From Dactylosporangium sp. AC04546 (lineage in GTDB: Bacteria > Actinomycetota > Actinomycetes > Mycobacteriales > Micromonosporaceae), in assembly GCF_022095675.1 (NCBI RefSeq), contig NZ_JAHYSG010000071.1:1-64000 (forward strand): a stretch of DNA of 64,000 nucleotides. Reading direction: 5' to 3'. The position numbers and the translations under genes are program-made. Under the pieces are notes generated by a model, which saw only the letters and a list, made by a program, of their open reading frames with translations, did no database searches and was not told the DNA's origin. Numbering within the stretch: the stretch's first letter is position 1; each line of letters starts with the position of its first letter. Below, one piece after another: positions 1 through 64,000 of the stretch.

Positions 1-2
1 CG

Positions 3-326
3 GTCCCCCCGGTCACCCCGGTCACCCCGGTCACCCCGAAGGCCGCGACGACCGCGGCCGCCGGGTTCGGCACCGGGTTCGGCGAGCTGTTCGCGCTGGT
101 GGGCGCCGGCTTCGCGGTGCTCGTGCTGCTGCTGGGCTACGTCCAGTTCGGCTACTACCCGAACATGCTCATCGGCGCCCTGGCGCTCGCGGCCGGCGCC
201 GGGTGGCGGGCCTGGCGCCTGCGCCGGCCCGGCCCGAAGGCGGCCGACTGGGCCGCCGTCGTCCTGGCCGGGCTCGGCGCGCTCCTGCTCGTCCTCGTCG
301 CCGTCGTGCAGCTGGTGGTGAACTGA
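3..326 (+). CDS. Small membrane protein, 5' end outside window
   Basis: The reading frame is open from the window edge, so the true start lies upstream. The visible part begins with a short Pro-Val-Thr tandem repeat encoded by 9-bp repeats, followed by two hydrophobic segments (one ending near GYVQFGYY, the other at the C-terminus) separated by an Arg-rich loop. This predicts an integral membrane protein with at least two transmembrane helices. Its TGA overlaps the ATG of the next gene (324-328), so the two are probably translationally coupled. No family was recognised. Confidence 0.6.
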   Translation, partial: VPPVTPVTPVTPKAATTAAAGFGTGFGELFALVGAGFAVLVLLLGYVQFGYYPNMLIGALALAAGAGWRAWRLRRPGPKAADWAAVVLAGLGALLLVLVAVVQLVVN

Positions 327-826
327 TGGCCGTGGATTTCGCGGCGTACGCGGTGACGGGTGCGGCCGCGGCCGCCGTCGGTGCGAGCGCCGTCGTGCTG
401 TGGGCGCGCCGCACCGCCCGCCCCACGCCGGCCCCGGAGGCCGACGCGGGCGACGTCCCGCCGCGCTCCGGCGGCCCCGCCGAGTTCGCGACCCTGGCCG
501 CCGTCGTCGTCGCCGCCGTCGTCGGCCTGCTCACGACGCGGAACGTCACCGTCCAGGCCGTGCCCGAGGTCGCGGCCCTGCTGCTGCTGGCCGGGGCCGG
601 GCTGCGCGGCTACCGCCTGACGCGCCCCGGCCCGGCGGTGCTCGACCGGCTGGCCGCGGTGCTGGTCCTGGTCCCGGCCGTCGCCATGCTCGGCGGCACG
701 GTCTTCCTGCTGCTGCTGGGTCCGCTGGACGCCGGCCTGGTCGTGACGCTCGGCTACGCGGTCTCGGCCGCCATCACCCTCCCCGTCGGGCTGGCCTGGC
801 GGCGGTCAGCCGGCGGCGGACAGTAG
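326..826 (+). CDS. Multi-pass membrane protein, unknown function
   Basis: Protein of 166 residues starting at the ATG that overlaps the previous stop codon. It has an N-terminal hydrophobic segment, a Pro/Ala-rich linker and then three more hydrophobic stretches, the last near the C-terminus. Its layout resembles the preceding protein (hydrophobic segments around a short Arg-rich RLTRPGP / RLRRPGP motif), so the two may be distant paralogues forming a membrane pair. Its 3' end overlaps the convergent WYL gene by 21 bp. Function unknown. Confidence 0.6.
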   Translation: MAVDFAAYAVTGAAAAAVGASAVVLWARRTARPTPAPEADAGDVPPRSGGPAEFATLAAVVVAAVVGLLTTRNVTVQAVPEVAALLLLAGAGLRGYRLTRPGPAVLDRLAAVLVLVPAVAMLGGTVFLLLLGPLDAGLVVTLGYAVSAAITLPVGLAWRRSAGGGQ

Positions 827-1753
827 GCGTTCGCCGAGCGCGTGGGTGCAGTGGCGCAGCTGCGGGCCGCCGACGATGTGGAACGGGGACGGCAGCGCCG
901 CCAGCTGCTCGGCGTACCACCACGGGTTGCTCGTCGTGCCGACCAGGCGGCAGCGGTTGTCGTCGATCGGCTCCAGGCGGCCCAGCCCGCGCCGCAGGCA
1001 TGCCGCCGCCTTCTCGAGCGGGGCGTCGATCACGACCTCCGCCGCGTACTCCCAGCCGACCGCCAGGTGCTCCTCCAGTACCGACACCGCGTCCAGGTCC
1101 GCCGGGGGCTCGAAGAGCTCCGGGAGCGGCTCGACCGCCCGGATGCGGTCGATGCGGTAGGCGCGGCGGGCGGACGACGAGTGGGACCAGCACAGCAGGT
1201 ACCAGCGGCCGTGGCGGACCACCACCGCCCACGGGTCCGCGTCCGTGGACCACTCGGTGCCGGCCTCCGAGCGGTAGGTCAGGTGGACGCGGTGCGCGGT
1301 CGAGCACGCCTGGACCAGGGTGGCGGTGGTCGACGGGTCGGGGCGGGCGGCGCCGCGGTCGGGGGCCGGCGCGGCCGTGCGGCGGACCGCCTCGGCCTGG
1401 GCCGCGACCGGCTCGGGCAGCGCCCGCACCAGCTTGCCGAGCGCGCTGCCGACCGGGCCGGCCGGGTCCGCCGCGTCGTGGTGGCCGTCGAGCACCGCCA
1501 TGACCAGGCCCAGCGCCTCGGCCGCGGTGAACAGCAGCGGGGGCAGGCGCAGGCCCCGGCCGACCCGGTAGCCGCCGTACGGCCCGCGGACCGACTCGAC
1601 CGGGATGCCGGCCTCGCGGAGGATCCCGACGTACCGCCGGGCCGCCCGCTCCGACACCCCCAGCCTGGCGGCGAGGCGGTCGGCGGTGATGCCGGGGGTG
1701 GCCTGGATCAGCTCCAGGGCGAGCAGGGCGCGGGCGGTGGGCGACGGTTCCAA
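806..1753 (-). CDS. WYL-domain HTH transcriptional regulator (YafY/DeoR-like)
   Basis: Protein of 315 residues with an N-terminal winged helix-turn-helix (ITADRLAARLGVSERAARRY) followed by the GGYRVGRG linker and a WYL-type ligand-sensing domain. Such proteins are transcriptional regulators with variable targets. The TTG at 1753 is preferred because the HTH begins right after it; the longer in-frame extension to a GTG at 1822 does not look like protein. A TAGGCT hexamer about 40 bp upstream could be its -10. The gene overlaps the convergent membrane-protein gene at its 3' end. Confidence 0.8.
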   Translation of the reverse strand: MEPSPTARALLALELIQATPGITADRLAARLGVSERAARRYVGILREAGIPVESVRGPYGGYRVGRGLRLPPLLFTAAEALGLVMAVLDGHHDAADPAGPVGSALGKLVRALPEPVAAQAEAVRRTAAPAPDRGAARPDPSTTATLVQACSTAHRVHLTYRSEAGTEWSTDADPWAVVVRHGRWYLLCWSHSSSARRAYRIDRIRAVEPLPELFEPPADLDAVSVLEEHLAVGWEYAAEVVIDAPLEKAAACLRRGLGRLEPIDDNRCRLVGTTSNPWWYAEQLAALPSPFHIVGGPQLRHCTHALGERLLSAAG

Positions 1754-1859
1754 ACGAGTCCCCCGATCCGGCAGCCGAACGTCCGGAATGCAGCCTAGCG
1801 CCCGGCACGTCACGTCGGGCACGCCGACCTGTTCCGTGCGGCGCTCGACGGCCTGACCG

Positions 1860-1897
1860 GGGAGGACCCGCCCGCGTAGCGCGGGGCGGGCCCTCCC
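1860..1897 (-). terminator. Hairpin downstream of M4 protease gene
   Basis: Long GC-rich inverted repeat (about 17 bp with one mismatch and one bulge, loop TAG) beginning 24 bp after the protease stop codon. There is no clear T-run. It is the likely transcription end for the protease. Confidence 0.6.
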
Positions 1898-1920
1898 TTC
1901 CTACGGGACCGGTGCAGGGC

Positions 1921-3492
1921 TTACGGGCAGGCCGCGTCGGAGCCGGCGACGTTCACCGCGGTCCACGCGGCGCGCACCGCGCGGTACTCCGTCGAGCAGT
2001 TGCCGTACAGGTCCGCCGCGGCGCGCAGCGTGTAGGCGCGGGCCGTGTTGGCGGGGTTCGAGCTGTTCACGTACGACGTGTTCGAGGTGAAGTACACGTC
2101 CAGGGCGCGGAACCAGATCTTCTCCGCCTTCGCGCGGCCGATGCCGGTGACGGCCGGGGCCGAGCCGCAGACCGGCGAGGTGCCGTAGGCGGTGGCGCCG
2201 GTGCCCTCGGCCAGGTTGAAGAAGAAGTGGTTGGCCGGGCCCGAGGAGTAGTGGACGTCCTTGTTCTTCGTGGCCGTCGACCAGCAGCTGTCGGACGAGC
2301 CGTCGAGCGACGGGTTGTACATGTACCGCAGCGGCGTCCCGTTGCCACGGATGTTAATCTTCTCGCCGACCTGGTAGTCACCCGGGTCGCCGGCGTTGGC
2401 CGCGTAGAACTCGACCATGTTGCCGAAGATGTCGCTCGTGGCCTCGTTCAGGCCGCCGGACTCGCCGGAGTAGGTCAGGCCGCCCGACACGACCGCGCCG
2501 GTCACGCCGTGGCTCATCTCGTGGCCGGCGACGTCGAGCGAGACGAGCGGGCGGCTGTTGCCGGAGCCGTCGCCGTAGGTCATCCGCGAGCCGTCCCAGA
2601 ACGCGTTCACGTAGGCGTTGCCGTAGTGCACCCGCGAGGGCACGCCCTGGCCGTTGCCGAAGATGCCGTTGCGGCCGTGGACGTTCTTGTAGTAGTCGAA
2701 CGTCACGGCGGCGCCGTAGTACGCGTCCACGCCGGCCGTCTGCCGGTTCGAGTTGGCGTTGGTACCCCACGTGTTGTCCGCGTCGGTGAACAGCGTGCAG
2801 GTACCGCTGGTCCGGTTGTTCATGTCGCACGCGGTGTTGCCGCCGTGGCTCGGGTCGCGCAGCTGGTAGGTCGTGCCGCTGAGCGTGGTGTCGATGCTGA
2901 CGTTGCCGCTGTACAGCGAGCGCCCGGTCCCCAGCACCGTCTCGACCTCGTCCCACGAGCCGAGGACCTCGTTCGTCGTGGCGTCGGTGATGACGTGCAG
3001 CCGCGACGGCGTCTGGCCGTCGGCGGCCCAGCCCTCCACGACGCTCTCGTACGCGAGCCGGCCGACCCCGCTCGCCGCGTCGACGAGCAGCTGCGGCGCG
3101 ATCGACGCGGTCACCTTGCCGGAGAACGCCGAGCGGGCGGCCCGGGCCGCGGCACCGGCGTCGACCTTCGCCACGGTGCTCAGCGACAGCGGGGCGGACA
3201 GGCTGTTCGAGGTGCCGGCGTAGGCGCCCTTGGCGTCGGTGTGCACGACGACGTCGCCGCCGTACACGCGCAGGCCGCGGTAGGTGCGGGTGTAGCGGGT
3301 GTGCGCGGCGCCGGTGGCGTCGACGGCGGTGCGGTACGCGGTGAAGACGTCCGCCGAGGACGCGTTGACGTCGGCGCGGTGGGCGGCGAGCGCCTGCCCG
3401 GTGCGCGCTTCGAGTGCGGGCGACGCGTGCGCGGCGCCGGGCGCGACCAGCACGGCCCCGGCTATCACGACGACGGCGATGGATCTCTTCAT
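1921..3492 (-). CDS. Secreted thermolysin-like M4 zinc metalloprotease
   Basis: Protein of 523 residues. An N-terminal signal peptide (MKRSIAVVVIAG... ending near AHA-S) is followed by an FTP/PepSY-type propeptide (to about residue 200) and an M4 peptidase domain. The zinc site is HEMSH at residues 324-328, and the third ligand is the Glu of GGLNEA at residue 350. This pair is two residues further apart than in thermolysin. It is predicted to be a secreted endoprotease activated by propeptide removal. The ATG at 3492 is chosen because GGGGAGG lies just upstream and the signal peptide starts there; an upstream GTG would add 15 non-signal residues. An AT-rich stretch at 3540-3565 is the likely promoter. 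Confidence 0.93.
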   Translation of the reverse strand: MKRSIAVVVIAGAVLVAPGAAHASPALEARTGQALAAHRADVNASSADVFTAYRTAVDATGAAHTRYTRTYRGLRVYGGDVVVHTDAKGAYAGTSNSLSAPLSLSTVAKVDAGAAARAARSAFSGKVTASIAPQLLVDAASGVGRLAYESVVEGWAADGQTPSRLHVITDATTNEVLGSWDEVETVLGTGRSLYSGNVSIDTTLSGTTYQLRDPSHGGNTACDMNNRTSGTCTLFTDADNTWGTNANSNRQTAGVDAYYGAAVTFDYYKNVHGRNGIFGNGQGVPSRVHYGNAYVNAFWDGSRMTYGDGSGNSRPLVSLDVAGHEMSHGVTGAVVSGGLTYSGESGGLNEATSDIFGNMVEFYAANAGDPGDYQVGEKINIRGNGTPLRYMYNPSLDGSSDSCWSTATKNKDVHYSSGPANHFFFNLAEGTGATAYGTSPVCGSAPAVTGIGRAKAEKIWFRALDVYFTSNTSYVNSSNPANTARAYTLRAAADLYGNCSTEYRAVRAAWTAVNVAGSDAACP

Positions 3493-3591
3493 CGAGCCTC
3501 CCCTGACCTGGCGTAGGTGACGGGTCACGTCACGCATCGATGTATATCAGGGTATGAATATCTCGTGAAGCCCTCGCGACAAGGTCATGTG

Positions 3592-3597
3592 TAGGCT
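3592..3597 (+). promoter_or_regulatory. -10 TAGGCT, leaderless start of 3604 gene
   Basis: TAGGCT lies 6 bp before the ATG of the methyltransferase, the spacing expected when transcription starts on the start codon itself. No Shine-Dalgarno sequence is present. Confidence 0.5.
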
Positions 3598-3603
3598 CGC
3601 GGG

Positions 3604-4251
3604 ATGACCGAGGCCCCGTTCCTGCGCGCGACCCGCGACGCCTACGACGCGCTCAGCGCCGGCCACCTCGACGTCGTCGCCTCCGACCTGCGGCGGCTGC
3701 CGGTCGACCGGGCGCTGCTCGGGGTGTTCGCGGAGTGGGTCCGGGAGACCGGCAACCCGGCCGTGCTCGACGCCGGCTGCGGCCCGGGCCGGGTCACCGG
3801 GGCGCTGCACGACCTCGGGCTCGACGCGTCGGGCGTCGACCTGTCGCCGGCGATGGTCGCGATCGCCGCCCGCGCCTGGCCGGACCTGCGGTTCACCGTC
3901 GGCTCGCTGCTCGAACTGCCGGTGCCGGACGGCACGCTCGGCGGCGTGCTCGCCAACTACTCGATCATCCACGTCCCCTGGGAGCAGCGGCCGGCCGTGC
4001 TCGCCGAGTTCCGCCGCGTGCTCGCCCCGGGCGGGTACGTCATGCTCGCGTTCCAGGTCGGCGACGACCGCCGCCGCTACGACGGGATCGACGAGCTGAC
4101 GTTCAGCCTCGACTTCTACCGTCAGCGCACCGAGGACCTGGCCCGGCTGCTGGACGAGGCCGGGTTCGAGGAGCGGCTGCGGGCCGAGCGCCAAGCAACG
4201 CCGCCGCACGAGTCGCTGCCCCAGGGCTACGTGCTCGCGCGGCGGCGGTGA
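3604..4251 (+). CDS. Class I SAM-dependent methyltransferase
   Basis: Protein of 215 residues with a Rossmann-type methyltransferase fold. Motif I is VLDAGCGPGRVTG (about residues 53-65), the acidic end of strand 2 is GVDLS, and the later motif RVLAPGGYVMLAF is typical of the UbiE/type 11 group. The substrate cannot be told from sequence. It appears to be a single-gene transcription unit with a leaderless promoter; the tRNA array converges on it from the other strand. Confidence 0.85.
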   Translation: MTEAPFLRATRDAYDALSAGHLDVVASDLRRLPVDRALLGVFAEWVRETGNPAVLDAGCGPGRVTGALHDLGLDASGVDLSPAMVAIAARAWPDLRFTVGSLLELPVPDGTLGGVLANYSIIHVPWEQRPAVLAEFRRVLAPGGYVMLAFQVGDDRRRYDGIDELTFSLDFYRQRTEDLARLLDEAGFEERLRAERQATPPHESLPQGYVLARRR

Positions 4252-4261
4252 GGTTCCACAG

Positions 4262-4337
4262 TGGAGGCCGAAGCCGGACTCGAACCGGCGTGTCTCGTTT
4301 TGCAGACGAGCCCCTGACCTGACTCGGGCATACGGCC
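4262..4337 (-). tRNA. tRNA-Cys(GCA)
   Basis: Full cloverleaf of 76 nt: anticodon loop CTGCAAA, T loop TTCGAGT, CCA encoded. The acceptor stem has one U-U mismatch (position 6). It is the last tRNA of the 12-gene array in the direction of transcription. Five bases separate it from tRNA-Arg. Confidence 0.9.
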
Positions 4338-4342
4338 GTGCG

Positions 4343-4414
4343 TGCCCCCGGCTGGAATCGAACCAGCGCCTCGACCCTCGGAAAGTCGCACTCTGTCCGC
4401 TGAGCTACGAAGGC
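4343..4414 (-). tRNA. tRNA-Arg(CCG)
   Basis: Cloverleaf of 72 nt with acceptor GCCTTCG paired to CGGGGGC, anticodon loop TTCCGAG and T loop TTCGATT. CCA is not encoded. Only one base separates it from tRNA-Tyr. It reads the CGG codon. Confidence 0.9.
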
Positions 4415-4415
4415 G

Positions 4416-4496
4416 TGCGGGTGGAGGGATTCGAACCCCCTCAGCGATGCAGCTGGGTTACAGCCAGCCCCGACTCTCCAACGTCGGCGCACCCGC
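4416..4496 (-). tRNA. tRNA-Tyr(GTA)
   Basis: 81-nt class II tRNA with perfect acceptor GCGGGTG/CACCCGC, anticodon loop CTGTAAC and a long variable arm, as expected for bacterial tRNA-Tyr. CCA is not encoded. Confidence 0.9.
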
Positions 4497-4531
4497 GTGG
4501 TGACCTCCGGCCCCGTGGTCCGGTGGTCGCG

Positions 4532-4603
4532 TGCCCGCACCAGGTTTCGAACCTGGGCCCTCCGCCGTGTGAAGGCGGCGCTCTCCCCCTGAGCTACACG
4601 GGC
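4532..4603 (-). tRNA. tRNA-Val(CAC)
   Basis: 72-nt cloverleaf with anticodon loop TTCACAC and T loop TTCGAAA; CCA not encoded. Its 5' base directly abuts the encoded CCA of the initiator-like tRNA, with no spacer. Confidence 0.9.
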
Positions 4604-4682
4604 TGGGGGCAGGGGTGGGATTCGAACCCACGGTTTCCGGCTTATGAGACCGGCGAGGACGGCCGAGCTCCTCTACCCTGCA
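4604..4682 (-). tRNA. tRNA-Met(CAT), variant initiator-like
   Basis: 79 nt including an encoded CCA. The anticodon loop is CTCATAA. The 1-72 position is an unpaired U-C, and the D stem GAGG/CCTC has A11-U24, both hallmarks of initiator tRNA. The D loop contains AGCTCGG as in initiators. However, the anticodon stem is CCGGT/GCCGG, so only two of the three diagnostic G-C pairs at 29-31/39-41 are present (position 31-39 is U-G). It looks like a divergent initiator; an elongator Met or tRNA-Ile2 role cannot be excluded. Confidence 0.75.
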
Positions 4683-4684
4683 AG

Positions 4685-4759
4685 CAGCGCGGACGGGATT
4701 CGAACCCGCACATGTCCCGGGTGAAAGCCGGGCGACTCTCCCGATTCGTCCACCGCGCC
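4685..4759 (-). tRNA. tRNA-Glu(TTC)
   Basis: 75-nt cloverleaf: acceptor GGCGCGG/CCGCGCT with G1-U72, anticodon loop CTTTCAC, discriminator G as usual for Glu. CCA is not encoded. Two bases separate it from the initiator-like tRNA. Confidence 0.87.
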
Positions 4760-4775
4760 AGGTGGTCGTGCAACG

Positions 4776-4848
4776 TGCCCCCGGCGCGATTCGAACGCGC
4801 ACCGTCGACGTCCTCAACGTCGTGCCTCTGCCGTTGGGCTACGAGGGC
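4776..4848 (-). tRNA. tRNA-Leu(GAG) anticodon on class I scaffold
   Basis: 73-nt cloverleaf with acceptor GCCCTCG/CGGGGGC, perfect 5-bp anticodon stem CGACG/CGTCG and loop TTGAGGA, giving anticodon GAG (CTC codon, Leu). The variable region is only five bases (ACGGT). Bacterial tRNA-Leu is normally class II with a long variable arm, so the charging identity is uncertain. CCA is not encoded. Confidence 0.8.
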
Positions 4849-4851
4849 GTG

Positions 4852-4872
4852 GGCCGGCGGCGTTCGCCGGCC
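4852..4872. other. Hairpin in tRNA spacer (Leu-Gln)
   Basis: Perfect 8-bp inverted repeat (GGCCGGCG/CGCCGGCC, loop of 5) filling most of the 27-bp spacer. It may be a processing site for the array transcript (inference). Confidence 0.5.
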
Positions 4873-4875
4873 GAG

Positions 4876-4948
4876 CTGCGGGCGGAGGATTCGAACCCCC
4901 AATGTCCGGTTCAGAGCCGGATGTGTTGCCGGGTTACACCAGCCCGCA
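4876..4948 (-). tRNA. tRNA-Gln(CTG)
   Basis: 73-nt cloverleaf with acceptor TGCGGGC/GCCCGCA, anticodon loop CTCTGAA, discriminator G and variable loop CATT, matching the usual bacterial tRNA-Gln pattern. CCA is not encoded. Confidence 0.9.
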
Positions 4949-4952
4949 AGGG

Positions 4953-4979
4953 GGCCGGCCGGGTGATGGCCGGCCGGCC
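4953..4979. other. Hairpin in tRNA spacer (Gln-Gly)
   Basis: Two GGCCGGCC blocks, each self-complementary, separated by 7 bases in the 43-bp spacer. They can form an 8-bp stem. Confidence 0.5.
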
Positions 4980-4991
4980 ACGGAAGAACGG

Positions 4992-5066
4992 AGCGGCAAC
5001 CGGGATTCGAACCCGGGACCTTCGCCATGGCAAGGCGACGCTCTGACCTGACTGAGCTACAACCGC
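4992..5066 (-). tRNA. tRNA-Gly(GCC)
   Basis: 75-nt cloverleaf: anticodon loop TTGCCAT, D arm GCTC/GAGC, T loop TTCGAAT. The lower acceptor stem is weak (one U-U mismatch and G-U pairs). CCA is not encoded (TCCG follows). Confidence 0.88.
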
Positions 5067-5078
5067 GAGTGCACTGCG

Positions 5079-5152
5079 CACCGCCGACCGGATTCGAACC
5101 GGCGACCTCGGCCTCGACAGGGCCTTGCTCTGACCTGCTGAGCTACGACGGC
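5079..5152 (-). tRNA. tRNA-Asp(GTC)
   Basis: 74-nt cloverleaf with anticodon loop CTGTCGA and discriminator G. It has a G1-U72 pair and an A-G mismatch at the top of the anticodon stem. CCA is not encoded. Confidence 0.86.
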
Positions 5153-5168
5153 GAGTGGGTCCGGACGA

Positions 5169-5192
5169 GGACCGCTCCCCCCAGGGCGGTCC
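5169..5192. other. Hairpin in tRNA spacer (Asp-Gly)
   Basis: Seven-bp inverted repeat GGACCGC/GCGGTCC with a 10-base loop in the 56-bp spacer. Confidence 0.4.
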
Positions 5193-5208
5193 CCGACCCG
5201 GCACCGAG

Positions 5209-5282
5209 AGCGGTAGCGGGGACTCGAACCCCGTCGCGGCCTGCTTGGAAGGCAGGTGTCCTGCCGGTTGGACGACTACCGC
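5209..5282 (-). tRNA. tRNA-Gly(TCC)
   Basis: 74-nt cloverleaf with perfect acceptor GCGGTAG/CTACCGC, perfect anticodon stem CCTGC/GCAGG and loop CTTCCAA. CCA is not encoded. Confidence 0.9.
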
Positions 5283-5297
5283 ACGTCAATCAAAACG

Positions 5298-5371
5298 TCG
5301 CCCGTCCGGGGGTTGAACCCGGTCTTCCGGAGTGAGAATCCGGGGGTCTACCTACCTCAGCCTCACGGGCG
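5298..5371 (-). tRNA. tRNA-Glu(CTC)
   Basis: 74-nt cloverleaf with acceptor CGCCCGT/ACGGGCG (5' C), anticodon stem CCGGA/TCCGG and loop TTCTCAC. The D stem is weak and the T loop is TTCAACC instead of TTCGANT. It is the first tRNA in the direction of transcription. The discriminator A is unusual for Glu. Confidence 0.82.
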
Positions 5372-5402
5372 ATTGTTCTCGCGTGCCAAACCACTGTGGA
5401 AT

Positions 5403-5408
5403 TGTCAA
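5403..5408 (-). promoter_or_regulatory. Possible -35 of the tRNA array
   Basis: A perfect TTGACA on the minus strand about 32 bp upstream of the first tRNA base. The hexamer 17 bp downstream (CACGCG) is a poor -10, so the assignment is tentative. Confidence 0.35.
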
Positions 5409-5465
5409 TCAACGCAGGTTTCATCGTGAATCCGCGGTGCCGCGAATTCGTGCGGGAATTGCGCA

Positions 5466-5500
5466 AAGAAAAACCGCCCGGTCCCCGGCGGGGAGGGCGG
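5466..5500 (-). terminator. Intrinsic terminator after 32-codon ORF
   Basis: On the minus strand CCGCCC...GGGCGG with an inner CCCCG/CGGGG extension is followed by TTTTTCTTT. A real T-run is rare in this window. It lies 22 bp after the small ORF stop and upstream of the tRNA array. Confidence 0.8.
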
Positions 5501-5522
5501 CGGTCGCGTCGCTGACGGGATG

Positions 5523-5621
5523 TCAGCCGCTCCACCGACCCGAGGCCGGTCCGTATTCACCAAGCTCACAGACACACAGATAGCGGAGATCGCCGCCGAG
5601 CTGCTGGGTGTGCCGTCCCAT
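5523..5621 (-). CDS. 32-residue peptide, unknown function
   Basis: ORF of 33 codons starting at ATG 5621. GAGGGG is placed 7 bases upstream, and a promoter (TTGTGC, 17 bp, TACTGT) lies 57 bp before the ATG. An intrinsic terminator follows the stop. The peptide starts MGRHTQQLGG and has a central YLCVCELGEYG with two Cys, both encoded by TGT, an uncommon codon in such GC-rich DNA. No signal peptide or membrane segment is visible. It could be a leader peptide controlling the downstream tRNA array, a stand-alone small protein or a peptide precursor; no modification enzyme lies nearby. The complete set of expression signals is the main evidence. Confidence 0.55.
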   Translation of the reverse strand: MGRHTQQLGGDLRYLCVCELGEYGPASGRWSG

Positions 5622-5678
5622 GACCGATCCCCTCTGTTCTCTCGGGCTCTTCTCTCGTGTGCCCTGCCGTTGATGAAT

Positions 5679-5707
5679 ACAGTACGCACGATCCACGCCC
5701 CGCACAA
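5679..5707 (-). promoter_or_regulatory. Promoter of 32-codon ORF
   Basis: On the minus strand TTGTGC (5702-5707) and TACTGT (5679-5684) are separated by exactly 17 bp. The start of transcription would be near 5672, giving a leader of about 50 nt. Confidence 0.6.
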
Positions 5708-5709
5708 TC

Positions 5710-5875
5710 CTATTTATCGTCCGCCATCAGACCGCACTGATATGCGAAGGCCACCGCCTGCGCCCGGTCCCGCGCGCCGATCTTCGCCAGAATGCGTTTC
5801 ACGTGCGTCTTCGCGGTCGATTCGGCGATGGCGAGGAGCCCGGCGATCTCGGCGTTGGACCGCTCCCCACCGGAG
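5710..5875 (-). pseudogene. Remnant of LuxR/NarL-type regulator (C-terminal HTH)
   Basis: The frame encodes [20 protein letters not shown] and then [15 protein letters not shown], the classic C-terminal helix-turn-helix of NarL/LuxR response regulators, ending at a TGA (5710-5712). Upstream the similarity stops near 5875 where the divergent acetyltransferase gene begins. No receiver domain, linker or start codon remains in frame. The 5' part of the gene has therefore been lost, probably by deletion. A residual stand-alone HTH protein is unlikely for lack of a start. Confidence 0.75.
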
Positions 5876-5889
5876 GTACGGTCCCTGGC

Positions 5890-6411
5890 GTGCGCACCCT
5901 GGTCTCCCCGACGACAACCCTGCACGCGGCCTGGCTGGCGGCCCGCGACGACTGGGGCCGCGGCGTCCACCAGGACGGCGCCGGCCTGCACGAGGACGAC
6001 GAGGTCGACTCGCCGGCCGGCTTCGCCGCCTGGGTGGCCCGCCTGACCGCCCAGTCGTCCGGCCCGGTCGCCGACGGCAGGATCCCGGCCACGTACTGGT
6101 GGATCGTCGAAAACGGCACGGTGCTGGGCGCGATCACGCTGCGCCACCACTTGAACGCCCGCCTGCTGGAGGCCGCCGGCCACATCGGCTTCGGCGTGCG
6201 ACCGTCGGCCCGCGGCCGCGGCGTCGCCTCGTGGGGCCTGGCCCGGGTGCTGGACGAGGCCCGCACCCGCCGCCTCCCCCGGGTCCTGTTGTCGTGCGGC
6301 ACGGACAACCCGGCCTCGGCCCGCGTGATCGAACGCAACGGCGGCGTCCTGGAGGACGTCCGCGACACCTGGCTCGGCCCGGCCCGCCGCTACCGGATCG
6401 ACCTCGGCTGA
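5890..6411 (+). CDS. GNAT-family acetyltransferase
   Basis: Protein of 173 residues from a GTG at 5890. The GNAT acetyl-CoA loop is visible as [20 protein letters not shown], followed by [18 protein letters not shown], the usual Asn-rich helix and beta turn of this fold. It is probably an N-acetyltransferase acting on a small molecule or protein amino group; the substrate is unknown. It starts right at the breakpoint of the LuxR remnant. Confidence 0.85.
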
Positions 6412-6535
6412 GCGGTCGTCCACCCTCGTAGGCCGGCTCCGGCGGCGCGAACCGGACCGCCACGCTCCTCAGACCAGCCCGACGGCCGCGCCGGCGGGCA
6501 CGGTGCCGCCGCAGACGCACGGCGGCGATCCAGGG

Positions 6536-7447
6536 TCAGGCGGCCAGGGCGTCCACGATGCGCTTGGCCGAGCCGGCCAGGCCCCACTGGTGTGCCAGGT
6601 CGAGCAGGCGGTCGGGGTCGGCCGGGGACGACGGGAGCTTGGTCTCCACGGCGCCGACCGGCGCGGTCTTCGACACCGCCACCACGTCGCGGGCCGCGGC
6701 CAGGTAGTCGCGGCCGGCGACGATCTTCGCGCGCAGGCCCGGGGCGAAGCCGGCCGCCGGGTCGTCGAGGGCGGCCAGGATGCCGTCGAGGCCGCCGTGG
6801 CGGTCGACCAGGCGGGCCGCGGTCTTCTCGCCCACCCCGGTGACGCCCGGCAGGCCGTCGCTGGGGTCGCCGCGCAGGGCGGCGAAGTCGGCGTAGCCAC
6901 CGGCCGGCACGCCGTACTTCGCGTGGACCGCCGCGTCGTCCATGACCTCGAGCTTCGCGACGCCGCGCCCGCAGTACAACACCCGCACCTGACGCTCGTC
7001 GTCGATCACCTGGAAGAGGTCGCGGTCGCCGGTGGCCACCTCGACCGGGCCGGGCTCGCGGGCGGCGAGCGTGCCGATCACGTCGTCGGCCTCGAAGTCC
7101 TCGGCGCCGGCGGTGGCGATGCCGAGCGCGTCCAGGAAGTCGAGGATGATCGGGATCTGCGCCTCCAGGGCGGCCGGCACCTCCTCGCCGCCGGCCGGGG
7201 TGAGCCGGTGCGCCTTGTACGACGGCAGCAGGGCCACCCGCCACGCCGGGCGCCAGCTCATGTCGAGGCAGCACACCATGCGGTCGGGGTGGCGGCCGCG
7301 GATCAGGGTCGAGAGCATGTCGAGGAAGCCGCGCACGGCGTTGACCGGGGTGCCGTCCGGGGCCTTCGCCGCGGACTCGGGCACGCCGAAGTACGCGCGG
7401 AAGTAGAGGCTGGCGGAGTCGATCAGCACGAGGGGGCGGGCATCCAC
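6536..7447 (-). CDS. 5'-3' exonuclease (FEN superfamily)
   Basis: Protein of 303 residues with only the exonuclease half of DNA polymerase I. Acidic metal-binding motifs are visible (ILIDSA-like start LVLIDSASLYFRAYF, EDFEADDVIGTLA, TGDRDLFQVI), then the helix-three-turn-helix DNA-binding stretch GDPSDGLPGVTGVGEKTA. It should remove 5' flaps or RNA primers. Stand-alone versions are common in Actinobacteria; the M. tuberculosis counterpart (Rv2090) sits in a similar neighbourhood. The GTG at 7447 is preceded by TAGGCT at -10 spacing. Confidence 0.92.
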   Translation of the reverse strand: MDARPLVLIDSASLYFRAYFGVPESAAKAPDGTPVNAVRGFLDMLSTLIRGRHPDRMVCCLDMSWRPAWRVALLPSYKAHRLTPAGGEEVPAALEAQIPIILDFLDALGIATAGAEDFEADDVIGTLAAREPGPVEVATGDRDLFQVIDDERQVRVLYCGRGVAKLEVMDDAAVHAKYGVPAGGYADFAALRGDPSDGLPGVTGVGEKTAARLVDRHGGLDGILAALDDPAAGFAPGLRAKIVAGRDYLAAARDVVAVSKTAPVGAVETKLPSSPADPDRLLDLAHQWGLAGSAKRIVDALAA

Positions 7448-7453
7448 CCGGCC

Positions 7454-7459
7454 AGCCTA
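7454..7459 (-). promoter_or_regulatory. -10 TAGGCT of 5'-3' exonuclease
   Basis: Six bases separate it from the GTG at 7447, indicating a leaderless transcript. Confidence 0.5.
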
Positions 7460-7460
7460 C

Positions 7461-8438
7461 TCACCGCAGCACGTGGACGCGGGTCGCCGTGCCGGTCGTG
7501 CTCGTGTGGCGCTGCACGAGGTCGGCCAGGTAGTGGACCATCACCAGGCCGTTGCCGCGGCGGACCGGCGGGCGGAGGCGGCCGGCCATGACGTCGGCGC
7601 AGTGCCCGAAGTCGCGCACCTCGCACACCACCCGCTCGGCGTCGTGCCACGTGCGCAGGGTGCCGGACCCACCGCCGTGGACGACGCTGTTGGTGGCCAG
7701 CTCGTTGACGGCGCTCTGCAGGTCGACGATGCGGTCGGGCGGCAGAGCGGCGTCGAGGCCCGCCTCGGCGACCGCGCGGCGGACCTTCACCAGCTCGGGC
7801 AGCTCGAAGCGCAGGGTCGTCGCGCCGGCCGGGGGCTCGGCGAGCGGCACGTTGTAGATGTCGGTGATGCCGTACGGGTTGTAGCCGTCGCTGGCGCGGC
7901 GGGTGCCGTCCTCGAGCATGACCGGGTGGGTGGCCCACGCGTCGCGCACCCGCCGGCGGCCGAGCGCGCCCGTGTCGTACGGGCAGAGGATGGCCGCCTC
8001 CCGCCCGGCGAACGCGACGTTGATCATCGCCTCGTGCTGGACGCAGGCCGGATACTCCTCCGCGGTGCGCGCCGGCCAGATCGGCTCGCCGATGATGCGC
8101 ACCCGGCGGCCGGCGTGCTCGTCCATGAACGCGCTGAGGACCCACGGGATGAGCCGGCCCGGGTTGCGGCCGGCCTCGGTCATGTCGCGGAACCTGACCA
8201 GGTCGGCGAACGCGCCGAGGCGCTCCCGCAGCAGGGCCAGGTTGGCAGGCGGGGCGGCGACCAGCATCGGCTCGTCGGCGGAGACGCCCTCATAGATGAA
8301 CTTCATGGCGCCGTCGAGGTAGCCCGCGGTGTCGTGGTAGAGCAACGCCTCGTGGACGAACGGGTCGCCGACCCGGCCGCCACCCTTCGACACGCCTGCT
8401 GCGGTCATGGAGATGCGCTGCTCATCTCGATAGGGCAC
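7461..8438 (-). CDS. MEDS-domain protein with HATPase (anti-sigma-type) domain
   Basis: Protein of up to 325 residues. The N-terminal half (about residues 25-185, FVHEALLYHDTAGYLDGAM onwards) matches the MEDS sensory domain. The C-terminal part (about 205-325) is an RsbW-like HATPase with an N-box NELATNSVVHGG and a later GNGLVMVHYLADLV. There is no dimerisation/His domain, so it is more likely an anti-sigma or anti-anti-sigma partner than a classic histidine kinase. Alternative starts are GTG 8438 and ATG 8408. It is divergent from the peptidase gene and lies just upstream of the exonuclease gene on the same strand. Confidence 0.82.
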   Translation of the reverse strand: MPYRDEQRISMTAAGVSKGGGRVGDPFVHEALLYHDTAGYLDGAMKFIYEGVSADEPMLVAAPPANLALLRERLGAFADLVRFRDMTEAGRNPGRLIPWVLSAFMDEHAGRRVRIIGEPIWPARTAEEYPACVQHEAMINVAFAGREAAILCPYDTGALGRRRVRDAWATHPVMLEDGTRRASDGYNPYGITDIYNVPLAEPPAGATTLRFELPELVKVRRAVAEAGLDAALPPDRIVDLQSAVNELATNSVVHGGGSGTLRTWHDAERVVCEVRDFGHCADVMAGRLRPPVRRGNGLVMVHYLADLVQRHTSTTGTATRVHVLR

Positions 8439-8512
8439 CGCTTACTCAACGTTCGACGCCAGATTACGCCACCCGATCGGCGGCGGCACCCATTCATTCA
8501 CATAACGCCCGA

Positions 8513-8518
8513 TAGGCT
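8513..8518 (+). promoter_or_regulatory. -10 TAGGCT of M24 peptidase
   Basis: Seven bases separate TAGGCT from the GTG start at 8526; leaderless arrangement. Confidence 0.5.
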
Positions 8519-8525
8519 TGCTGTC

Positions 8526-9626
8526 GTGGTCCACCAGCATCGACTCGCCGCCGCGCAGCGCGCCATGTCCGAGGCCGGCCTCGACGCCCTGCTCATCCCG
8601 CCGAGCGCCGACCTGCGGTACCTGACCGGATACGACGCGCACGCCCTCGAGCGGCTCACGCTGCTGGTCCTGCCCGCGCAGGGCGCGGCCACGCTGGTCG
8701 TGCCCCGGCTGGAGCGCCCGGCCGCCGAGGCGCAGGCCGCCGGCGTGACGTTCGCCGACCACGAGGACGGCACCGACCCGTACCCGCTGATCCGCGCCGC
8801 CCTCGGCGCCGCCGGCACCGGCCCGACCGGGGCCGTCGGCCTCGGCAACCGGATGTGGGCCGAGCAGGTCCTCGCGCTGCGGGCGGCGCTGCCGGAGGCC
8901 GAGCAGCGCCTCGCCGGCGCCGTGCTCGCCGGGCTGCGGCTGCGCAAGTCGCCGGAGGAGGTCGAGGCGCTGCGCCGGGCCGGGCAGGCCATCGACGCGG
9001 TCCACGCGCGCATGGGCGAGTGGCTGCGGGCCGGGCGCACCGAGGACGAGGTCGCCGCCGACATCGCCGTCGCGATGCGGGAGGCCGGCCACGCCACCGT
9101 CGACTTCACGATCGTCGCCGCCGGCCCCAACGGCGCCAGCCCGCACCACGGCACCTCCGATCGGGTGATCGGCCGGGGTGAGCCGGTCGTCGTCGACATC
9201 GGTGGGCGCATGCCCGACGGGTACTGCTCCGACTCGACCCGCACCTACTGCGTCGGCGAGCCGCCCGCCGAGTTCCGCGAGTACTACGCGGTCCTGCACG
9301 CGGCGCAGCGGGCCGCCGTCGCCGCGGTGCGCCCGGGGGTGAGCGCCGAGGCGGTCGACGCGGCCGCCCGGGACGTCATCGCCGCCGCCGGCTACGGCCC
9401 GGCGTTCCTGCACCGCACCGGGCACGGCATCGGCCTCGACGGGCACGAGGACCCGTACATCGTGGCCGGCAACACCGCGCCGCTGGAGCCCGGGATGGCC
9501 TTCTCCGTCGAGCCGGGCATCTACCTGGCCGGCAGGCACGGCGCCCGCATCGAGGACATCGTCGTGTGCACCGCCGACGGCGTCGATCGGCTCAACATCA
9601 TCGATACCGAGCTGGTCGTACTGTAA
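8526..9626 (+). CDS. pepE: M24-family Xaa-Pro dipeptidase/aminopeptidase
   Basis: Protein of 366 residues with a creatinase/prolidase N-terminal domain and a pita-bread metallopeptidase domain. The five dinuclear metal ligands can be picked out: D224 (VVDIGG), D236 (CSDSTRT), H300 (TGHGIGL), E329 (SVEPGIY) and E343 (RIEDIVV). It should cleave X-Pro bonds in the cytoplasm. GTG 8526 is chosen because of the -10 element exactly 7 bp before it and because the fold begins there. The name follows the syntenic M. tuberculosis pepE (Rv2089c); it is an orthology guess. Confidence 0.9.
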   Translation: MVHQHRLAAAQRAMSEAGLDALLIPPSADLRYLTGYDAHALERLTLLVLPAQGAATLVVPRLERPAAEAQAAGVTFADHEDGTDPYPLIRAALGAAGTGPTGAVGLGNRMWAEQVLALRAALPEAEQRLAGAVLAGLRLRKSPEEVEALRRAGQAIDAVHARMGEWLRAGRTEDEVAADIAVAMREAGHATVDFTIVAAGPNGASPHHGTSDRVIGRGEPVVVDIGGRMPDGYCSDSTRTYCVGEPPAEFREYYAVLHAAQRAAVAAVRPGVSAEAVDAAARDVIAAAGYGPAFLHRTGHGIGLDGHEDPYIVAGNTAPLEPGMAFSVEPGIYLAGRHGARIEDIVVCTADGVDRLNIIDTELVVL

Positions 9627-9643
9627 CCGCTTGCCCGGCGGGA

Positions 9644-9649
9644 TACTGT
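9644..9649 (+). promoter_or_regulatory. -10 TACTGT of Lrp/AsnC regulator
   Basis: Seven bases before the GTG at 9657; leaderless arrangement. Confidence 0.5.
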
Positions 9650-9656
9650 CTGCACC

Positions 9657-10103
9657 GTGGAAGAGACCGATCGCGCGATCGTGGCGGCGCTGGCCGTCGA
9701 CGGTCGCCTGTCCTACACCGACCTGGCCGAGCGGGTCGGGCTGTCGGTGTCCGCCGTGCACCAGCGGGTGCGCCGGCTGGAGCAGCGCGGCGTCATCAAG
9801 GGCTACGCGGCGAAGGTCGACCACGACGCGCTCGGCCTCTCGCTGACCGCGTTCGTCGCGATCCGCCCGCTCGACCCGTCGCAGCCCGACGACGCGCCGG
9901 ACCGGCTCGCCAAGCTGCCGCAGATCGAGTCGTGCTACTCGGTGGCCGGCGAGGACTTCTACATGCTGCTGGTGCGGGTCGAGAACCCGCTGGCGCTGGA
10001 GCGGCTCCTGCAGGAGATCCGCTCCGCGGCCAACGTCACCACCCGCACGACGGTGGTCCTGTCGACGCCCTACGAGATGCGGCCTAACGTGCGGCTTCCG
10101 TGA
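9657..10103 (+). CDS. Lrp/AsnC-family transcriptional regulator
   Basis: Protein of 148 residues: N-terminal AsnC-type HTH (DGRLSYTDLAERVGLSVSAV then HQRVRRLEQRGVIKGYAA) and C-terminal RAM/ACT-like effector domain. Such proteins form octamers and respond to amino acids. Being directly downstream of a prolidase gene, it might sense amino acids released from peptides, but this is only context. Its last 20 bp overlap the convergent HAD gene. Confidence 0.9.
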   Translation: MEETDRAIVAALAVDGRLSYTDLAERVGLSVSAVHQRVRRLEQRGVIKGYAAKVDHDALGLSLTAFVAIRPLDPSQPDDAPDRLAKLPQIESCYSVAGEDFYMLLVRVENPLALERLLQEIRSAANVTTRTTVVLSTPYEMRPNVRLP

Positions 10104-10782
10104 TCGCTTCGAGGACCAGCCGGGTGTCGGCCAGGTTCTGGAGGGTCACGTGGGCGCCGGCCGTGGTCAGCTCCTCCACGCTGAAGCGGCCGGTCGCCAC
10201 GGCCACCACGCCCGCGCCGGTGCTCAGGGCCGCCTCGACGTCCAGCGGGGTGTCGCCGATGAGGACCGTCTTCTTGCCGGGGAAGCGGCGGCGGTGGCGC
10301 ATGGCGGCGGCCATCCGGGCGTTGTGGACGAGGTGGCCGCGCACGGTGTCGCTCCACCCGTAGGCGCCCGCGTCGAGGTCGAGGTACTTCGTGAGCCCGA
10401 ACGGCCCGAGCTTCACCTCGGCCATCCGTCGCGCGTTCCCGGTCAGCAGCGACTGCACGGCGGTTGTCTCGCTGACCGCGAGCAGCGCCTCGTGGCTGCC
10501 CGGCAGGGCCCGGCCCCGGGTCGGCAGCAGGTGGGCCAGCTCGTCGATCGCCGCCTCGGCGGCTTCGCGCAGCGGCTCGAGGTGCTGCTCCGGGCCCGTC
10601 ACGCCGTTGAGCCGCAACATGTCGAGGGCGATCGCCCGGTCGGTCCGGCCGGCCATCGGCGGCTGGTGCTCCACCGGGCGCCCGAACAACCGCAGAAAGG
10701 CCAGGTCGAAGGCCTCACGTCCGATTCCGTCGACGTCGACCAGCGTGTGATCGACGTCCCAGAGCACCAGCAACCCGTCCAC
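10084..10782 (-). CDS. HAD-superfamily hydrolase
   Basis: Protein of 232 residues. Motif I is LWDVDHTLVD, motif II SLLTGNARRMAEVKL, and the C-terminal GDTPLDVEAALSTGAG carries the metal-binding acidic pair. The cap between them is helical, as in phosphoglycolate phosphatase-like members. Probable phosphatase on a small metabolite. GTG 10782 is supported by TACGCT seven bases upstream. Confidence 0.87.
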   Translation of the reverse strand: MDGLLVLWDVDHTLVDVDGIGREAFDLAFLRLFGRPVEHQPPMAGRTDRAIALDMLRLNGVTGPEQHLEPLREAAEAAIDELAHLLPTRGRALPGSHEALLAVSETTAVQSLLTGNARRMAEVKLGPFGLTKYLDLDAGAYGWSDTVRGHLVHNARMAAAMRHRRRFPGKKTVLIGDTPLDVEAALSTGAGVVAVATGRFSVEELTTAGAHVTLQNLADTRLVLEAITEAAR

Positions 10783-10789
10783 GGGGTGA

Positions 10790-10795
10790 AGCGTA
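10790..10795 (-). promoter_or_regulatory. -10 TACGCT of HAD hydrolase
   Basis: Seven bases before the GTG at 10782; leaderless arrangement. Confidence 0.5.
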
Positions 10796-10847
10796 GCGGT
10801 ACTCGCCGTTTCGGATATGAAACGATCCGTTAAGGCACAATGAGCGG

Positions 10848-11417
10848 GTGGGCGAGATCGTGGTGGTGCGGCACGGCCAGACCGAGTGGAGCGCCAGCGG
10901 GCGGCACACGTCGGTGACGGACCTCGACCTGACCCGCGACGGCGTGGACCGGGCCCGCGGCCTGGCCCGCGCGCTCGCGGCCCGGCCGTTCGTGGCGGTG
11001 GTCAGCAGTCCCCGCAAGCGGGCCCGGCGCACGGCCGAGCTGGCCGGCCTGACGATTACCGACGTCGATGCGGACATCGCCGAGTGGGACTACGGCGACT
11101 ACGAGGGCCGCACGACGAAGGAGATCCGGGCCGAGCGCCCCGGCTGGGACCTGTGGACCGACGGCTGCCCCGCGGGCGAGTCGCCGGAGCAGGTGACCGT
11201 CCGCCTGGACCGGTTCCTGGCCAAGGTACGGCCGATGCTGGCGCTCGGCGACGTGGCCGTCGTCAGCCACGGGCACGCCTCCCGGGCCCTGGCGGCACGC
11301 TGGGTCGGCGAGCCGGTGGCGTTCGGCGCGCGGCTGATCCTGGACACCGCGACCGTCTCGGTGCTCGGCCACGAGCACGAGGTGGAGTCGCTGCGCGCCT
11401 GGAACGCCCCGGCCTAG
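10848..11417 (+). CDS. Histidine phosphatase family protein
   Basis: Protein of 189 residues with the phosphoglycerate-mutase/acid-phosphatase fold. The catalytic RHG motif is VVVRHGQTEWS (residues 6-16 region), and the second catalytic His is in VVSHGHASRAL. The pattern EWDYGDYEG is typical of bacterial GpmB/CobC-like members. It is probably a broad phosphatase, not the glycolytic mutase. A weak -10 (CACAAT, 10836-10841) lies six bases before the GTG. Confidence 0.87.
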   Translation: MGEIVVVRHGQTEWSASGRHTSVTDLDLTRDGVDRARGLARALAARPFVAVVSSPRKRARRTAELAGLTITDVDADIAEWDYGDYEGRTTKEIRAERPGWDLWTDGCPAGESPEQVTVRLDRFLAKVRPMLALGDVAVVSHGHASRALAARWVGEPVAFGARLILDTATVSVLGHEHEVESLRAWNAPA

Positions 11418-11430
11418 TCGTCCTCGATGC

Positions 11431-11444
<14 letters not shown>
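11414..11444. repeat. 17-bp tandem duplication across two convergent stop codons
   Basis: CTAGTCGTCCTCGA occurs at 11414-11427 and 11431-11444. Each copy contains one of the two convergent TAG stop codons. This looks like a recent slippage event. Confidence 0.7.
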
Positions 11445-13911
<2,467 letters not shown>

Positions 13912-13965
13912 GGCCCTAGTATCTCCCGCTACGGACCCTGCCCGCCTCGAAACCTACGCCTGCGA

Positions 13966-14000
13966 CGTTCGGGCGACTTTTCGGAAATGTCGCCCGAGCG
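13966..14000. other. 35-bp palindrome upstream of glgP
   Basis: CGTTCGGGCGAC at 13966-13977 and GTCGCCCGAGCG at 13989-14000 pair with one mismatch, and the centre TTTTC/GGAAA continues the dyad. It lies upstream of glgP and downstream of the MHYT gene. It could be an operator, or the terminator of the MHYT gene. Confidence 0.6.
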
Positions 14001-14023
14001 AACGACCTGACCTCGGCCGCCCG

Positions 14024-14081
14024 CCACGATCAAGGGCACGACACGCCTGCCACGGCAACCAGAAGTTCCCCTGGATCATGA
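14024..14081. repeat. 58-bp palindromic repeat, degenerate copy
   Basis: Read on the minus strand it aligns without gaps over 58 bases to the element at 49619-49676, sharing the block AACTTCTGG and the outer arms ATGATC...GATC. Substitutions have eroded the dyad. The rest of the 328-bp gap 13912-14239 shows no gene. Confidence 0.65.
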
Positions 14082-14239
14082 CTGCTGTTCGCCACCCACC
14101 CCGAACGTCAGCCGGACGTAGCGGCGGACGACCGAACGCGGAATCCCGGCAGGCACGTCGCCGCAGGCGCCCCGAGACGCAACCGCCGCCGTCGGCCCCG
14201 AAAGAACGCGGGCCGCGGCGGCGGGCGGAGGAGGTGGCG

Positions 14240-15199
14240 TCAGCGGCCGCGCTGGCGGCGGGCGTCCGAGATGCCGTTCGCGGCCCGCGCCGCGAAGGCC
14301 TGGGCGGCCTTGCCGCCGCCGTTCGGGTACGTCGGGGCCGAGCCGGGACCGCCGGCCGTGGACGGCGTGCCGGCCTGCGTCGTGGAGCCGCCGAAGACCG
14401 AGCCGGCCGCGGCGTTGCGCATGGCCTGGCCGGACGCGATCTTGTCGTGGACCGCCTTCGCCTCGGCCTGCTCGCGCTCCGACGGGACGGCCATCACCGC
14501 ACTCGCCAGGGCGATGACCACGACCAGGACGAACAGGACGATCGGGGCCAGGAACCAGTTCACGTCCACGCCCGGCACCGGCTCGACCGCCTGGTCCAGG
14601 TGGACGTGCATCGCGGCCATGCCCGTGTAGTGCATGCCGCAGACGGCGACGCCCATGACCGCGGCGGCGGCGAGCGTGGCCGGGACGCCGCGGACCACGA
14701 TCGTGAACCACAGCGCGACCGTCGCGGCGACCACCGCGATGGCGTAGGAGGCCAGGTAGAGGTTGTTCTGGTACTCGAACGTGCCGTTGATCTGCATCGC
14801 CGCCATGCCCGTGTAGTGCATGAACGCGACGGACACGCCGGTGATCGGGCCGCCGAGCAGGACCTTCCACAGCTTCGGCTTGCCCAGGCCCACGATGAAC
14901 AGGCCGATGCCGACCGTCACGACGGCGATGAAGAAGCTCGCCACCGTGATCGGCACGTCGTAGCGCAGCGGCGAGCCGGTCACGCTGAAGCCCACCATGG
15001 CCATGAAGTGCATGACCCAGATGCCGGTGCCGCCGATCGACCACGCGGCCAGCACGAGCAGCCAGGCCCGCCGACGCGTGTCGGTCGCGGCGCGGGCCCG
15101 GGCGGTGCTCACCAGACCGAGGAGGCAGCCGAGGAAGGACATGGCGTAGGCGAAGATCGGGGTGATCGCGCCGTACGTGAAGTGGTGCAACTGACCCAC
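14240..15199 (-). CDS. MHYT-domain integral membrane protein
   Basis: Protein of 319 residues with about seven transmembrane helices. The repeated MHYT signature occurs three times: VMHFMAMVGF, FMHYTGMAAM and GMHYTGMAAM. In the family these residues have been proposed to bind a metal such as copper and to sense a diatomic gas. Here there is no GGDEF or EAL output domain; the cytoplasmic tail is short, low-complexity and Gly/Ala-rich. The GTG at 15199 is preceded by GGAGGAAA. Function is therefore unclear. Confidence 0.85.
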   Translation of the reverse strand: MGQLHHFTYGAITPIFAYAMSFLGCLLGLVSTARARAATDTRRRAWLLVLAAWSIGGTGIWVMHFMAMVGFSVTGSPLRYDVPITVASFFIAVVTVGIGLFIVGLGKPKLWKVLLGGPITGVSVAFMHYTGMAAMQINGTFEYQNNLYLASYAIAVVAATVALWFTIVVRGVPATLAAAAVMGVAVCGMHYTGMAAMHVHLDQAVEPVPGVDVNWFLAPIVLFVLVVVIALASAVMAVPSEREQAEAKAVHDKIASGQAMRNAAAGSVFGGSTTQAGTPSTAGGPGSAPTYPNGGGKAAQAFAARAANGISDARRQRGR

Positions 15200-15311
15200 G
15201 AGTTTCCTCCCGCGCCGAGCGGCTGTGCACGACCGGCAAAAACCGGCGTGTGCATCATTGCGGATCCGAACGGCTTTTCCTAATCACAAGTGGTGAAACT
15301 TCGCTCCGTGA

Positions 15312-18077
15312 TCAGGCCATGACGCTATACGCCAGAACGCCACGTGTCACCGCCGTCATCGCCTGCCGCGCGGTCCGGCGGACGCCCTCCGGCGCCCCGG
15401 TCGCGTCGGTGAGCTGCCCCAGCAGGTCGAGCACCTGCCGGGACCAGCGCACGAAGTCGCCGGCGGGCATGTCGCCGTCCAGGCCGTGCACGCTGCCGAG
15501 CACCTTGGTCAGCGACTCGCCGCGGGCCCAGCGGTACATCGGCCACGCGAAGCCGAGGTCGAGCTCCCGGGTCAGCTGCAGGCCCCGCGAGTCCTCGTCC
15601 TCGCGGAGCTCGGCCCACAGCGCGAGGGTCTCGTCGACGGCGTCGGTGACCTCGCCCCGCGGGACGGACGCGCGGTCCTCGGCCTCGCGCCGGGCCTCGT
15701 AGACCAGGACGCTCGCGGCGGCGGCCAGCTCGGCCGGGCCGAGCTTGTCCCACACGCCGCGGCGCAGGCACTCGGCGACGAGCAGGTCGGTCTCGGACCA
15801 GATCCGGGCGAGCATCCGCCCGGCGTCGGTGACGCTGCCCTCGGTGGTGAGGTACCCCCGGTCGGTGAGCAGCCCGCACACCCGGTCGAAGGTGCGGGCC
15901 AGGGACCCGGTCCGGCTGGCGACCTTGCCCCGCAGCGCCTCGGTGTCGCGTTCGAGGCGGTGGCGGCGCTCGGCCCAGCGGGCGTGCTCCTCCCGATCGG
16001 GGCAGCGGTGGCACGGGTGCCGGCGCATCGAGGCCCGCAGCGAGTCCAGCTCGGAGTCGTCCTGGGCCGGGGTGTTGCGGGTCCGGCCCGGCCGCCGGTC
16101 GGCCGGGTCGAGGTCGAGGCGGTGCAGGGCCGCGGCCAGGTCGCGGCGGTCCTGGGCGGAGCGGTAGTTGAACTGCTTCGGCACCCGGACCCGGCCGAGC
16201 GGCTCGACGGCGCTGGTGAAGTCGGCCCCGGAGATCCGCCCGGCCCAGCGGTCCTCGGTGAGCACGAGCGGGCGCGGCTCGCCGAACCCGCGGCCGCCGA
16301 CGCCCGGGTCGATGACGATGGCGAGGCCGGAGCGCCGGCCGGTGGGCACCCGGATGACGTCGCCGGGGCGCAGCCGCTCCAGCGACTCCAGCGCCGCGGC
16401 CCGCCGCTGCTGGGCGCCCTGGCGCGCGATCGCCCGCTCCCGGTCCGCGATGGCCACGCGGATCCCGAAGTACTGCGAGAAATCCCCGAGATGGCAGGCC
16501 ATCTCCCCCTCGTAGGTCGCCATCGTGTCGGCGTTGCGCTGCACCTGGCGGGCCAGCCCGACGACCGACCGGTCGGCCTGGAACTGCGCGAACGAGCTCT
16601 CCAGCAACTCGCGGGCGGCGGTCGACCCGACGCTGCCCACGAGGTTGACCGCCATGTTGTACGACGGCCGGAAGCTCGACTTCAGCGGATAGGTGCGCGT
16701 GGAGGCCAGCCCGGCCACGTGCCGCGGGTCGACCTCGGGCGCCCAGACGACCACGGCGTGGCCCTCCACGTCGATGCCCCGGCGGCCGGCCCGGCCGGTG
16801 AGCTGCGTGTACTCCCCCGGCGTCAGGTCGACGTGGGCCTCGCCGTTGAACTTGACGAGCCGCTCCAGCACCACGCAGCGGGCCGGCATGTTGATGCCCA
16901 GCGCGAGGGTCTCGGTGGCGAACACCGCCTTGACCAGGCCGCGCACGAACAGCTCCTCGACGACCTCCTTGAACGCGGGCAGCATGCCGGCGTGGTGCGC
17001 GGCGAGGCCCCGCTCGAGGCCGTCGAGCCACTCCCAGTACCCGAGCACCTGCAGGTCGTCGGACGGGATGTGCTTGGTGCGGGCCTCGACGATCGCGCGG
17101 ATCTCGGCCCGCTCGTCCGGCCCGGTCAGGCGCAGCCCGGCGGCCAGGCACTGCTGGACGGCGGCGTCGCAGCCGGCGCGGCTGAAGATGAAGAGGATGG
17201 CGGGCAGCAGCCCCTCGTTGTCGAGCCGCTCCACGATCTCCGGACGGTGCGGCCCGGTCCACCGCCGCCCGCGCCCGCGCCGCATGTCGCCGGCGAGCTC
17301 GACGCGTCGCAGCATCTCCCGGTGGTACCGCAGCAGCTCCGGATGCACGTCGTGCTTCTGCGCGGCCTCCGCGTCGTGGAAGAGGTCGAACATCCGCTTG
17401 CCCACGAGCATGTGCTGCCACAGCGGGACGGGCCGGTGCTCGCTCACCACGACGGTGGTCTCCCCGCGCACGGTGACCAGCCAGTCGGCGAACTCCTCCG
17501 CGTTGGACACGGTGGCCGACAACGACACCAGCGTCACCGACTCGGGCAGGTGGATGATCACCTCTTCCCACACGGCGCCGCGGAACCGGTCGGCGAGGTA
17601 GTGCACCTCGTCCATCACGACGTACGAGAGCCCCTGCAGCGTCCCCGACCCCGCGTACAGCATGTTGCGCAGCACCTCGGTGGTCATGACCACCACGGGC
17701 GCGTCGCCGTTGATCGCGTTGTCGCCGGTGAGCAGCCCGACCCGGTCGGTCCCGTAGCGCTGCACCAGGTCGTTGTACTTCTGGTTCGACAGCGCCTTGA
17801 TGGGCGTCGTGTAGAAGCACTTGCGCCCCTGCCGCAACGCCAGGTGGACGGCGAACTCCCCGACGACGGTCTTGCCGGCCCCGGTGGGCGCGCAGACCAG
17901 CACACCGGTGCCGCGCTCCAGCGCCTCGCAGGACTCCGCCTGGAACGGGTCGAGCGCGAACTCGAGCTCGTCGGTGAACTCCGCCAGCGCCGGGTGCCGC
18001 GCCGCGTCCTCGGCCCGCAGGCGAGCCGCCTGGTACCGGTCGGCTGGGCTCAGATCCACGTCCTCGGTACCACTCAC
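15312..18077 (-). CDS. helY: DEAD/DEAH-box helicase of Ski2/Mtr4 type
   Basis: Protein of 921 residues. Walker A is APTGAGKT (63-70), the DEVH box MDEVHYL is at 155-161, SLSATVSNAEEFADW follows, and the second RecA domain contains HHAGMLPAFKEVVEELF and TGRAGRRG. The C-terminal half holds the winged helix and DSHCT-like helical region. It matches actinobacterial HelY, an RNA/DNA helicase. A Cys pair (CHRCPD) lies in the insertion. GTG 18077 is chosen from the -10 TAGCCT 7 bp upstream. In M. tuberculosis helY likewise lies beside tatC-tatA and pafCBA; here a HAD, a small Hsp and a lipid kinase intervene. Confidence 0.94.
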   Translation of the reverse strand: MSGTEDVDLSPADRYQAARLRAEDAARHPALAEFTDELEFALDPFQAESCEALERGTGVLVCAPTGAGKTVVGEFAVHLALRQGRKCFYTTPIKALSNQKYNDLVQRYGTDRVGLLTGDNAINGDAPVVVMTTEVLRNMLYAGSGTLQGLSYVVMDEVHYLADRFRGAVWEEVIIHLPESVTLVSLSATVSNAEEFADWLVTVRGETTVVVSEHRPVPLWQHMLVGKRMFDLFHDAEAAQKHDVHPELLRYHREMLRRVELAGDMRRGRGRRWTGPHRPEIVERLDNEGLLPAILFIFSRAGCDAAVQQCLAAGLRLTGPDERAEIRAIVEARTKHIPSDDLQVLGYWEWLDGLERGLAAHHAGMLPAFKEVVEELFVRGLVKAVFATETLALGINMPARCVVLERLVKFNGEAHVDLTPGEYTQLTGRAGRRGIDVEGHAVVVWAPEVDPRHVAGLASTRTYPLKSSFRPSYNMAVNLVGSVGSTAARELLESSFAQFQADRSVVGLARQVQRNADTMATYEGEMACHLGDFSQYFGIRVAIADRERAIARQGAQQRRAAALESLERLRPGDVIRVPTGRRSGLAIVIDPGVGGRGFGEPRPLVLTEDRWAGRISGADFTSAVEPLGRVRVPKQFNYRSAQDRRDLAAALHRLDLDPADRRPGRTRNTPAQDDSELDSLRASMRRHPCHRCPDREEHARWAERRHRLERDTEALRGKVASRTGSLARTFDRVCGLLTDRGYLTTEGSVTDAGRMLARIWSETDLLVAECLRRGVWDKLGPAELAAAASVLVYEARREAEDRASVPRGEVTDAVDETLALWAELREDEDSRGLQLTRELDLGFAWPMYRWARGESLTKVLGSVHGLDGDMPAGDFVRWSRQVLDLLGQLTDATGAPEGVRRTARQAMTAVTRGVLAYSVMA

Positions 18078-18083
18078 AGGACC

Positions 18084-18090
18084 TAGGCTA
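18084..18090. promoter_or_regulatory. Overlapping divergent -10 elements (helY / HAD gene)
   Basis: Plus strand TAGGCT (18084-18089) serves the HAD gene and minus strand TAGCCT (18085-18090) serves helY, sharing five base pairs. The two starts lie 21 bp apart. Confidence 0.45.
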
Positions 18091-18098
18091 GGCGACGA

Positions 18099-18839
18099 AT
18101 GCCCGGATCCGCTTCTCGGTATCGTGCTCGCGTGCCGGAAAGCGAAGAGTCTCGTCCGTCCCCGCGACCGATCGAGGCGGTGCTGCTGGACTTCCACGGG
18201 ACACTCGCACAGGTGGAGGACCCCGTCCGGTGGGTCACCAGGGCGGCCGGCAGCGTCGGTGTCGCGCTCGACCGGGGGCGGGCCACCGTCCTGGCCGACC
18301 GGCTCACCACGGCGGGGCGGGCCGGCGGGCCGAAGCCGCACCGGGTGCCGCCGCACCTGGCCGAGGTGTGGGCCGACCGGGACCTGTCCGAGCACGCGCA
18401 CCGGGCGAGCTACGAGGGCCTGGCCGCGACCGTCGACGCCGACCTGGCCCCGGCGCTGTACGACCGGCTGCTGGTCGCCGACGGCTGGCAGCTGTACGCG
18501 GACACGCTGCCCACCCTGCACGCGCTGCGCGCGGCCGGGGTGCCGGTGGCGGTGGTCAGCAATATCGGCTTCGACCTGCGCAAGCTCGCCGACGAGCTGG
18601 GCTTCGCCGGGCTCGTCGACGAGTTCGTGCTGTCCTACGAGGTGGGCCGGATCAAGCCGGACCCGGCGATCTTCTTCAAGGCCTGCGCGGCGCTGCGGGT
18701 CGACCCGGAGCGGGCGCTGATGGTCGGCGACACGCCCGCCGACGCGGGTGCGGCGGCGGCCGGCTGCAGCGTGCTTGTCCTCCCGGAGAGTGAACCGGGC
18801 AAGGTCCACGGCCTCGGGGGCATCCTGCGGCTGCTGTGA
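18099..18839 (+). CDS. HAD-superfamily hydrolase with DFHGT motif
   Basis: Protein of 246 residues (or 235 from the GTG at 18132). Motif I reads LLDFHGTLA, so the second catalytic Asp of the usual DxDGT is His. Motif II is VVSNIGFDLRK, the Lys motif GRIKPDPAIF, and motif IV MVGDTPADAGAA. The loss of the acid/base Asp suggests slow or altered phosphatase chemistry, as in some other actinobacterial HAD proteins. Divergently transcribed from helY. Confidence 0.82.
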   Translation: MPGSASRYRARVPESEESRPSPRPIEAVLLDFHGTLAQVEDPVRWVTRAAGSVGVALDRGRATVLADRLTTAGRAGGPKPHRVPPHLAEVWADRDLSEHAHRASYEGLAATVDADLAPALYDRLLVADGWQLYADTLPTLHALRAAGVPVAVVSNIGFDLRKLADELGFAGLVDEFVLSYEVGRIKPDPAIFFKACAALRVDPERALMVGDTPADAGAAAAGCSVLVLPESEPGKVHGLGGILRLL

Positions 18840-18972
18840 CGGCCGTGACGGCAGGTGTGGAAACGCCGCCCACCGGGAATCACTGTCGCAACACCGCCTG
18901 TGCGCTTGTCGGCTCCGTGTCGCGGCGCGACAGTGCAGGAGTTATCACTTTCGCAACTCCGGAGGGTTCGTC

Positions 18973-19347
18973 ATGCCTTTGAGCCGTTGGGATCCCGCCA
19001 GCGCCCTGGCCCGCATCGAGAACGACGTCGCCAGCGCCGCCCAGCACGCCCACTCGACCACCGTGCAGACCACGACCGACGGCGACGACCTGGTCATCAC
19101 CGTCGACGGGATCGACCCGTCGAACGTCGACGTGCAGGTCTCCGGCGGCCGGCTGACCGTGCGCGGTCAGGGCGGCGGCAGCTCGTCGGAGAGCCGCGAC
19201 GAGGGCGGCGCCCACTTCCAGTCGTTCTCGTCGAGCTCCAGCTCCTTCGCCCGCAGCTTCTCCCTGCCGGAGGGCGTGGACGCGGACGACGTGGTCACGG
19301 AGCCGGCCGGCAACGGCGTCAAGATCCGCATCAAGAACGCCGCCTAA
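18973..19347 (+). CDS. Small alpha-crystallin (Hsp20-like) protein
   Basis: Protein of 124 residues. The alpha-crystallin fold is visible from TTTDGDDLVITVDGI through VSGGRLTVRG to the final strand NGVKIRIKN. The N-terminal arm is short (about 30 residues) and there is no C-terminal IxI extension, so large oligomers are unlikely. A Ser-rich loop (SSSESRDEGG... FSSSSSSF) replaces the dimerisation loop. GGAGGG stands 6 bases before the ATG. An inverted repeat GGAGTT/AACTCC covers the leader just upstream of that site. Confidence 0.8.
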   Translation: MPLSRWDPASALARIENDVASAAQHAHSTTVQTTTDGDDLVITVDGIDPSNVDVQVSGGRLTVRGQGGGSSSESRDEGGAHFQSFSSSSSSFARSFSLPEGVDADDVVTEPAGNGVKIRIKNAA

Positions 19348-19372
19348 CCGCCCACCGACCGCCCCAAGCCTC

Positions 19373-19447
19373 CGCGATCTTGGAGTTGTGGTCCCGAATT
19401 TGTCACGCTATTTCGGACAAGTTAGGGACCACAACTCCAAGATCGCG
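19373..19447. repeat. 75-bp hairpin element with perfect 23-bp arms
   Basis: Arms at 19373-19395 (CGCGATCTTGGAGTTG...) and 19425-19447 are exact inverted copies of 23 bp. The 29-base centre contains a further short dyad (TTGTC/GACAA). It lies between two convergent genes (small Hsp and lipid kinase), so it may act as a two-way terminator. It looks like a repetitive palindromic element. Confidence 0.75.
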
Positions 19448-19487
19448 TACTGTTGCGGCGCGCGGCGCGCGGGTCAGGTGAGTCGGG

Positions 19488-20375
19488 TCAGGTGAGCAGG
19501 GTCAGTGCGCCTGGCACGCAGGTGATCGTCACCGGGAGGGGGCAGATGCGCTCGCCGTCCGCGTAGGCCGTCACGCCCTCGGCCGCCAGCTCGATGACCC
19601 GAGCACGGTAGGTCGACACGCGGGGGTCGCGGACGTGCTCGCCGGTGTAGACCTTGGGGCGCAGCCGCATGAGGGTGAGCCGTCCCAGGGGCTCGGCCAC
19701 CACCACGTCGAGCAGCCCGTCGGCCGGGTCGGCGTCCGGCACGATCCGGAACCCGCCGCCGTAGCTCTCCGTGTTGCCGACCGCTACGAGGACGGACGCG
19801 AACTCCTGCTCGTCGCCGTCGAGGCTCATGCGGTACCGCCGAGCCTTCAACGCCAGCAGCTCCTCCACGATCGCGCGGTTGTACCGCTGCGGCCCGCGGG
19901 GCCACCGGATGCGGTTGGCCCGCTCGTTGACGAACGCGTCGAACCCGGCCGCGAGCACCGCGCCGAACCAGGCCGTCGTCCCGTCCGCCCCGGCGACCCG
20001 CGCGAGGTCGACGGCCCGGGTGGCGCCGTCCCGCAGCGCGACGGCGACCCCGCGTGCCGCGTCGAGCGGGTCGGCGGGCAGCCCGAGCCGGGCCGCGAAG
20101 TCGTTGCCGGTGCCGGCCGGCACGATCCCGAACGGCACGCCGGTGCCGGCCACGGCCTGGAGCCCGAGGTGCACGGTCCCGTCGCCGCCCATGGCCACGA
20201 CGGCCGAGCCGTCCTCGACCGCGGCCCGCGCGCCGGAGGCCATCTCGGCCGCGGTGGCGCCGGTGACGACGCGGACGGCGGCCCCTTCGGCGGCGAGCCG
20301 CTCCACGACCACGGGCAGCAGCGCCGCCCGCCGGCCCTTGCCGGCGGTGGGGTTGGCGAGCAACGCGATGTTCAC
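19488..20375 (-). CDS. Diacylglycerol/YegS-like lipid kinase
   Basis: Protein of 295 residues. The NTP-binding signature MGGDGTVHLGLQA and the following PAGTGNDFAARLGLP identify the DAGK catalytic domain, which starts with NPTAGKGRRA. It should phosphorylate diacylglycerol, sphingoid base or a related lipid at the membrane. The second domain is a beta-sandwich ending in YADGERICPLPV. GTG 20375 has the -10 TAGCAT seven bases upstream. Confidence 0.88.
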   Translation of the reverse strand: MNIALLANPTAGKGRRAALLPVVVERLAAEGAAVRVVTGATAAEMASGARAAVEDGSAVVAMGGDGTVHLGLQAVAGTGVPFGIVPAGTGNDFAARLGLPADPLDAARGVAVALRDGATRAVDLARVAGADGTTAWFGAVLAAGFDAFVNERANRIRWPRGPQRYNRAIVEELLALKARRYRMSLDGDEQEFASVLVAVGNTESYGGGFRIVPDADPADGLLDVVVAEPLGRLTLMRLRPKVYTGEHVRDPRVSTYRARVIELAAEGVTAYADGERICPLPVTITCVPGALTLLT

Positions 20376-20382
20376 GGCGCAG

Positions 20383-20388
20383 ATGCTA
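20383..20388 (-). promoter_or_regulatory. -10 TAGCAT of lipid kinase
   Basis: Seven bases before the GTG at 20375; leaderless arrangement. Confidence 0.5.
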
Positions 20389-20394
20389 AACGTT

Positions 20395-20432
20395 CGAACG
20401 CCCCCGGCCGAGAGTCCGGCCGGGGGCGTTCG
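20395..20432. terminator. Hairpin terminator after tatC
   Basis: Perfect 15-bp inverted repeat (CGAACGCCCCCGGCC and its complement, loop of 8) starting 13 bp after the tatC stop codon. No T-run. Confidence 0.7.
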
Positions 20433-20445
20433 TGATGCGCTGGGG

Positions 20446-21417
20446 CTACGTGACGTCGTCGTAGCGGCTGTCGAGGGACCGCGACCGCTCGACCGGGGTC
20501 GGGGCGTCGACCGGGGTCACGGGCTCGATCGGGTCGTACCCGCCGACGGAGCTGGCCGCGCCGACCGGCTCGACCTCGTAGTCGTCGAGCGAGGACGTCT
20601 CGTCGTCGCTGATGTCGGCGTAGGCCGGGCGGTTACGGCCCTTGCGCTTGTCGTTGATCAGGGCGACGGCGACGGCGCCGAAGTAGAGCAGCGACATGGC
20701 GAGGGCGAGGCCGGTCATCGTGAACGGGTCGGGCGTCGGGGTGGCGACGGCCGCGAACGCGAAGAAGATGAAGACCACGAACCGCCACCAGCTCAGCAGC
20801 TTGCGGCCGCTGAGCACGCCGGCGAAGTTGAGCATCATCGCGACGAGCGGGAACTCGAACGCGACACCGAAGACCAGCATGCCGGTGGTGATGAAGTCGA
20901 CGTATCGCGTGATGTCGAGCGACGTCGTCACGACTTCTTCGGGCGGCAGCAGGAACTGCAGGCCGTGCCCGAGGGCGAACCACGCGAGGTACGCGCCGAG
21001 CGCGAAGAGCGGCGCCGCGATCGACACGAAGATGTACGCGTACTTGCGCTCGTTGCGGTGCAGGCCCGGCGCGATGAACGCCCACAGCTGGTACATCCAC
21101 CAGGGCGCGGTGAACAGCAGGCCGAGCCAGAGGCCGACCTTCAGCTGGAGCAGGAAGTAGTCAGCGACGCCGAGCTGGACGAAGTTGCACTCACCGGTCC
21201 GCGGCTTGAGGACGTCGCAGACCGGGTCCTGGACCAGATGAATCGCCTGGCCCGACAGCCAGTAGCCGATGCCGAACCCGACCACGACCCCCAGGGACGC
21301 CTTGAACAGGCGGTTGCGGAGCTCGCGCAGGTGCTCCATGAGGGTCATGGAGCCGTCCGAGGCACGCTGGAACTGCGACGGCGCCTTGCTCCGGCGCCGT
21401 CCCGGCAGGATGCTCAC
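20446..21417 (-). CDS. tatC: Sec-independent translocase TatC
   Basis: Protein of 323 residues with six membrane helices; it carries the conserved MTLMEHLRELRNRL cytoplasmic start and the FAFAAVATPTPDPFTM loop between helices. It is the receptor of the twin-arginine pathway that exports folded proteins. The C-terminus extends about 70 residues beyond the last helix as an acidic, Pro/Val-rich cytoplasmic tail, as in several actinomycetes. tatA lies 14 bp upstream, so the two form an operon ended by a hairpin. Confidence 0.95.
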   Translation of the reverse strand: MSILPGRRRSKAPSQFQRASDGSMTLMEHLRELRNRLFKASLGVVVGFGIGYWLSGQAIHLVQDPVCDVLKPRTGECNFVQLGVADYFLLQLKVGLWLGLLFTAPWWMYQLWAFIAPGLHRNERKYAYIFVSIAAPLFALGAYLAWFALGHGLQFLLPPEEVVTTSLDITRYVDFITTGMLVFGVAFEFPLVAMMLNFAGVLSGRKLLSWWRFVVFIFFAFAAVATPTPDPFTMTGLALAMSLLYFGAVAVALINDKRKGRNRPAYADISDDETSSLDDYEVEPVGAASSVGGYDPIEPVTPVDAPTPVERSRSLDSRYDDVT

Positions 21418-21431
21418 GACGCTGTGGCGCC

Positions 21432-21698
21432 TCAGCGCTCGCGCACGCGGTCGACCGGGTCGACCGTCGGCGCCGGCGAGGGCTTGTTGTCGTCGATCGT
21501 GCCGCTCAGCGGCTGACGGCCCGACTGCGCCTCGGCCTTGGCGTCGACGTCGTCCTCAGCGAGGCCCTTGGTCTCGGCCTTGATGATCCGGAGCGAGCGA
21601 CCCAGCGAACGCGCCGCGTCGGGGAGACGCTTGGCACCGAACAACAGGATCAGCACCACCACCAGCACGAGGATGTGCCACGGCTTGAGTGCACCCAT
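21432..21698 (-). CDS. tatA: Twin-arginine translocase subunit TatA
   Basis: Protein of 88 residues from ATG 21698 (GAGGTGG 6 bases upstream). One membrane helix (WHILVLVVVLILLFG) is followed by the FGAKRLPDAARSLGRSL amphipathic helix and an acidic tail. It forms the pore with TatC. No separate tatB is visible here. An in-frame ATG at 21713 would add five residues and place the ribosome site inside the gene. Confidence 0.95.
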   Translation of the reverse strand: MGALKPWHILVLVVVLILLFGAKRLPDAARSLGRSLRIIKAETKGLAEDDVDAKAEAQSGRQPLSGTIDDNKPSPAPTVDPVDRVRER

Positions 21699-21889
21699 GT
21701 GAAGCCACCTCACTGTATTTGAGCTGCCCGACCCATGGTACTGACCACTTGGGGGTGAGGGCAGAGGCCGGGGTTAGCGGGTAGGGGTCCGGCCGCTGAA
21801 GTCTTGACGAGTGTTGACGCTGGAACGCCCGATCGTCAACCATCCGTCCGGACAAACAGGCAATTTGCCCGGTTGATCCGCCAGGTTTC

Positions 21890-22153
21890 TTAACTGTTAT
21901 CGTCCGTGCCGCGGCGAGCCTGGAGAACGAGGGCCTGGTCCTGCATCGACTCCAGGCGGGGCTGGAGCGCCTCGACGGTCGCCTGTAACCGCACGAGGTG
22001 CGGCTCCACGCGCTGCTGGCCGTCGAGCAGGCGCCGCTGCAGCGACTGGGCGACGATGCCGAACCGGCGCAGGGTGCCACCGACCTTGGTGGCGACGACC
22101 ACCAGGATCACGAGCGCCAGAAGTACCACCGCCGCAGCGATCAGCCAGAGCAC
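21890..22153 (-). CDS. Small membrane protein with coiled-coil tail
   Basis: Protein of 87 residues. An N-terminal membrane helix (LWLIAAAVVLLALVILVVV) is followed by a helical, heptad-like region (RLLDGQQRVEPHLVRLQATV, then EALQPRLESM). It probably is a bitopic inner-membrane protein. It lies between tatA and pafC but has its own -10 (TAAGGT) seven bases before the GTG at 22153. The family was not recognised; similar small proteins occur near pafC in related genomes (recollection, not checked). Confidence 0.65.
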   Translation of the reverse strand: MLWLIAAAVVLLALVILVVVATKVGGTLRRFGIVAQSLQRRLLDGQQRVEPHLVRLQATVEALQPRLESMQDQALVLQARRGTDDNS

Positions 22154-22160
22154 GGAACTG

Positions 22161-22166
22161 ACCTTA
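22161..22166 (-). promoter_or_regulatory. -10 TAAGGT of small membrane protein
   Basis: Seven bases before the GTG at 22153; leaderless arrangement. Confidence 0.5.
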
Positions 22167-22199
22167 GTGCACCGCGCCCGCTCCGGCCCGTCAGGCGGC

Positions 22200-23153
22200 T
22201 CAGGCCGGAGTGGCGTAGGCGTCGAGCGCGCTGCGGGCCTCGGCGCCGACCGCCTGGGCGAGCGCCTGCGGGGCGACGACCGTCACCTCGGCGCCGAGCC
22301 CGAGCACCATCCGGCGGGCCCAGTCGAGGTCGGAGGCGCGCAGCGAGACCGTCCAGTGCTCGCCGGGCCCGCGGACGACCTCCTCGCAGGGATACTGCTC
22401 GGTGATCCACCGGGCGCCCCGGCCGACCCGCAGGGTGATCAGCGGCAGGTCCGGCGTCGGCGTGAACAGCGTGCCGGTGCGGGTGTCGGTCGGCTGGGCC
22501 TGGCGGGGCACCTGGGCCGGCTCGTCGAGCTCGGTGGAGGCGTCGATGCGGTCGACCCGGAACAGCCGGACCGCCTGCGCGCGGCGGCACCAGGCCTCCA
22601 GGTAGGACCAGCGGCCGACGACGAGCACGCGCATCGGGTCGACGACCCGCTCGGTGGTCTCGTCGCGGGTGGCCGTGTAGTAGGTGATCCGCAGGGCGTG
22701 CCGGCGCTCGACCGCCCCGCGCAGCTCCTCCAGGCGGTCGGCGTTGCCCGGCAGCCGGACGGCGACGGCGGCGTCGGCCAGGTCGCCGGCCGCGTGCTCG
22801 ATCTTGGCCAGGGCCCGGTGGACGCCGTCACGCTGAGCGACGCCGGGCGTCTCGGCGAGCATACGCAGGGCGACGATGAGCGCGAGGGCCTCGTCGGGCG
22901 TCAGGCGCAGCGGCCGGTCGATCCCGGCGTCGTAGGTGAGGGTCACGCTGTCGCCGGCGAAGGCCATGTCGATGAGCTCGCCCGGCCCGTATCCCGGCAG
23001 GCCGCACATCCACAGCAGCTCCAGGTCGTCGCGCAGCTGCCGCTCGGTGATCCCCTGGTCGTGGGCGGCCTCGGCGAGCGTGATCCCGGGCCGGGCCTGC
23101 AGATATGGCACCAGGTTGAGCAGCCGTCCGAGCCGCTCCGCTCCCCCGCTCAT
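22200..23153 (-). CDS. pafC: WYL-domain regulator PafC
   Basis: Protein of 317 residues: N-terminal HTH (RLLNLVPYLQARPGITLAEA), then a WYL domain (RITYYTATRDETTERVVDP; WSYLEAWCRRAQAVRLFRVD) and a WCX-type C-terminal domain. PafB and PafC together activate the DNA-damage regulon in mycobacteria. ATG 23153 lies inside a 30-base sequence that is repeated at the rfbD start. pafB is 43 bp upstream on the same strand. Confidence 0.92.
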   Translation of the reverse strand: MSGGAERLGRLLNLVPYLQARPGITLAEAAHDQGITERQLRDDLELLWMCGLPGYGPGELIDMAFAGDSVTLTYDAGIDRPLRLTPDEALALIVALRMLAETPGVAQRDGVHRALAKIEHAAGDLADAAVAVRLPGNADRLEELRGAVERRHALRITYYTATRDETTERVVDPMRVLVVGRWSYLEAWCRRAQAVRLFRVDRIDASTELDEPAQVPRQAQPTDTRTGTLFTPTPDLPLITLRVGRGARWITEQYPCEEVVRGPGEHWTVSLRASDLDWARRMVLGLGAEVTVVAPQALAQAVGAEARSALDAYATPA

Positions 23154-23177
23154 GCGCCCTCCGCTCCGCTCCGGCCG
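23148..23177 (-). repeat. 30-base start-site repeat, copy 1 (pafC)
   Basis: The minus-strand sequence CGGCCGGAGCGGAGCGGAGG followed by GCGCATGAGC contains the ribosome binding site and the ATG of pafC. It matches 29 of 30 bases at 30974-31003. Confidence 0.75.
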
Positions 23178-23196
23178 CGCTGCGCGGCGCAACCGC

Positions 23197-24192
23197 TCAT
23201 GCCAGGACCTCCAGCTCGGCGGGGTCGTAGGCGGCGGCGATGGCCTTGAGGCGCTGGATGACCGCGTCGCGGATCTCCGGCGGGTCGAGGACCACGATGT
23301 CGGACCCGTAGCCGACCAGCCAATTGGCGAAGAAGTCGACGTCGGCGTAGCGCAGCGTGAGCACGTCGCCGTCGGGACCGGGCACGCAGGCCTCGGCCCA
23401 GCGCCGCACGCCCGCCGCCTTCCCGGGCCGGACCCGGACGGTGGCGCGGCCGGTGCGCTCGACCGGGCCGCTGGAGCTCGCCACGTAGCCGATCAGGTCG
23501 ACACCCGGCGGCGGCTCGTAGGCGCCGCGCCGCCCGGCCCGGCGCACGCCGCTGACGATCCGGGACAGCCGGAAGCAGCGCTCGGCGCCGCGGTCGAGGT
23601 CGTGGCCCACCACATACCACCGGCCGCGCCAGCACACCACGCCCCACGGCTGCAGCCGGCGGGTGTGTGCGGCGTCGCGCTCGGGCACGTGGTAGTCGAA
23701 GGTGACCGCCTGCCGGTCGCGGACCGCGGCGGTGAGCGGCTCGAACGCCGGGTCGACGGTGACCACGGCCTCGACGCCGAGGGTGGCGTGCGGGTCGACG
23801 TCGATGCCGCCGGCGCGCAGCTTGGCCAGGCCGCTGGAGGCCGCGGCGGCCAGGCCGCTCTGCTGCCACAGCCGGGCGGCGATGCCGACCGCGGCCGCCT
23901 CGTCGGGCTCGAGGGGGATGTCGGGCAGCGCATACTCCCGGCGGGCGATGCGGTAGCCGGGCTCGTTGTCGAAGATGCTCGCCGTGCCGATCTCCAGCGG
24001 GACGCCCAGCTCCCGCAGCTCGGCCTTGTCCCGCTCGAACTTGCGCTGGAACGCCTCGTGGTCGCGCTCGTCCGACGGGTCGTGCTCGTAGCCGGGGACG
24101 ATGGTGGCGATCTGGTCGGCGGTCAGGAAGCGGCGCGTAGCGAGCAGGCAGATCACCAGATTGACCAGACGCTCGGTTCGGGTACGCGACAC
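23197..24192 (-). CDS. pafB: WYL-domain regulator PafB
   Basis: Protein of 331 residues with winged HTH (RLVNLVICLLATRRFLTADQ), a WYL domain (VTFDYHVPERDAAHTRRLQP; WYVVGHDLDRGAERCFRLSR) and a C-terminal WCX domain. It is the partner of PafC, which follows on the same strand. GTG 24192 has TAGGTT six bases upstream, so the operon probably begins with a leaderless message. Confidence 0.93.
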   Translation of the reverse strand: MSRTRTERLVNLVICLLATRRFLTADQIATIVPGYEHDPSDERDHEAFQRKFERDKAELRELGVPLEIGTASIFDNEPGYRIARREYALPDIPLEPDEAAAVGIAARLWQQSGLAAAASSGLAKLRAGGIDVDPHATLGVEAVVTVDPAFEPLTAAVRDRQAVTFDYHVPERDAAHTRRLQPWGVVCWRGRWYVVGHDLDRGAERCFRLSRIVSGVRRAGRRGAYEPPPGVDLIGYVASSSGPVERTGRATVRVRPGKAAGVRRWAEACVPGPDGDVLTLRYADVDFFANWLVGYGSDIVVLDPPEIRDAVIQRLKAIAAAYDPAELEVLA

Positions 24193-24198
24193 TCAGTG

Positions 24199-24204
24199 AA
24201 CCTA
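24199..24204 (-). promoter_or_regulatory. -10 TAGGTT of pafBC
   Basis: Six bases before the GTG of pafB; leaderless arrangement. Confidence 0.5.
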
Positions 24205-24294
24205 CCAGCCCGAACGCCTGTTCGGCGTCGCCCACACGCGCACCGAACGTGCCGTCTCGGACCGTCACCGCGTGTGAGCGGACCGTCGTTGCAC

Positions 24295-24300
24295 TACCGT
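24295..24300 (+). promoter_or_regulatory. -10 TACCGT of DUF3866 gene
   Basis: Seven bases before the GTG at 24308; this spacing favours 24308 over the GTG at 24299 as the start. Confidence 0.5.
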
Positions 24301-24307
24301 GGGCGCC

Positions 24308-25402
24308 GTGATCCGCTGGCGTTGGGGAACGGTGGGGGCGGTGCGCCGCGAGTGGCGGGGCAGCCGCGAGTTGGACGTGACGGTGCAGGCCCGCCGTCCG
24401 GAGGATCCGGCGACGGTCCGGGCGCTGGCGTACCCGGCGCTCGTCGGCACGCCCGAGCCCGGGGACCGGGTGCTGCTCAACCTCAACGCCCTGGCCCTGG
24501 GGCTGGGCACGGGCGGCTACGCGCTGGTCGTCGCGGTGCCCGACCGGCTGCCCGAGGACGTGGACGTGCCCGGGCACGTGGTGAAGGCGCGGTACACGCC
24601 GCTGCAGGCGATCGTGCTGGCCGCCGACGAGGAGGCCTCGCCGCTGCGGGCCGACCTGGCCGGCGCCGCCGACCTCGCCGGCATGCCGGTGGTCGTCGCC
24701 GACCTGCACTCGGCGCTGCCCGCGGTCGTCGCCGGTGCCCTCGCGGCGGCCCCCGGCGCGCGGATCGCCTACGTCATGACCGACGGCGGCGCGCTGCCGG
24801 CCTGGTTCTCCCGCACGCTCGACGGGCTCGGCCCGCTGCTGGCCGGCACGGTCACCACCGGGCAGGCGTTCGGCGGCGACCTGGAGTCTACGAACGTGCA
24901 CAGCGGGCTGCTCGCCGCGCGGCACGGCCTGCGGGCCGACCTGGCCGTGGTCACCCAGGGGCCCGGCAACCTGGGCACCGGCACGTCGTGGGGCTTCTCC
25001 GGGGTCGCGGCCGGCGAGGCGGTCAACGCGGTCGCCGCGCTCGGCGGCCGGCCGGTGGCGGCGCCGCGCATCTCCGACGCCGACCCGCGCCCGCGCCACC
25101 GCGGGGTGTCGCACCACAGCCTGACCGCGTTCGGCCGGGTGGCCCTCGCGCCGGCCGACCTCGTCATGCCCTCGGACCTGCCGGCCGACCTGGCCGGGCC
25201 GGTGCGCGACGCGCTCGCGCCGCTGTGCCCGCCGCACACGCTCGTCGAGGTGCCGGCCGGGGACCTCGCGGACGCCCTGGCCGCGCTGCCGGTGCGGCTG
25301 TCGACGATGGGCCGCGGCTTCGCCGAGGACCGCGCGTACTTCCTCTCAGCCGCCGCGGCCGGCCGGCACGCAGGCTCAGGCCTCGGTTCAAGCTTTGGCT
25401 AG
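24308..25402 (+). CDS. DUF3866-family protein
   Basis: Protein of 364 residues, soluble by appearance. It contains LLNLNALALGLGTGGYALVV, VKARYTPLQAIVLAADE and the Gly-rich TQGPGNLGTGTSWGFSGVAA, which I recall as typical of the actinobacterial DUF3866 family. The biochemical function is not known. It is divergent from pafBC, and its 3' end overlaps the convergent lipoprotein gene by 15 bp. Genes of this family are often found close to pafBC, so a link to that locus is possible. Confidence 0.75.
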   Translation: MIRWRWGTVGAVRREWRGSRELDVTVQARRPEDPATVRALAYPALVGTPEPGDRVLLNLNALALGLGTGGYALVVAVPDRLPEDVDVPGHVVKARYTPLQAIVLAADEEASPLRADLAGAADLAGMPVVVADLHSALPAVVAGALAAAPGARIAYVMTDGGALPAWFSRTLDGLGPLLAGTVTTGQAFGGDLESTNVHSGLLAARHGLRADLAVVTQGPGNLGTGTSWGFSGVAAGEAVNAVAALGGRPVAAPRISDADPRPRHRGVSHHSLTAFGRVALAPADLVMPSDLPADLAGPVRDALAPLCPPHTLVEVPAGDLADALAALPVRLSTMGRGFAEDRAYFLSAAAAGRHAGSGLGSSFG

Positions 25403-25972
25403 CGCCGCGCTGGCGACCGATTGCAGCTGCGGCAGGTGGTTGGCGTCCGGGTTCGCCCCGGCGAGCAGGTAGACCGCGACGACGGCCTTGCCGCGCTTGG
25501 CCAGGAGGGTCTTCGACTTGTCGCTCAGCGCCGCCTCACCGACCCCGCCGACCGCCTCCAGCTTCGCGATCGTCGTCCACAGCTGCTGTGCCTGGGCGGC
25601 GTCGGGGAAGGTGAGCGCGACGACGGTGACCTGGTCGCCGCCGGCGTTGCCGAACGGGCACATCCGGGCGCGGGCGTTGAGCCCGAGGCTCTGGACGGCC
25701 TGACCGTACTGCGCGACGGCCGCCGCGCCGTCACCGGCGCTCGGCTGGACGGCCAGCCCGGTCGACTTCTGCACCTGCGCGGCGGTGATGAGGCCCTGGC
25801 AGCCGTCGGTGTTCACGGCCGGCGGCAGGCTCGGCGAGGGCAGCGGCATCGAGGCGCCGGCCGCGGGCGGTGCCGCGCTGGCCGGCAGCGGCTGGCGGCG
25901 CTCACCGTCGTCGGTGCAGCCCGCGGCGAGGGCGACGAGCGCCGCGGCGCCCAGTGCGAGCGCCCGCCTCAT
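25388..25972 (-). CDS. Putative lipoprotein
   Basis: Protein of 194 residues with a lipoprotein signal peptide: RR, a hydrophobic core and the lipobox LAAGC, so the mature protein should start at Cys21 anchored to the outer face of the membrane. A Pro/Ala/Ser-rich linker follows, then a domain of about 135 residues with two Cys (DGCQGLI, ARMCPFG) that may form a disulfide, reminiscent of DUF3558-like lipoproteins. The ATG at 25972 overlaps the preceding stop codon (ATGA), implying coupling to the small gene upstream. Confidence 0.78.
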   Translation of the reverse strand: MRRALALGAAALVALAAGCTDDGERRQPLPASAAPPAAGASMPLPSPSLPPAVNTDGCQGLITAAQVQKSTGLAVQPSAGDGAAAVAQYGQAVQSLGLNARARMCPFGNAGGDQVTVVALTFPDAAQAQQLWTTIAKLEAVGGVGEAALSDKSKTLLAKRGKAVVAVYLLAGANPDANHLPQLQSVASAALAKA

Positions 25973-26193
25973 GCCCACACCAGGATGGCGATGAAGCCGC
26001 CGACGATGACGGCGAGCACGGTGGCGAGGACCCAGGTCGGGATGGACGGGCCCTCGGTGCGGTTGCGCTCGATCTCCTCGCGGATGCGCTGCAACCGGCG
26101 GCCGTGGCGGCTGCGGGCCGGCCGGTCGGGGTTGAAGTCGGCCGTCGGGAAGGAGCGGGGCCGCTGTTTGGGCGGATCGGGCTCGTCATACAT
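25969..26193 (-). CDS. Small single-pass membrane protein
   Basis: Protein of 74 residues from ATG 26193. It has a charged, Pro/Arg-rich N-terminal half (PDPPKQRPRSFP... RRLQRIREEIERN) and a C-terminal membrane helix (WVLATVLAVIVGGFIAILVW). The orientation suggests a tail-anchored protein facing the cytoplasm. It overlaps the lipoprotein start by 4 bp and lies downstream of pafA. TAGGCT ten bases before the ATG may be its -10. Unknown function. Confidence 0.7.
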   Translation of the reverse strand: MYDEPDPPKQRPRSFPTADFNPDRPARSRHGRRLQRIREEIERNRTEGPSIPTWVLATVLAVIVGGFIAILVWA

Positions 26194-26287
26194 GGTGACG
26201 GCCAGCCTAACCCGAGGCGGCCCCGCTTTCTCAACTCGCCGGTAACAAACGGGTCCCGAGCCGATCGGCCCCGACGTCAAAAGGGCG

Positions 26288-27646
26288 TCACATGCTCGCG
26301 ATCAGCCGGTCGACCCGCTCGTCGTAGGCCCGGAACGGGTCCTTGCACAGCACGGTGCGCTGCGCCTGGTCGTTGAGCTTCAGGTGCACCCAGTCGACGG
26401 TGAAGTCGCGGCGGCGCTCCTGGGCGTGCCGGATGAACTCGCCGCGCAGCCGGGCCCGGGTGGTCTGCGGCGGGGTCTCCTTCGCCTCGAAGATCTCCAG
26501 GTCGGTGGCGACGCGGTCGACCGTCCCGCGCTTCTCCAGCAGCCCGTAGAGGCCCCGGCCGCGGCGCAGGTCGTGGTAGGCCAGGTCCATCTGGGCCACC
26601 CGCGGGTGCGACAGCGGCAGGTCGTGCTTGGTCTGGTAGCGCTCGATGAGGCCGAGCTTCGTCACCCAGTCGATCTCGCGCTCGACGCTCTTGAGGTTGC
26701 CGGTCTCGACGGCCACGAGCACCCGGCCCCACAGGTCCATGACCCGCTTCGTCGCCGCGTCGGCGCCGCGCCGGTCGAGGAACTCGGTCGCCTTGTCGAA
26801 GTACTCCTGCTGGATCTCCAGGGCCGAGATCTCCTTGCCGCTGGCCAGGCGCACCCGGCGGCGGCCGGTGACGTCGTGCGACACCTCGCGGATCGCACGG
26901 ATCGGGTTCTCCAGGGACAGGTCGCGCATCGCCACGCCGGCCTCGATCATCCGCAGGACGATGTCCGCCGTGCCCACCTTGAGCAGCGTGGTGACCTCGT
27001 TCATGTTGGAGTCGCCGACGATCACGTGAAGCCGGCGGTACCGCTCCGCGTCCGCGTGCGGCTCGTCGCGCGTGTTGATGATCGGGCGGGACCGGGTGGT
27101 CGCCGACGAGACGCCCTCCCAGATGTGCTCGGCCCGCTGCGAGAGGCAGTACACGGCGCCGCGGGGCGTCTGCAGCACCTTGCCGGCGCCGCAGATCAGC
27201 TGGCGGGTGACGAGGAACGGGATGAGGATGTCGGCCAGGCGGCCGAACTCCCCGTGCCGGCTGACCAGGTAGTTCTCGTGGCAGCCGTAGGAGTTGCCGG
27301 CGGAGTCGGTGTTGTTCTTGAACAGGTAGATCTCGCCCGCGATCCCCTCGTCGTGCAGCCGGCGCTCGGCGTCGACCAGCAGGCCTTCGAGGATCCGCTC
27401 GCCGGCCCGGTCGTGGACGACCAGGTCGGGCACCGAGTCACACTCGGGCGTCGCGTATTCCGGGTGGGAGCCGACATCCAGGTAGAGGCGCGCGCCGTTG
27501 CGCAGGAAGACGTTGCTGGAACGACCCCACGACACGACGCGCCGGAACAGGTACCGAGCGACCTCGTCCGGGGACAGGCGGCGCTGCCCCCGGTAGGTGC
27601 ACGTGACCCCGTACTCGGTCTCAAGGCCGAAAATTCGCCGGTCCAT
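26288..27646 (-). CDS. pafA: Pup-protein ligase PafA
   Basis: Protein of 452 residues, the expected length. It belongs to the carboxylate-amine ligase (glutamine synthetase-like) fold. The metal/ATP Glu is in FGLETEYG (E9) and the catalytic Asp is in [12 protein letters not shown] (D57). It lacks the loop inserted in Dop at this position. It activates the C-terminal Glu of Pup with ATP and joins it to substrate lysines. The ATG has TAATGT six bases upstream, and a 16-bp palindrome covers the -35 region. Confidence 0.96.
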
Positions 27647-27652
27647 GTACAG

Positions 27653-27658
27653 ACATTA
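27653..27658 (-). promoter_or_regulatory. -10 TAATGT of pafA
   Basis: Six bases before the pafA ATG; leaderless arrangement. Confidence 0.55.
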
Positions 27659-27666
27659 GCCGCCTG

Positions 27667-27682
27667 GCGCCGGATCCGGCGC
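27667..27682. promoter_or_regulatory. 16-bp palindrome upstream of pafA
   Basis: Perfect dyad GCGCCGGATCCGGCGC starting 9 bp upstream of the pafA -10, so it occupies the -35 region. It reaches the last base of the rfbC stop codon. It could be an operator. Confidence 0.4.
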
Positions 27683-28281
27683 TATTGCTTGCGCAGACTT
27701 TCCGTGTAGGCCTCGCACGCGGCGTAGTCCGGCAGACGGCCGGCGGCGAGCATCTCGGCGAGGGTGGGCGCCGCGGCGTCGCGCGCCGAGAGTTGCGGCG
27801 CCCCGGTCGGCCACTCGATGGCCAGATCAGGGTCCAGCGGGTGCACGCCGTGCTCACCGGTCGGGTTGTAGACCTCCGAGCACGCATACGTGAGCGTGGC
27901 GTCGTCGGTGAGCGCGCAGAACCCGTGGCCGAGGCCCTCGCCGATGTACACCGCGCGGCGGTCGACGTCGTCGAGCAGCACGCTCTCGGACCGGCCGAAC
28001 GTCGGCGAGCCGACCCGCAGGTCGACGATCACGTCGAGGACCGCGCCGCGCGTGCACATCACATACTTCGCCTGACCGGGTGGCACGTCGGCGAAGTGGA
28101 TGCCGCGCACGACATCCTTCGCCGACACCGACAGGTTGCCCTGGGCGAGCCGGAGCGGGTGACCGATCTCAGCCGCGAGACGGTCGAAGCGGTACCACTC
28201 GGTGAACAGGCCTCGCGGGTCGCCGTGCAGCACGGGAGTGACCTCCCAGGCGCCGGCGACCGACAGCTGGCGGAATTTCAT
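27682..28281 (-). CDS. rfbC: dTDP-4-dehydrorhamnose 3,5-epimerase
   Basis: Protein of 199 residues of the RmlC cupin family. Signature pieces are the start MKFRQLSVAGAWEVTPVLHG, LFTEWYR, RGIHFADVPPGQAKYV with the catalytic His, and GLGHGFCALTDDATLTYACS. It converts dTDP-4-keto-6-deoxyglucose to the L-lyxo isomer, step three of dTDP-L-rhamnose synthesis. The start overlaps the stop of the methyltransferase gene (ATGA), so both are in one operon with rfbA. Confidence 0.93.
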   Translation of the reverse strand: MKFRQLSVAGAWEVTPVLHGDPRGLFTEWYRFDRLAAEIGHPLRLAQGNLSVSAKDVVRGIHFADVPPGQAKYVMCTRGAVLDVIVDLRVGSPTFGRSESVLLDDVDRRAVYIGEGLGHGFCALTDDATLTYACSEVYNPTGEHGVHPLDPDLAIEWPTGAPQLSARDAAAPTLAEMLAAGRLPDYAACEAYTESLRKQ

Positions 28282-28898
28282 GGTTTACGGGCCACCGTCA
28301 CGAACTCGTTGTAGGTGAAGACCTTGCCGGTCGGGCGCGGGAACGGGAACGAGTACTGCCGGTCCAGCGTAAGCCCGAGGTCGGTGCAGATCTTGCCGAC
28401 TTCGTCGAACCCGGAGAACCTGATGTGGGTGGCGTCGCTGGCGAACCCGCGCTCCTGCGGCGTGATGAAGACGGCCCGCCCGCCCGAGCGCAGGAACGGC
28501 AGGTAGGAGCCGATGATCTCCTTGGCCTGCGCTTCCTCGACGTGCTCGATCAGGTGCGCGCCGAGGATCGCGTCGAAGCGCCCAGGGGTGGCGTACTCGG
28601 ACTTGAAGAAGTCCTCGATGGTGAACGCGGTGAGGCCGGCGGCCCGGCAGACCTCGATCGAGGTCGCGTTGTGGTCCACGCCCACGCCGTTGCCGTCGAG
28701 GTGCGAGAGATTGCGGCCGATGCCGCAGCCGACGTCGAGTGTGAAGCCGAGCTCAAGCCGGCGGATGTTCCACCGGTAGGGGGCCTGCACGTTCAGTGCC
28801 CGTTTCCAACCGGCACCACCGAGGCGCTGGAGACGGTCGGTGTAGTCAACGCCCTCGGTCGCGCCGCCGGAGGCCTTCAGGGTCTCACTCACCGTCAC
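28278..28898 (-). CDS. Class I SAM-dependent methyltransferase (sugar locus)
   Basis: Protein of 206 residues with motif I LDVGCGIGRNLSHLD, an acidic GVDHN strand 2 and LGAHLIEHVEEAQAKE. It sits between rfbA and rfbC on the same strand and overlaps rfbC by four bases. This suggests it methylates a sugar nucleotide or a glycan made by this locus, for example an O-methylated deoxyhexose; the substrate is inference. The start is GTG 28898 with GAGAGGG shortly upstream. Confidence 0.82.
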   Translation of the reverse strand: MTVSETLKASGGATEGVDYTDRLQRLGGAGWKRALNVQAPYRWNIRRLELGFTLDVGCGIGRNLSHLDGNGVGVDHNATSIEVCRAAGLTAFTIEDFFKSEYATPGRFDAILGAHLIEHVEEAQAKEIIGSYLPFLRSGGRAVFITPQERGFASDATHIRFSGFDEVGKICTDLGLTLDRQYSFPFPRPTGKVFTYNEFVTVARKP

Positions 28899-28973
28899 AC
28901 CCTCTCAGACCGGTTCACCCGGAGCAAGTACCCCATCTCACCCATCAGATCGAGCGGGGTGAGGCACTCGCCG

Positions 28974-29843
28974 TCAGGAAGTCCAGTCGAGAAGCTGGAT
29001 GAGGTAGTCCCCGTAACCGCTCTTGCGCAAGGGCTCGGCGAGTGAGCGCAGGTGGGCGTCGTCGATGAAACCGGCGCGCCAGGCGGCCTCCTCCACGCAG
29101 CCGATCTTGAGGCCCTGCCGCTCCTCGATCACCCGCACGAACTCGGAGGCCTGCACCAGCGAGGCGAACGTGCCGGTGTCCAGCCAGGCGGTGCCGCGAT
29201 CGAGCACGACCACGTGCAGCTCGTCGCGCTCGAGGTACATCGCGTTGACCGCGGTGATCTCGAGCTCGCCGCGGTCGCTGGGCTTGAGCCGGCGGGCGAT
29301 GTCGACGACCTGGTTGTCGTAGAAGTACAGGCCGGGCACCGCGTAACGGGACTTCGGGCGCTTCGGCTTCTCCTCGATCGACAGCACCCGGCCGGTCGGG
29401 TCGAACTCGACCACGCCGTAGTCCTCCGGGTTGGCCACCGGATAGGCGAAGACCCGGCCGCCGACGAGGTCGGCGTTGTCGGCCAGCCGCTGACCGAGCT
29501 GCGCGCCGTGGAAGAGGTTGTCGCCGAGCACCAGCGCGACGGACTGCCCGCCGATGAACTCCTCACCGATCAGGAACGCCTGGGCGAGGCCCTCCGGCCG
29601 CGGCTGCACCGCGTAGGAGAGGGAGAGGCCCCACTGGCTGCCGTCGCCGAGCAGGCGCTGGAACTGCGACTGGTCCTCGGGCGTGGTGATGACCAGGATC
29701 TCGCGCACACCGGCCATCACGAGCGTGGTGAGCGGGTAATATATCATGGGTTTGTCGAAGACTGGCATGAGCTGCTTGGAGACAGCCTTCGTCAGTGGCC
29801 AGAGTCGCGAGCCGGTCCCGCCGGCGAGGATTATGCCACGCAC
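28974..29843 (-). CDS. rfbA: Glucose-1-phosphate thymidylyltransferase
   Basis: Protein of 289 residues. Nucleotidyltransferase signature [11 protein letters not shown] near the start, [17 protein letters not shown] after it, then VLGDNLFHG and [17 protein letters not shown]. It joins glucose-1-phosphate and dTTP to dTDP-glucose, the first step of dTDP-L-rhamnose synthesis. The GTG at 29843 is preferred: TAAGGT lies seven bases upstream and the family always starts right there. Confidence 0.95.
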
Positions 29844-29850
29844 GCACGCC

Positions 29851-29856
29851 ACCTTA
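29851..29856 (-). promoter_or_regulatory. -10 TAAGGT of rfbA operon
   Basis: Seven bases before the rfbA GTG; leaderless arrangement. It is back to back with the rfbB promoter. Confidence 0.5.
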
Positions 29857-29907
29857 GCGGGCAACCGAATCGTCCGATCGACCCGGCGGGGGGTCGTGTG
29901 CGTGCAC

Positions 29908-29913
29908 TACACT
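29908..29913 (+). promoter_or_regulatory. -10 TACACT of rfbB operon
   Basis: Nine bases before the rfbB GTG, so the leader is absent or at most a few bases. Confidence 0.45.
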
Positions 29914-29922
29914 CCCCACCTC

Positions 29923-30915
29923 GTGAGAATCCTTGTCACCGGCGGTGCCGGATTCATCGGCTCCCATTACGTCAGGACCCTGCTGCAAGGCGGATATTCC
30001 GCTTATGCCGGGGCCCAGGTCACCGTGCTGGACAAGCTGACCTACTCCGGCAATCTGGACAACCTGCTCCCGGTGGCGAGCGACCCGTCCTACACCTTCG
30101 TGCAGGGCGACATCTGTGACGCGGACCTGGTCGCCCAGGTGCTGCCCGGGCACGACGCGGTGGTCCACTTCGCGGCCGAGTCCCACGTCGACCGCTCGAT
30201 TCTCGGCGCCGGCCCGTTCGTCACCACCAATGTGCTCGGCACCCAGGTGCTGCTCGACGCCGCGTTGCGCGCCGGCGTCGGCCGCTTCCTGCACGTGTCC
30301 ACCGACGAGGTCTACGGGTCGATCGCCGAGGGTTCGTGGACCGAGGACTGGCCGCTCGCCCCGAACTCGCCGTACTCCGCCTCGAAGGCCGGTTCCGACC
30401 TGCTCGCCCTGGCGTACCACCGCACCCACGGGATGGACCTCGTGGTGACCCGGTGCTCGAACAACTACGGGCAGTACCAGTTCCCGGAGAAGGTCATCCC
30501 GCTCTTCGTCACCAACCTGCTGGACGGCAAGAAGGTCCCGCTGTACGGCGACGGCGGCAACATCCGCGACTGGCTGCACGTGTCCGACCACTGCGCCGGC
30601 ATCCAGCTGGCCCTGGAGAAGGGCCGCTCCGGCGAGGTCTACCACATCGGCGGTGGCCAGGAGCTGACCAACCGCGAGCTCACCGAGCAGCTGCTGGCCG
30701 CCTGCGGCCGGGACTGGGACGCGAGCGTCGAGTACGTCGAGGACCGCAAGGCGCACGACCGGCGCTACTCGCTGAGCATCGAGAAGATCCAGAACGAGCT
30801 CGGCTACGTGCCGGCGGTCAGCTTCGACCGCGGCATCGCCGAGACCGTCGCGTGGTACAGCGACAACCGCTCGTGGTGGGAGCCTCTCAAGAACCGGGCG
30901 GCCCTGGGCGCATGA
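29923..30915 (+). CDS. rfbB: dTDP-glucose 4,6-dehydratase
   Basis: Protein of 330 residues, an extended short-chain dehydrogenase. The NAD site is VTGGAGFIGSHYV, the catalytic Thr-Asp-Glu occurs in HVSTDEVYGS, and the Tyr/Lys pair in SPYSASKAGSD. It makes dTDP-4-keto-6-deoxyglucose. The GTG at 29923 begins the conserved RILVTGGAG strand. It is divergent from rfbA and first in a plus-strand run through the membrane glycosyltransferases. Confidence 0.95.
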   Translation: MRILVTGGAGFIGSHYVRTLLQGGYSAYAGAQVTVLDKLTYSGNLDNLLPVASDPSYTFVQGDICDADLVAQVLPGHDAVVHFAAESHVDRSILGAGPFVTTNVLGTQVLLDAALRAGVGRFLHVSTDEVYGSIAEGSWTEDWPLAPNSPYSASKAGSDLLALAYHRTHGMDLVVTRCSNNYGQYQFPEKVIPLFVTNLLDGKKVPLYGDGGNIRDWLHVSDHCAGIQLALEKGRSGEVYHIGGGQELTNRELTEQLLAACGRDWDASVEYVEDRKAHDRRYSLSIEKIQNELGYVPAVSFDRGIAETVAWYSDNRSWWEPLKNRAALGA

Positions 30916-30973
30916 GCGGTTCCGGAGCGGAGCGAAGGAGGCCGCTCATCATGGGCTCAGGGTGGAGCTCGTG

Positions 30974-31003
30974 CGGCCGGAGCGAAGCGGAGGGCGCATG
31001 AGC
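30974..31003 (+). repeat. 30-base start-site repeat, copy 2 (rfbD)
   Basis: Carries the ribosome binding site and start codon of rfbD and differs at one base from the sequence at the pafC start (23148-23177). The preceding 60 bp contain further GGAGCG-type blocks. Confidence 0.75.
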
Positions 31004-31894
31004 AGCTGGTTGTTGACCGGCGCCGGGGGGATGCTCGGCCAGGACGTGCTGCATACGCTGTCCGGCCGGGTCAGCGCGCAGGGGCACACGGTCACCGCCG
31101 TGAAGCGGGCCGACCTGGACATCACCGACGCGGCGGCGGTCCGCGCGATGGTCGATGGCCACGATGTAGTGATCAACGCCGCTGCCTGGACCGATGTCGA
31201 CGGGGCCGAGTCCGACGAGGCAGCCGCCACCGCGGTCAACGGCACCGGCGTCGCCCACCTGGCATCGGCGTGCGCCGCGACCGGGGCGCGTCTGCTGCAC
31301 GTCTCGACCGACTACGTCTTCGCCGGCAACGCCAGCGAGCCGTATGCCGAGGACGCGCCGACCGCGCCGCTGAACGCCTACGGCCGCAGCAAGCTCGTCG
31401 GCGAGCAGGCGGTCCTCGCCACTCTGCCGGCGCACGGGTATGTGGTCCGCACCGCCTGGCTGTACGGCATGCATGGGCGCAACTTCGTGACCACCATGCT
31501 CCGGCTGGCCGGTGAGCGGGACTTCGTCGACGTGGTCGACGACCAGATCGGGCAGCCCACCTGGTCCGGTGACCTGGCCGCGCAGCTCGTCGCCCTCGGC
31601 GACGCGGCGCTGGCCGGCACCGCGCCGGCCGGTGTCTACCACGGCACCGCGTCCGGCCGGACCAGCTGGTTCGGCCTGGCCCAGGCCGTCTTCGCCGAGG
31701 CGGGGCTCGACCCGGCTCGGGTACGACCCACGACCAGTGAGCGCTTCGCGCGACCCGCGCCCAGGCCCGCGTTCAGCGTGCTCGGGCACGACCGGTGGCA
31801 GGCGGCCGGGGTTCCGCCGATGCGCGAATGGCGTGGGATGCTGACCGCAGCGCTGTCGAATCGGCCATCCGGCCTCGGGAAGGGACCGGCATGA
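30998..31894 (+). CDS. rfbD: dTDP-4-dehydrorhamnose reductase
   Basis: Protein of 298 residues. The NADPH site is LLTGAGGMLGQDV, the catalytic YGRSKLVGEQ carries Tyr/Lys, and HVSTDYVFAG is conserved. It performs the last step to dTDP-L-rhamnose, completing the pathway in this window. It is 82 bp after rfbB; the gap holds the repeated GGAGCG-rich sequence. Its stop overlaps the next ATG (ATGA). Confidence 0.94.
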   Translation: MSSWLLTGAGGMLGQDVLHTLSGRVSAQGHTVTAVKRADLDITDAAAVRAMVDGHDVVINAAAWTDVDGAESDEAAATAVNGTGVAHLASACAATGARLLHVSTDYVFAGNASEPYAEDAPTAPLNAYGRSKLVGEQAVLATLPAHGYVVRTAWLYGMHGRNFVTTMLRLAGERDFVDVVDDQIGQPTWSGDLAAQLVALGDAALAGTAPAGVYHGTASGRTSWFGLAQAVFAEAGLDPARVRPTTSERFARPAPRPAFSVLGHDRWQAAGVPPMREWRGMLTAALSNRPSGLGKGPA

Positions 31895-32247
31895 AACTCA
31901 CCATCGTCACCGGGTTGACCGCGCTGGCGGCACTCGGCTTCATGATTGAACTGTTGCGCAGGCGGCAACTCCAGGAGAAGTACGCGATTCTCTGGCTCGG
32001 CGTCAGCCTCGTGGTGCTGCCGCTCGGCTTCTTTCCGACGCTCGCCGACTCGGTGGCCGAGGCCATCGGTATCGCGTCCGGCGTCAGCCTGGTGCTCTTC
32101 CTCGGCATCGTCTTCCTGTTGCTCGTGTGCGTGCACCTGAGCTGGGAGGTCAGCCGCCTTGAGGAAGAGACCCGGACCCTTGCCGAAGACGTCGCGCTGA
32201 TTCGCGCCGAGCGTGCCGAGCGGGAGCGCCTCAATGATCAACGGTAA
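31891..32247 (+). CDS. DUF2304-family membrane protein
   Basis: Protein of 118 residues with three membrane helices (LTIVTGLTALAALGFMIELL; AILWLGVSLVVLPLGFF; GVSLVLFLGIVFLLLVCVHL) and a Glu/Arg-rich helical tail. It matches my memory of DUF2304, small proteins usually encoded next to a polyprenol-phosphate type GT2. The next gene is exactly that. It may help the glycosyltransferase at the membrane. Overlaps rfbD by 4 bp and the GT2 gene by 14 bp. Confidence 0.75.
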   Translation: MKLTIVTGLTALAALGFMIELLRRRQLQEKYAILWLGVSLVVLPLGFFPTLADSVAEAIGIASGVSLVLFLGIVFLLLVCVHLSWEVSRLEEETRTLAEDVALIRAERAERERLNDQR

Positions 32248-32935
32248 GCGCGTCCTCATCATCATCCCGGCGTGGAACGAGTCGGGCTCGATCGCCGATG
32301 TCGTCGCGGAGGTCAAGGGCGAGCTGCCCGGGGTGTCCGTGATCGTGGTCGACGACGGCTCCACCGACGACACCTCGGCGCGGGCCGCGTCCGCCGGCGC
32401 GATCGTCGCGCGGCTGCCGTACAACCTGGGCGTCGGTGGCGCCATGCGGACCGGCTACCGGTATGCCCGGGACCACGGTTTCGACGTGGCCATCCAGGTG
32501 GACGCCGACGGTCAGCACGACCCGCGGTACATCCCGAAGCTCGTGGACGCGCTCGACGATCACGACCTCGTCATCGGCGCCCGGTTCGCCGGTGAGGGTG
32601 GATATACGGTCAAGGGGCCCCGCAAGTGGGCGATGCGGCTGCTGTCGAGGGTGATCTCCCGGCTGGCCCGCACCCGGCTCACCGACACCACGTCGGGGCA
32701 CCGCGCGTGCAACCGCCGGCTCATCGAACTGTTCGCCGAGTGGTATCCGGCCGAGTACCTCGGCGACACCATCGAGGTCCTGGTGCGCGTGGCCCGGATG
32801 AAGTACAAGATGACCCAGATCCCGGTCGCCATGCGGCCACGGATGGCGGGCACCCCCAGCAACTCACCCGTCAAGGCATCGATCTACCTCGGTCGCGCCG
32901 GCATGGTCCTGCTGCTTGCGTTGATCCGCGCCTGA
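32234..32935 (+). CDS. GT2 glycosyltransferase, polyprenol-phosphate sugar synthase type
   Basis: Protein of 233 residues. The GT-A fold is seen in LIIIPAWNESGSIADVV, VVDDGSTDDTS and the DxD motif VDADGQHDP. There is no C-terminal membrane domain. This is the pattern of dolichol-phosphate mannose synthase-like enzymes, which load a sugar onto polyprenyl phosphate to feed GT-C transferases. Three such large membrane proteins follow immediately. Ribosome entry is internal to the preceding gene. Confidence 0.87.
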   Translation: MINGKRVLIIIPAWNESGSIADVVAEVKGELPGVSVIVVDDGSTDDTSARAASAGAIVARLPYNLGVGGAMRTGYRYARDHGFDVAIQVDADGQHDPRYIPKLVDALDDHDLVIGARFAGEGGYTVKGPRKWAMRLLSRVISRLARTRLTDTTSGHRACNRRLIELFAEWYPAEYLGDTIEVLVRVARMKYKMTQIPVAMRPRMAGTPSNSPVKASIYLGRAGMVLLLALIRA

Positions 32936-32956
32936 CCCCTTCAAGGAGCCCCTCCC

Positions 32957-34963
32957 TTGACCACCGTCACCTCCGGTAGCACCAACATGACGGTAAGCAC
33001 GACACGGACCGGACGTTCGCGGGCGCCGCTGGGCTGGGCGGCCGCGTTCGCGCTGGCCTGGCTGCTGCCGTTGGCGACCCATCTGATCCGCGCCGACTTC
33101 CTGCTGCCCGTCCTGGTGGTGGCGGGTCTGGCCAGCCTGCAGCGGGGCACGGCCGGATGGTTCGACCGGCTGGTGGTCAGCCTGGCCCAGCTGTTCCCGG
33201 CGCTGTGCGTGGCCGGGCTGCTGTTCTCGGTCTGGCCCTGGCACCTGCATCCGGTGGCGGTCGGCGGGTTCGCCCTGACCGTCCTGGTGCTGCTGTCGCT
33301 GCTGACGGGCCGCCGACCGGCGCGGCCCGGCCGGTGGCGAGCGCGCGACTGGGTGCTGGCCGTCGGCTTCGGCGGTGGGGCGGCGCTGACCCTGGAGCCG
33401 TTCGTGCTGCGCGACCTGGGTGGCCGGCTGGGCGTGCTGATCCCGGGCGAGGACCTGTCCCGGCATTTCCTGCTGTTCGACATGATCGGTCAGGTCGGCG
33501 GCTACGCCTTCCTCAACCCGCAGGAGTCACTGCGGTATGCGCCGGCGGATCTCGCCGAGGGGATCCGGAACTACCCGCAGGGCACGCACTTCTCCTTCGC
33601 CGTGCTGGACCACTTCATCCGCTCGTCGGACACGGCGGCGGTCGACGGCACGGTCTCGATGGACGTGATGGTCTGGCTCTGCGTGGCCGCCTTCGTGTTC
33701 CTCGTCCTGTCCGTGCTGTGGGGTGCGCGCCGGGTCGCCGGTGCCGGCGCGAGCCCGGTCCGGCTGCTGGCCACGGTCGGGCTGATCGCCGCCTGGCTGT
33801 ACTTCGGCGACCCCGTCTCGGTACTCACCCGCGGATACCCGAACGAGCTGGTCGGCCTCGCCCTCGCGGCGCTGCTGACCGCACTGGTCGCCCGGCCGCT
33901 GTCCAGCTACGGCGAGCAGCTCGCCACGGTCGCGCTCCTGCTGGTCGGGATCTCGTTCAGCTACCACCTCTTCCTGCCGTACTCGGTGGTCATGGCCGGC
34001 GTCTGGGCCTGGCGCGAACGGCTCTGGCGGCGTCCGGTGGCCTGGCTGGTGGCGGTGCTCATCGCGGCGCCGATGCTGCTGACCCCGCTGCTCAACGCGA
34101 AGGCGGCCAGCGGCTACCAGCTCACGCTGCCGGGCACCGCCCAGACCACCGACCGGGTGGCGACGCTGGTGCTCATCGCGCTGGCGCTGTTCTGCCTGGT
34201 CCGGCGGGGCGGCCTGCGGGCGCCGGGACGCCGCAACGCGGCCCTGGCGGTCGTGGTCGCGGGCGCGCTGTCGGCGGCCGTCGCCACGTACCAGCTGATC
34301 GCCATCGGCCGCACCATCTACTACTTCGAGAAGACCCTGCACCTGGTCATCATCGTGGGGCTGGTCGGTCTCGGCGGGCTGGCCCGCGCGCTGCCGCGCC
34401 GCACGGTGCCCGCCTTCGCCGTCGTGCTGCCGTTGGTCGTCGCGATGATCGCCGCGGGTGGCCGGTGGCACGACCGGCCGGCCAGCAACGGGCTGCGGCT
34501 GGCGGCCGCGCTCGAGCGGGGCTCGCCCGACGGTGCACGCGATGCGATTCTGATGACCCGAATGTTTCCGGACGGCGGCGGCATGATGAATGTCGACCTC
34601 ATGAGCTCGCCGTATCGGAATTGGTATGCGTCGACCTATGCGTCCGTGATGCAGCGCAACTACAAGTACGCGCAGGTCTGGTACCTGTGGCAGGACCCGC
34701 TGTCGAAGCCGAAGACGCTCGAGACGCTGGAAGCCCTGGTGCGGGACAGTCCGGTACCGATTCGGTTCTTCGTTTTCGACCCGCAGGCCAGCTTCCTCGT
34801 CCTGGATCCAGACCACCCGGTCCGGGCGTCGGCCCAGCCTGGCGTCTCCCGGTCAGCATTCGGTGATCCCCAGGCCAAATCGAACATTGATGCGGCCGAG
34901 TACCTGGCGACCAAGTACCCCGACAAGGTGCAGATCGTGCACGCCGTTCCACCCAACCGTTGA
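32957..34963 (+). CDS. Large multi-pass membrane protein, putative GT-C transferase
   Basis: Protein of 668 residues from TTG 32957 (AAGGAG 8 bases upstream). It has about 12 membrane helices and a C-terminal extracytoplasmic domain of about 170 residues. The first large loop carries PGEDLSRHF and NYPQGTHFSFAV, and a later one YYFEKTLH. All three motifs recur in the gene at 37316 (GED-RHF, YPQG-H, YY-EK-LH), so the two are paralogues. The acidic loop residues and setting suggest a polyprenol-phosphate sugar-dependent transferase, but this is inference. Confidence 0.75.
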   Translation: MTTVTSGSTNMTVSTTRTGRSRAPLGWAAAFALAWLLPLATHLIRADFLLPVLVVAGLASLQRGTAGWFDRLVVSLAQLFPALCVAGLLFSVWPWHLHPVAVGGFALTVLVLLSLLTGRRPARPGRWRARDWVLAVGFGGGAALTLEPFVLRDLGGRLGVLIPGEDLSRHFLLFDMIGQVGGYAFLNPQESLRYAPADLAEGIRNYPQGTHFSFAVLDHFIRSSDTAAVDGTVSMDVMVWLCVAAFVFLVLSVLWGARRVAGAGASPVRLLATVGLIAAWLYFGDPVSVLTRGYPNELVGLALAALLTALVARPLSSYGEQLATVALLLVGISFSYHLFLPYSVVMAGVWAWRERLWRRPVAWLVAVLIAAPMLLTPLLNAKAASGYQLTLPGTAQTTDRVATLVLIALALFCLVRRGGLRAPGRRNAALAVVVAGALSAAVATYQLIAIGRTIYYFEKTLHLVIIVGLVGLGGLARALPRRTVPAFAVVLPLVVAMIAAGGRWHDRPASNGLRLAAALERGSPDGARDAILMTRMFPDGGGMMNVDLMSSPYRNWYASTYASVMQRNYKYAQVWYLWQDPLSKPKTLETLEALVRDSPVPIRFFVFDPQASFLVLDPDHPVRASAQPGVSRSAFGDPQAKSNIDAAEYLATKYPDKVQIVHAVPPNR

Positions 34964-35246
34964 CGTCCGGGAACGGCGAGGACACACCGTCGACATCGCC
35001 ACCGAATACGTCGCCGCGCACCACCCGAAAATGCAACACCGGCACTCTCGCGCGGTACCGACCGTGGCGCACCGTGGACATCACCACCACCCGCCGCATC
35101 GGTACCGCCGAGAAGGCGTCTTCGTGAACATCACGTGCAGAAACGCGTTGCGACACGCTCATTCGCATTGTGGTAGCGTCGGCGCGGTCTGAGCGGTGCT
35201 CGCTTCGTCGGTGGCGAGCCACAATCCGCGATACCTCGAGGGGACG

Positions 35247-37160
35247 ATGGTAGGTCAGCACGCTGACGCCGCTGTGGCGAAGCCTTCGGAGCAGGACCCA
35301 GCCCGGGCGATCGTGAGCCCGCCGGACGGTGCCACATCAACGGCAACACCCACCGTGCACGACCCCAGTTCCGAGCAGTCGACGGGGACTGCGCCCGCGG
35401 TCGCGTCCGAGACCGCCGGCCGGCGGCTCAGCGCGCGGTGGGTCGTCATCGCCGTCATCGTGGGCTACCTGTTGCAGGTCGGCTGGCGGATCTGGTTGTC
35501 GCGCAACCTCTACGTGCCGGCCGCCCACGCCGACGAGGACGGCTACCTGGTCGCCGCCCGCGCGCTGGCCGGTGGCGCCGGTGGTGAGACCACCGACAAC
35601 GAGACGTTCCGGCGCATGGGCTATCCGATGCTCATCTCGCCGGTGTACTGGTTCACCCAGGACACCTTCACGGTGTACCGCAGTGTGCTCGTCATCAACG
35701 CCGTGCTCAACGCGCTGGTCTTCCCGTTGCTGTACCTCTACGCCCGGCGGACCCTCCTGCTGTCGCCGCGCACGGCGCTGGGCGGGGCGTTCGTCGCCGC
35801 GGCGATGCCGGCGGTGGTGTTCTACTCGCAGTTCGCGCTGACCGACTCCGTGCTCGGCACCATGGTCATCGCCTGGCTCGTGCTGGCCCACACCTGGCTG
35901 GCCGGCACCACGGCCCGCCTGCGGGTGCTCGGCGCGCTGGGTGCCGGCGCGGTGGCCGGCCTGCTGTTCGTCACCCACATCCGCGGCACCATGGTGGTGC
36001 TGGTGCACGTCCTGCTGGTGCTCGTCGTGCTGGTGCTGCGGCGCAGCCACTGGGCGACCGGCCTCGCCGCGATCGCCGGTGCCGGCGTGGTGATGACGCT
36101 CGACCCGATCCTGAAGGCCGCCAGCGCCAACGCGATCGACAGCGCGGGCAACAGCCCGAAGAGCACCACCATCGACGCGGTCACCACGTTGAGCGGCCTG
36201 GGCCGGATGCTGGGTACCGCCGACGGCCAGCTCTGGTATCTGTGCGTCGGCACGTTCGGCCTCGGCGCGATCGGCGTCATCACGGCGGTGCTGCCGCTGA
36301 CCCGGTTGCGGGCACTGCGGGGCGAGCTGGCCGACAGGGCCGCAGGAGCACGCCGGATCATCGTGACCGCGACGCTCTTCACCACCGTGCTCATCGCGCT
36401 GTCCAGCTCGGCCGCGCTGCCGCCCAATGACAACCGGATCAACTACTACGCCTACCCGCGCTACATCCACATGCTGTTCCCGCTCTGGCTGCTCATCGGC
36501 CTGACCGGGCTGCTGGCGGCCAGGACCCGCCGCCAGGCGCTGGTGCTCGGCGGTTCCGCCGCGGCGCTCACCCTGCTCACCGGTGCGGTCGTGTCGATCC
36601 GCACGCGCCTGCACGGCTGGGGCCGGTTCCTCAACTTCGACTCGCCGGAGCTGTCCTTCATGGGCTGGCGGTGGGACCACATCGGGGTCACCCGGCCCAC
36701 CATCGTCGCGTTGGTCCTGCTGGCCGGGATCGTCCTGCTCATCCAGCGGCCCCGGTGGGGCCTGACGCTGACACTGGCCGGCATGGGGCTGGTGGTCGCG
36801 GCCAACATGGTGGTCGCGACGGAGAAGATCAGCGTGCCGATGGAGGTCAACCAGTACCGTCCCGGCACGCCGCTCATCGTCCGCGAAGGGTACGTCCGCG
36901 AAGGTGACCGGGTCGCGTTCGCGAAGGAGCAGGTCGTCTGGTTCGTCCAGTACAACCACATGCGCGAGATCTACTGGACTCCGCTGCTCATCTGGGACCA
37001 GACGGAGGACCCGACCCCGCCGAGCGACGCGAACGTGGTCATCGCGCCGTACGACCCGCCGGAGAACGTCGACCTGGAGACGTGGGACGGGGCGAAGTAC
37101 GGCTTCCGGTTGGTGGTGACCGATCCGAACCAGCGATGGGCTGTCTGGCGCAAGAGTTAA
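35247..37160 (+). CDS. Large multi-pass membrane protein, GT39/GT-C-like
   Basis: Protein of 637 residues from ATG 35247 (GAGGGGAC just upstream). A cytoplasmic Ala/Thr/Pro-rich N-terminus of about 65 residues precedes about 11 membrane helices. The first loop contains HADEDGYLVAARALAGG, with an acidic DED resembling the catalytic loop of GT-C enzymes of the ArnT/PMT type; YAYPRYIHMLFPL follows in a later loop. The C-terminal soluble domain is shorter than in its neighbours. It lies between the two paralogues at 32957 and 37316 and is not closely related to them. The 283 bp before it hold no gene. Confidence 0.73.
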   Translation: MVGQHADAAVAKPSEQDPARAIVSPPDGATSTATPTVHDPSSEQSTGTAPAVASETAGRRLSARWVVIAVIVGYLLQVGWRIWLSRNLYVPAAHADEDGYLVAARALAGGAGGETTDNETFRRMGYPMLISPVYWFTQDTFTVYRSVLVINAVLNALVFPLLYLYARRTLLLSPRTALGGAFVAAAMPAVVFYSQFALTDSVLGTMVIAWLVLAHTWLAGTTARLRVLGALGAGAVAGLLFVTHIRGTMVVLVHVLLVLVVLVLRRSHWATGLAAIAGAGVVMTLDPILKAASANAIDSAGNSPKSTTIDAVTTLSGLGRMLGTADGQLWYLCVGTFGLGAIGVITAVLPLTRLRALRGELADRAAGARRIIVTATLFTTVLIALSSSAALPPNDNRINYYAYPRYIHMLFPLWLLIGLTGLLAARTRRQALVLGGSAAALTLLTGAVVSIRTRLHGWGRFLNFDSPELSFMGWRWDHIGVTRPTIVALVLLAGIVLLIQRPRWGLTLTLAGMGLVVAANMVVATEKISVPMEVNQYRPGTPLIVREGYVREGDRVAFAKEQVVWFVQYNHMREIYWTPLLIWDQTEDPTPPSDANVVIAPYDPPENVDLETWDGAKYGFRLVVTDPNQRWAVWRKS

Positions 37161-37277
37161 CGTTTCTTGAACAGATCGCTCTTCCTTGGGGGGTCGACGA
37201 GTCGTAGGCTCTGCCGGGCCCCGCAGGCGACGGTGTCGGAACCGTCCGGTAGTCCGAAGAAACAGGAGCAGTCCCCT

Positions 37278-37319
37278 ATGGACACGTTCAGCGCGTTGTG
37301 TGGGGGAGCGCACCGGTGA
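37278..37319 (+). CDS. 13-codon upstream ORF coupled to the 37316 gene
   Basis: ATG 37278 follows AGGAG by nine bases and encodes MDTFSALCGGAHR, ending at a TGA that overlaps the GTG of the next gene (GTGA, 37316-37319). The arrangement is that of a short leader ORF whose translation delivers ribosomes to the main start. TAGGCT at 37205-37210 may be the promoter. It could be chance, as the ORF is very short. Confidence 0.4.
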   Translation: MDTFSALCGGAHR

Positions 37320-39337
37320 CCGCGCCGGTATTCGAGGGGGGCAGGCAAGCGTCTTCCGAATCTCCCGGCCAGGATGGCCGCGGGCATCGGGTGCCGGGCC
37401 GGGATCAGTCCGGTCCGGCGTCGGCCGGACGCGGCTGGCTCCGGCGGGTGGCGATCGGACTCGTCGGGGTCGTGGCCGCGTGGGCCGTTCCGGTCGCGAC
37501 CCATCTGGTCGGGTTCGACGTGCTGTTGCCGGTGCTGGTCTGGGTCGGCACGGCATCGTTGCTGCGGGCCGGCCGGACGTTGATCGACCGGCTGGTGATC
37601 GCCTTCGCCGTGCTCAGCGGCGGGGTCAGCCTCGGCGCGCTGCTGTTCTCGGTCTGGCCGTGGGGTCTCGAGCCGGTGCCGGTGGCCGGGTCCGCGCTCA
37701 CCGTGTTGGTCCTGTTCGCGGCGGTCAGTGGGCGCCGGCCCAGGTTGCCGGGCCGGATCGACCCGTCCGACGTGGTCCTGGCCGGTACGTCGATCCTGGC
37801 GGCGGTGCTGCTGCTGCGACCGCTCGCGTCGAGCCCGACCGCCGCGTTGAAGGTGCTCGCGATCGGCGAGGACGCCGCCCGGCACTTCGGCATCTACGAC
37901 AACATCTACCGCACCGGCGGCCTGCTGGCCTTCCACCAGTCGGAGATGGCGGTGCCGCTCCAGTCGGGCTTCGCCACCTACCCGCAGGGCGCGCATGTGA
38001 CGTTCGCGCTCGTCAACAACTTCGTGCACTCCAGCTCCAGCTACGGCACGCCGCTCACCCGCCTGCACAACTTCGCGCTGCTGTATGCGCTGAGCCTCGC
38101 GCTGAGCATCGCCTGCGTCATGTGGGCCGCCCGGTGGGTGGGCGGGCAGCGGTTGCGCGGCTGGCTCTTCCTGCCCGTGGCCGCCATCGTCACCGGATTC
38201 CTGTTCTTCGGCGACGGCATCCCCATCCTCACCCACGGTTTCGTCAGCGAGGTCGCCGTCTTCGGGCCGTTCGCCTTGCTCATCGCGGTGCTGGCCCGAC
38301 CGTTGAGCGATCCGCGCGAGCAGATCGTGACGGCCGCGGCGCTGCTGTGCGCCGTGTCCATGACCTACTACCTGTTCCTGCTCAGCACGTCGGTGGTCGT
38401 GGTGATCTGGGCCGTCGGCTACCGCCGCCAGCTGCTGCGGCACTGGCGCTGGACGCTCGGCGCGATCCTCGTCGGCGGCCCGGTCGCGCTGTTCGCGCCG
38501 CTGGTCAACCTGCGCCAGGCAGGCTCGGCCGAGCAGCTGACCCGCGACGGCGGCATCGAGCCGATGAATGTCCTGCTGCTGGCGGGACTGCTGGGCGCCG
38601 TCCTGCTCGGGCTGGTCGTGCGCCGGACCGCCCGGCGCAGCCCGGCCTGGCGGATGATGCTGGTCTGGGTGCTGACGAGCGTGACGTACGCCGCGGTGCT
38701 CTTCGCGGCCACCAGCGGCAACCGGTACTACTACGAGAAGTCACTGCACGAGCTGCTGGTGGTGCTGCTGGTCGGCGCGGGCGCGGCGGTGGTCCTGGTG
38801 GTGGGGGCGATCCGGGCGCCGCAGCGGCGGCCCCGGCGCTGGCTGGCCGGGCTCGTGCCGTCCGCGGCTGCCGCGGCGGCGCTGCTGGTCGGCGCGGTCT
38901 TCTTCGCCGGGCCGATGGCCAGCAAGGGGTTCCGGTATCCGCCCAACGGCCGGAGCTGGGGCGAGTCGTACGCCCGCGATCTCAACAACTTCGCCGAGCC
39001 GGCGAACGCCATCGTCAGCACCTTTGAGCGGCTGCCGAACAGCGACGGCTACGTGACGGTGCTGTACGTCAACGGTCGGTACGACGCCATGACCACCTAC
39101 AACGGGACGCTGTGGCTGTCGGTGCTGTACAACAACCATGGCCTAGCCTGGCGGGACACCCTCTGGGTGCTGCCGAAGCCGATCAAGAGCCAGGCGGAGC
39201 TGGAGCAGTTCATCCGGGACAGCCCCGACCCGGTGCGGTTCGTCACCAACGCACCGTCGGTGTCACGAGCGGTCGAGCACGTCCGGCAGACCGACCCGGG
39301 CATTCGGGTCGAGGTCGTGCCGATCAAGTACCCGTAG
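37316..39337 (+). CDS. Large multi-pass membrane protein, putative GT-C transferase
   Basis: Protein of 673 residues from GTG 37316 (GGGGGAG seven bases upstream). About 12 membrane helices and a C-terminal extracytoplasmic domain. It is a clear paralogue of the 32957 product: shared motifs are GEDAARHF, TYPQGAHVTFAL and YYYEKSLHELL, and the opening segments GVSLGALLFSVWPWGLEPV / GLLFSVWPWHLHPV align. Presumably it adds or transfers a sugar on the outer face. It is last in the rhamnose locus and ends at a strong hairpin. Confidence 0.77.
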   Translation: MTAPVFEGGRQASSESPGQDGRGHRVPGRDQSGPASAGRGWLRRVAIGLVGVVAAWAVPVATHLVGFDVLLPVLVWVGTASLLRAGRTLIDRLVIAFAVLSGGVSLGALLFSVWPWGLEPVPVAGSALTVLVLFAAVSGRRPRLPGRIDPSDVVLAGTSILAAVLLLRPLASSPTAALKVLAIGEDAARHFGIYDNIYRTGGLLAFHQSEMAVPLQSGFATYPQGAHVTFALVNNFVHSSSSYGTPLTRLHNFALLYALSLALSIACVMWAARWVGGQRLRGWLFLPVAAIVTGFLFFGDGIPILTHGFVSEVAVFGPFALLIAVLARPLSDPREQIVTAAALLCAVSMTYYLFLLSTSVVVVIWAVGYRRQLLRHWRWTLGAILVGGPVALFAPLVNLRQAGSAEQLTRDGGIEPMNVLLLAGLLGAVLLGLVVRRTARRSPAWRMMLVWVLTSVTYAAVLFAATSGNRYYYEKSLHELLVVLLVGAGAAVVLVVGAIRAPQRRPRRWLAGLVPSAAAAAALLVGAVFFAGPMASKGFRYPPNGRSWGESYARDLNNFAEPANAIVSTFERLPNSDGYVTVLYVNGRYDAMTTYNGTLWLSVLYNNHGLAWRDTLWVLPKPIKSQAELEQFIRDSPDPVRFVTNAPSVSRAVEHVRQTDPGIRVEVVPIKYP

Positions 39338-39354
39338 CCGTCGCGGTACGCGAA

Positions 39355-39387
39355 AAGAGCGGCGGTGGGCTTCCCACCGCCGCTCTT
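39355..39387. terminator. Bidirectional hairpin terminator
   Basis: Perfect 15-bp stem (AAGAGCGGCGGTGGG and complement) with a 3-base loop, between the convergent stop codons of the 37316 gene and prcA. The AAGA/TCTT ends give short A/T runs on both sides. Confidence 0.85.
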
Positions 39388-39425
39388 CGCGTGTCCTGTC
39401 GATGCGTGACTACGTCGATGCGTGA

Positions 39426-40259
39426 CTACTCGGCCGGCTCGTCGTCGGACGACGGGGCCGGGCCCGACGCGTTGTCGGCCGGAGTGCTCGGCGACGCCGG
39501 CGGCTGGGGCTTGTCCTCCAGGCCCGCCTCCGGCTCGACGGCCTCGGCCGCCGGCTTGGTGCCGTCCTCCAGGATCGCCGTCAGGGCGAGACCCGTCAGG
39601 CGGCGGAACGTGCGGCCCGGGCGGTTCCGGTCGAGGACCGCCACCTCCAGCTGGTTGGCCGCCAGCTTCCGCGGCTGGCCGCCTTCGCCCCCGACGCTGC
39701 CCAGACCATCCACGGCCAGCTTCAGCGCCTCAGCGAGCGTCTGGTCGGCCCGGAAGCGGGTCTTCACGGCACCCGAGATGGCGTCCGACTGGCCGCCCAT
39801 GGTCACCAGGCCCGGCTCGTCCTGGACGGAGCCGTCGTAGGTGATCCGGTACAGCTCGTCGTCCTCGGCCGTGGTGCCCACCTCGGCGACGCAGATCTCG
39901 ACCTCGAACGGCTTCTGCTGCTCGGTGAAGATCGCGCCCAGGGTGCGCGCGTAGGCGTTGGCGATCTGGCGGCCGGTCACGTCGCGGCGGCCGTACGAGT
40001 AGCCGTGCAGGTCGGCCAGGCGGACGCCGGCCGAGCGCAGGTTCTCGAACTCCGGGTAGCGCCCGACGGCCGCGAACCCGATGCGGTCGTAGATCTCGCT
40101 GACCTTGTGCAGCGCCGTCGAGAGGTTCTCCGCGACGAAGAGCACGCCGCCCTCGTAGCTGAGCACCACGACACTGCGGCCACGCGCGATGCCCTTGCGG
40201 GCGTATTCCGAGCGGTCCCGCATGATCTGCTCGGGCGAGGCGTAGAACTGCATGGCCAC
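39426..40259 (-). CDS. prcA: Proteasome subunit alpha
   Basis: Protein of 277 residues. The N-terminal helix [20 protein letters not shown] forms the gate, and [17 protein letters not shown] begins the Ntn fold. The catalytic Thr is absent, as expected for alpha. The last 45 residues are Pro/Glu/Ala-rich and disordered. Alpha rings cap the PrcB rings and dock Arc. The GTG at 40259 fits AAGGAG upstream better than the ATG two codons later. prcB is 37 bp upstream. Confidence 0.96.
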
Positions 40260-40296
40260 GGTGGCGAGTTCTCCTTCGGTCGGATGGGCGGTGGGG

Positions 40297-41160
40297 TCAG
40301 GCGCCGGGGTTCTCGGTGCGCTCGGCGATGATCTGCTCGGCGACGGCCTTGGTCTCCTCGTCGGAGTACCGCCGGGTGCCCTCCGCGGTCGCCGTCATGA
40401 TCACCGGGAAGATGCCGCGCAGCAGGTCGGGACCGCCGGTCGCGGTGTCGTCGTCGGCCGCGTCGTAGAGCGCCTCGATCGCCAGCTTGACCGCCTCGTC
40501 GGTGGTGACGCCCGGACGGTACCGCTTCTTGAGGGAGGACTTGGCGAACAGCGAGCCGGAGCCGATCGAGTCGTAGAAGCGCTCCTCGTAGACGCCGCCG
40601 GCGACGTCGAAGCTGAAGATGCGCCCGGCCTGGTCGACCGACTTGGCGTCGAGGTCGAACCCGGCGAACAGCGGCACGACGGCCAGGCCCTGCATGGCGG
40701 CGCCGAGGTTGTTGCGCACCATGCTGGCCAGCCGGTTGGCCTTGCCCTCGAGCGAGAGCATGCTGCTCTCGATCTTCTCGTAGTGCTCCAGCTCGACCTG
40801 GAACAGCCGCATCATCTCCAGGCCGAAGCCGGCCGTGCCGGCCATGCCGACCAGCGCGTAGGCATCGGCGGCGAACACCTTCTCGATGTCGCGCTGGGCG
40901 ATGAGGTTGCCCATCGTGGCGCGCCGGTCGCCGCCCATGAGCACGCCGTCGGCGCAGCTGATCGCGACGATCGTGGTGGCGTGGGCGCTCACGTCGGCCG
41001 CCATCCCCGGTGGCAGCGGCCGCCGGCCCGGGAGCATCTCGGGGGCCACCTGGCCCAGGAACTCGCTGAACGACGAGGACCCGGCGGCGTGGAACGCGGC
41101 AGGCAGGCGCCCGGAGTGGTCAAGACCCGTCGGCAACGCGAGCTCCCTTCGAAACGACAT
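40297..41160 (-). CDS. prcB: Proteasome subunit beta
   Basis: Protein of 287 residues made as a precursor. A 61-residue propeptide ends at SAHA, and the mature chain starts at Thr62 ([20 protein letters not shown]), the N-terminal nucleophile. [14 protein letters not shown] and [14 protein letters not shown] are typical. It hydrolyses unfolded proteins inside the 20S core. It lies between pup and prcA on the same strand. Confidence 0.96.
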
Positions 41161-41246
41161 CGGTGATCGACTGTGTGCCAACAATACGCCGCAGTGCGTC
41201 GTGCACCCCGGCACGGCGCCACGCTGTGGGCGAAACCGCGGAAACC

Positions 41247-41284
41247 GCGGCCCGCCCGCCCGGACGACCGGACGAGCGGGCCGC
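41247..41284. other. Stem-loop between pup and prcB
   Basis: Nine-bp arms GCGGCCCGC/GCGGGCCGC with a 20-base loop in the 136-bp gap. It may attenuate read-through from pup into prcBA or protect the pup message. Confidence 0.4.
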
Positions 41285-41296
41285 AGCGCAGGACGG

Positions 41297-41512
41297 CTAC
41301 TCGCCGCCCTTCTGCACGTATCCGCGGACGAACTCTTCGGCGTTCTCCTCGAGCACGGAGTCGATCTCGTCGAGCAGGTCGTCGACGTCCTCACCCAGCT
41401 GCTCGACCCGCTCGGCTGTCTCCGGGTTGACCTCAGGTGCGACGACGTCCTCTTCCTCGCCGCGCCGCGACTTGCCGGATTGGGACTGCCCGCCCGTATC
41501 CCTCGTAGCCAT
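41297..41512 (-). CDS. pup: Prokaryotic ubiquitin-like protein Pup
   Basis: Protein of 71 residues. Disordered, polar N-terminal half and a coiled-coil-forming C-terminal half ([20 protein letters not shown]) that binds Arc. It ends YVQKGGE, so the conjugating residue is already Glu and no deamidation by Dop is needed. GAGGAGG lies upstream of the ATG. pup follows dop by 48 bp. Confidence 0.97.
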
Positions 41513-41560
41513 ACCCTCATCCTCCTCGGGGGGACCACCAAACCAACCGCTGCATCGAAC

Positions 41561-43078
41561 TTACCCGGAAGTGATCGCTTCGAGCAGATCCTTCGCACTC
41601 GGGCATTTGTCGAACAGCGCACCGACATGCTTCTTGGTCCCTCGTTCGGGCTCCATCATCGGCACCCGCACCAGGGACTCCCGGCCCACGTCGAAGATGA
41701 CCGAGTCCCAGCTCGCGGCCACCACCTCGGCGGGGTACTTCGCGAGGCAGCGCCCGCGGAAGTAGGCCCGGGTGTCGTCCGGCGGCTCGACGATCGCGCG
41801 CTGGACCTCCTCCTCGGAGAACAGCGTCGCCATCGAGCCGCGCGCGACAAGGCGCTGGTAGAGCCCCTTCTCGGGGCGGACGTCGGAGTACTGCAGGTCG
41901 ACGAGCTGCAGCTTGTGGGACGACCAGCCGAGCGACTCGCGCTCCCGGTAGCCCTCCAGCAGCCGCAGCTTGGCGACCCAGTCGAGCTCGCCGGCGCACA
42001 GCATCGGGTCGCGCCCGAGGCGGTCGAGCACGCTCTCCCAGCGGTCGAGGACGTCGGCGGTGATCTCGTCGACGTCGCCGCCCTGGCGCTGCTCGACGAA
42101 GGCGCGGGCCCGCTCGTAGAAGGCCCACTGGATGTCGAGCGCGGTGAGGCGGCGGCCGTCGCGCATGCGGATGAGGTGCTTGAGCGTGGGGTCGTGGCTG
42201 ACGTGCTTGAGCTCGGTGACCGGGTCGGCGATGCCCAGGTCGGCGGAGAGCACCTTCTCCTCGATCATCGCGAGGATGAGGGAGGTGGCGCCGACCTTCA
42301 GGTAGGTCGAGATCTCCGACAGGTTGGCGTCGCCGATGATCACGTGGAGGCGCCGGTACTTGTCGGCGTCGGCGTGCGGCTCGTCACGCGTGTTGATGAT
42401 GGGGCGCTTGAGCGTGGTCTCCAGGCCGACCTCGACCTCGAAGAAGTCGGCGCGCTGCGAGAGCTGGAAGCCGGGGCCGGAGCCGTCCTGCCCGATGCCG
42501 ACCCGACCCGCCCCGCACACGATCTGCCGGGTGACGAAGAACGGGGTGAGGTGCATGACGATGTCGGCGAACGGCGTCTGCCGGCGCATCAGGTAGTTCT
42601 CGTGGGCGCCGTAGGACGCGCCCTTGTTGTCGGTGTTGTTCTTGTACAGGTGGATCGGCAGCGTGCCGGGGATCGTCGCCGCCCGCCGGGCCGCCTCCGC
42701 CATCACCCGCTCGCCGGCCTTGTCCCAGAGCACGACGTCGCGCGGGTTGGTCACCTCGGGCGTGGAGTACTCCGGGTGGGCGTGGTCGACGTAGAGGCGG
42801 GCGCCGTTGGTCAGTATCACGTTGGCCAGGCCCAGGTCCTCGTCGGCGAGGGCCTCCGCCGGGTCGTAGAGGGCACCCGAGTAGGTGAACCCGCGTGCGT
42901 CGCGCAGCGGGGACTCCTCCTCGTAGTCCCACCGGGCCCGGCCGCCCTTGGTGAGCTCGGGCCGCGCCCCGTAGGCGTTGACCACTTGGGAGGAGGTCAC
43001 CATCGGGTTGGCCCCCGGCTGGCCGGGCACCGATACGCCGTACTCGACCTCGGTGCCCATCACGCGCCGCACACTCAT
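41561..43078 (-). CDS. dop: Depupylase/deamidase Dop
   Basis: Protein of 505 residues, related to PafA. Metal/ATP Glu in MGTEVEYG (E10), nucleophile-type Asp in [12 protein letters not shown] (D98), and the long Dop-specific loop at about residues 38-80 between them. It removes Pup from tagged proteins; with a Glu-ending Pup its deamidase step would be idle. ATG 43078 has TAGGGT six bases upstream, so dop-pup(-prcBA) is probably expressed from a leaderless promoter separate from arc. Confidence 0.96.
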
Positions 43079-43084
43079 GTCACA

Positions 43085-43090
43085 ACCCTA
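43085..43090 (-). promoter_or_regulatory. -10 TAGGGT of dop
   Basis: Six bases before the dop ATG; leaderless arrangement. Confidence 0.5.
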
Positions 43091-43155
43091 GTCGCACGGA
43101 CCGGCGCTCACCCCACACCGGGCGGGCCAGTTTGCCGGAAGGACCGTTGAAAGGG

Positions 43156-43190
43156 CGGCGGGCGGTGACCGGATCGGTCGCCGCCCGCCG
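43156..43190. terminator. Hairpin terminator after arc
   Basis: 16-bp stem with one G-U pair and a 3-base loop, 14 bp after the arc stop codon. It separates arc from dop. Confidence 0.7.
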
Positions 43191-43204
43191 TCGATGAGCT
43201 CGTG

Positions 43205-44971
43205 TTACAGGTACTGGCCGGTGTTCGTGGCCGTCTCTATCGACCGGCCGGCCTCGGCGCCCTTGCCGCCGGAGACGAGCGTGCGGATGTACACGATCCG
43301 CTCGCCCTTCTTGCCGGAGATGCGCGCCCAGTCGTCCGGGTTAGTGGTGTTCGGCAGGTCCTCGTTCTCGCGGAACTCGTCGACGCAGGAGTCGAGCAGG
43401 TGCTGCAGGCGCATGCCCTTCTGCCCGTTGCCGAGGAAGTCCTTGATCGCCATCTTCTTGGCCCGGTCCACGATGTTCTGGATCATCGCGCCGGAGTTGA
43501 AGTCCTTGAAGTACAGGACCTCCTTGTCACCGTTGGCGTAGGTGACCTCCAGGAACCGGTTCTCCTCGGTCTCGGAGTACATCCGCAGGACGACGGCGTC
43601 GATCATGGCGAGGACCGTGGCCTCGGACGATCCGCCGTGCTCGGCGAGGTCGTCCTTGTGCAGCGGCACGGTCTCCAGGATGTACTTCGAGAAGATGTCC
43701 TTGGCCGCCTCGGCGTCCGGACGCTCGATCTTGATCTTGACGTCCAACCGGCCCGGGCGCAGGATCGCCGGGTCGATCATGTCCTCGCGGTTCGAGGCGC
43801 CGATGACGATGACGTTCTCCAGCCCCTCGACGCCGTCGATCTCGCTCAGCAGCTGCGGCACGATCGTGTTCTCGACGTCGGAGGAGACCCCCGAGCCACG
43901 GGTCCGGAACACCGAGTCCATCTCGTCGAAGAACACGATGACCGGCGTGCCCTCGCTGGCCTTCTCACGGGCCCGCTGGAAGATGAGCCGGATGTGCCGC
44001 TCGGTCTCGCCGACGTACTTGTTGAGCAGCTCCGGACCCTTGATGTTGAGGAAGTAGCTGGTCTGCCGCTCCTCGCCGCGCTTCTCGGCGATCTTCTTGG
44101 CCAGCGAGTTGGCCACCGCCTTGGCGATGAGCGTCTTGCCACACCCGGGCGGGCCGTAGAGCAGAACGCCCTTCGGCGGTCGGAGCAGGTGCTCCCGGAA
44201 CAGTTCGGCGTGCAGGAAGGGCAGCTCCACGGCGTCGCGGATCTGCTCGATCTGCCGGGAGAGGCCGCCGATGTCGTGGTAGTCGACGTCGGGCACCTCC
44301 TCCAGGACGAGTTCCTCGACCTCGCTCTTCGGGATCCGCTCGTAGGCGTACGCCGAGCGGGGCTCGATCATGAGCGAGTCACCGGCGCGCAAGGGCGCGT
44401 CGGCGAGGATGTCCGCCAGGTGGACGATCCGTTCCTCGTCGGCGTGCGAGATGACGAGTGCCCGGTCGCCGCCCTCCAGGACCTCCTTCAACATGACGAC
44501 CTCACCGACCCGCTCGAACCCGAGCGCGTCGACGATGTTGAGGGCGTCGTTGAGCAGGACCTCCTGGCCTCGGCGCAGCTCCTCGGTCTCGATCGCCGGG
44601 GAGACTGCCACGCGCAGCTTGCGCCCGCCTGTGAACACGTCGACGGTGCCGTCGTCGTGGCGGGCGAGGAAGACGCCGTAACCGCTCGGCGGCTGTGCCA
44701 GGCGGTCCACCTCTTCCTTCAGCGTCACGATCTGGGCCCGGGCCTCCTTGAGGGTGGCCACGAGCCGCTCGTTGTTTTCGGTCAGCCGGGCAATCTGCGC
44801 CTGCGCTGCGGCGAGCCGCTCCTCGAGCTGTCGCACGTGTCGAGGCGTCTCCGTCAGCTTGCGCCGCACCAGGGCGAGTTCCTCTTGAAGAAACGCGACC
44901 TGCGTGGAGAGATCGTGGGCGTCCTTCTCCCATCGTGCGGCGCGCGTCTCCGCGTCGTCGCTGCGTGCCAC
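43205..44971 (-). CDS. arc: Proteasome-activating AAA ATPase Arc (Mpa)
   Basis: Protein of 588 residues. N-terminal coiled coil (about residues 12-75) that captures Pup, then tandem OB domains and an AAA module: Walker A GPPGCGKT (273-280), Walker [14 protein letters not shown] near [17 protein letters not shown]. The C-terminus ends TGQYL, the gate-opening tail that docks into PrcA pockets. It unfolds pupylated proteins into the core. The GTG start is preceded by GGGGAGGTGG. Confidence 0.96.
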
Positions 44972-45161
44972 GTCCCACCTCCCCGGGGGCTTTGAACGTT
45001 GTGCTCTAACACTAACTGCTGATCGCCGGTTCGGGCCCCCTCGAACACGTGCGCCACAGGGTGTTTACAAATCCTGCGGGCTCAACGCCCCTGTGCGGGA
45101 CCCTTTTCCGACCCTCTGCGGTGTGCGTCACGGGCCCCTGCGCGCCCTGCGGGGTGTCGGG

Positions 45162-45167
45162 TAGCGT
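45162..45167 (+). promoter_or_regulatory. -10 TAGCGT of ferredoxin
   Basis: Seven bases before the GTG at 45175; leaderless arrangement. Confidence 0.5.
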
Positions 45168-45174
45168 CGTACCC

Positions 45175-45474
45175 GTGAGCACCGAGACCGCCGAGCAGAC
45201 CGCCCTCGAAGTGTGGGTTGACCAGGACCTGTGCACCGGCGACGGCCTGTGTGTGCAGTATGCCCCGGAGGTCTTCGAGTTCGACGTCGACGGCCTCGCC
45301 TACGTGAAGGGGCTCGACGGCGAACTGCGCCTGGCGCCCGGCAGCCGGGTCGGCGTGCCCGCTCACCTGCGGCTGGAGGTCATCGACGCGGCCAAGGAGT
45401 GCCCCGGCGACTGCATCCACGTCCGCCGCGCGACCGACGACGCCCCCGTCGCCGGCCCCGGCGCGGACGACTAG
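45175..45474 (+). CDS. Single-cluster ferredoxin
   Basis: Protein of 99 residues. Cys residues at DQDLCTGDGLCVQYAPEVF and ECPGDCIHV form an iron-sulfur site of the actinobacterial 3Fe-4S/4Fe-4S ferredoxin type that usually serves cytochrome P450s. The spacing (C-x5-C ... C-x3-C) leaves four ligands. No P450 is encoded nearby, so the partner is unknown. It is divergent from arc, and three bases separate it from the convergent gene at 45478. Confidence 0.83.
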   Translation: MSTETAEQTALEVWVDQDLCTGDGLCVQYAPEVFEFDVDGLAYVKGLDGELRLAPGSRVGVPAHLRLEVIDAAKECPGDCIHVRRATDDAPVAGPGADD

Positions 45475-45477
45475 TGG

Positions 45478-48189
<2,712 letters not shown>

Positions 48190-48250
48190 CGATGCTACGG
48201 GTTGCTCGGCGCCGGGCGCTGCGCCGAGAGTTTTCGTCGTACCCCTCGCT

Positions 48251-48256
48251 TAACCT
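48251..48256 (+). promoter_or_regulatory. -10 TAACCT of RecB-like gene
   Basis: Seven bases before the ATG at 48264; leaderless arrangement. Confidence 0.5.
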
Positions 48257-48263
48257 CTTGGGC

Positions 48264-49124
48264 ATGACGGTGCCTGTCAGTACCTCCCTGCCCACCTTGT
48301 CGCCGTCGCGTGCCGCCGACTTCAAGACCTGCCCCCTGCTCTACCGGTTCCGCAGCATCGACCGGCTGCCCGAGCGCCCGACCCCCGACCAGGCCCGCGG
48401 CACCCTGGTCCACGCGGTGCTGGAGACCCTCTTCGACAGCCCGGCCGGCGAGCGGACCCCCGACCGCGCGGCCGAGCTGGTCGAGCCCCAGTGGCAGCGC
48501 CTGCTCGCCGAGCAGGAGGACCTCGCCGAGCTGTTCGACGGCACGCCGCTGACCACCGAGGAGTTCCTGTCCGGCGCCCGCGAGCTGCTCGGCGGCTACT
48601 TCGCGGTCGAGGACCCCAACCGCCTGGAGCCGGCCGAGCGGGAGGCCTATGTCCAGGCGGAGGTCGACGGCCGCCTGGTGATCCGCGGCTACATCGACCG
48701 CCTCGACGTCTCCCCCGCCGGCGACCTGCGCGTCGTGGACTACAAGACCGGCGGCGCGCCGCGCGAGGCGTTCGAGGCCCGCGCGATGTTCCAGCTGAAG
48801 TTCTACGCCCTGGTCCTGTGGCGCACCCGGGGCGTCGTGCCCCGGGTGCTGCGCCTGATGTATCTGCGCGACCGCGAGATCTGCGACTTCTCGCCGGACG
48901 CGGACGAGCTGGCCCGCTTCGAGCGCACCCTCCTGGCGCTCTGGCAGGCCATCGACCGGGCCACGACGGACCGCGACTTCCGGGCGCAGCCGAGCCGGCT
49001 GTGCGCGTGGTGCGCCCACCAGGCGCTGTGCCCGGCGTATGGCGGCACGCCCCCGCCGTTCCCGGAGGCTCCGGCGCTGCCCCCGGAAGCGGAGGAGGAG
49101 CCTCCGGCCGGCCGCGACGAGTAG
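48264..49124 (+). CDS. RecB-family PD-(D/E)XK exonuclease
   Basis: Protein of 286 residues. It begins SLPTLSPSRAADFKTCPLLY, has the nuclease core GYIDRLDVSPAG and LRVVDYKTGG (D...DYK) and a C-terminal Cys cluster LCAWCAHQALCP which with Cys23 should hold a 4Fe-4S cluster as in AddB/Cas4-like nucleases. There is no helicase domain. It corresponds in position to Rv2119 of M. tuberculosis. Divergent from the S2P-trmI operon. Confidence 0.88.
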   Translation: MTVPVSTSLPTLSPSRAADFKTCPLLYRFRSIDRLPERPTPDQARGTLVHAVLETLFDSPAGERTPDRAAELVEPQWQRLLAEQEDLAELFDGTPLTTEEFLSGARELLGGYFAVEDPNRLEPAEREAYVQAEVDGRLVIRGYIDRLDVSPAGDLRVVDYKTGGAPREAFEARAMFQLKFYALVLWRTRGVVPRVLRLMYLRDREICDFSPDADELARFERTLLALWQAIDRATTDRDFRAQPSRLCAWCAHQALCPAYGGTPPPFPEAPALPPEAEEEPPAGRDE

Positions 49125-49144
49125 CGCCCTGCCCCGGGACGAGG

Positions 49145-49333
49145 CTCGGGCTCGGGCTCGGCACGGGCTCGGGCTCGGCACGGGCTCGGGCTCGGCACGG
49201 GCTCGGGCTCGGCACGGGCTCGGGCTCAGCACGGGCTCGGGCTCAGCACGGGCTCGGGCTCAGCACGGGCTCGGGCTCGGCACGGGCTCGGGCTCGGCAC
49301 GGGCTCGGCACGGGCTCCGGCTCGGCACGGGCG
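49145..49333. repeat. 17-bp minisatellite, about nine units
   Basis: Tandem copies of CTCGGGCTCGGCACGGG, nine nearly perfect, plus a truncated and a variant unit. Three consecutive middle units carry CTCAGC instead of CTCGGC. The 17-bp period is not a multiple of three, so it is not coding. The plus strand has regularly spaced GGG runs able to form G-quadruplexes. Confidence 0.85.
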
Positions 49334-49618
49334 GCTCGAGGCGGGCGGGGCTCGGCTCGGCACGGTTCCTGGCCGCGCCCGTCCGTCGGTGGGCTCGACC
49401 CAGGCTTCCGGCCGGCGGCCGACGGCCGCACACGCCGGCTCCACGGACCCGGCCCGCCCCGCGCGAGCAAGCCTGTGCCCGCCCCGAGTCCGGCCGCCGT
49501 CATCGCCGCCTCCGTCACCGGAGCGACCATCAATCCGTGGGGCGGGCTTCGCAAAGAGCGCGAAACCGGCAAATGTTCGCAACCGGGGATGCGATGCGGC
49601 CGCCGCGCCCGAGCCGCT

Positions 49619-49676
49619 CCATGATCGAGGGAAACTTCTGGTCGCTATGACAGCCGGATGTTTCCCTCGATCATGG
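49619..49676. repeat. 58-bp palindromic repeat, intact copy
   Basis: Perfect 17-bp arms (CCATGATCGAGGGAAAC and complement) around a 24-base centre. A degenerate copy lies at 14024-14081 on the opposite strand. The rest of 49125-49782 shows no gene. Confidence 0.75.
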
Positions 49677-49770
49677 ACGCCATCGTGGTCGCCGCGGGGT
49701 GGAGGGGTCTCATCCTTGAGCACGAGGTCGATGTCGGGCTCGGCGATGACCTCTGTGCTCATGCAGCGGA

Positions 49771-49776
49771 TACCGT
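49771..49776 (+). promoter_or_regulatory. -10 TACCGT of histidine kinase operon
   Basis: Six bases before the GTG at 49783; leaderless arrangement. Confidence 0.5.
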
Positions 49777-49782
49777 CAGTGT

Positions 49783-50991
49783 GTGCGCGTGCTGGAGCGG
49801 GTCCGTCTCTCGCGGCGGGAGCCGTTCGTCCAGGACGTGCTGCTCGCGCTGCTGCTGATCGTCGTCAGTGACGGGCTCACCACGATCGCCACCACGGCGT
49901 TCGGGACCAAGGACCTCGCGCTCCAGCTCATCTTCGACACGATCGGGCTCGCCGTCGTCGCCGTGCGGCGCAGATGGCTCTGGGTCGCCGTCTGGGTCAC
50001 CGCCGTGCACTCCGTCGTGCCGCTCGTCAGCGGGATGCCGCTGGTCAGCGGCGGGCTCGGGATCATCGTCATGACGTACACCGTGGCCGCCCACCTGTCG
50101 CTGCGCGCGGCCCTGGGCGCCTCGGCGCTCATCTGGGTGCCGGGGACCGGGCTGGCCGCGGTGCTCGGGCGGGCCGACGACACGCCGTTCGTGCCGGAGA
50201 CCCGCATCTTCCTCATCTTCAACGCCATGAGCGCCCTGGTGTGCTTCACGGTCGGGCGGTCGGTCGCGACCCGCCGGGCGTACATCGCCGCGCTCGAGGA
50301 CCGGGCCCGCACGGCCGAGACCAGCCAGCGGGCGCTCACCGACAAGGCCGTCGCCGAGGAGCGCCGGCGCATCGCGCGGGAGCTGCACGACGTCGTCGCG
50401 CACCACGTGAGCGTCATGGGGGTGCTGGCGACCGGGTCGCGGCGGATGCTGTCGCGGGACCCGGCGGCGGCCGACGAGGCCCTGGCGACCATCGAGGAGA
50501 CGGGGCGGACCGCGTTACGGGAGATGCGGCGGCTGCTGAGCGTCCTGCGCACCGAGGCCGAGCCGGCCGGGGAGCTGGAGCCGCAGCCGGGGCTGGCCGG
50601 CGTGGAGGGCCTCGTGGAGCAGATCCGCGAGGCGGGGCTGCCGGCGGTGCTGCGGGTCGAGGGCGACCCGGAGCCGATGGACCCGGGCGTGTCGCTGACG
50701 GTGTACCGCATCGTGCAGGAGGCGCTGACGAACGCGCTGAAGCACGCGGGGGCGGCGAGCGTCGAGGTACGGCTGGTGTTCAGCCGCACCGACGTGGTGG
50801 TCGAGATCTGCGACACGGGGCGCGGTCCGCAGCTCGGCACCGCGGCCATCGGCCACGGCCTGCTCGGCATGCGGGAGCGGGTCATGCTGTACGGCGGGAC
50901 GCTGCGCACCGGGCCCCGCCCGGGAGGCGGCTACCGTGTCCACGCGAGGATCCCCCTCGAGAGCGCGTCCGAAAGGCAGTTGGCGAGTTGA
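49783..50991 (+). CDS. Sensor histidine kinase, NarL-partner type (HisKA_3)
   Basis: Protein of 402 residues. About four to five membrane helices with short loops occupy residues 15-165, followed by the HisKA_3 dimerisation helix RRIARELHDVVAHHVSVMGV with phospho-acceptor H202 and a HATPase domain (QEALTNALKHAG). The lack of a large extracellular domain suggests that it senses something in the membrane or works with the neighbouring transporters. Overlaps the regulator gene by 4 bp. Confidence 0.9.
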   Translation: MRVLERVRLSRREPFVQDVLLALLLIVVSDGLTTIATTAFGTKDLALQLIFDTIGLAVVAVRRRWLWVAVWVTAVHSVVPLVSGMPLVSGGLGIIVMTYTVAAHLSLRAALGASALIWVPGTGLAAVLGRADDTPFVPETRIFLIFNAMSALVCFTVGRSVATRRAYIAALEDRARTAETSQRALTDKAVAEERRRIARELHDVVAHHVSVMGVLATGSRRMLSRDPAAADEALATIEETGRTALREMRRLLSVLRTEAEPAGELEPQPGLAGVEGLVEQIREAGLPAVLRVEGDPEPMDPGVSLTVYRIVQEALTNALKHAGAASVEVRLVFSRTDVVVEICDTGRGPQLGTAAIGHGLLGMRERVMLYGGTLRTGPRPGGGYRVHARIPLESASERQLAS

Positions 50992-51662
50992 CCGACGCAC
51001 GTCCCATCCGGCTGTTGCTCGTCGACGACCAGCCCCTGCTGCGCACCGGATTCCGGATGGTGCTCGGCGGCGAGCCCGACCTCGACATCGTGGCCGAGGC
51101 CGGTGACGGCGTCGAGGCGGTCGAGCTGGCCCGCCGGCTGCTGCCCGACGTCGTGCTCATGGACATCCGGATGCCCCGGATGGACGGTGTGGCCGCGACG
51201 CGGACCATCGTCGACGCGAAGCTGCCGGTGCGAGTGCTGATCCTCACGACGTTCGACCTGGACGAGTACGTGGTCGGGGCGCTGCGGGCCGGGGCCAGCG
51301 GGTTCCTGGCCAAGGACGTGCCGGCCGACGACCTGGTCACGGCGATCCGCACGGTGGCGGCCGGCGAGGCCGTGGTGGCGCCCCGCATCCTCAAGCGGCT
51401 GCTCGACAAGTTCGCCGACGCGCTGCCCGACCCCGACGCTCCCCCGCCGCGGGACCTGCGGGTGCTCACCGACCGGGAGCGTGAGGTACTGGTGCAGCTC
51501 GCCCGGGGCCTGTCCAACGCCGAGATCGCCAAGGCGCTGTCGGTGAGCGAGACGACCGTGAAGACGCACGTCGGGCATGTGCTGACCAAGCTCGGGCTGC
51601 GCGACCGGGTGCAGGCCGTCGTCCTCGCCTACGAGACGGGCCTGGTCCGTCCCGGGTCGTAG
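50988..51662 (+). CDS. NarL/LuxR-type response regulator
   Basis: Protein of 224 residues. Receiver domain with LLVDDQPLLRTGF, phospho-acceptor D59 (VVLMDIRMPRMDG) and the Lys in GFLAKDV; C-terminal LuxR HTH LTDREREVLVQLARGLSNAE and then TVKTHVGHVLTKL. The TTG start at 50988 overlaps the kinase stop (TTGA); no better start is in frame. It is the partner of the kinase upstream and may control the two export systems that follow. Confidence 0.9.
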   Translation: MTDARPIRLLLVDDQPLLRTGFRMVLGGEPDLDIVAEAGDGVEAVELARRLLPDVVLMDIRMPRMDGVAATRTIVDAKLPVRVLILTTFDLDEYVVGALRAGASGFLAKDVPADDLVTAIRTVAAGEAVVAPRILKRLLDKFADALPDPDAPPPRDLRVLTDREREVLVQLARGLSNAEIAKALSVSETTVKTHVGHVLTKLGLRDRVQAVVLAYETGLVRPGS

Positions 51663-51663
51663 T

Positions 51664-51682
51664 CGCCTCCTCCCCACGGAGG
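51664..51682. terminator. Short stem-loop after response regulator
   Basis: Seven-bp stem CTCCTCC/GGAGGAG with a 4-base loop just after the stop codon. Weak terminator candidate. Confidence 0.4.
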
Positions 51683-51812
51683 AGCACCACCTAGGGATCA
51701 GGGTCCTCCACAGGGAGTAGCCCGGTTTAGCGCCCACGAACGACGGCCAAGGTGCGCCGACCCCGTAGCGTGAGGTGGTCAAGTGGACCACTTTCCGAGG
51801 GGGACAAAGAGC

Positions 51813-52571
51813 GTGACCACGACAGTCACGACCGGGCAGGCGGTCGCCGCCCGCGCGGTGGACGTGTGGAAGGTGTACGGCAGCGGAGAGGCCCAGGTCA
51901 TCGCGCTGCACGGGGTGAGCGTCGACCTTGAGCGCGGGCACTTCACCGCCATCATGGGCCCGTCGGGCTCCGGCAAGTCGACGTTGATGCACACGCTCGC
52001 GGGCCTGGACTCGGTCACCCGCGGTGACGTCTTCATCGGCGACACCAAGCTCACGGGGATGTCGGACGGTGACCTGACCAACCTGCGGCGCACGAAGGTC
52101 GGGTTCATCTTCCAGCAGTTCAACCTGCTGCCGACGCTGACGGCCGAGGAGAACATCCTGCTCCCGCTGTCGATCGCGGGCCGCAAGCCGGACAAGGCGT
52201 GGTACGACACCGTGATCACCACGGTCGGGCTGCGCGACCGGCTCGGGCACCGGCCCAGCCAGCTCTCCGGCGGCCAGCAGCAGCGCGTCGCGTGCGCGCG
52301 GGCCCTGGTGGCGCGGCCGGAGGTCATCTTCGCCGACGAGCCGACGGGCAACCTCGACTCGCGCTCCGGCGCCGAGGTCCTGTCGTTCCTGCGCAACTCG
52401 GTGCGGGAGTTCGGCCAGACGATCGTCATGGTGACCCACGACCCCAACGCCGCGTCGTATGCGGACCGGGTCATCTTCCTGGCCGACGGCAAGATCGTGG
52501 ACGAGCTGCTGGAGCCGACCGCCGACGCGGTGCTCGACAAGCTCAAGGGCCTGGACAAGGCGGGCGAGTAG
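51813..52571 (+). CDS. ABC transporter ATPase (MacB/LolD type), copy 1
   Basis: Protein of 252 residues. Walker A GPSGSGKST, Q-loop FIFQQFNLLPTL, signature LSGGQQQRVACARAL, Walker B VIFADEPTGNLDSRSG. It powers the FtsX-type permease encoded 3 bp downstream. GTG 51813 has GAGGGGG nine bases upstream; a GTG at 51783 would add ten residues. TAGCGT at 51766-51771 is the probable -10. Large parts of the DNA are identical to copy 2. Confidence 0.92.
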   Translation: MTTTVTTGQAVAARAVDVWKVYGSGEAQVIALHGVSVDLERGHFTAIMGPSGSGKSTLMHTLAGLDSVTRGDVFIGDTKLTGMSDGDLTNLRRTKVGFIFQQFNLLPTLTAEENILLPLSIAGRKPDKAWYDTVITTVGLRDRLGHRPSQLSGGQQQRVACARALVARPEVIFADEPTGNLDSRSGAEVLSFLRNSVREFGQTIVMVTHDPNAASYADRVIFLADGKIVDELLEPTADAVLDKLKGLDKAGE

Positions 52572-52574
52572 ACG

Positions 52575-55133
52575 ATGCTGCGCGCGACCCTGAAGAGCCT
52601 GCTGGCGCGCAAGCTGCGGCTGCTGCTCTCCACGCTCGCCGTCGTGCTGTCCGTGATGTTCGTGTCCGGATCGCTGGTGCTCACGGACACGCTGGGCCGC
52701 ACGTTCGACAACCTGTTCGCCAACATCTACACCTACACCGACGTCCAGGTCTCGGCGAAGTCGCAGGTGGCACCGCAGGGCGGGGACACCGGCGGCGGAG
52801 GCACCAACGCGTTCCCGGCCGCCGTCGTCGACGAGGTCGCCAAGGTCGACGGCGTGTCCAAGGCCACCGGCCAGGTGTTCCTCAACGGCGCCATCCCGGT
52901 CGGCCGCAACGGCAAGGTGGTGGCCAACCAGACCGGGCAGCAGTTCGGCGCCAACTGGACCGGCGAGGACGAGCTGGTGACGCTGGCCGAGGGCCGGGCG
53001 CCGGCGGCCGACGACGAGGTCGTGATCAACCAGGGCCTGGCGACGACCGCGCGGTACAAGGTCGGCGACTCGATGGACGTCATCACGCGCGACAAGCAGC
53101 GCAAGACGTACGAGATCGTCGGCCTCATGCAGTACGCCGGCGGCCGCGCGTCGATGGCGGGCGAGAGCGCGATCTTCTTCACCACCAAGCAGGCCCAGAC
53201 CTCGATGCTCGGCGCCACCGAGCAGTACAACATCATCGACGTCAAGGCCAAGGACGGCTTCACCGACGAGCAGGTGCGCGACAACATCGCCAAGGACCTC
53301 GGCGGCGGGTTCGTGGTGCAGACCGGCAAGCAGCTGTCGGAGGAGTCGAGCAAGGCGATCAAGCAGATCCTCGACTACTTCAACTACGTCCTGCTCGGCT
53401 TCGGCGCGGTGGCGCTGCTGGTCGGCGTGTTCCTGATCCTCAACACCTTCTCGATCATCGTCGCGCAGCGCACGCAGGAGCTGGCGCTGCTACGGGCGAT
53501 GGGCGCGAGCCGCGGGCAGGTGCTGCGCGGGGTGCTGCTGGAGGCGGTGCTCATCGGCGTCGTCGGCTCGCTGTTCGGCTTCCTGGTCGGCCTCGGCCTG
53601 GGCGCCCTGGGCGCGTACGCGTTCGTGGGCCTGGCCGACGGCGCGAAGGTGGCCTCGCTCGGCTTCCCGGTCTCCGCGGTCGTCGCGTCGTTCGCGATCG
53701 GCATCCTGGTCACCATGGTCGCCGCGGTGATGCCGGCGCTCAAGGCGGCCCGGGTCGCGCCGATCGCGGCGATGCGGGAGTCGGCCACGCCGGACCGGCC
53801 GCTGACCAAACTCACGATCGTCGGCGCGGTGGTGACCGCGCTGGCGATCGGTTCCCTGACGTGGGGCCTGACGGGGGCCGGCGACGGGACACTGTGGCTG
53901 GTCTTCGGCGGCGTGCTCGCACTGCTCGTCGGCGTCGCGCTGCTCACCCCGGTGATCAGCCGGCCGCTGGTGGCCGCGCTGGGGGCGCTGTTCGCCTGGA
54001 CGGTGCCGGGCCGGCTGGGCAAGCGCAACTCGGCCCGCAACCCGCGGCGCACGGCGATCACGGCCGGCGCGGTCATGATCGGCATCGCGATCGTCACGGC
54101 GATCAGCACGCTGTTCACCTCGCTGTCGACGGCGCTCGGCGACGAGCTGCAGAAGGACCTCCAGGCCGACCTGGTGGTGCTGGGCCAGCAGACGAGCGAG
54201 ATCCCGCCGACCATCACGCCCGAGCAGGTCGAGCAGATGAAGAAGCTGCCGGGCGCGGCGACGGTGGCGACGTTCACCGCCGACGCGGTGACGGTCAACG
54301 GGCAGCAGAACTTCGTCGTGTCGTACGAGGACCCGGCGGCGGTCGTCAAGGTGCTCAAGCTCAAGGCCGACCAGGGGCGCATCGACCAGCTCGGCAGCGG
54401 CGAGTTCATGACGGACAAGAAGACCGCCGCGGACCGCAAGTGGAAGCTGGGCGACACGATCACGGTCGCGTTCACCAAGACCGGTGAGAAGACGCTGAAG
54501 CTGACCGGCATCACCGGTGAGACGGCGGTCGGCGCCGGGATCGTGGTGTCGTACGACGACGCGCGCACCGGGTTCGCGTTCCCGCAGCCGTGGCAGGCGT
54601 TCATCAGCGTCAAGGACGGGGCGTCGGTCGACGACACGAAGGCCGCCGTGGACTCGATCATCAAGGACAATCCCGAGGTCAGCGTCTACACCAAGGACGA
54701 GTACGTCGAGAACAACCAGGCGCAGTTCACGGCCATCCTGGCGATCGTCCAGGTGCTGCTGCTCATCGCCCTGGCCATCTCGGTCCTCGGTGTCATCAAC
54801 ACGCTGCTGCTGTCGGTCATCGAGCGCACCCGGGAGCTCGGCATGCTCCGCGCGGTCGGGCTGCGGCGCCGCCAGACGTGGCTGATGGTGACCACCGAGT
54901 CGGTGGTGATCACGGTGTTCGGCACGGTGCTCGGCCTCGCCGTCGGGGCCGGGCTGGGCGCGGCGATCGTGACCGCGCTCAAGGACGTCATCGGGTTCGG
55001 CGCGGTGACCCTGCCGTGGACCCTGATGGTGGTGTACTTCGTCGCCTCGCTGTTCGTCGGCGCCGTCGCCGGGTTCATCCCGTCGGTTCGCGCCGTGCGG
55101 CTCAACGTGCTCAACGCGATCGCGTACGAATAA
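52575..55133 (+). CDS. FtsX/MacB-like ABC permease, copy 1
   Basis: Protein of 852 residues. One membrane helix near residue 20, a large extracytoplasmic domain (about 40-260), three helices (about 265-400), a central helix pair (about 410-465), a second extracytoplasmic domain (about 510-715) and three final helices. Both FtsX domains contain the NTFSIIVAQRTQELALLRAM / NTLLLSVIERTRELGMLRAV motif. With copy 1 of the ATPase it likely expels or extracts hydrophobic molecules or peptides from the membrane. A terminator follows. Confidence 0.9.
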   Translation: MLRATLKSLLARKLRLLLSTLAVVLSVMFVSGSLVLTDTLGRTFDNLFANIYTYTDVQVSAKSQVAPQGGDTGGGGTNAFPAAVVDEVAKVDGVSKATGQVFLNGAIPVGRNGKVVANQTGQQFGANWTGEDELVTLAEGRAPAADDEVVINQGLATTARYKVGDSMDVITRDKQRKTYEIVGLMQYAGGRASMAGESAIFFTTKQAQTSMLGATEQYNIIDVKAKDGFTDEQVRDNIAKDLGGGFVVQTGKQLSEESSKAIKQILDYFNYVLLGFGAVALLVGVFLILNTFSIIVAQRTQELALLRAMGASRGQVLRGVLLEAVLIGVVGSLFGFLVGLGLGALGAYAFVGLADGAKVASLGFPVSAVVASFAIGILVTMVAAVMPALKAARVAPIAAMRESATPDRPLTKLTIVGAVVTALAIGSLTWGLTGAGDGTLWLVFGGVLALLVGVALLTPVISRPLVAALGALFAWTVPGRLGKRNSARNPRRTAITAGAVMIGIAIVTAISTLFTSLSTALGDELQKDLQADLVVLGQQTSEIPPTITPEQVEQMKKLPGAATVATFTADAVTVNGQQNFVVSYEDPAAVVKVLKLKADQGRIDQLGSGEFMTDKKTAADRKWKLGDTITVAFTKTGEKTLKLTGITGETAVGAGIVVSYDDARTGFAFPQPWQAFISVKDGASVDDTKAAVDSIIKDNPEVSVYTKDEYVENNQAQFTAILAIVQVLLLIALAISVLGVINTLLLSVIERTRELGMLRAVGLRRRQTWLMVTTESVVITVFGTVLGLAVGAGLGAAIVTALKDVIGFGAVTLPWTLMVVYFVASLFVGAVAGFIPSVRAVRLNVLNAIAYE

Positions 55134-55164
55134 GCACCGGATAGCACATCGGCGCGACAACAAT

Positions 55165-55193
55165 GGGCCGGTCGGGGTCTCCCCGACCGGCCC
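55165..55193. terminator. Hairpin terminator after permease copy 1
   Basis: Perfect 13-bp stem GGGCCGGTCGGGG with a TCT loop, followed by TTCGCCTTTT. It ends the first transporter unit before the second one begins. Confidence 0.8.
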
Positions 55194-55370
55194 TTCGCCT
55201 TTTCAGGCCCCATTCTGAGAAGCCTGAGACGCGCGCCATAAGGGTTCCCCCTGAGCCCGTATCCGGGACCCTCCCCCAGCAGAAAACCCGTGGTCGGCTA
55301 CCCCTGCGGAGGGAGGAGAACGGCTGTCGCCGGCCCCAAGCTGAATGCACACCATTCACCAGGGGGAATC

Positions 55371-56129
55371 ATGACTGCATCGGTTGCGACGCGCACCGAG
55401 GTGGCCGCGCGGGCGGTCGACGTCTGGAAGGTCTACGGCACCGGCGAGGCGCAGGTGAATGCGCTCGGCGGCGTCTCGGTGGAGCTGGAGAAGGGGCGCT
55501 TCACCGCGATCATGGGCCCGTCCGGCTCGGGCAAGTCGACGCTCATGCACTGCCTCGCGGGCCTCGACGCCGTGTCCCGCGGCAAGGTCTACATCGGCGA
55601 CACCCAGATCACCGACCTGTCCGACCGTGGCCTGACCAACCTGCGCCGCTCGAAGGTCGGGTTCATCTTCCAGCAGTTCAACCTGCTGCCGACGCTGACG
55701 GCCGAGGAGAACATCCTGCTCCCGCTGTCGATCGCGGGCCGCAAGCCGGACAAGGCGTGGTACGACACGGTCATCGACACCGTCGGCCTGCGCGACCGGC
55801 TCGGGCACCGGCCCAGCCAGCTCTCCGGCGGCCAGCAGCAGCGCGTCGCGTGCGCCCGCGCGCTCGTCGCCCGGCCCGAGGTCATCTTCGCCGACGAGCC
55901 GACGGGAAACCTCGACTCGCGCTCCGGCGCCGAGGTCCTGTCGTTCCTGCGCAACTCGGTCCGCGACTTCGGCCAGACCATCGTGATGGTCACGCACGAC
56001 CCGAACGCCGCCTCGTATGCCGACCGCGTGGTGTTCCTCGCCGACGGCCACATCGTCGACGAGCTCTACGCGCCGACCGCCGACGCGGTGCTCGACCGGC
56101 TCAAGCGGCTCGACAAGGTCGAGGCCTGA
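55371..56129 (+). CDS. ABC transporter ATPase (MacB/LolD type), copy 2
   Basis: Protein of 252 residues, same motifs as copy 1 (GPSGSGKST, LSGGQQQRVA, VIFADEPTGN). ATG 55371 follows AGGGGG by four bases. A 118-bp block (55651-55768) is identical to 52093-52210 in copy 1, and more near-identical blocks follow, although the N-terminal parts differ. This points to a duplication with later gene conversion. It pairs with the permease 3 bp downstream. Confidence 0.92.
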   Translation: MTASVATRTEVAARAVDVWKVYGTGEAQVNALGGVSVELEKGRFTAIMGPSGSGKSTLMHCLAGLDAVSRGKVYIGDTQITDLSDRGLTNLRRSKVGFIFQQFNLLPTLTAEENILLPLSIAGRKPDKAWYDTVIDTVGLRDRLGHRPSQLSGGQQQRVACARALVARPEVIFADEPTGNLDSRSGAEVLSFLRNSVRDFGQTIVMVTHDPNAASYADRVVFLADGHIVDELYAPTADAVLDRLKRLDKVEA

Positions 56130-56132
56130 GCC

Positions 56133-58682
56133 ATGCTGAGCGCCACGATCAAGAGCCTGCTGTCGCGCAAGCTGCGGCTCACCCTGTCCGCGCTCGCCGT
56201 CGTGCTGGGCGTGATGTTCGTGTCCGGCGCGTTCGTGCTCACGGACACGCTGGGCCGCTCCTTCGACAGCCTCTTCAAGTCCGTCTTCGAGGACACCGGC
56301 GTCCAGGTGACGGCGAAGCCCAAGGTCGAGACCGGCGAGTTCGACGGCCCGGAGGCCATGTCGGTCATCCCGGCCGCGACGCTCGCCAAGGTCAAGGCCG
56401 TGCCCGGCGTGGCCAGCGCGACCGGCATGGCCTCGGCCGACGGCGCGCGGGTGGTCGGCAAGAACGGCAAGGTCGTCACCACGTTCGGCCCGCCGCGCAT
56501 CGGGCAGAACTGGACCGGCACCTCCGAGCTGCTCCAGCTGCGTGAGGGCCGCGGCCCGGCCGCCGACAACGAGATCGCGGTCAACGCCACCACGGCGAAG
56601 GCGGCGGGCATCAAGGTCGGTGACGAGGTCAGCGTCCTGACGCTCCAGCCGGGGACGAAGAAGTTCAAGCTGGTCGGCATCTTCGGGTACAGCGGGAACC
56701 GGGACTCGCTCGGGGGAGCCCTGGAGGTCTCGTTCACCACGCCGGTGGCCCAGGAGCTGATGCTCGGCCAGCAGGACGTCTACAGCAGCATCGACGTCAA
56801 GGCCGCACCGGGCGTCACCAACGAGCAGCTGCGCGACGACATCAAGGCGGCGCTCGGCGACGGCTTCGTCGCCAAGACCGGCAAGCAGCTGCAGGCCGAG
56901 ACGGTCGACGGCTTCAAGCAGGGCCTCGGCTTCTTCAACAACATCCTCATCGGCTTCGCCGGTGTGGCGCTGTTCGTCGGCACGTTCCTCATCCTCAACA
57001 CGTTCTCGATCATCGTCGCCCAGCGCACCCGCGAGCTGGCGCTCATGCGGGCCCTCGGCGGCAGCCGCGGGCAGACGCTCGGCTCGGTGCTCATCGAGGC
57101 GATCGCGATCGGGCTCATCGCGTCGGTCCTCGGCCTGGCCGCCGGCATCGGCGTCGGCGTCCTGCTGGCCTGGGTGTTCGGCAACGTGAGCGGCGTGGCC
57201 CTGGCCGGCGTCGGCGTGCCGGCCACCGCGGTGATCAGCGCGTTCGTGGTGGGTCTGCTGGTGACGGTGGTGGCGGCGGTACTGCCGGCGCTGCGGGCCA
57301 GCCGCATCCCCCCGATCGCGGCGCTGCAGGAGGTGGCGACGCCGGACCGGCCGCTCACCAAGCTCACGGTCAGCGGCGCGCTCGTCGGCGCGGCCGGCGG
57401 CACCCTGCTCGGCCTGGGCCTGTCCGGCAACGGCGGCGACAACACGCTCTGGCTGATCCTCGGCGGCGTGCTGGTGTCGTTCATCGGCGTCGCGCTGCTC
57501 ACCCCGCTGCTGGCCCGCCCGGTGGTGTCGCTGCTCGGCCGGCTGTTCTCCTGGTCGGTGCCGGGCAAGCTGGGCCGGCTCAACTCGGGCCGCAACCCGC
57601 GGCGCACCGCGATCACCGCGGCGGCGCTCATGGTCGGCCTGGCCCTCATCACCGGCGTCAACGTCATCCTCAACTCGGCGAAGTCGAGCCTCAGCCAGCA
57701 GGCGGACAAGCAGGTCACGGTCGACCTGATCATCTCCGGCGACGGCGACAACACCGGCCCGGCCCGCTTCGACCCGAAGGTGATGGAGGAGGCGGCCAAG
57801 CTCCCCGGCGTCTCCAGCGTCGCCAGCGAGTACTGGGAGTACGGCACGGTCAACGGCGAGAACCGCGGCGTCTCGGCCTCGCCGGACATCGCGGCCTACG
57901 CCGGGATGTTCAAGCTCACGGCGGCGTCCGGCGAGCTGCGCTGGTCGGGCCCGAACCAGGCGGTCATCGACGTCGACAGCGCCAAGGATCGCAACCTCAA
58001 GCTCGGCGACACCGTGGACATGCAGTTCACCCGCGGTGACGTCCACAAGGTGACGATCGTCGGCGTGTACAACAAGAGCGACGTGGCCGGCGGCATGGTC
58101 GTCTCCGGCGACGTCGTGAAGGACTTCCGCACCCCGCAGCCCTCCTGGGGCTACGTGCGGGCCGCCGCGGGCGCCTCGGTCGCCGACATCCAGCGCGAGG
58201 TCGACCGCCTGCTGGCGGACAACCCGGAGGTCTCGGTGGCCAACCGCGCCGAGTTCGTGGCCGCCCAGTCGGCCCAGTTCGACCAGCTGCTCACGATGAT
58301 CCAGGTCCTGCTGGCCCTGGCGATCCTCATCGCGGTGCTGGGCATCGTCAACACCCTGGCCCTGTCGGTGCTGGAGCGGACCCGCGAGCTGGGCCTGCTG
58401 CGGGCGATCGGCATGCGCCGTGCCCAGACGATGCGCATGGTCACGGTGGAGGCGGTGGTCATCTCGGTCTTCGGCGCGCTGCTGGGCCTGGGCGTGGGCA
58501 CGGGCCTGGGCGCCGCGGTGGTCCGGGCCCTGCGCGACGAGGGCTTCAGCACGCTGGCCTTCCCGTGGACCCAGATGGCGACGTACCTCGTCCTGGCCGC
58601 CCTGGTCGGCGTGATCGCCGCGGTCCTCCCGTCGATCCGCGCCGCGCGGGTCAACGTCCTGCAGGCCATCGCGCACGACTGA
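56133..58682 (+). CDS. FtsX/MacB-like ABC permease, copy 2
   Basis: Protein of 849 residues with the same layout as copy 1: N-terminal helix, extracytoplasmic domain, FtsX domain (NTFSIIVAQRTRELALMRAL), second extracytoplasmic domain and second FtsX domain (NTLALSVLERTRELGLLRAI). The extracytoplasmic domains differ clearly from copy 1, so the two systems probably handle different substrates. Ends at a strong hairpin. Confidence 0.9.
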   Translation: MLSATIKSLLSRKLRLTLSALAVVLGVMFVSGAFVLTDTLGRSFDSLFKSVFEDTGVQVTAKPKVETGEFDGPEAMSVIPAATLAKVKAVPGVASATGMASADGARVVGKNGKVVTTFGPPRIGQNWTGTSELLQLREGRGPAADNEIAVNATTAKAAGIKVGDEVSVLTLQPGTKKFKLVGIFGYSGNRDSLGGALEVSFTTPVAQELMLGQQDVYSSIDVKAAPGVTNEQLRDDIKAALGDGFVAKTGKQLQAETVDGFKQGLGFFNNILIGFAGVALFVGTFLILNTFSIIVAQRTRELALMRALGGSRGQTLGSVLIEAIAIGLIASVLGLAAGIGVGVLLAWVFGNVSGVALAGVGVPATAVISAFVVGLLVTVVAAVLPALRASRIPPIAALQEVATPDRPLTKLTVSGALVGAAGGTLLGLGLSGNGGDNTLWLILGGVLVSFIGVALLTPLLARPVVSLLGRLFSWSVPGKLGRLNSGRNPRRTAITAAALMVGLALITGVNVILNSAKSSLSQQADKQVTVDLIISGDGDNTGPARFDPKVMEEAAKLPGVSSVASEYWEYGTVNGENRGVSASPDIAAYAGMFKLTAASGELRWSGPNQAVIDVDSAKDRNLKLGDTVDMQFTRGDVHKVTIVGVYNKSDVAGGMVVSGDVVKDFRTPQPSWGYVRAAAGASVADIQREVDRLLADNPEVSVANRAEFVAAQSAQFDQLLTMIQVLLALAILIAVLGIVNTLALSVLERTRELGLLRAIGMRRAQTMRMVTVEAVVISVFGALLGLGVGTGLGAAVVRALRDEGFSTLAFPWTQMATYLVLAALVGVIAAVLPSIRAARVNVLQAIAHD

Positions 58683-58697
58683 CCCTCCCCCTGGGGT

Positions 58698-58739
58698 CGA
58701 GCGGCCCCCCGACCGGTGCGGCGGTCGGGGGGCCGCTCG
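58698..58739. terminator. Hairpin terminator after permease copy 2
   Basis: Perfect 18-bp inverted repeat with a 6-base loop (GTGCGG), 16 bp after the stop codon. Confidence 0.8.
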
Positions 58740-58901
58740 GCGTCCGCCGTCGCGGTCGCTGACGGACAGACGAACACATGAGGTACTGGGAAGATCCTCT
58801 CTTGCCATCGGCGGCGATCTCCATCAAAGTAGTGCCCACCGTTCATCGGTATCAATCGATGCGAACCACGCGCGGTGGGCTGCTACCTCAGGAGGAACGC
58901 C

Positions 58902-59753
58902 TTGGCCACCCCCGCGTCCCGCTGGAGACAGCGCCTCTTCACCCTCGCCACCAGCCTCACCGTCACCCTCGCGGCGTCTGTGGCGTGGAGCCTGCCCGCA
59001 CACGCCGCGAGCGTTGTGTACACCGCGCTCGGCGACTCGTACTCGTCGGGCGTCGGCACCCGCACCTACTACTCGGACGGCACGAACTGCCAGCGCTCCC
59101 CGATGGCGTACCCGGTCCTCGTCAAGAGCCAGCTCGCAGCGGCCACGTTCGTCTTCGCCGCCTGCGGTGGAGCGAAGGTCACCGATGTGCTCAACACCCA
59201 GCTCGGCAGCCTCTCCGCCACGACGACCCATGTCACCGTGTCGGTGGGCGGCAATGACGCCGGCTTCGGCAACGTCATCGGCAGATGTGCCCTGCCGTGG
59301 CCCTACACCTGCTGGGGCGAGATCGACAACGCCAACGCGTACATCACCGGCACGCTGCCCGGCGCGCTGGACAACCTGTACAACCGAATCCGGGCGCTGG
59401 CGCCCAAGGCCCGCGTGGTCGTCGTCGGCTACCCCCGCCTGTTCAACGAGAGCGACTGCCAGTCGCTGGCCCGCATCAGCCCCGGAGAGCAGATCGAGCT
59501 CAACGACACCGCGGACCTGCTCGCCACCACGATCAAGGGCCGCGCGACGGCACACGGGTTCGCGTTCGTCGACCCCCGGTCGAGCTTCACCGGCCACGCC
59601 ATCTGCGACGCGACCGAGTGGATCAACGGCATCTCGAACCCGACGTCGGAGTCCTACCACCCCAACCAGGCGGGGCACGCCAGCGGCTACGCGCCCCTGG
59701 TGAAGAGCGCACTGCTGGCGACGACGGTCAAGGCCGCCGCGAAGCCCGCATAA
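58902..59753 (+). CDS. Secreted SGNH/GDSL hydrolase (lipase/esterase)
   Basis: Protein of 283 residues. TTG 58902 is chosen because AGGAGG lies seven bases upstream; the GTG at 58875 lacks a site. A signal peptide ends near AHA-A (34-36). Block I is GDSYSSG with nucleophile S46, block III GGNDAGF, and the C-terminal His is in YHPNQAGH, where the usual Asp two residues before is absent. Several Cys pairs suggest disulfides. It is probably a secreted lipase or esterase like the Streptomyces SGNH lipases. Confidence 0.9.
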   Translation: MATPASRWRQRLFTLATSLTVTLAASVAWSLPAHAASVVYTALGDSYSSGVGTRTYYSDGTNCQRSPMAYPVLVKSQLAAATFVFAACGGAKVTDVLNTQLGSLSATTTHVTVSVGGNDAGFGNVIGRCALPWPYTCWGEIDNANAYITGTLPGALDNLYNRIRALAPKARVVVVGYPRLFNESDCQSLARISPGEQIELNDTADLLATTIKGRATAHGFAFVDPRSSFTGHAICDATEWINGISNPTSESYHPNQAGHASGYAPLVKSALLATTVKAAAKPA

Positions 59754-59771
59754 ATCCGGACCCCGGGACGA

Positions 59772-59805
59772 CGATGCGGCGCCTACTTCGGCAGGCGCCG
59801 CATCG
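59772..59805. terminator. Bidirectional hairpin between SGNH and GDPD genes
   Basis: Perfect 13-bp stem CGATGCGGCGCCT with an 8-base loop, between two convergent stop codons. Confidence 0.75.
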
Positions 59806-59836
59806 CTCCATCAGTGCCCGGATACCCGGGCGGAGA

Positions 59837-60904
59837 TCACCCCGCGTTGTACGCCTTCGGCAGTCGCATGCCGCGCTCCGCCATGATCTGTCGGACCCGG
59901 TTCGGGTAGTTCGTGATGATGCCGTCGATGCCCATGTCGATGAGCGCCTCGATCGTGGCGGGGTCGTCGCAGGTCCACGGGACGACCTTCAGGCCCCGGG
60001 CGTGCGCCGCCTCCACCATGGCCGGATCGACGTAGAACCGGAAGTTCGGGTCACCGATCTTGCCGTTCTGCGGGAACCCGTACACGGGCGAGAGGGCCGT
60101 GACGCCGGGGATCGAGGCGGCCGCCCGCACGAAGTCGCCGCCGAAGTCATCGGCGTCGATGCCACCGAGCCACGGCGAGGCGCCCGGCTTGCCGACCTGC
60201 AGGAAGTCGTAGTTCGTCAGCGCCACGAGCGGCCACTTCGGCGCGAGCCGGTGCATCTCCTGCAGCGCACCCCAGTCGAAGGACTGGATGGTGACCTGGT
60301 CCTCGATGCCAGAGGCGCGGATCTCCTCGAAGACACGGCGGACGAACAGCTCGCGCGGCGCGGTCTGCTGGGGCGCGCCGGCCTCGACCTTGGTCTCGAT
60401 GTTGAGCTCGATCTGCTTGGCGTTGTAGCTCTTGACGAGGTCCAGAACGTCCTTGAGCTCGACCATCCGGAAGCCCGTGACCACCTCCTGCTCGGGGAAG
60501 TCGGGCAGCCGCTGGTATCCGCAGTCCATCGTCTTGAGCTGGGCCAGCGTCAGATCCTTGATGTACTTGCCGACGTACGGGTACATCGGGTCGCCCGGCG
60601 TGAGCGGCGCGGTGTCGCGACACTTCTGGGCGCTGATCTGACGGTCGTGGTTGACCACGACCTTCTCGTCCTTCGTGACGTGCGTGTCCAGCTCCAGCGT
60701 GCTGACCCCCAGGCGCATCGCCTTGCCGAACCCTTCGAGCGACTCCTCGGTCGTCATACCGATACCGCCGCGGTGGGCCTGCAGGTCGAAGTGCGTCTTC
60801 TGCGGCAACACTCCGGGGTGGCCGGCGGGTGCGGCATGGGCGACTGCTGGCGCGGCGAGCACGGGCACAACAGCCAGGCTCACCAGTACGTGGCGCAGAA
60901 ACAT
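59837..60904 (-). CDS. Secreted glycerophosphodiester phosphodiesterase
   Basis: Protein of 355 residues. Signal peptide ends near AHA-A (about residue 25). The GDPD TIM barrel shows QAHRGGIG with catalytic His, EESLEGFGKA, LELDTHVTKD (metal ligands), NHDRQI with the second His, and at the end GIDGIITNYP. It cleaves glycerophosphodiesters to glycerol-3-phosphate and an alcohol, usable as a phosphate or glycerol source. Start ATG 60904. Confidence 0.93.
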   Translation of the reverse strand: MFLRHVLVSLAVVPVLAAPAVAHAAPAGHPGVLPQKTHFDLQAHRGGIGMTTEESLEGFGKAMRLGVSTLELDTHVTKDEKVVVNHDRQISAQKCRDTAPLTPGDPMYPYVGKYIKDLTLAQLKTMDCGYQRLPDFPEQEVVTGFRMVELKDVLDLVKSYNAKQIELNIETKVEAGAPQQTAPRELFVRRVFEEIRASGIEDQVTIQSFDWGALQEMHRLAPKWPLVALTNYDFLQVGKPGASPWLGGIDADDFGGDFVRAAASIPGVTALSPVYGFPQNGKIGDPNFRFYVDPAMVEAAHARGLKVVPWTCDDPATIEALIDMGIDGIITNYPNRVRQIMAERGMRLPKAYNAG

Positions 60905-61048
60905 AGAACCTCAATCGGTCTGGATTCACTGACGTCACGACGCTAAGCGCGCAGCTCAGTACCGTCGTGGCCAGGCCGTGATGAGCCTATGAACGTTGCG
61001 GAACGGTTCTCGGGGAGGCGACGCAGCGTGTCCGGGTGGCTGCGACAG

Positions 61049-61090
61049 CGGGCGGCCGGTCTCCACGGTGACGTGGAGACCGGCCGCCCG
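61049..61090. terminator. Hairpin terminator after SnoaL-like gene
   Basis: Perfect 18-bp stem with a 6-base loop (GGTGAC), 11 bp after the stop of the gene at 61101. Confidence 0.8.
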
Positions 61091-61100
61091 CCCTGAGGGT

Positions 61101-61526
61101 TCAGCTCGAGTGGTCGTCGGAGACTACGGATGGCAGCTCCGAGAAGTAGTCACGAAGCTTGGCGATCTGCCCGTCGCGGAGGCGAAAGATCTGCAGGAGC
61201 GACATCGTCGTGCGCCGCCCGTCGGCCTCGTCGAAGGCGACGTCGATCTCGGCGATGAACACGTCGGGATCCGCGGTGTCGTGCAGGACGTAGGCGGACC
61301 GTTCCACGTTCATCGTGGCCTGGTAGGTCGGTTGCTGGTGATACGCGCTGGTTCCGGTCCGGATCGCCGCGCGGCCCACCAGGTGCCGCAGCGGATGGCC
61401 ATCGGGAGCCAACGGCGCTTCGTACACGCCATCCTCGGTGAACATCGCGGCGATCGCGTCCGGGTTCCGGGTGATCGCGCCGGCGTACATGTACCGCTCG
61501 AAGACTTCCTGATGCGTCAGAGCCAC
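61101..61526 (-). CDS. SnoaL-like/NTF2-fold protein
   Basis: Protein of 141 residues with the compact cone-shaped NTF2 fold: FERYMYAGAITRNPDAIAAMF, TEDGVYEAP, and the final strands LLQIFRLRDGQIAKLRDYF. Such proteins are small isomerases, cyclases or ligand-binding proteins; the reaction cannot be told. GTG 61526 has TAGACT five bases upstream. The small gene at 61542 precedes it by 15 bp on the same strand, so they are likely co-expressed. Confidence 0.8.
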   Translation of the reverse strand: MALTHQEVFERYMYAGAITRNPDAIAAMFTEDGVYEAPLAPDGHPLRHLVGRAAIRTGTSAYHQQPTYQATMNVERSAYVLHDTADPDVFIAEIDVAFDEADGRRTTMSLLQIFRLRDGQIAKLRDYFSELPSVVSDDHSS

Positions 61527-61541
61527 TCTCCAGTCTAACTG

Positions 61542-61832
61542 TCAGCGGTCGTCGTCGGGCGCGGAGAGGATGCGGGCCGTGGGGGTGCCGGCCAGTGCGG
61601 GTGCCCGGCCGGGGTCGGACCATACCGTGGTGCGCAGGAACGTGCGGAAGGCCTCAGCCGCTTCGACGGTCGCGAAGTCGAGGTCCACGCAGATGTACCG
61701 CACGTCGTCGACCGGCCGCAGGACGCGGTACCGCTGGACGCCGGCCCGGTCGCGGGCGTCGGCGAACGAGTCGAACGCGGCCCGCCAGGTCTCGTAGTCG
61801 GTGATCGGGTGCTCGATGCGCAGTGTCGTCAT
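61542..61832 (-). CDS. Small ABM/dimeric alpha-beta barrel-like protein
   Basis: Protein of 96 residues: TLRIEHPITDYETWRAAFD, VQRYRVLRPVDD, ICVDLDFATVEAAEAFRTFL. The pattern of strand, helix and strand is that of dimeric alpha-beta barrel proteins such as antibiotic-biosynthesis monooxygenases. No catalytic residues are diagnosable. ATG 61832 has TACCGT seven bases upstream. Confidence 0.68.
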   Translation of the reverse strand: MTTLRIEHPITDYETWRAAFDSFADARDRAGVQRYRVLRPVDDVRYICVDLDFATVEAAEAFRTFLRTTVWSDPGRAPALAGTPTARILSAPDDDR

Positions 61833-61839
61833 GCGCCCG

Positions 61840-61845
61840 ACGGTA
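61840..61845 (-). promoter_or_regulatory. -10 TACCGT of ABM-like gene
   Basis: Seven bases before the ATG at 61832; leaderless arrangement. Confidence 0.5.
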
Positions 61846-61888
61846 TGGTCGGGGGTGGCACCTGCCGTATCCCAGACATCTGGGGTTC

Positions 61889-61894
61889 TACTGT
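61889..61894 (+). promoter_or_regulatory. -10 TACTGT of LuxR-type gene
   Basis: Six bases before the GTG at 61901; leaderless arrangement. Confidence 0.5.
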
Positions 61895-61900
61895 GAGGCT

Positions 61901-62914
61901 GTGGTCGACGCGGCGGCGCTCGAGCGGATCCGGCGGATCGCGGCCGCCGCGACCCACTCGCGGGCGCTGCGGGAGGCCGTGCTCGCCGAGATCGGCCGGG
62001 TCGTGGCCTTCGCCGCCTACGTCTGGCCGCTGACCGACCCCGAGACGTCGGTGGCGACGGACCCGCTGGCCTCGATCCCGCCGGCGCTCATGCCCGACCT
62101 GCCGCGGCTCATCCGGCTCAAGTACCTCACCCCGGTCAACCGCTGGACGGGCCTGTCCGGCGCCGCGCACCTGGAGGTGCCCGCGGAGAGCCTGGTGTGG
62201 CGCGAGCTGCTGCACGCCCACGCCGTCACCGACGTCGCGTCGGTGGTCTTCCGGGACCGCTACGGCTGCTGGGCGTTCCTGGACCTGTGGCGGTGCGGCG
62301 GCGCGTTCACCCGGGCCGAGCTGGCCTTCCTCGACGAGGTCGCGACCGTGCTCACCGAGCACGTGCGCCGCTGCGAGGCCGCGACGTTCGCGACCACGGC
62401 CACGGCCCGCGACCCAGCCCCGGTCGTGCTGCTCCTCGACGCGGACCTGCGGGTGCTCGGCCAGACCTCGCCGACCCACGAGTACCTGACGATGTTGTTG
62501 CCGCCACCCGCGGACCTGGACCCCGTCCCGGCCGTCGCCTACAACGTCGCCGCACAGCTCGTCGCGGCTGAGGCGGGCGTCGACGAGCAGCCGCCGATGG
62601 CCCGCATCCACCTCGCCGGCGGGCGCCGGCTCACCCTGCGGGCAGCCAGGATCGGTCCGGACGCCCAGATCGCCGTCACGGTGGAGGACAGCTCGCCCGC
62701 CGAGCGCACGGCGGTGTTCGCCCGCGCCTGCGGCCTCGCGGCGCGCGAGGCCGAGCTGCTGCAGCACCTGACGACGGGCGCGGACACCCGCACGGTCGCC
62801 GCCCGCATGTTCCTGAGCGAGAACACGGTCCAGGACCATCTGAAGTCCATCTTCACCAAGACCGGCACCCGCAGCCGCCGGGTGCTGCTGTCCCGCGCGA
62901 CCGGGACCGCCTGA
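61901..62914 (+). CDS. LuxR-type regulator with N-terminal sensory region
   Basis: Protein of 337 residues. The N-terminal region (about residues 20-165) resembles a GAF-like domain (VWRELLHAHAVTDVASVVF, RDRYGCWAFLDLWR). The C-terminal 65 residues are a LuxR HTH: GLAAREAELLQHLTTGADTR and SENTVQDHLKSIFTKTG. There is no phospho-acceptor receiver, so it responds to a ligand or stress by itself. It may control the divergent ABM/SnoaL pair. Three bases separate it from the convergent HAD gene. Confidence 0.85.
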   Translation: MVDAAALERIRRIAAAATHSRALREAVLAEIGRVVAFAAYVWPLTDPETSVATDPLASIPPALMPDLPRLIRLKYLTPVNRWTGLSGAAHLEVPAESLVWRELLHAHAVTDVASVVFRDRYGCWAFLDLWRCGGAFTRAELAFLDEVATVLTEHVRRCEAATFATTATARDPAPVVLLLDADLRVLGQTSPTHEYLTMLLPPPADLDPVPAVAYNVAAQLVAAEAGVDEQPPMARIHLAGGRRLTLRAARIGPDAQIAVTVEDSSPAERTAVFARACGLAAREAELLQHLTTGADTRTVAARMFLSENTVQDHLKSIFTKTGTRSRRVLLSRATGTA

Positions 62915-62917
62915 GCG

Positions 62918-63574
62918 CTACGACGCGACGAGCTTGCGCAGGTAGTCGACGTCCACGTCGAGCAGGGAGTCGACCAGCGTGACGCCCTCGGGGTCGAGGT
63001 CGACCTCGCACGGGACGGCCAGGACCGCGCAGCCCGCCGCCCGGGCGCTCTTCAGGCCGTTCGGGGAGTCCTCCACCGCCACGCACGACGCCGGGTCGGC
63101 GCCCACCAGCGCGGCCGCCGTAAGGTAGGGCATCGGGTGGGGCTTGGTCAGGTCGACCTCGTCGCCGGCCACCACCGCGTCGAAGTTGGCCGCGCCGATC
63201 GTCAGCAGCGCTACGTCCACCAGGTGGCGGTGGGTGGCCGTGACCAGCGCCAGCGGTACACCTGCCGCTCGAAGATCCGCCAGCAGCTCCTGGGCGCCCG
63301 GGCGCCACTGCAGGCCGTCGCGGAAGAGGAACTTCACGCGCTCCTCGAGCCACACCACCGAAGCGTCCGTCTCGGGGCGGCCGGTCGGGAGGCCGAGGTC
63401 GGTGTGCAGGATGCGCATCGAGTCGGTCATGTTGGTGCCGACCATCGCCTTGCGGGCCGCTTCGGACAGCTCGCGGCCGTAGTGCGCGGCCAGCTCGGTC
63501 AGGCCGACCGACCAGACCTTCTCGCTGTCGACCAGGGTTCCGTCCATGTCGAAGAGCACCGCCTGCAGACCCAC
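62918..63574 (-). CDS. HAD-superfamily phosphatase (beta-PGM-like)
   Basis: Protein of 218 residues. Motif I LFDMDGTLVDSE, helical cap, motif II LALVTATHRH, Lys in DLTKPHPMPY, and CVAVEDSPNGLKSA with the acidic pair. This is the subfamily I pattern of beta-phosphoglucomutase or sugar-phosphate phosphatases. GTG 63574 is favoured since the first strand follows; longer starts reach 63631. Probable metabolite phosphatase. Confidence 0.87.
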   Translation of the reverse strand: MGLQAVLFDMDGTLVDSEKVWSVGLTELAAHYGRELSEAARKAMVGTNMTDSMRILHTDLGLPTGRPETDASVVWLEERVKFLFRDGLQWRPGAQELLADLRAAGVPLALVTATHRHLVDVALLTIGAANFDAVVAGDEVDLTKPHPMPYLTAAALVGADPASCVAVEDSPNGLKSARAAGCAVLAVPCEVDLDPEGVTLVDSLLDVDVDYLRKLVAS

Positions 63575-63698
63575 ACCACGGATCCTGCCAAGGGTCCGCC
63601 CGGATCCCCGCACCTTCGTGCGCAAGGTCACGACCGCAGGGACGCTCCGGCCACGTCCCGACCCACGACCTGGCCGCCGACCACCTGGAGGGCGGCGA

Positions 63699-64000
63699 TC
63701 AACGGGCGGCGGCGCGCACGGCTTCGTTCACGGCCTCGTTCACGGCTTCCAGGAATCGCGCGGGTGTGAGACTTCCCGGAGGTGTACCCCGGCGCGCCGC
63801 CTCGACCACGAGGCGGCGCGCCGTCTCGTTCGCCGGGGTGGGGACGCCGTGCAGCCGGCCCAGGAGCACGATCTCGCCGTTGAGGTAGTCGGCCTCGACG
63901 GTGCCGGTGCCGCGGGCCAGGCTCTGCCACGACGAGCCGCCGTCGCGCGGCAGCCGCAGCTGGAGGATGTCGCCGCGGCGCTCGGCGTCCGCCGCGGCCG
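63699..64000 (-). CDS. 2-dehydropantoate 2-reductase, C-terminal part
   Basis: The last 99 residues are visible; the gene continues beyond the window. SSWQSLARGTGTVEADYLNG and RLHGVPTPANE match the C-terminal helical domain of ketopantoate reductase (PanE/ApbA), where the E-x-D-Y-x-N-G motif binds the substrate. It would be an NADPH enzyme of pantothenate synthesis or a paralogue. The C-terminus carries a small NEAV repeat, and an exact 14-bp inverted repeat (63791-63822) lies in the coding sequence. Confidence 0.8.
   Translation of the reverse strand, partial: AAADAERRGDILQLRLPRDGGSSWQSLARGTGTVEADYLNGEIVLLGRLHGVPTPANETARRLVVEAARRGTPPGSLTPARFLEAVNEAVNEAVRAAAR

Follow-up and report, generated by a model that had tools for sequence, protein, structure and literature searches.

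Introduction

The trp and his operons are governed by leader-peptide transcription attenuators. In Mtb, ilvB1 and whiB7 carry attenuators of the same type according to the accessible part of one report (PMC13236596), and antitermination through rRNA boxA and NusB-NusE is treated in accessible sections of three others (PMC6614801; PMC5676007; PMC5725501). Reserve tRNA genes are known from Anabaena, where the large trn operon is normally silent, is switched on under translational stress and is controlled by the ribbon-helix-helix repressor TrcR (PMC10272220). Phages carry anti-defence tRNAs which replace those destroyed by defence nucleases, as stated in the accessible parts of two sources (PMC11555353; PMC13096335). 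The tRNA array units have been defined as having no fewer than 20 tRNA genes at a density of 2 or more per kb (quoted in PMC5966550). In mycobacteria, they are dense clusters on chromosomes, plasmids and phages that are redundant with the core tRNA genes, cover 19-20 amino acids and often have an embedded HNH endonuclease gene (PMC5966550; PMC12803027). The role of redundant arrays was called unknown in PMC12803027, and the words leader, promoter and terminator are absent from the main text of both papers. No description of a leader-controlled tRNA array was found in the literature searched.

The array analyzed here lies in a window of 64,000 nt (the whole stretch of DNA under analysis) from a Dactylosporangium genome close to D. 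sucinum. With 12 tRNA genes in 1.11 kb it has the density of an array unit and falls below the 20-gene minimum. Long arrays of relatives and of viral contigs hold up to 41 tRNAs.

Results

The tRNA array and its place in the genome

The 12 genes occupy 4262-5371 on the minus strand, with gaps of 0-55 bp. From first to last they are tRNA-Glu(CTC) (5297-5371), Gly(TCC) (5208-5282), Asp(GTC) (5078-5152), Gly(GCC) (4990-5066), Gln(CTG) (4875-4948), Leu(GAG) (4775-4848), Glu(TTC) (4684-4759), Met(CAT) (4604-4682), Val(CAC) (4531-4603), Tyr(GTA) (4415-4496), Arg(CCG) (4342-4414) and Cys(GCA) (4262-4337). ARAGORN reports 11 of these at 4262-5282 (minus strand), and with the Rfam tRNA model 10 pass the gathering score, all but Tyr and Glu(CTC). 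The latter, the twelfth gene, is under the default thresholds of both programs; it is recovered with relaxed ARAGORN scoring and is identical at 74/75 positions in D. sucinum, D. fulvum and D. roseum. The original prediction had listed the same tRNAs and anticodons and had CCA encoded by the Cys and Met genes only, and both statements hold. The short variable loop of tRNA-Leu(GAG) was considered as an abnormality and dismissed, as two non-array tRNA-Leu of the same genome share it.

Outside the four arrays of the genome, every one of the 12 isoacceptors is encoded at least once more. The array does not hold the only copies of most isoacceptors and is therefore accessory, as had been predicted. 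It is one of four dispersed arrays, with 12, 12, 6 and 3 tRNAs, which jointly serve all 20 amino acids as a second tRNA set with almost no redundancy; a single Phe gene is weak. A set of this kind, in one and the same gene order, is found in nine long arrays from related genera, and the arrays of D. fulvum and D. roseum are without tRNAs for 7 amino acids. The split arrays of a genome have non-overlapping content, a result that is not significant for D. fulvum and D. roseum (P about 0.07). This non-overlap, from related species, supports a partition of the set and is compatible with both duplication plus loss and gene movement. At least one flank of the array carries the same genes in D. sucinum, D. 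fulvum, D. roseum, D. siamense and D. aurantiacum, and recent acquisition or mobility of the array is not supported for this genus. An HNH gene was also considered as an array marker; HNH relatives occur without a nearby tRNA in several genera, and we claim no strong link.

Conservation of the array tRNAs

Comparison of the window array with its counterparts (aligned, gaps not counted) gives identities for tRNA bodies versus spacers of 96.9 vs 87.4% in D. sucinum, 91.8 vs 50.6% in D. fulvum and 88.3 vs 52.0% in D. roseum; in the last two species the counterpart array yielded no Gln(CTG) or Arg(CCG). As the bodies are conserved above the spacers and are predicted as tRNAs, the array is not a product of chance. 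The array genes had been described as less constrained, and in one respect this stands: the mean number of unpaired stem positions is 1.31 in 32 array tRNAs vs 0.62 in 55 other tRNAs, an excess partly due to Glu(CTC), whose relaxed model fits poorly. Against it are the conservation of the bodies and the pairing in array stems, which is largely preserved through double compensatory changes.

The array tRNAs share only about 66% identity with their core copies, and their most divergent part is the anticodon stem (44% identity). Accelerated anticodon-stem evolution was considered as proof of nuclease escape and is kept as no more than a possible reading, since the odds of an anticodon-stem excess are 0.86-2.26 in array pairs and core-core pairs of similar divergence have a similar, smaller excess (1.35-1.43). 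One such control compared the core tRNAs of an alphaproteobacterium with those of the window genome at similar overall divergence (odds 1.35, p = 0.13).

The array head

At the head of all four arrays of the genome stand a short leader ORF, preceded by a ribosome-binding site, and a terminator-like hairpin. In the window, outside the originally predicted interval and on the minus strand, putative promoter hexamers TTGTGC (-35-like by its match to the consensus, 5702-5707) and TACTGT (-10-like, 5679-5684, 17 nt further on) are both present in D. sucinum. A Shine-Dalgarno-like AGAGGGG (5629-5635) precedes a leader ORF of 32 aa, MGRHTQQLGGDLRYLCVCELGEYGPASGRWSG (5523-5621, stop included), in which 10/10 amino acids served by the array tRNAs are represented; at the codon level Val(CAC) has no match. 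A hairpin resembling an intrinsic terminator by sequence criterion (GCCGCCC...GGGCGGT, 5473-5501) and a T-rich run (5465-5472) follow, with a folding energy of -21.9 kcal/mol (z -2.44) for 5465-5505. The head has three sequence features expected of an attenuator: a ribosome-site-led ORF upstream of a terminator-like hairpin, the position of that hairpin before the genes, and candidate sensor codons. Pairing between the leader and the terminator is no better than in shuffled sequence (z -0.26). The full-length minimum-energy fold contains the terminator, and a switch would therefore have to be kinetic; with a ribosome masked at the leader stop, the terminator is left free.

Beyond the terminator lies an rRNA-type antitermination boxA, TTGACAATTCCACAGTGG (5391-5408, minus strand), which is related to an element of the Dactylosporangium rRNA operons that lies both in the 16S leader and in the 16S-23S spacer. 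A TTGACA at the array head had been considered as a promoter with a palindromic operator until the element proved to be this boxA. Two of the four genome arrays have a clear boxA; none was found before array C69, and C131 has a partial one only. Across seven genomes, 20 matches divide into 9 at arrays, 9 of the rRNA-spacer form and 2 elsewhere. The element also occurs at arrays from another family of the order and was not found at the Bifidobacterium, Arthrobacter and Tsukamurella plasmid arrays or in phage StAugustine.

Leaders and hairpins across arrays

A terminator-like hairpin precedes the tRNAs at 38/51 array heads. The strict finder gave no hairpin at the remaining 13, 9 of which have a ribosome-site-led ORF and 4 do not, and the hairpin of C69 has a poor T-run. 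An automated rule for leader plus terminator, with distances set from the arrays themselves, recovers 31/38 array hairpins vs 0/44 other terminator-like hairpins at 29 loci. The window array is one of the 7 it misses, as AGGGG is absent from its list of ribosome sites. In the 35 leaders measured, the stop lies 14-23 nt from the hairpin, and pairing of the leader end with the terminator arm has a mean z of -1.43 against shuffles (12/35 below -2). Position, ribosome site and end guided the selection of these leaders, which preceded the recognition of the amino-acid match. Many leaders have a GRWRG-like C-terminal end (..GRWSG in the window). No leader was found at two small tRNA clusters of the same genome, C98 and C11.

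Leader content follows array content

In 23 Dactylosporangium arrays (seven related species, and so not independent), all 138/138 encoded amino acids, Met left out, are present in the array's own leader (P = 5e-6; per-genome permutation, leaders swapped within genomes). The arrays as counted include tRNAs found by relaxed scoring only (Glu-CTC, Phe of C53, several Ser-CGA and one Ala-TGC); with only tRNAs above the default threshold the match is 137/137. Three other genera match at 39/40 amino acids in 7 arrays (P = 8e-4), and 19 representatives at 116/117 vs 78.3 +/- 4.7 with leaders shuffled. For long arrays the match is 179/185 vs 172.0 with swapped leaders (P = 7e-4), a small gain because long leaders hold nearly all amino acids. 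At the codon level, a codon that the tRNA can read is present in the array's own leader for 165/172 isoacceptors, against a mean of 158.1 under synonymous shuffling (P = 0.005).

The choice of start codon was handled as follows. The leaders of G005_C124, G006_C21 and G016 were taken in their first-ATG form, and the short forms of G005_C124 and G006_C21 also match fully. For G035_C19 an internal ATG was taken after the match had been seen, and the ribosome-site rule later gave the same ORF. Six leaders stand outside the 138/138, 39/40, 116/117 and 179/185 totals and were checked later: G030_C10 (4/4), G030_C2 (3/3, no ribosome site), IMG299 (8/8), IMG298 (17/18) and Curtobacterium (12/12), the last two with no ribosome site, and G048 (13/14 with a ribosome-site-led start, 8/14 with the start first chosen). 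A rule fixed before new loci were examined gave no leader in 7/32 new arrays and 309/319 matches in the other 25. Random peptides reached 250.6 +/- 5.9, and none of 20,000 leader swaps exceeded 308; 7/25 of the leaders found by the rule miss something.

Discussion

We consider it very probable that the window array belongs to a dispersed reserve set and, as one of its modules, detects its own demand through leader-peptide transcription attenuation. RNA polymerase would start upstream of the 32-codon leader ORF. With plentiful charged tRNAs, a ribosome would reach the leader stop and cover the last codons, so that the downstream hairpin forms and transcription ends before the tRNAs. When an array-encoded tRNA is depleted, the ribosome would instead stall within the leader and leave the last-codon RNA free to base-pair with the hairpin's 5' arm, so that polymerase would read on into the tRNAs. 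Past the terminator, boxA and Nus factors may protect polymerase from Rho termination while it transcribes the untranslated tRNA region. Since the amino acids of an array are represented by codons in its leader, the four arrays would respond separately, each to the loss of its own tRNAs. The idea of a backup under stress or tRNA loss is thus supported and sharpened by the leader-array match, and the natural trigger may be tRNA-cleaving toxins, defence nucleases or other tRNA loss.

Among the alternatives, the array could be what is left of a plasmid or phage anti-defence array, whose tRNAs once replaced nuclease-destroyed ones and now decay unregulated in the present host. Related arrays on actinobacterial plasmids and viral contigs, the low identity to core copies, and the loss of arrays or genes in some species, as in D. 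sucinum, where an apparent deletion left a tRNA-Ser end behind, are in line with such a remnant. However, the tRNA bodies are conserved above the spacers, base pairing is maintained through double changes, and the leaders still match in all seven species, which makes this reading improbable. Slightly less probable still is that the leader is a general sensor of translation arrest by ribosome-targeting antibiotics, as in whiB7, with the amino-acid match as a by-product. The anatomy does resemble the leader ORF and terminator of whiB7 and ilvB1 in the accessible part of PMC13236596, and 14 long-array leaders hold 16-20 amino acids in 38-43 codons. Yet swapping leaders within a genome destroys the match (in G000, from 25/25 to a mean of 15.0 for wrong pairings), and leaders of small arrays hold their few amino acids, e.g., MTAIAIIWAGPSSRNPRWRGQR for an Ile/Asn/Ser array.

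We regard two further readings as highly implausible, to about the same degree. The leader ORF might encode a functional small protein, with the hairpin merely as its terminator, and the ribosome sites and the recurrent C-terminal end would suit this; but the peptides diverge greatly in sequence, their content tracks the array, and the codons of the conserved C-terminal end lie opposite the terminator arm. The tRNAs might also be constitutively expressed supplements for codon usage, as they would add gene copies for common codons; against this, every isoacceptor of the window array is already present outside it, and a terminator-like hairpin stands before the tRNAs at most array heads. Attenuation by the leader therefore remains the reading we prefer.

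More broadly, the actinobacterial reserve arrays on chromosomes, plasmids and viral contigs are likely to be a self-sensing replacement system, in which a leader of about 40 codons would read up to 20 aminoacyl-tRNAs and release the full set; where the set is split, codons and genes would be partitioned together into independent, amino-acid-specific modules. The leader-array match predicts from sequence alone which depletion each array answers, and the mechanism is testable by one reporter. If correct, amino-acid attenuation extends from biosynthesis operons to tRNA supply, and cells and mobile elements could counter tRNA-destroying toxins and defence nucleases directly.

Like the mycobacterial array units, the window array is a dense, core-redundant tRNA cluster; unlike them, it has 12 tRNAs and is one of four dispersed modules. 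It shares with the Anabaena trn operon the nature of a reserve set, whereas the missing tRNA would here be sensed directly by a cis leader peptide and terminator instead of through a repressor. Phage anti-defence tRNAs and SegB, as far as the accessible parts of the sources describe them, are similar in having a nuclease gene near the tRNAs and in a putative tRNA replacement; they differ in that the window array is not on a phage, and SegB is a GIY-YIG nuclease where the array nuclease is HNH. The array boxA has nearly the same sequence as in the rRNA operons of the genus, with a predicted role for NusB/NusE, but sits at tRNA array heads, often after a first tRNA-Trp. With ilvB1, whiB7 (as described in the accessible part of their source) and the trp and his attenuators, the array head shares a leader ORF with putative sensor codons and an intrinsic-terminator-like hairpin, and competing pairing would be a further parallel. 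Unlike these attenuators, it would control tRNA genes rather than enzymes or regulators, and would sense many amino acids, matched to its own array.

Leader anatomy and amino-acid match

Several elements precede the window array on the minus strand, all of them outside the stretch covered by the original prediction. The first is a putative promoter (-35 at 5707-5702 and -10 at 5684-5679). Then follow a 32-codon leader ORF behind a ribosome site (5621-5523), a terminator-like hairpin with a T-run (5501-5465) and boxA (5408-5391). Across the 51 array heads examined, a strict finder detected the hairpin at 38, and leader ORFs, whose stop codons lie 14-23 nt upstream of the hairpin, were measured at 35 of these. 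Among the 13 heads lacking a strict hairpin, nine have a ribosome-site-led ORF and no such ORF was found at the other four. An automated leader rule, whose distances were derived from the same arrays, recovers a leader at 31/38 array hairpins vs 0/44 other terminator-like hairpins (from 29 of the loci). The window is among its seven misses because AGAGGGG is absent from the rule's ribosome-site list. Many long arrays have a tRNA-Trp between terminator and boxA. Just upstream of the window promoter, a minus-strand ORF (5710-6423), apparently a regulator fragment, ends in a LuxR-type helix-turn-helix piece; a plus-strand GNAT acetyltransferase gene (5803-6411) overlaps it. Plus-strand ORFs antisense to the tRNAs (4415-5335) encode similar-looking repetitive peptides and are probably spurious.

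The leaders contain the amino acids encoded by their own arrays. All ten amino acids of the window array (E, G, D, Q, L, M, V, Y, R and C) occur in its leader; F, I, K and N, for which the array has no tRNA, do not. In the same genome, all nine amino acids of the C53 array are present in its leader, W, L, S and R in the leader of C131, and I, N and S in that of C69. For 23 Dactylosporangium arrays the match is 138/138 with Met left out (137/137 with default-threshold tRNAs only), compared with a mean of 109 for random peptides and a maximum of 134 in 200,000 within-genome leader shuffles (P = 5e-6). The other genera with split arrays reach 39/40 (P = 8e-4), twelve long arrays 179/185 vs 172.0 with swapped leaders (P = 7e-4), and a less redundant set of 19 representatives 116/117 vs 78.3 +/- 4.7 when shuffled; the match totals exclude some leaders (G030_C10, G030_C2, G048, IMG298, IMG299 and Curtobacterium). 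At codon level, 165/172 isoacceptors are matched vs 158.1 in a synonymous shuffle (P = 0.005). Additionally, all 20 amino acids occur in five of 14 long-array leaders, each 40-43 codons in length, compared with about 15 expected (P 0.0005-0.0015).

The leader rule was fixed before new loci were examined, with array-clustering details set in the test script. The 70 new loci comprised 33 genome regions around 34 motif matches and 37 of 39 viral-contig stretches, two being left out as already known. An array lay near the motif in 32 loci, 25 of which had a leader by the rule, and no such array was found at the other 38; therefore, the short motif is not specific when used by itself. Leaders matched their arrays for 309/319 amino acids, against 250.6 (sd 5.9) for random peptides and a mean of 291.7 for swapped leaders (max 308 in 20,000). 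Without the repeat entries L378 and L321 it was 276/286, a reduced set in which L332 and L339 have one leader in common; a further repeat entry, L386, had no leader by the rule. Viral-contig leaders of very different sequence fit equally, e.g., MSRSPSKQQLRGWYFHAPAAATLPEDNCIPTNKAVVV, which contains all 20 amino acids.

Distribution of boxA

The motif TTGACAANTNCACAGNGG, searched in seven genomes with one mismatch allowed, gave 20 matches: nine at arrays, nine before 23S rRNA and two elsewhere; the reversed motif gave one. The nine rRNA-type matches share one form and start about 42 bp before 23S rRNA, a placement Rfam-checked for four of the nine, and TTTGAGAACTCAACAGGG is present in two 16S leaders. 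Therefore, boxA marks arrays and rRNA operons, not ordinary tRNA genes, in these genomes. Within the window's genome, boxA matches occur at the window and C53 arrays and a partial form at C131, and none was found before C69. A Mycolicibacterium plasmid has boxA in front of its array, and in a Curtobacterium plasmid array boxA comes after tRNA-Trp; searches of three other plasmid arrays and one phage did not detect it. In two scans of viral contigs, boxA-type motifs led to arrays at 3/6 stretches and then at 9/37 new ones. In D. aurantiacum (C28, about position 4993 of L283), a perfect boxA is followed by tRNA-like sequence where no tRNA was called, possibly the remains of another array.

Accessory status and inheritance of the arrays

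The 12 window tRNA genes (4262-5371, minus strand) were called by ARAGORN, the twelfth with relaxed scoring, and ten of them also by the Rfam tRNA model. The window is one contig (C71) of a 13.0 Mb assembly in 348 contigs, in which RF00005 has 82 matches; ARAGORN called 86 tRNAs on the fetched stretches of this genome. These tRNA calls show a copy of each of the 12 isoacceptors outside the four arrays, in agreement with the predicted accessory nature of the array. The assembly's high "contamination" value (11.5%) is of little concern for this contig, given its collinearity with D. sucinum, the nearest of the searched genomes (array identity 94%, flanks about 90-93%). Identity between array tRNAs and core copies is about 66%, and the array tRNA bodies are more conserved than the spacers. 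Between D. aurantiacum and the window's genome, 32/120 anticodon-stem pairs have both bases replaced but still pair, and five changes break pairing, i.e., stems evolve mainly by double compensatory changes. Judged by body conservation and these stem changes, the array genes are probably functional tRNAs. Low-scoring tRNAs outside the arrays (C98:23900-24057 and C11:81879-92605; Ala-AGC, Glu-CTC, Arg-GCG and one odd unassigned gene) had no leader that we could find.

The other three arrays lie on separate contigs: C53 with 11 tRNAs and a weak Phe, C131 with six and an HNH nuclease gene, and C69 with three. Together the four encode 31 isoacceptor types and all 20 amino acids (Phe weak), with only Leu-CAG and Arg-ACG present twice, vs 8.8 duplicates expected in random draws from the types of nine long arrays (P = 1.5e-4). 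D. siamense arrays likewise cover 20 amino acids, and those of the remaining five species 13-18. Nine long arrays of other genera (19-36 typed tRNAs each) have one gene order in common, which is largely kept in each split array (125/129 gene pairs concordant in the window's genome). Arrays are chromosomal in the complete genomes of D. roseum (2.15 and 3.80 Mb), D. vinaceum and D. fulvum. At least one flank of the window array aligns in D. sucinum, D. fulvum, D. roseum, D. siamense and D. aurantiacum, and there is partial alignment in D. vinaceum; the C131 flanks align in all six. Thus, these two arrays were inherited within the genus, and for the window array the acquisition considered possible originally is not supported as a recent event in this genus. 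The C53 and C69 flanks align only with D. sucinum, which lacks an array at the C69 site; an apparent tRNA-Ser end left there suggests a deletion.

The HNH gene of C131 (PF14279/PF01844) lies between tRNA-Leu(CAA) and tRNA-Leu(CAG). Several long arrays contain a relative of it, usually located between Gly(GCC) and Gln(CTG); further relatives, from Hamadaea, Actinoplanes, Nocardioides and others, had no tRNA called in the fetched flanks. One relative in an Acidobacteria MAG (L191) is near an array of 30 tRNAs, in which the boxA pattern was not found. On Bifidobacterium breve plasmid pMP7017, the gene after an 18-tRNA array carries the annotation RNA ligase family protein and might take part in tRNA repair.

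Proposed mechanism and known systems

As read from sequence, the locus has the layout of a transcription attenuator: promoter, leader ORF, terminator, boxA and tRNAs follow one another, and the sensor codons coincide with the array content. Depletion of any array-encoded tRNA would release that array, and toxins, defence nucleases and antibiotics are candidate natural depleters. Pairing of the final leader codons with the terminator 5' arm is possible: z averages -1.43 for 35 leaders, of which 12 fall below -2, but is -0.26 in the window.

In the literature searched, which left most subscription papers outside, we saw neither leader attenuation nor boxA described for tRNA arrays. No paper there combined "tRNA array" with "antitermination", and among the 15 listed of 257 there was none with boxA as well as a tRNA array. 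The available parts of two papers describe reserve tRNA arrays in mycobacteria, their plasmids and phages (PMC5966550; PMC12803027), and the words leader, promoter and terminator are absent from the main text of both. Phage tRNAs are described as countering tRNA-cutting defences in the accessible parts of PMC11555353 and PMC13096335, and leader ORFs as sensing antibiotics in those of PMC12121999. According to the portion available of PMC10272220, the 26-tRNA operon of Anabaena is silent and is released by translation stress via the repressor TrcR. At M. tuberculosis ilvB1, the terminator can form when the ribosome arrives at the leader stop and is prevented from forming when the ribosome stalls, as stated in the part available of PMC13236596.
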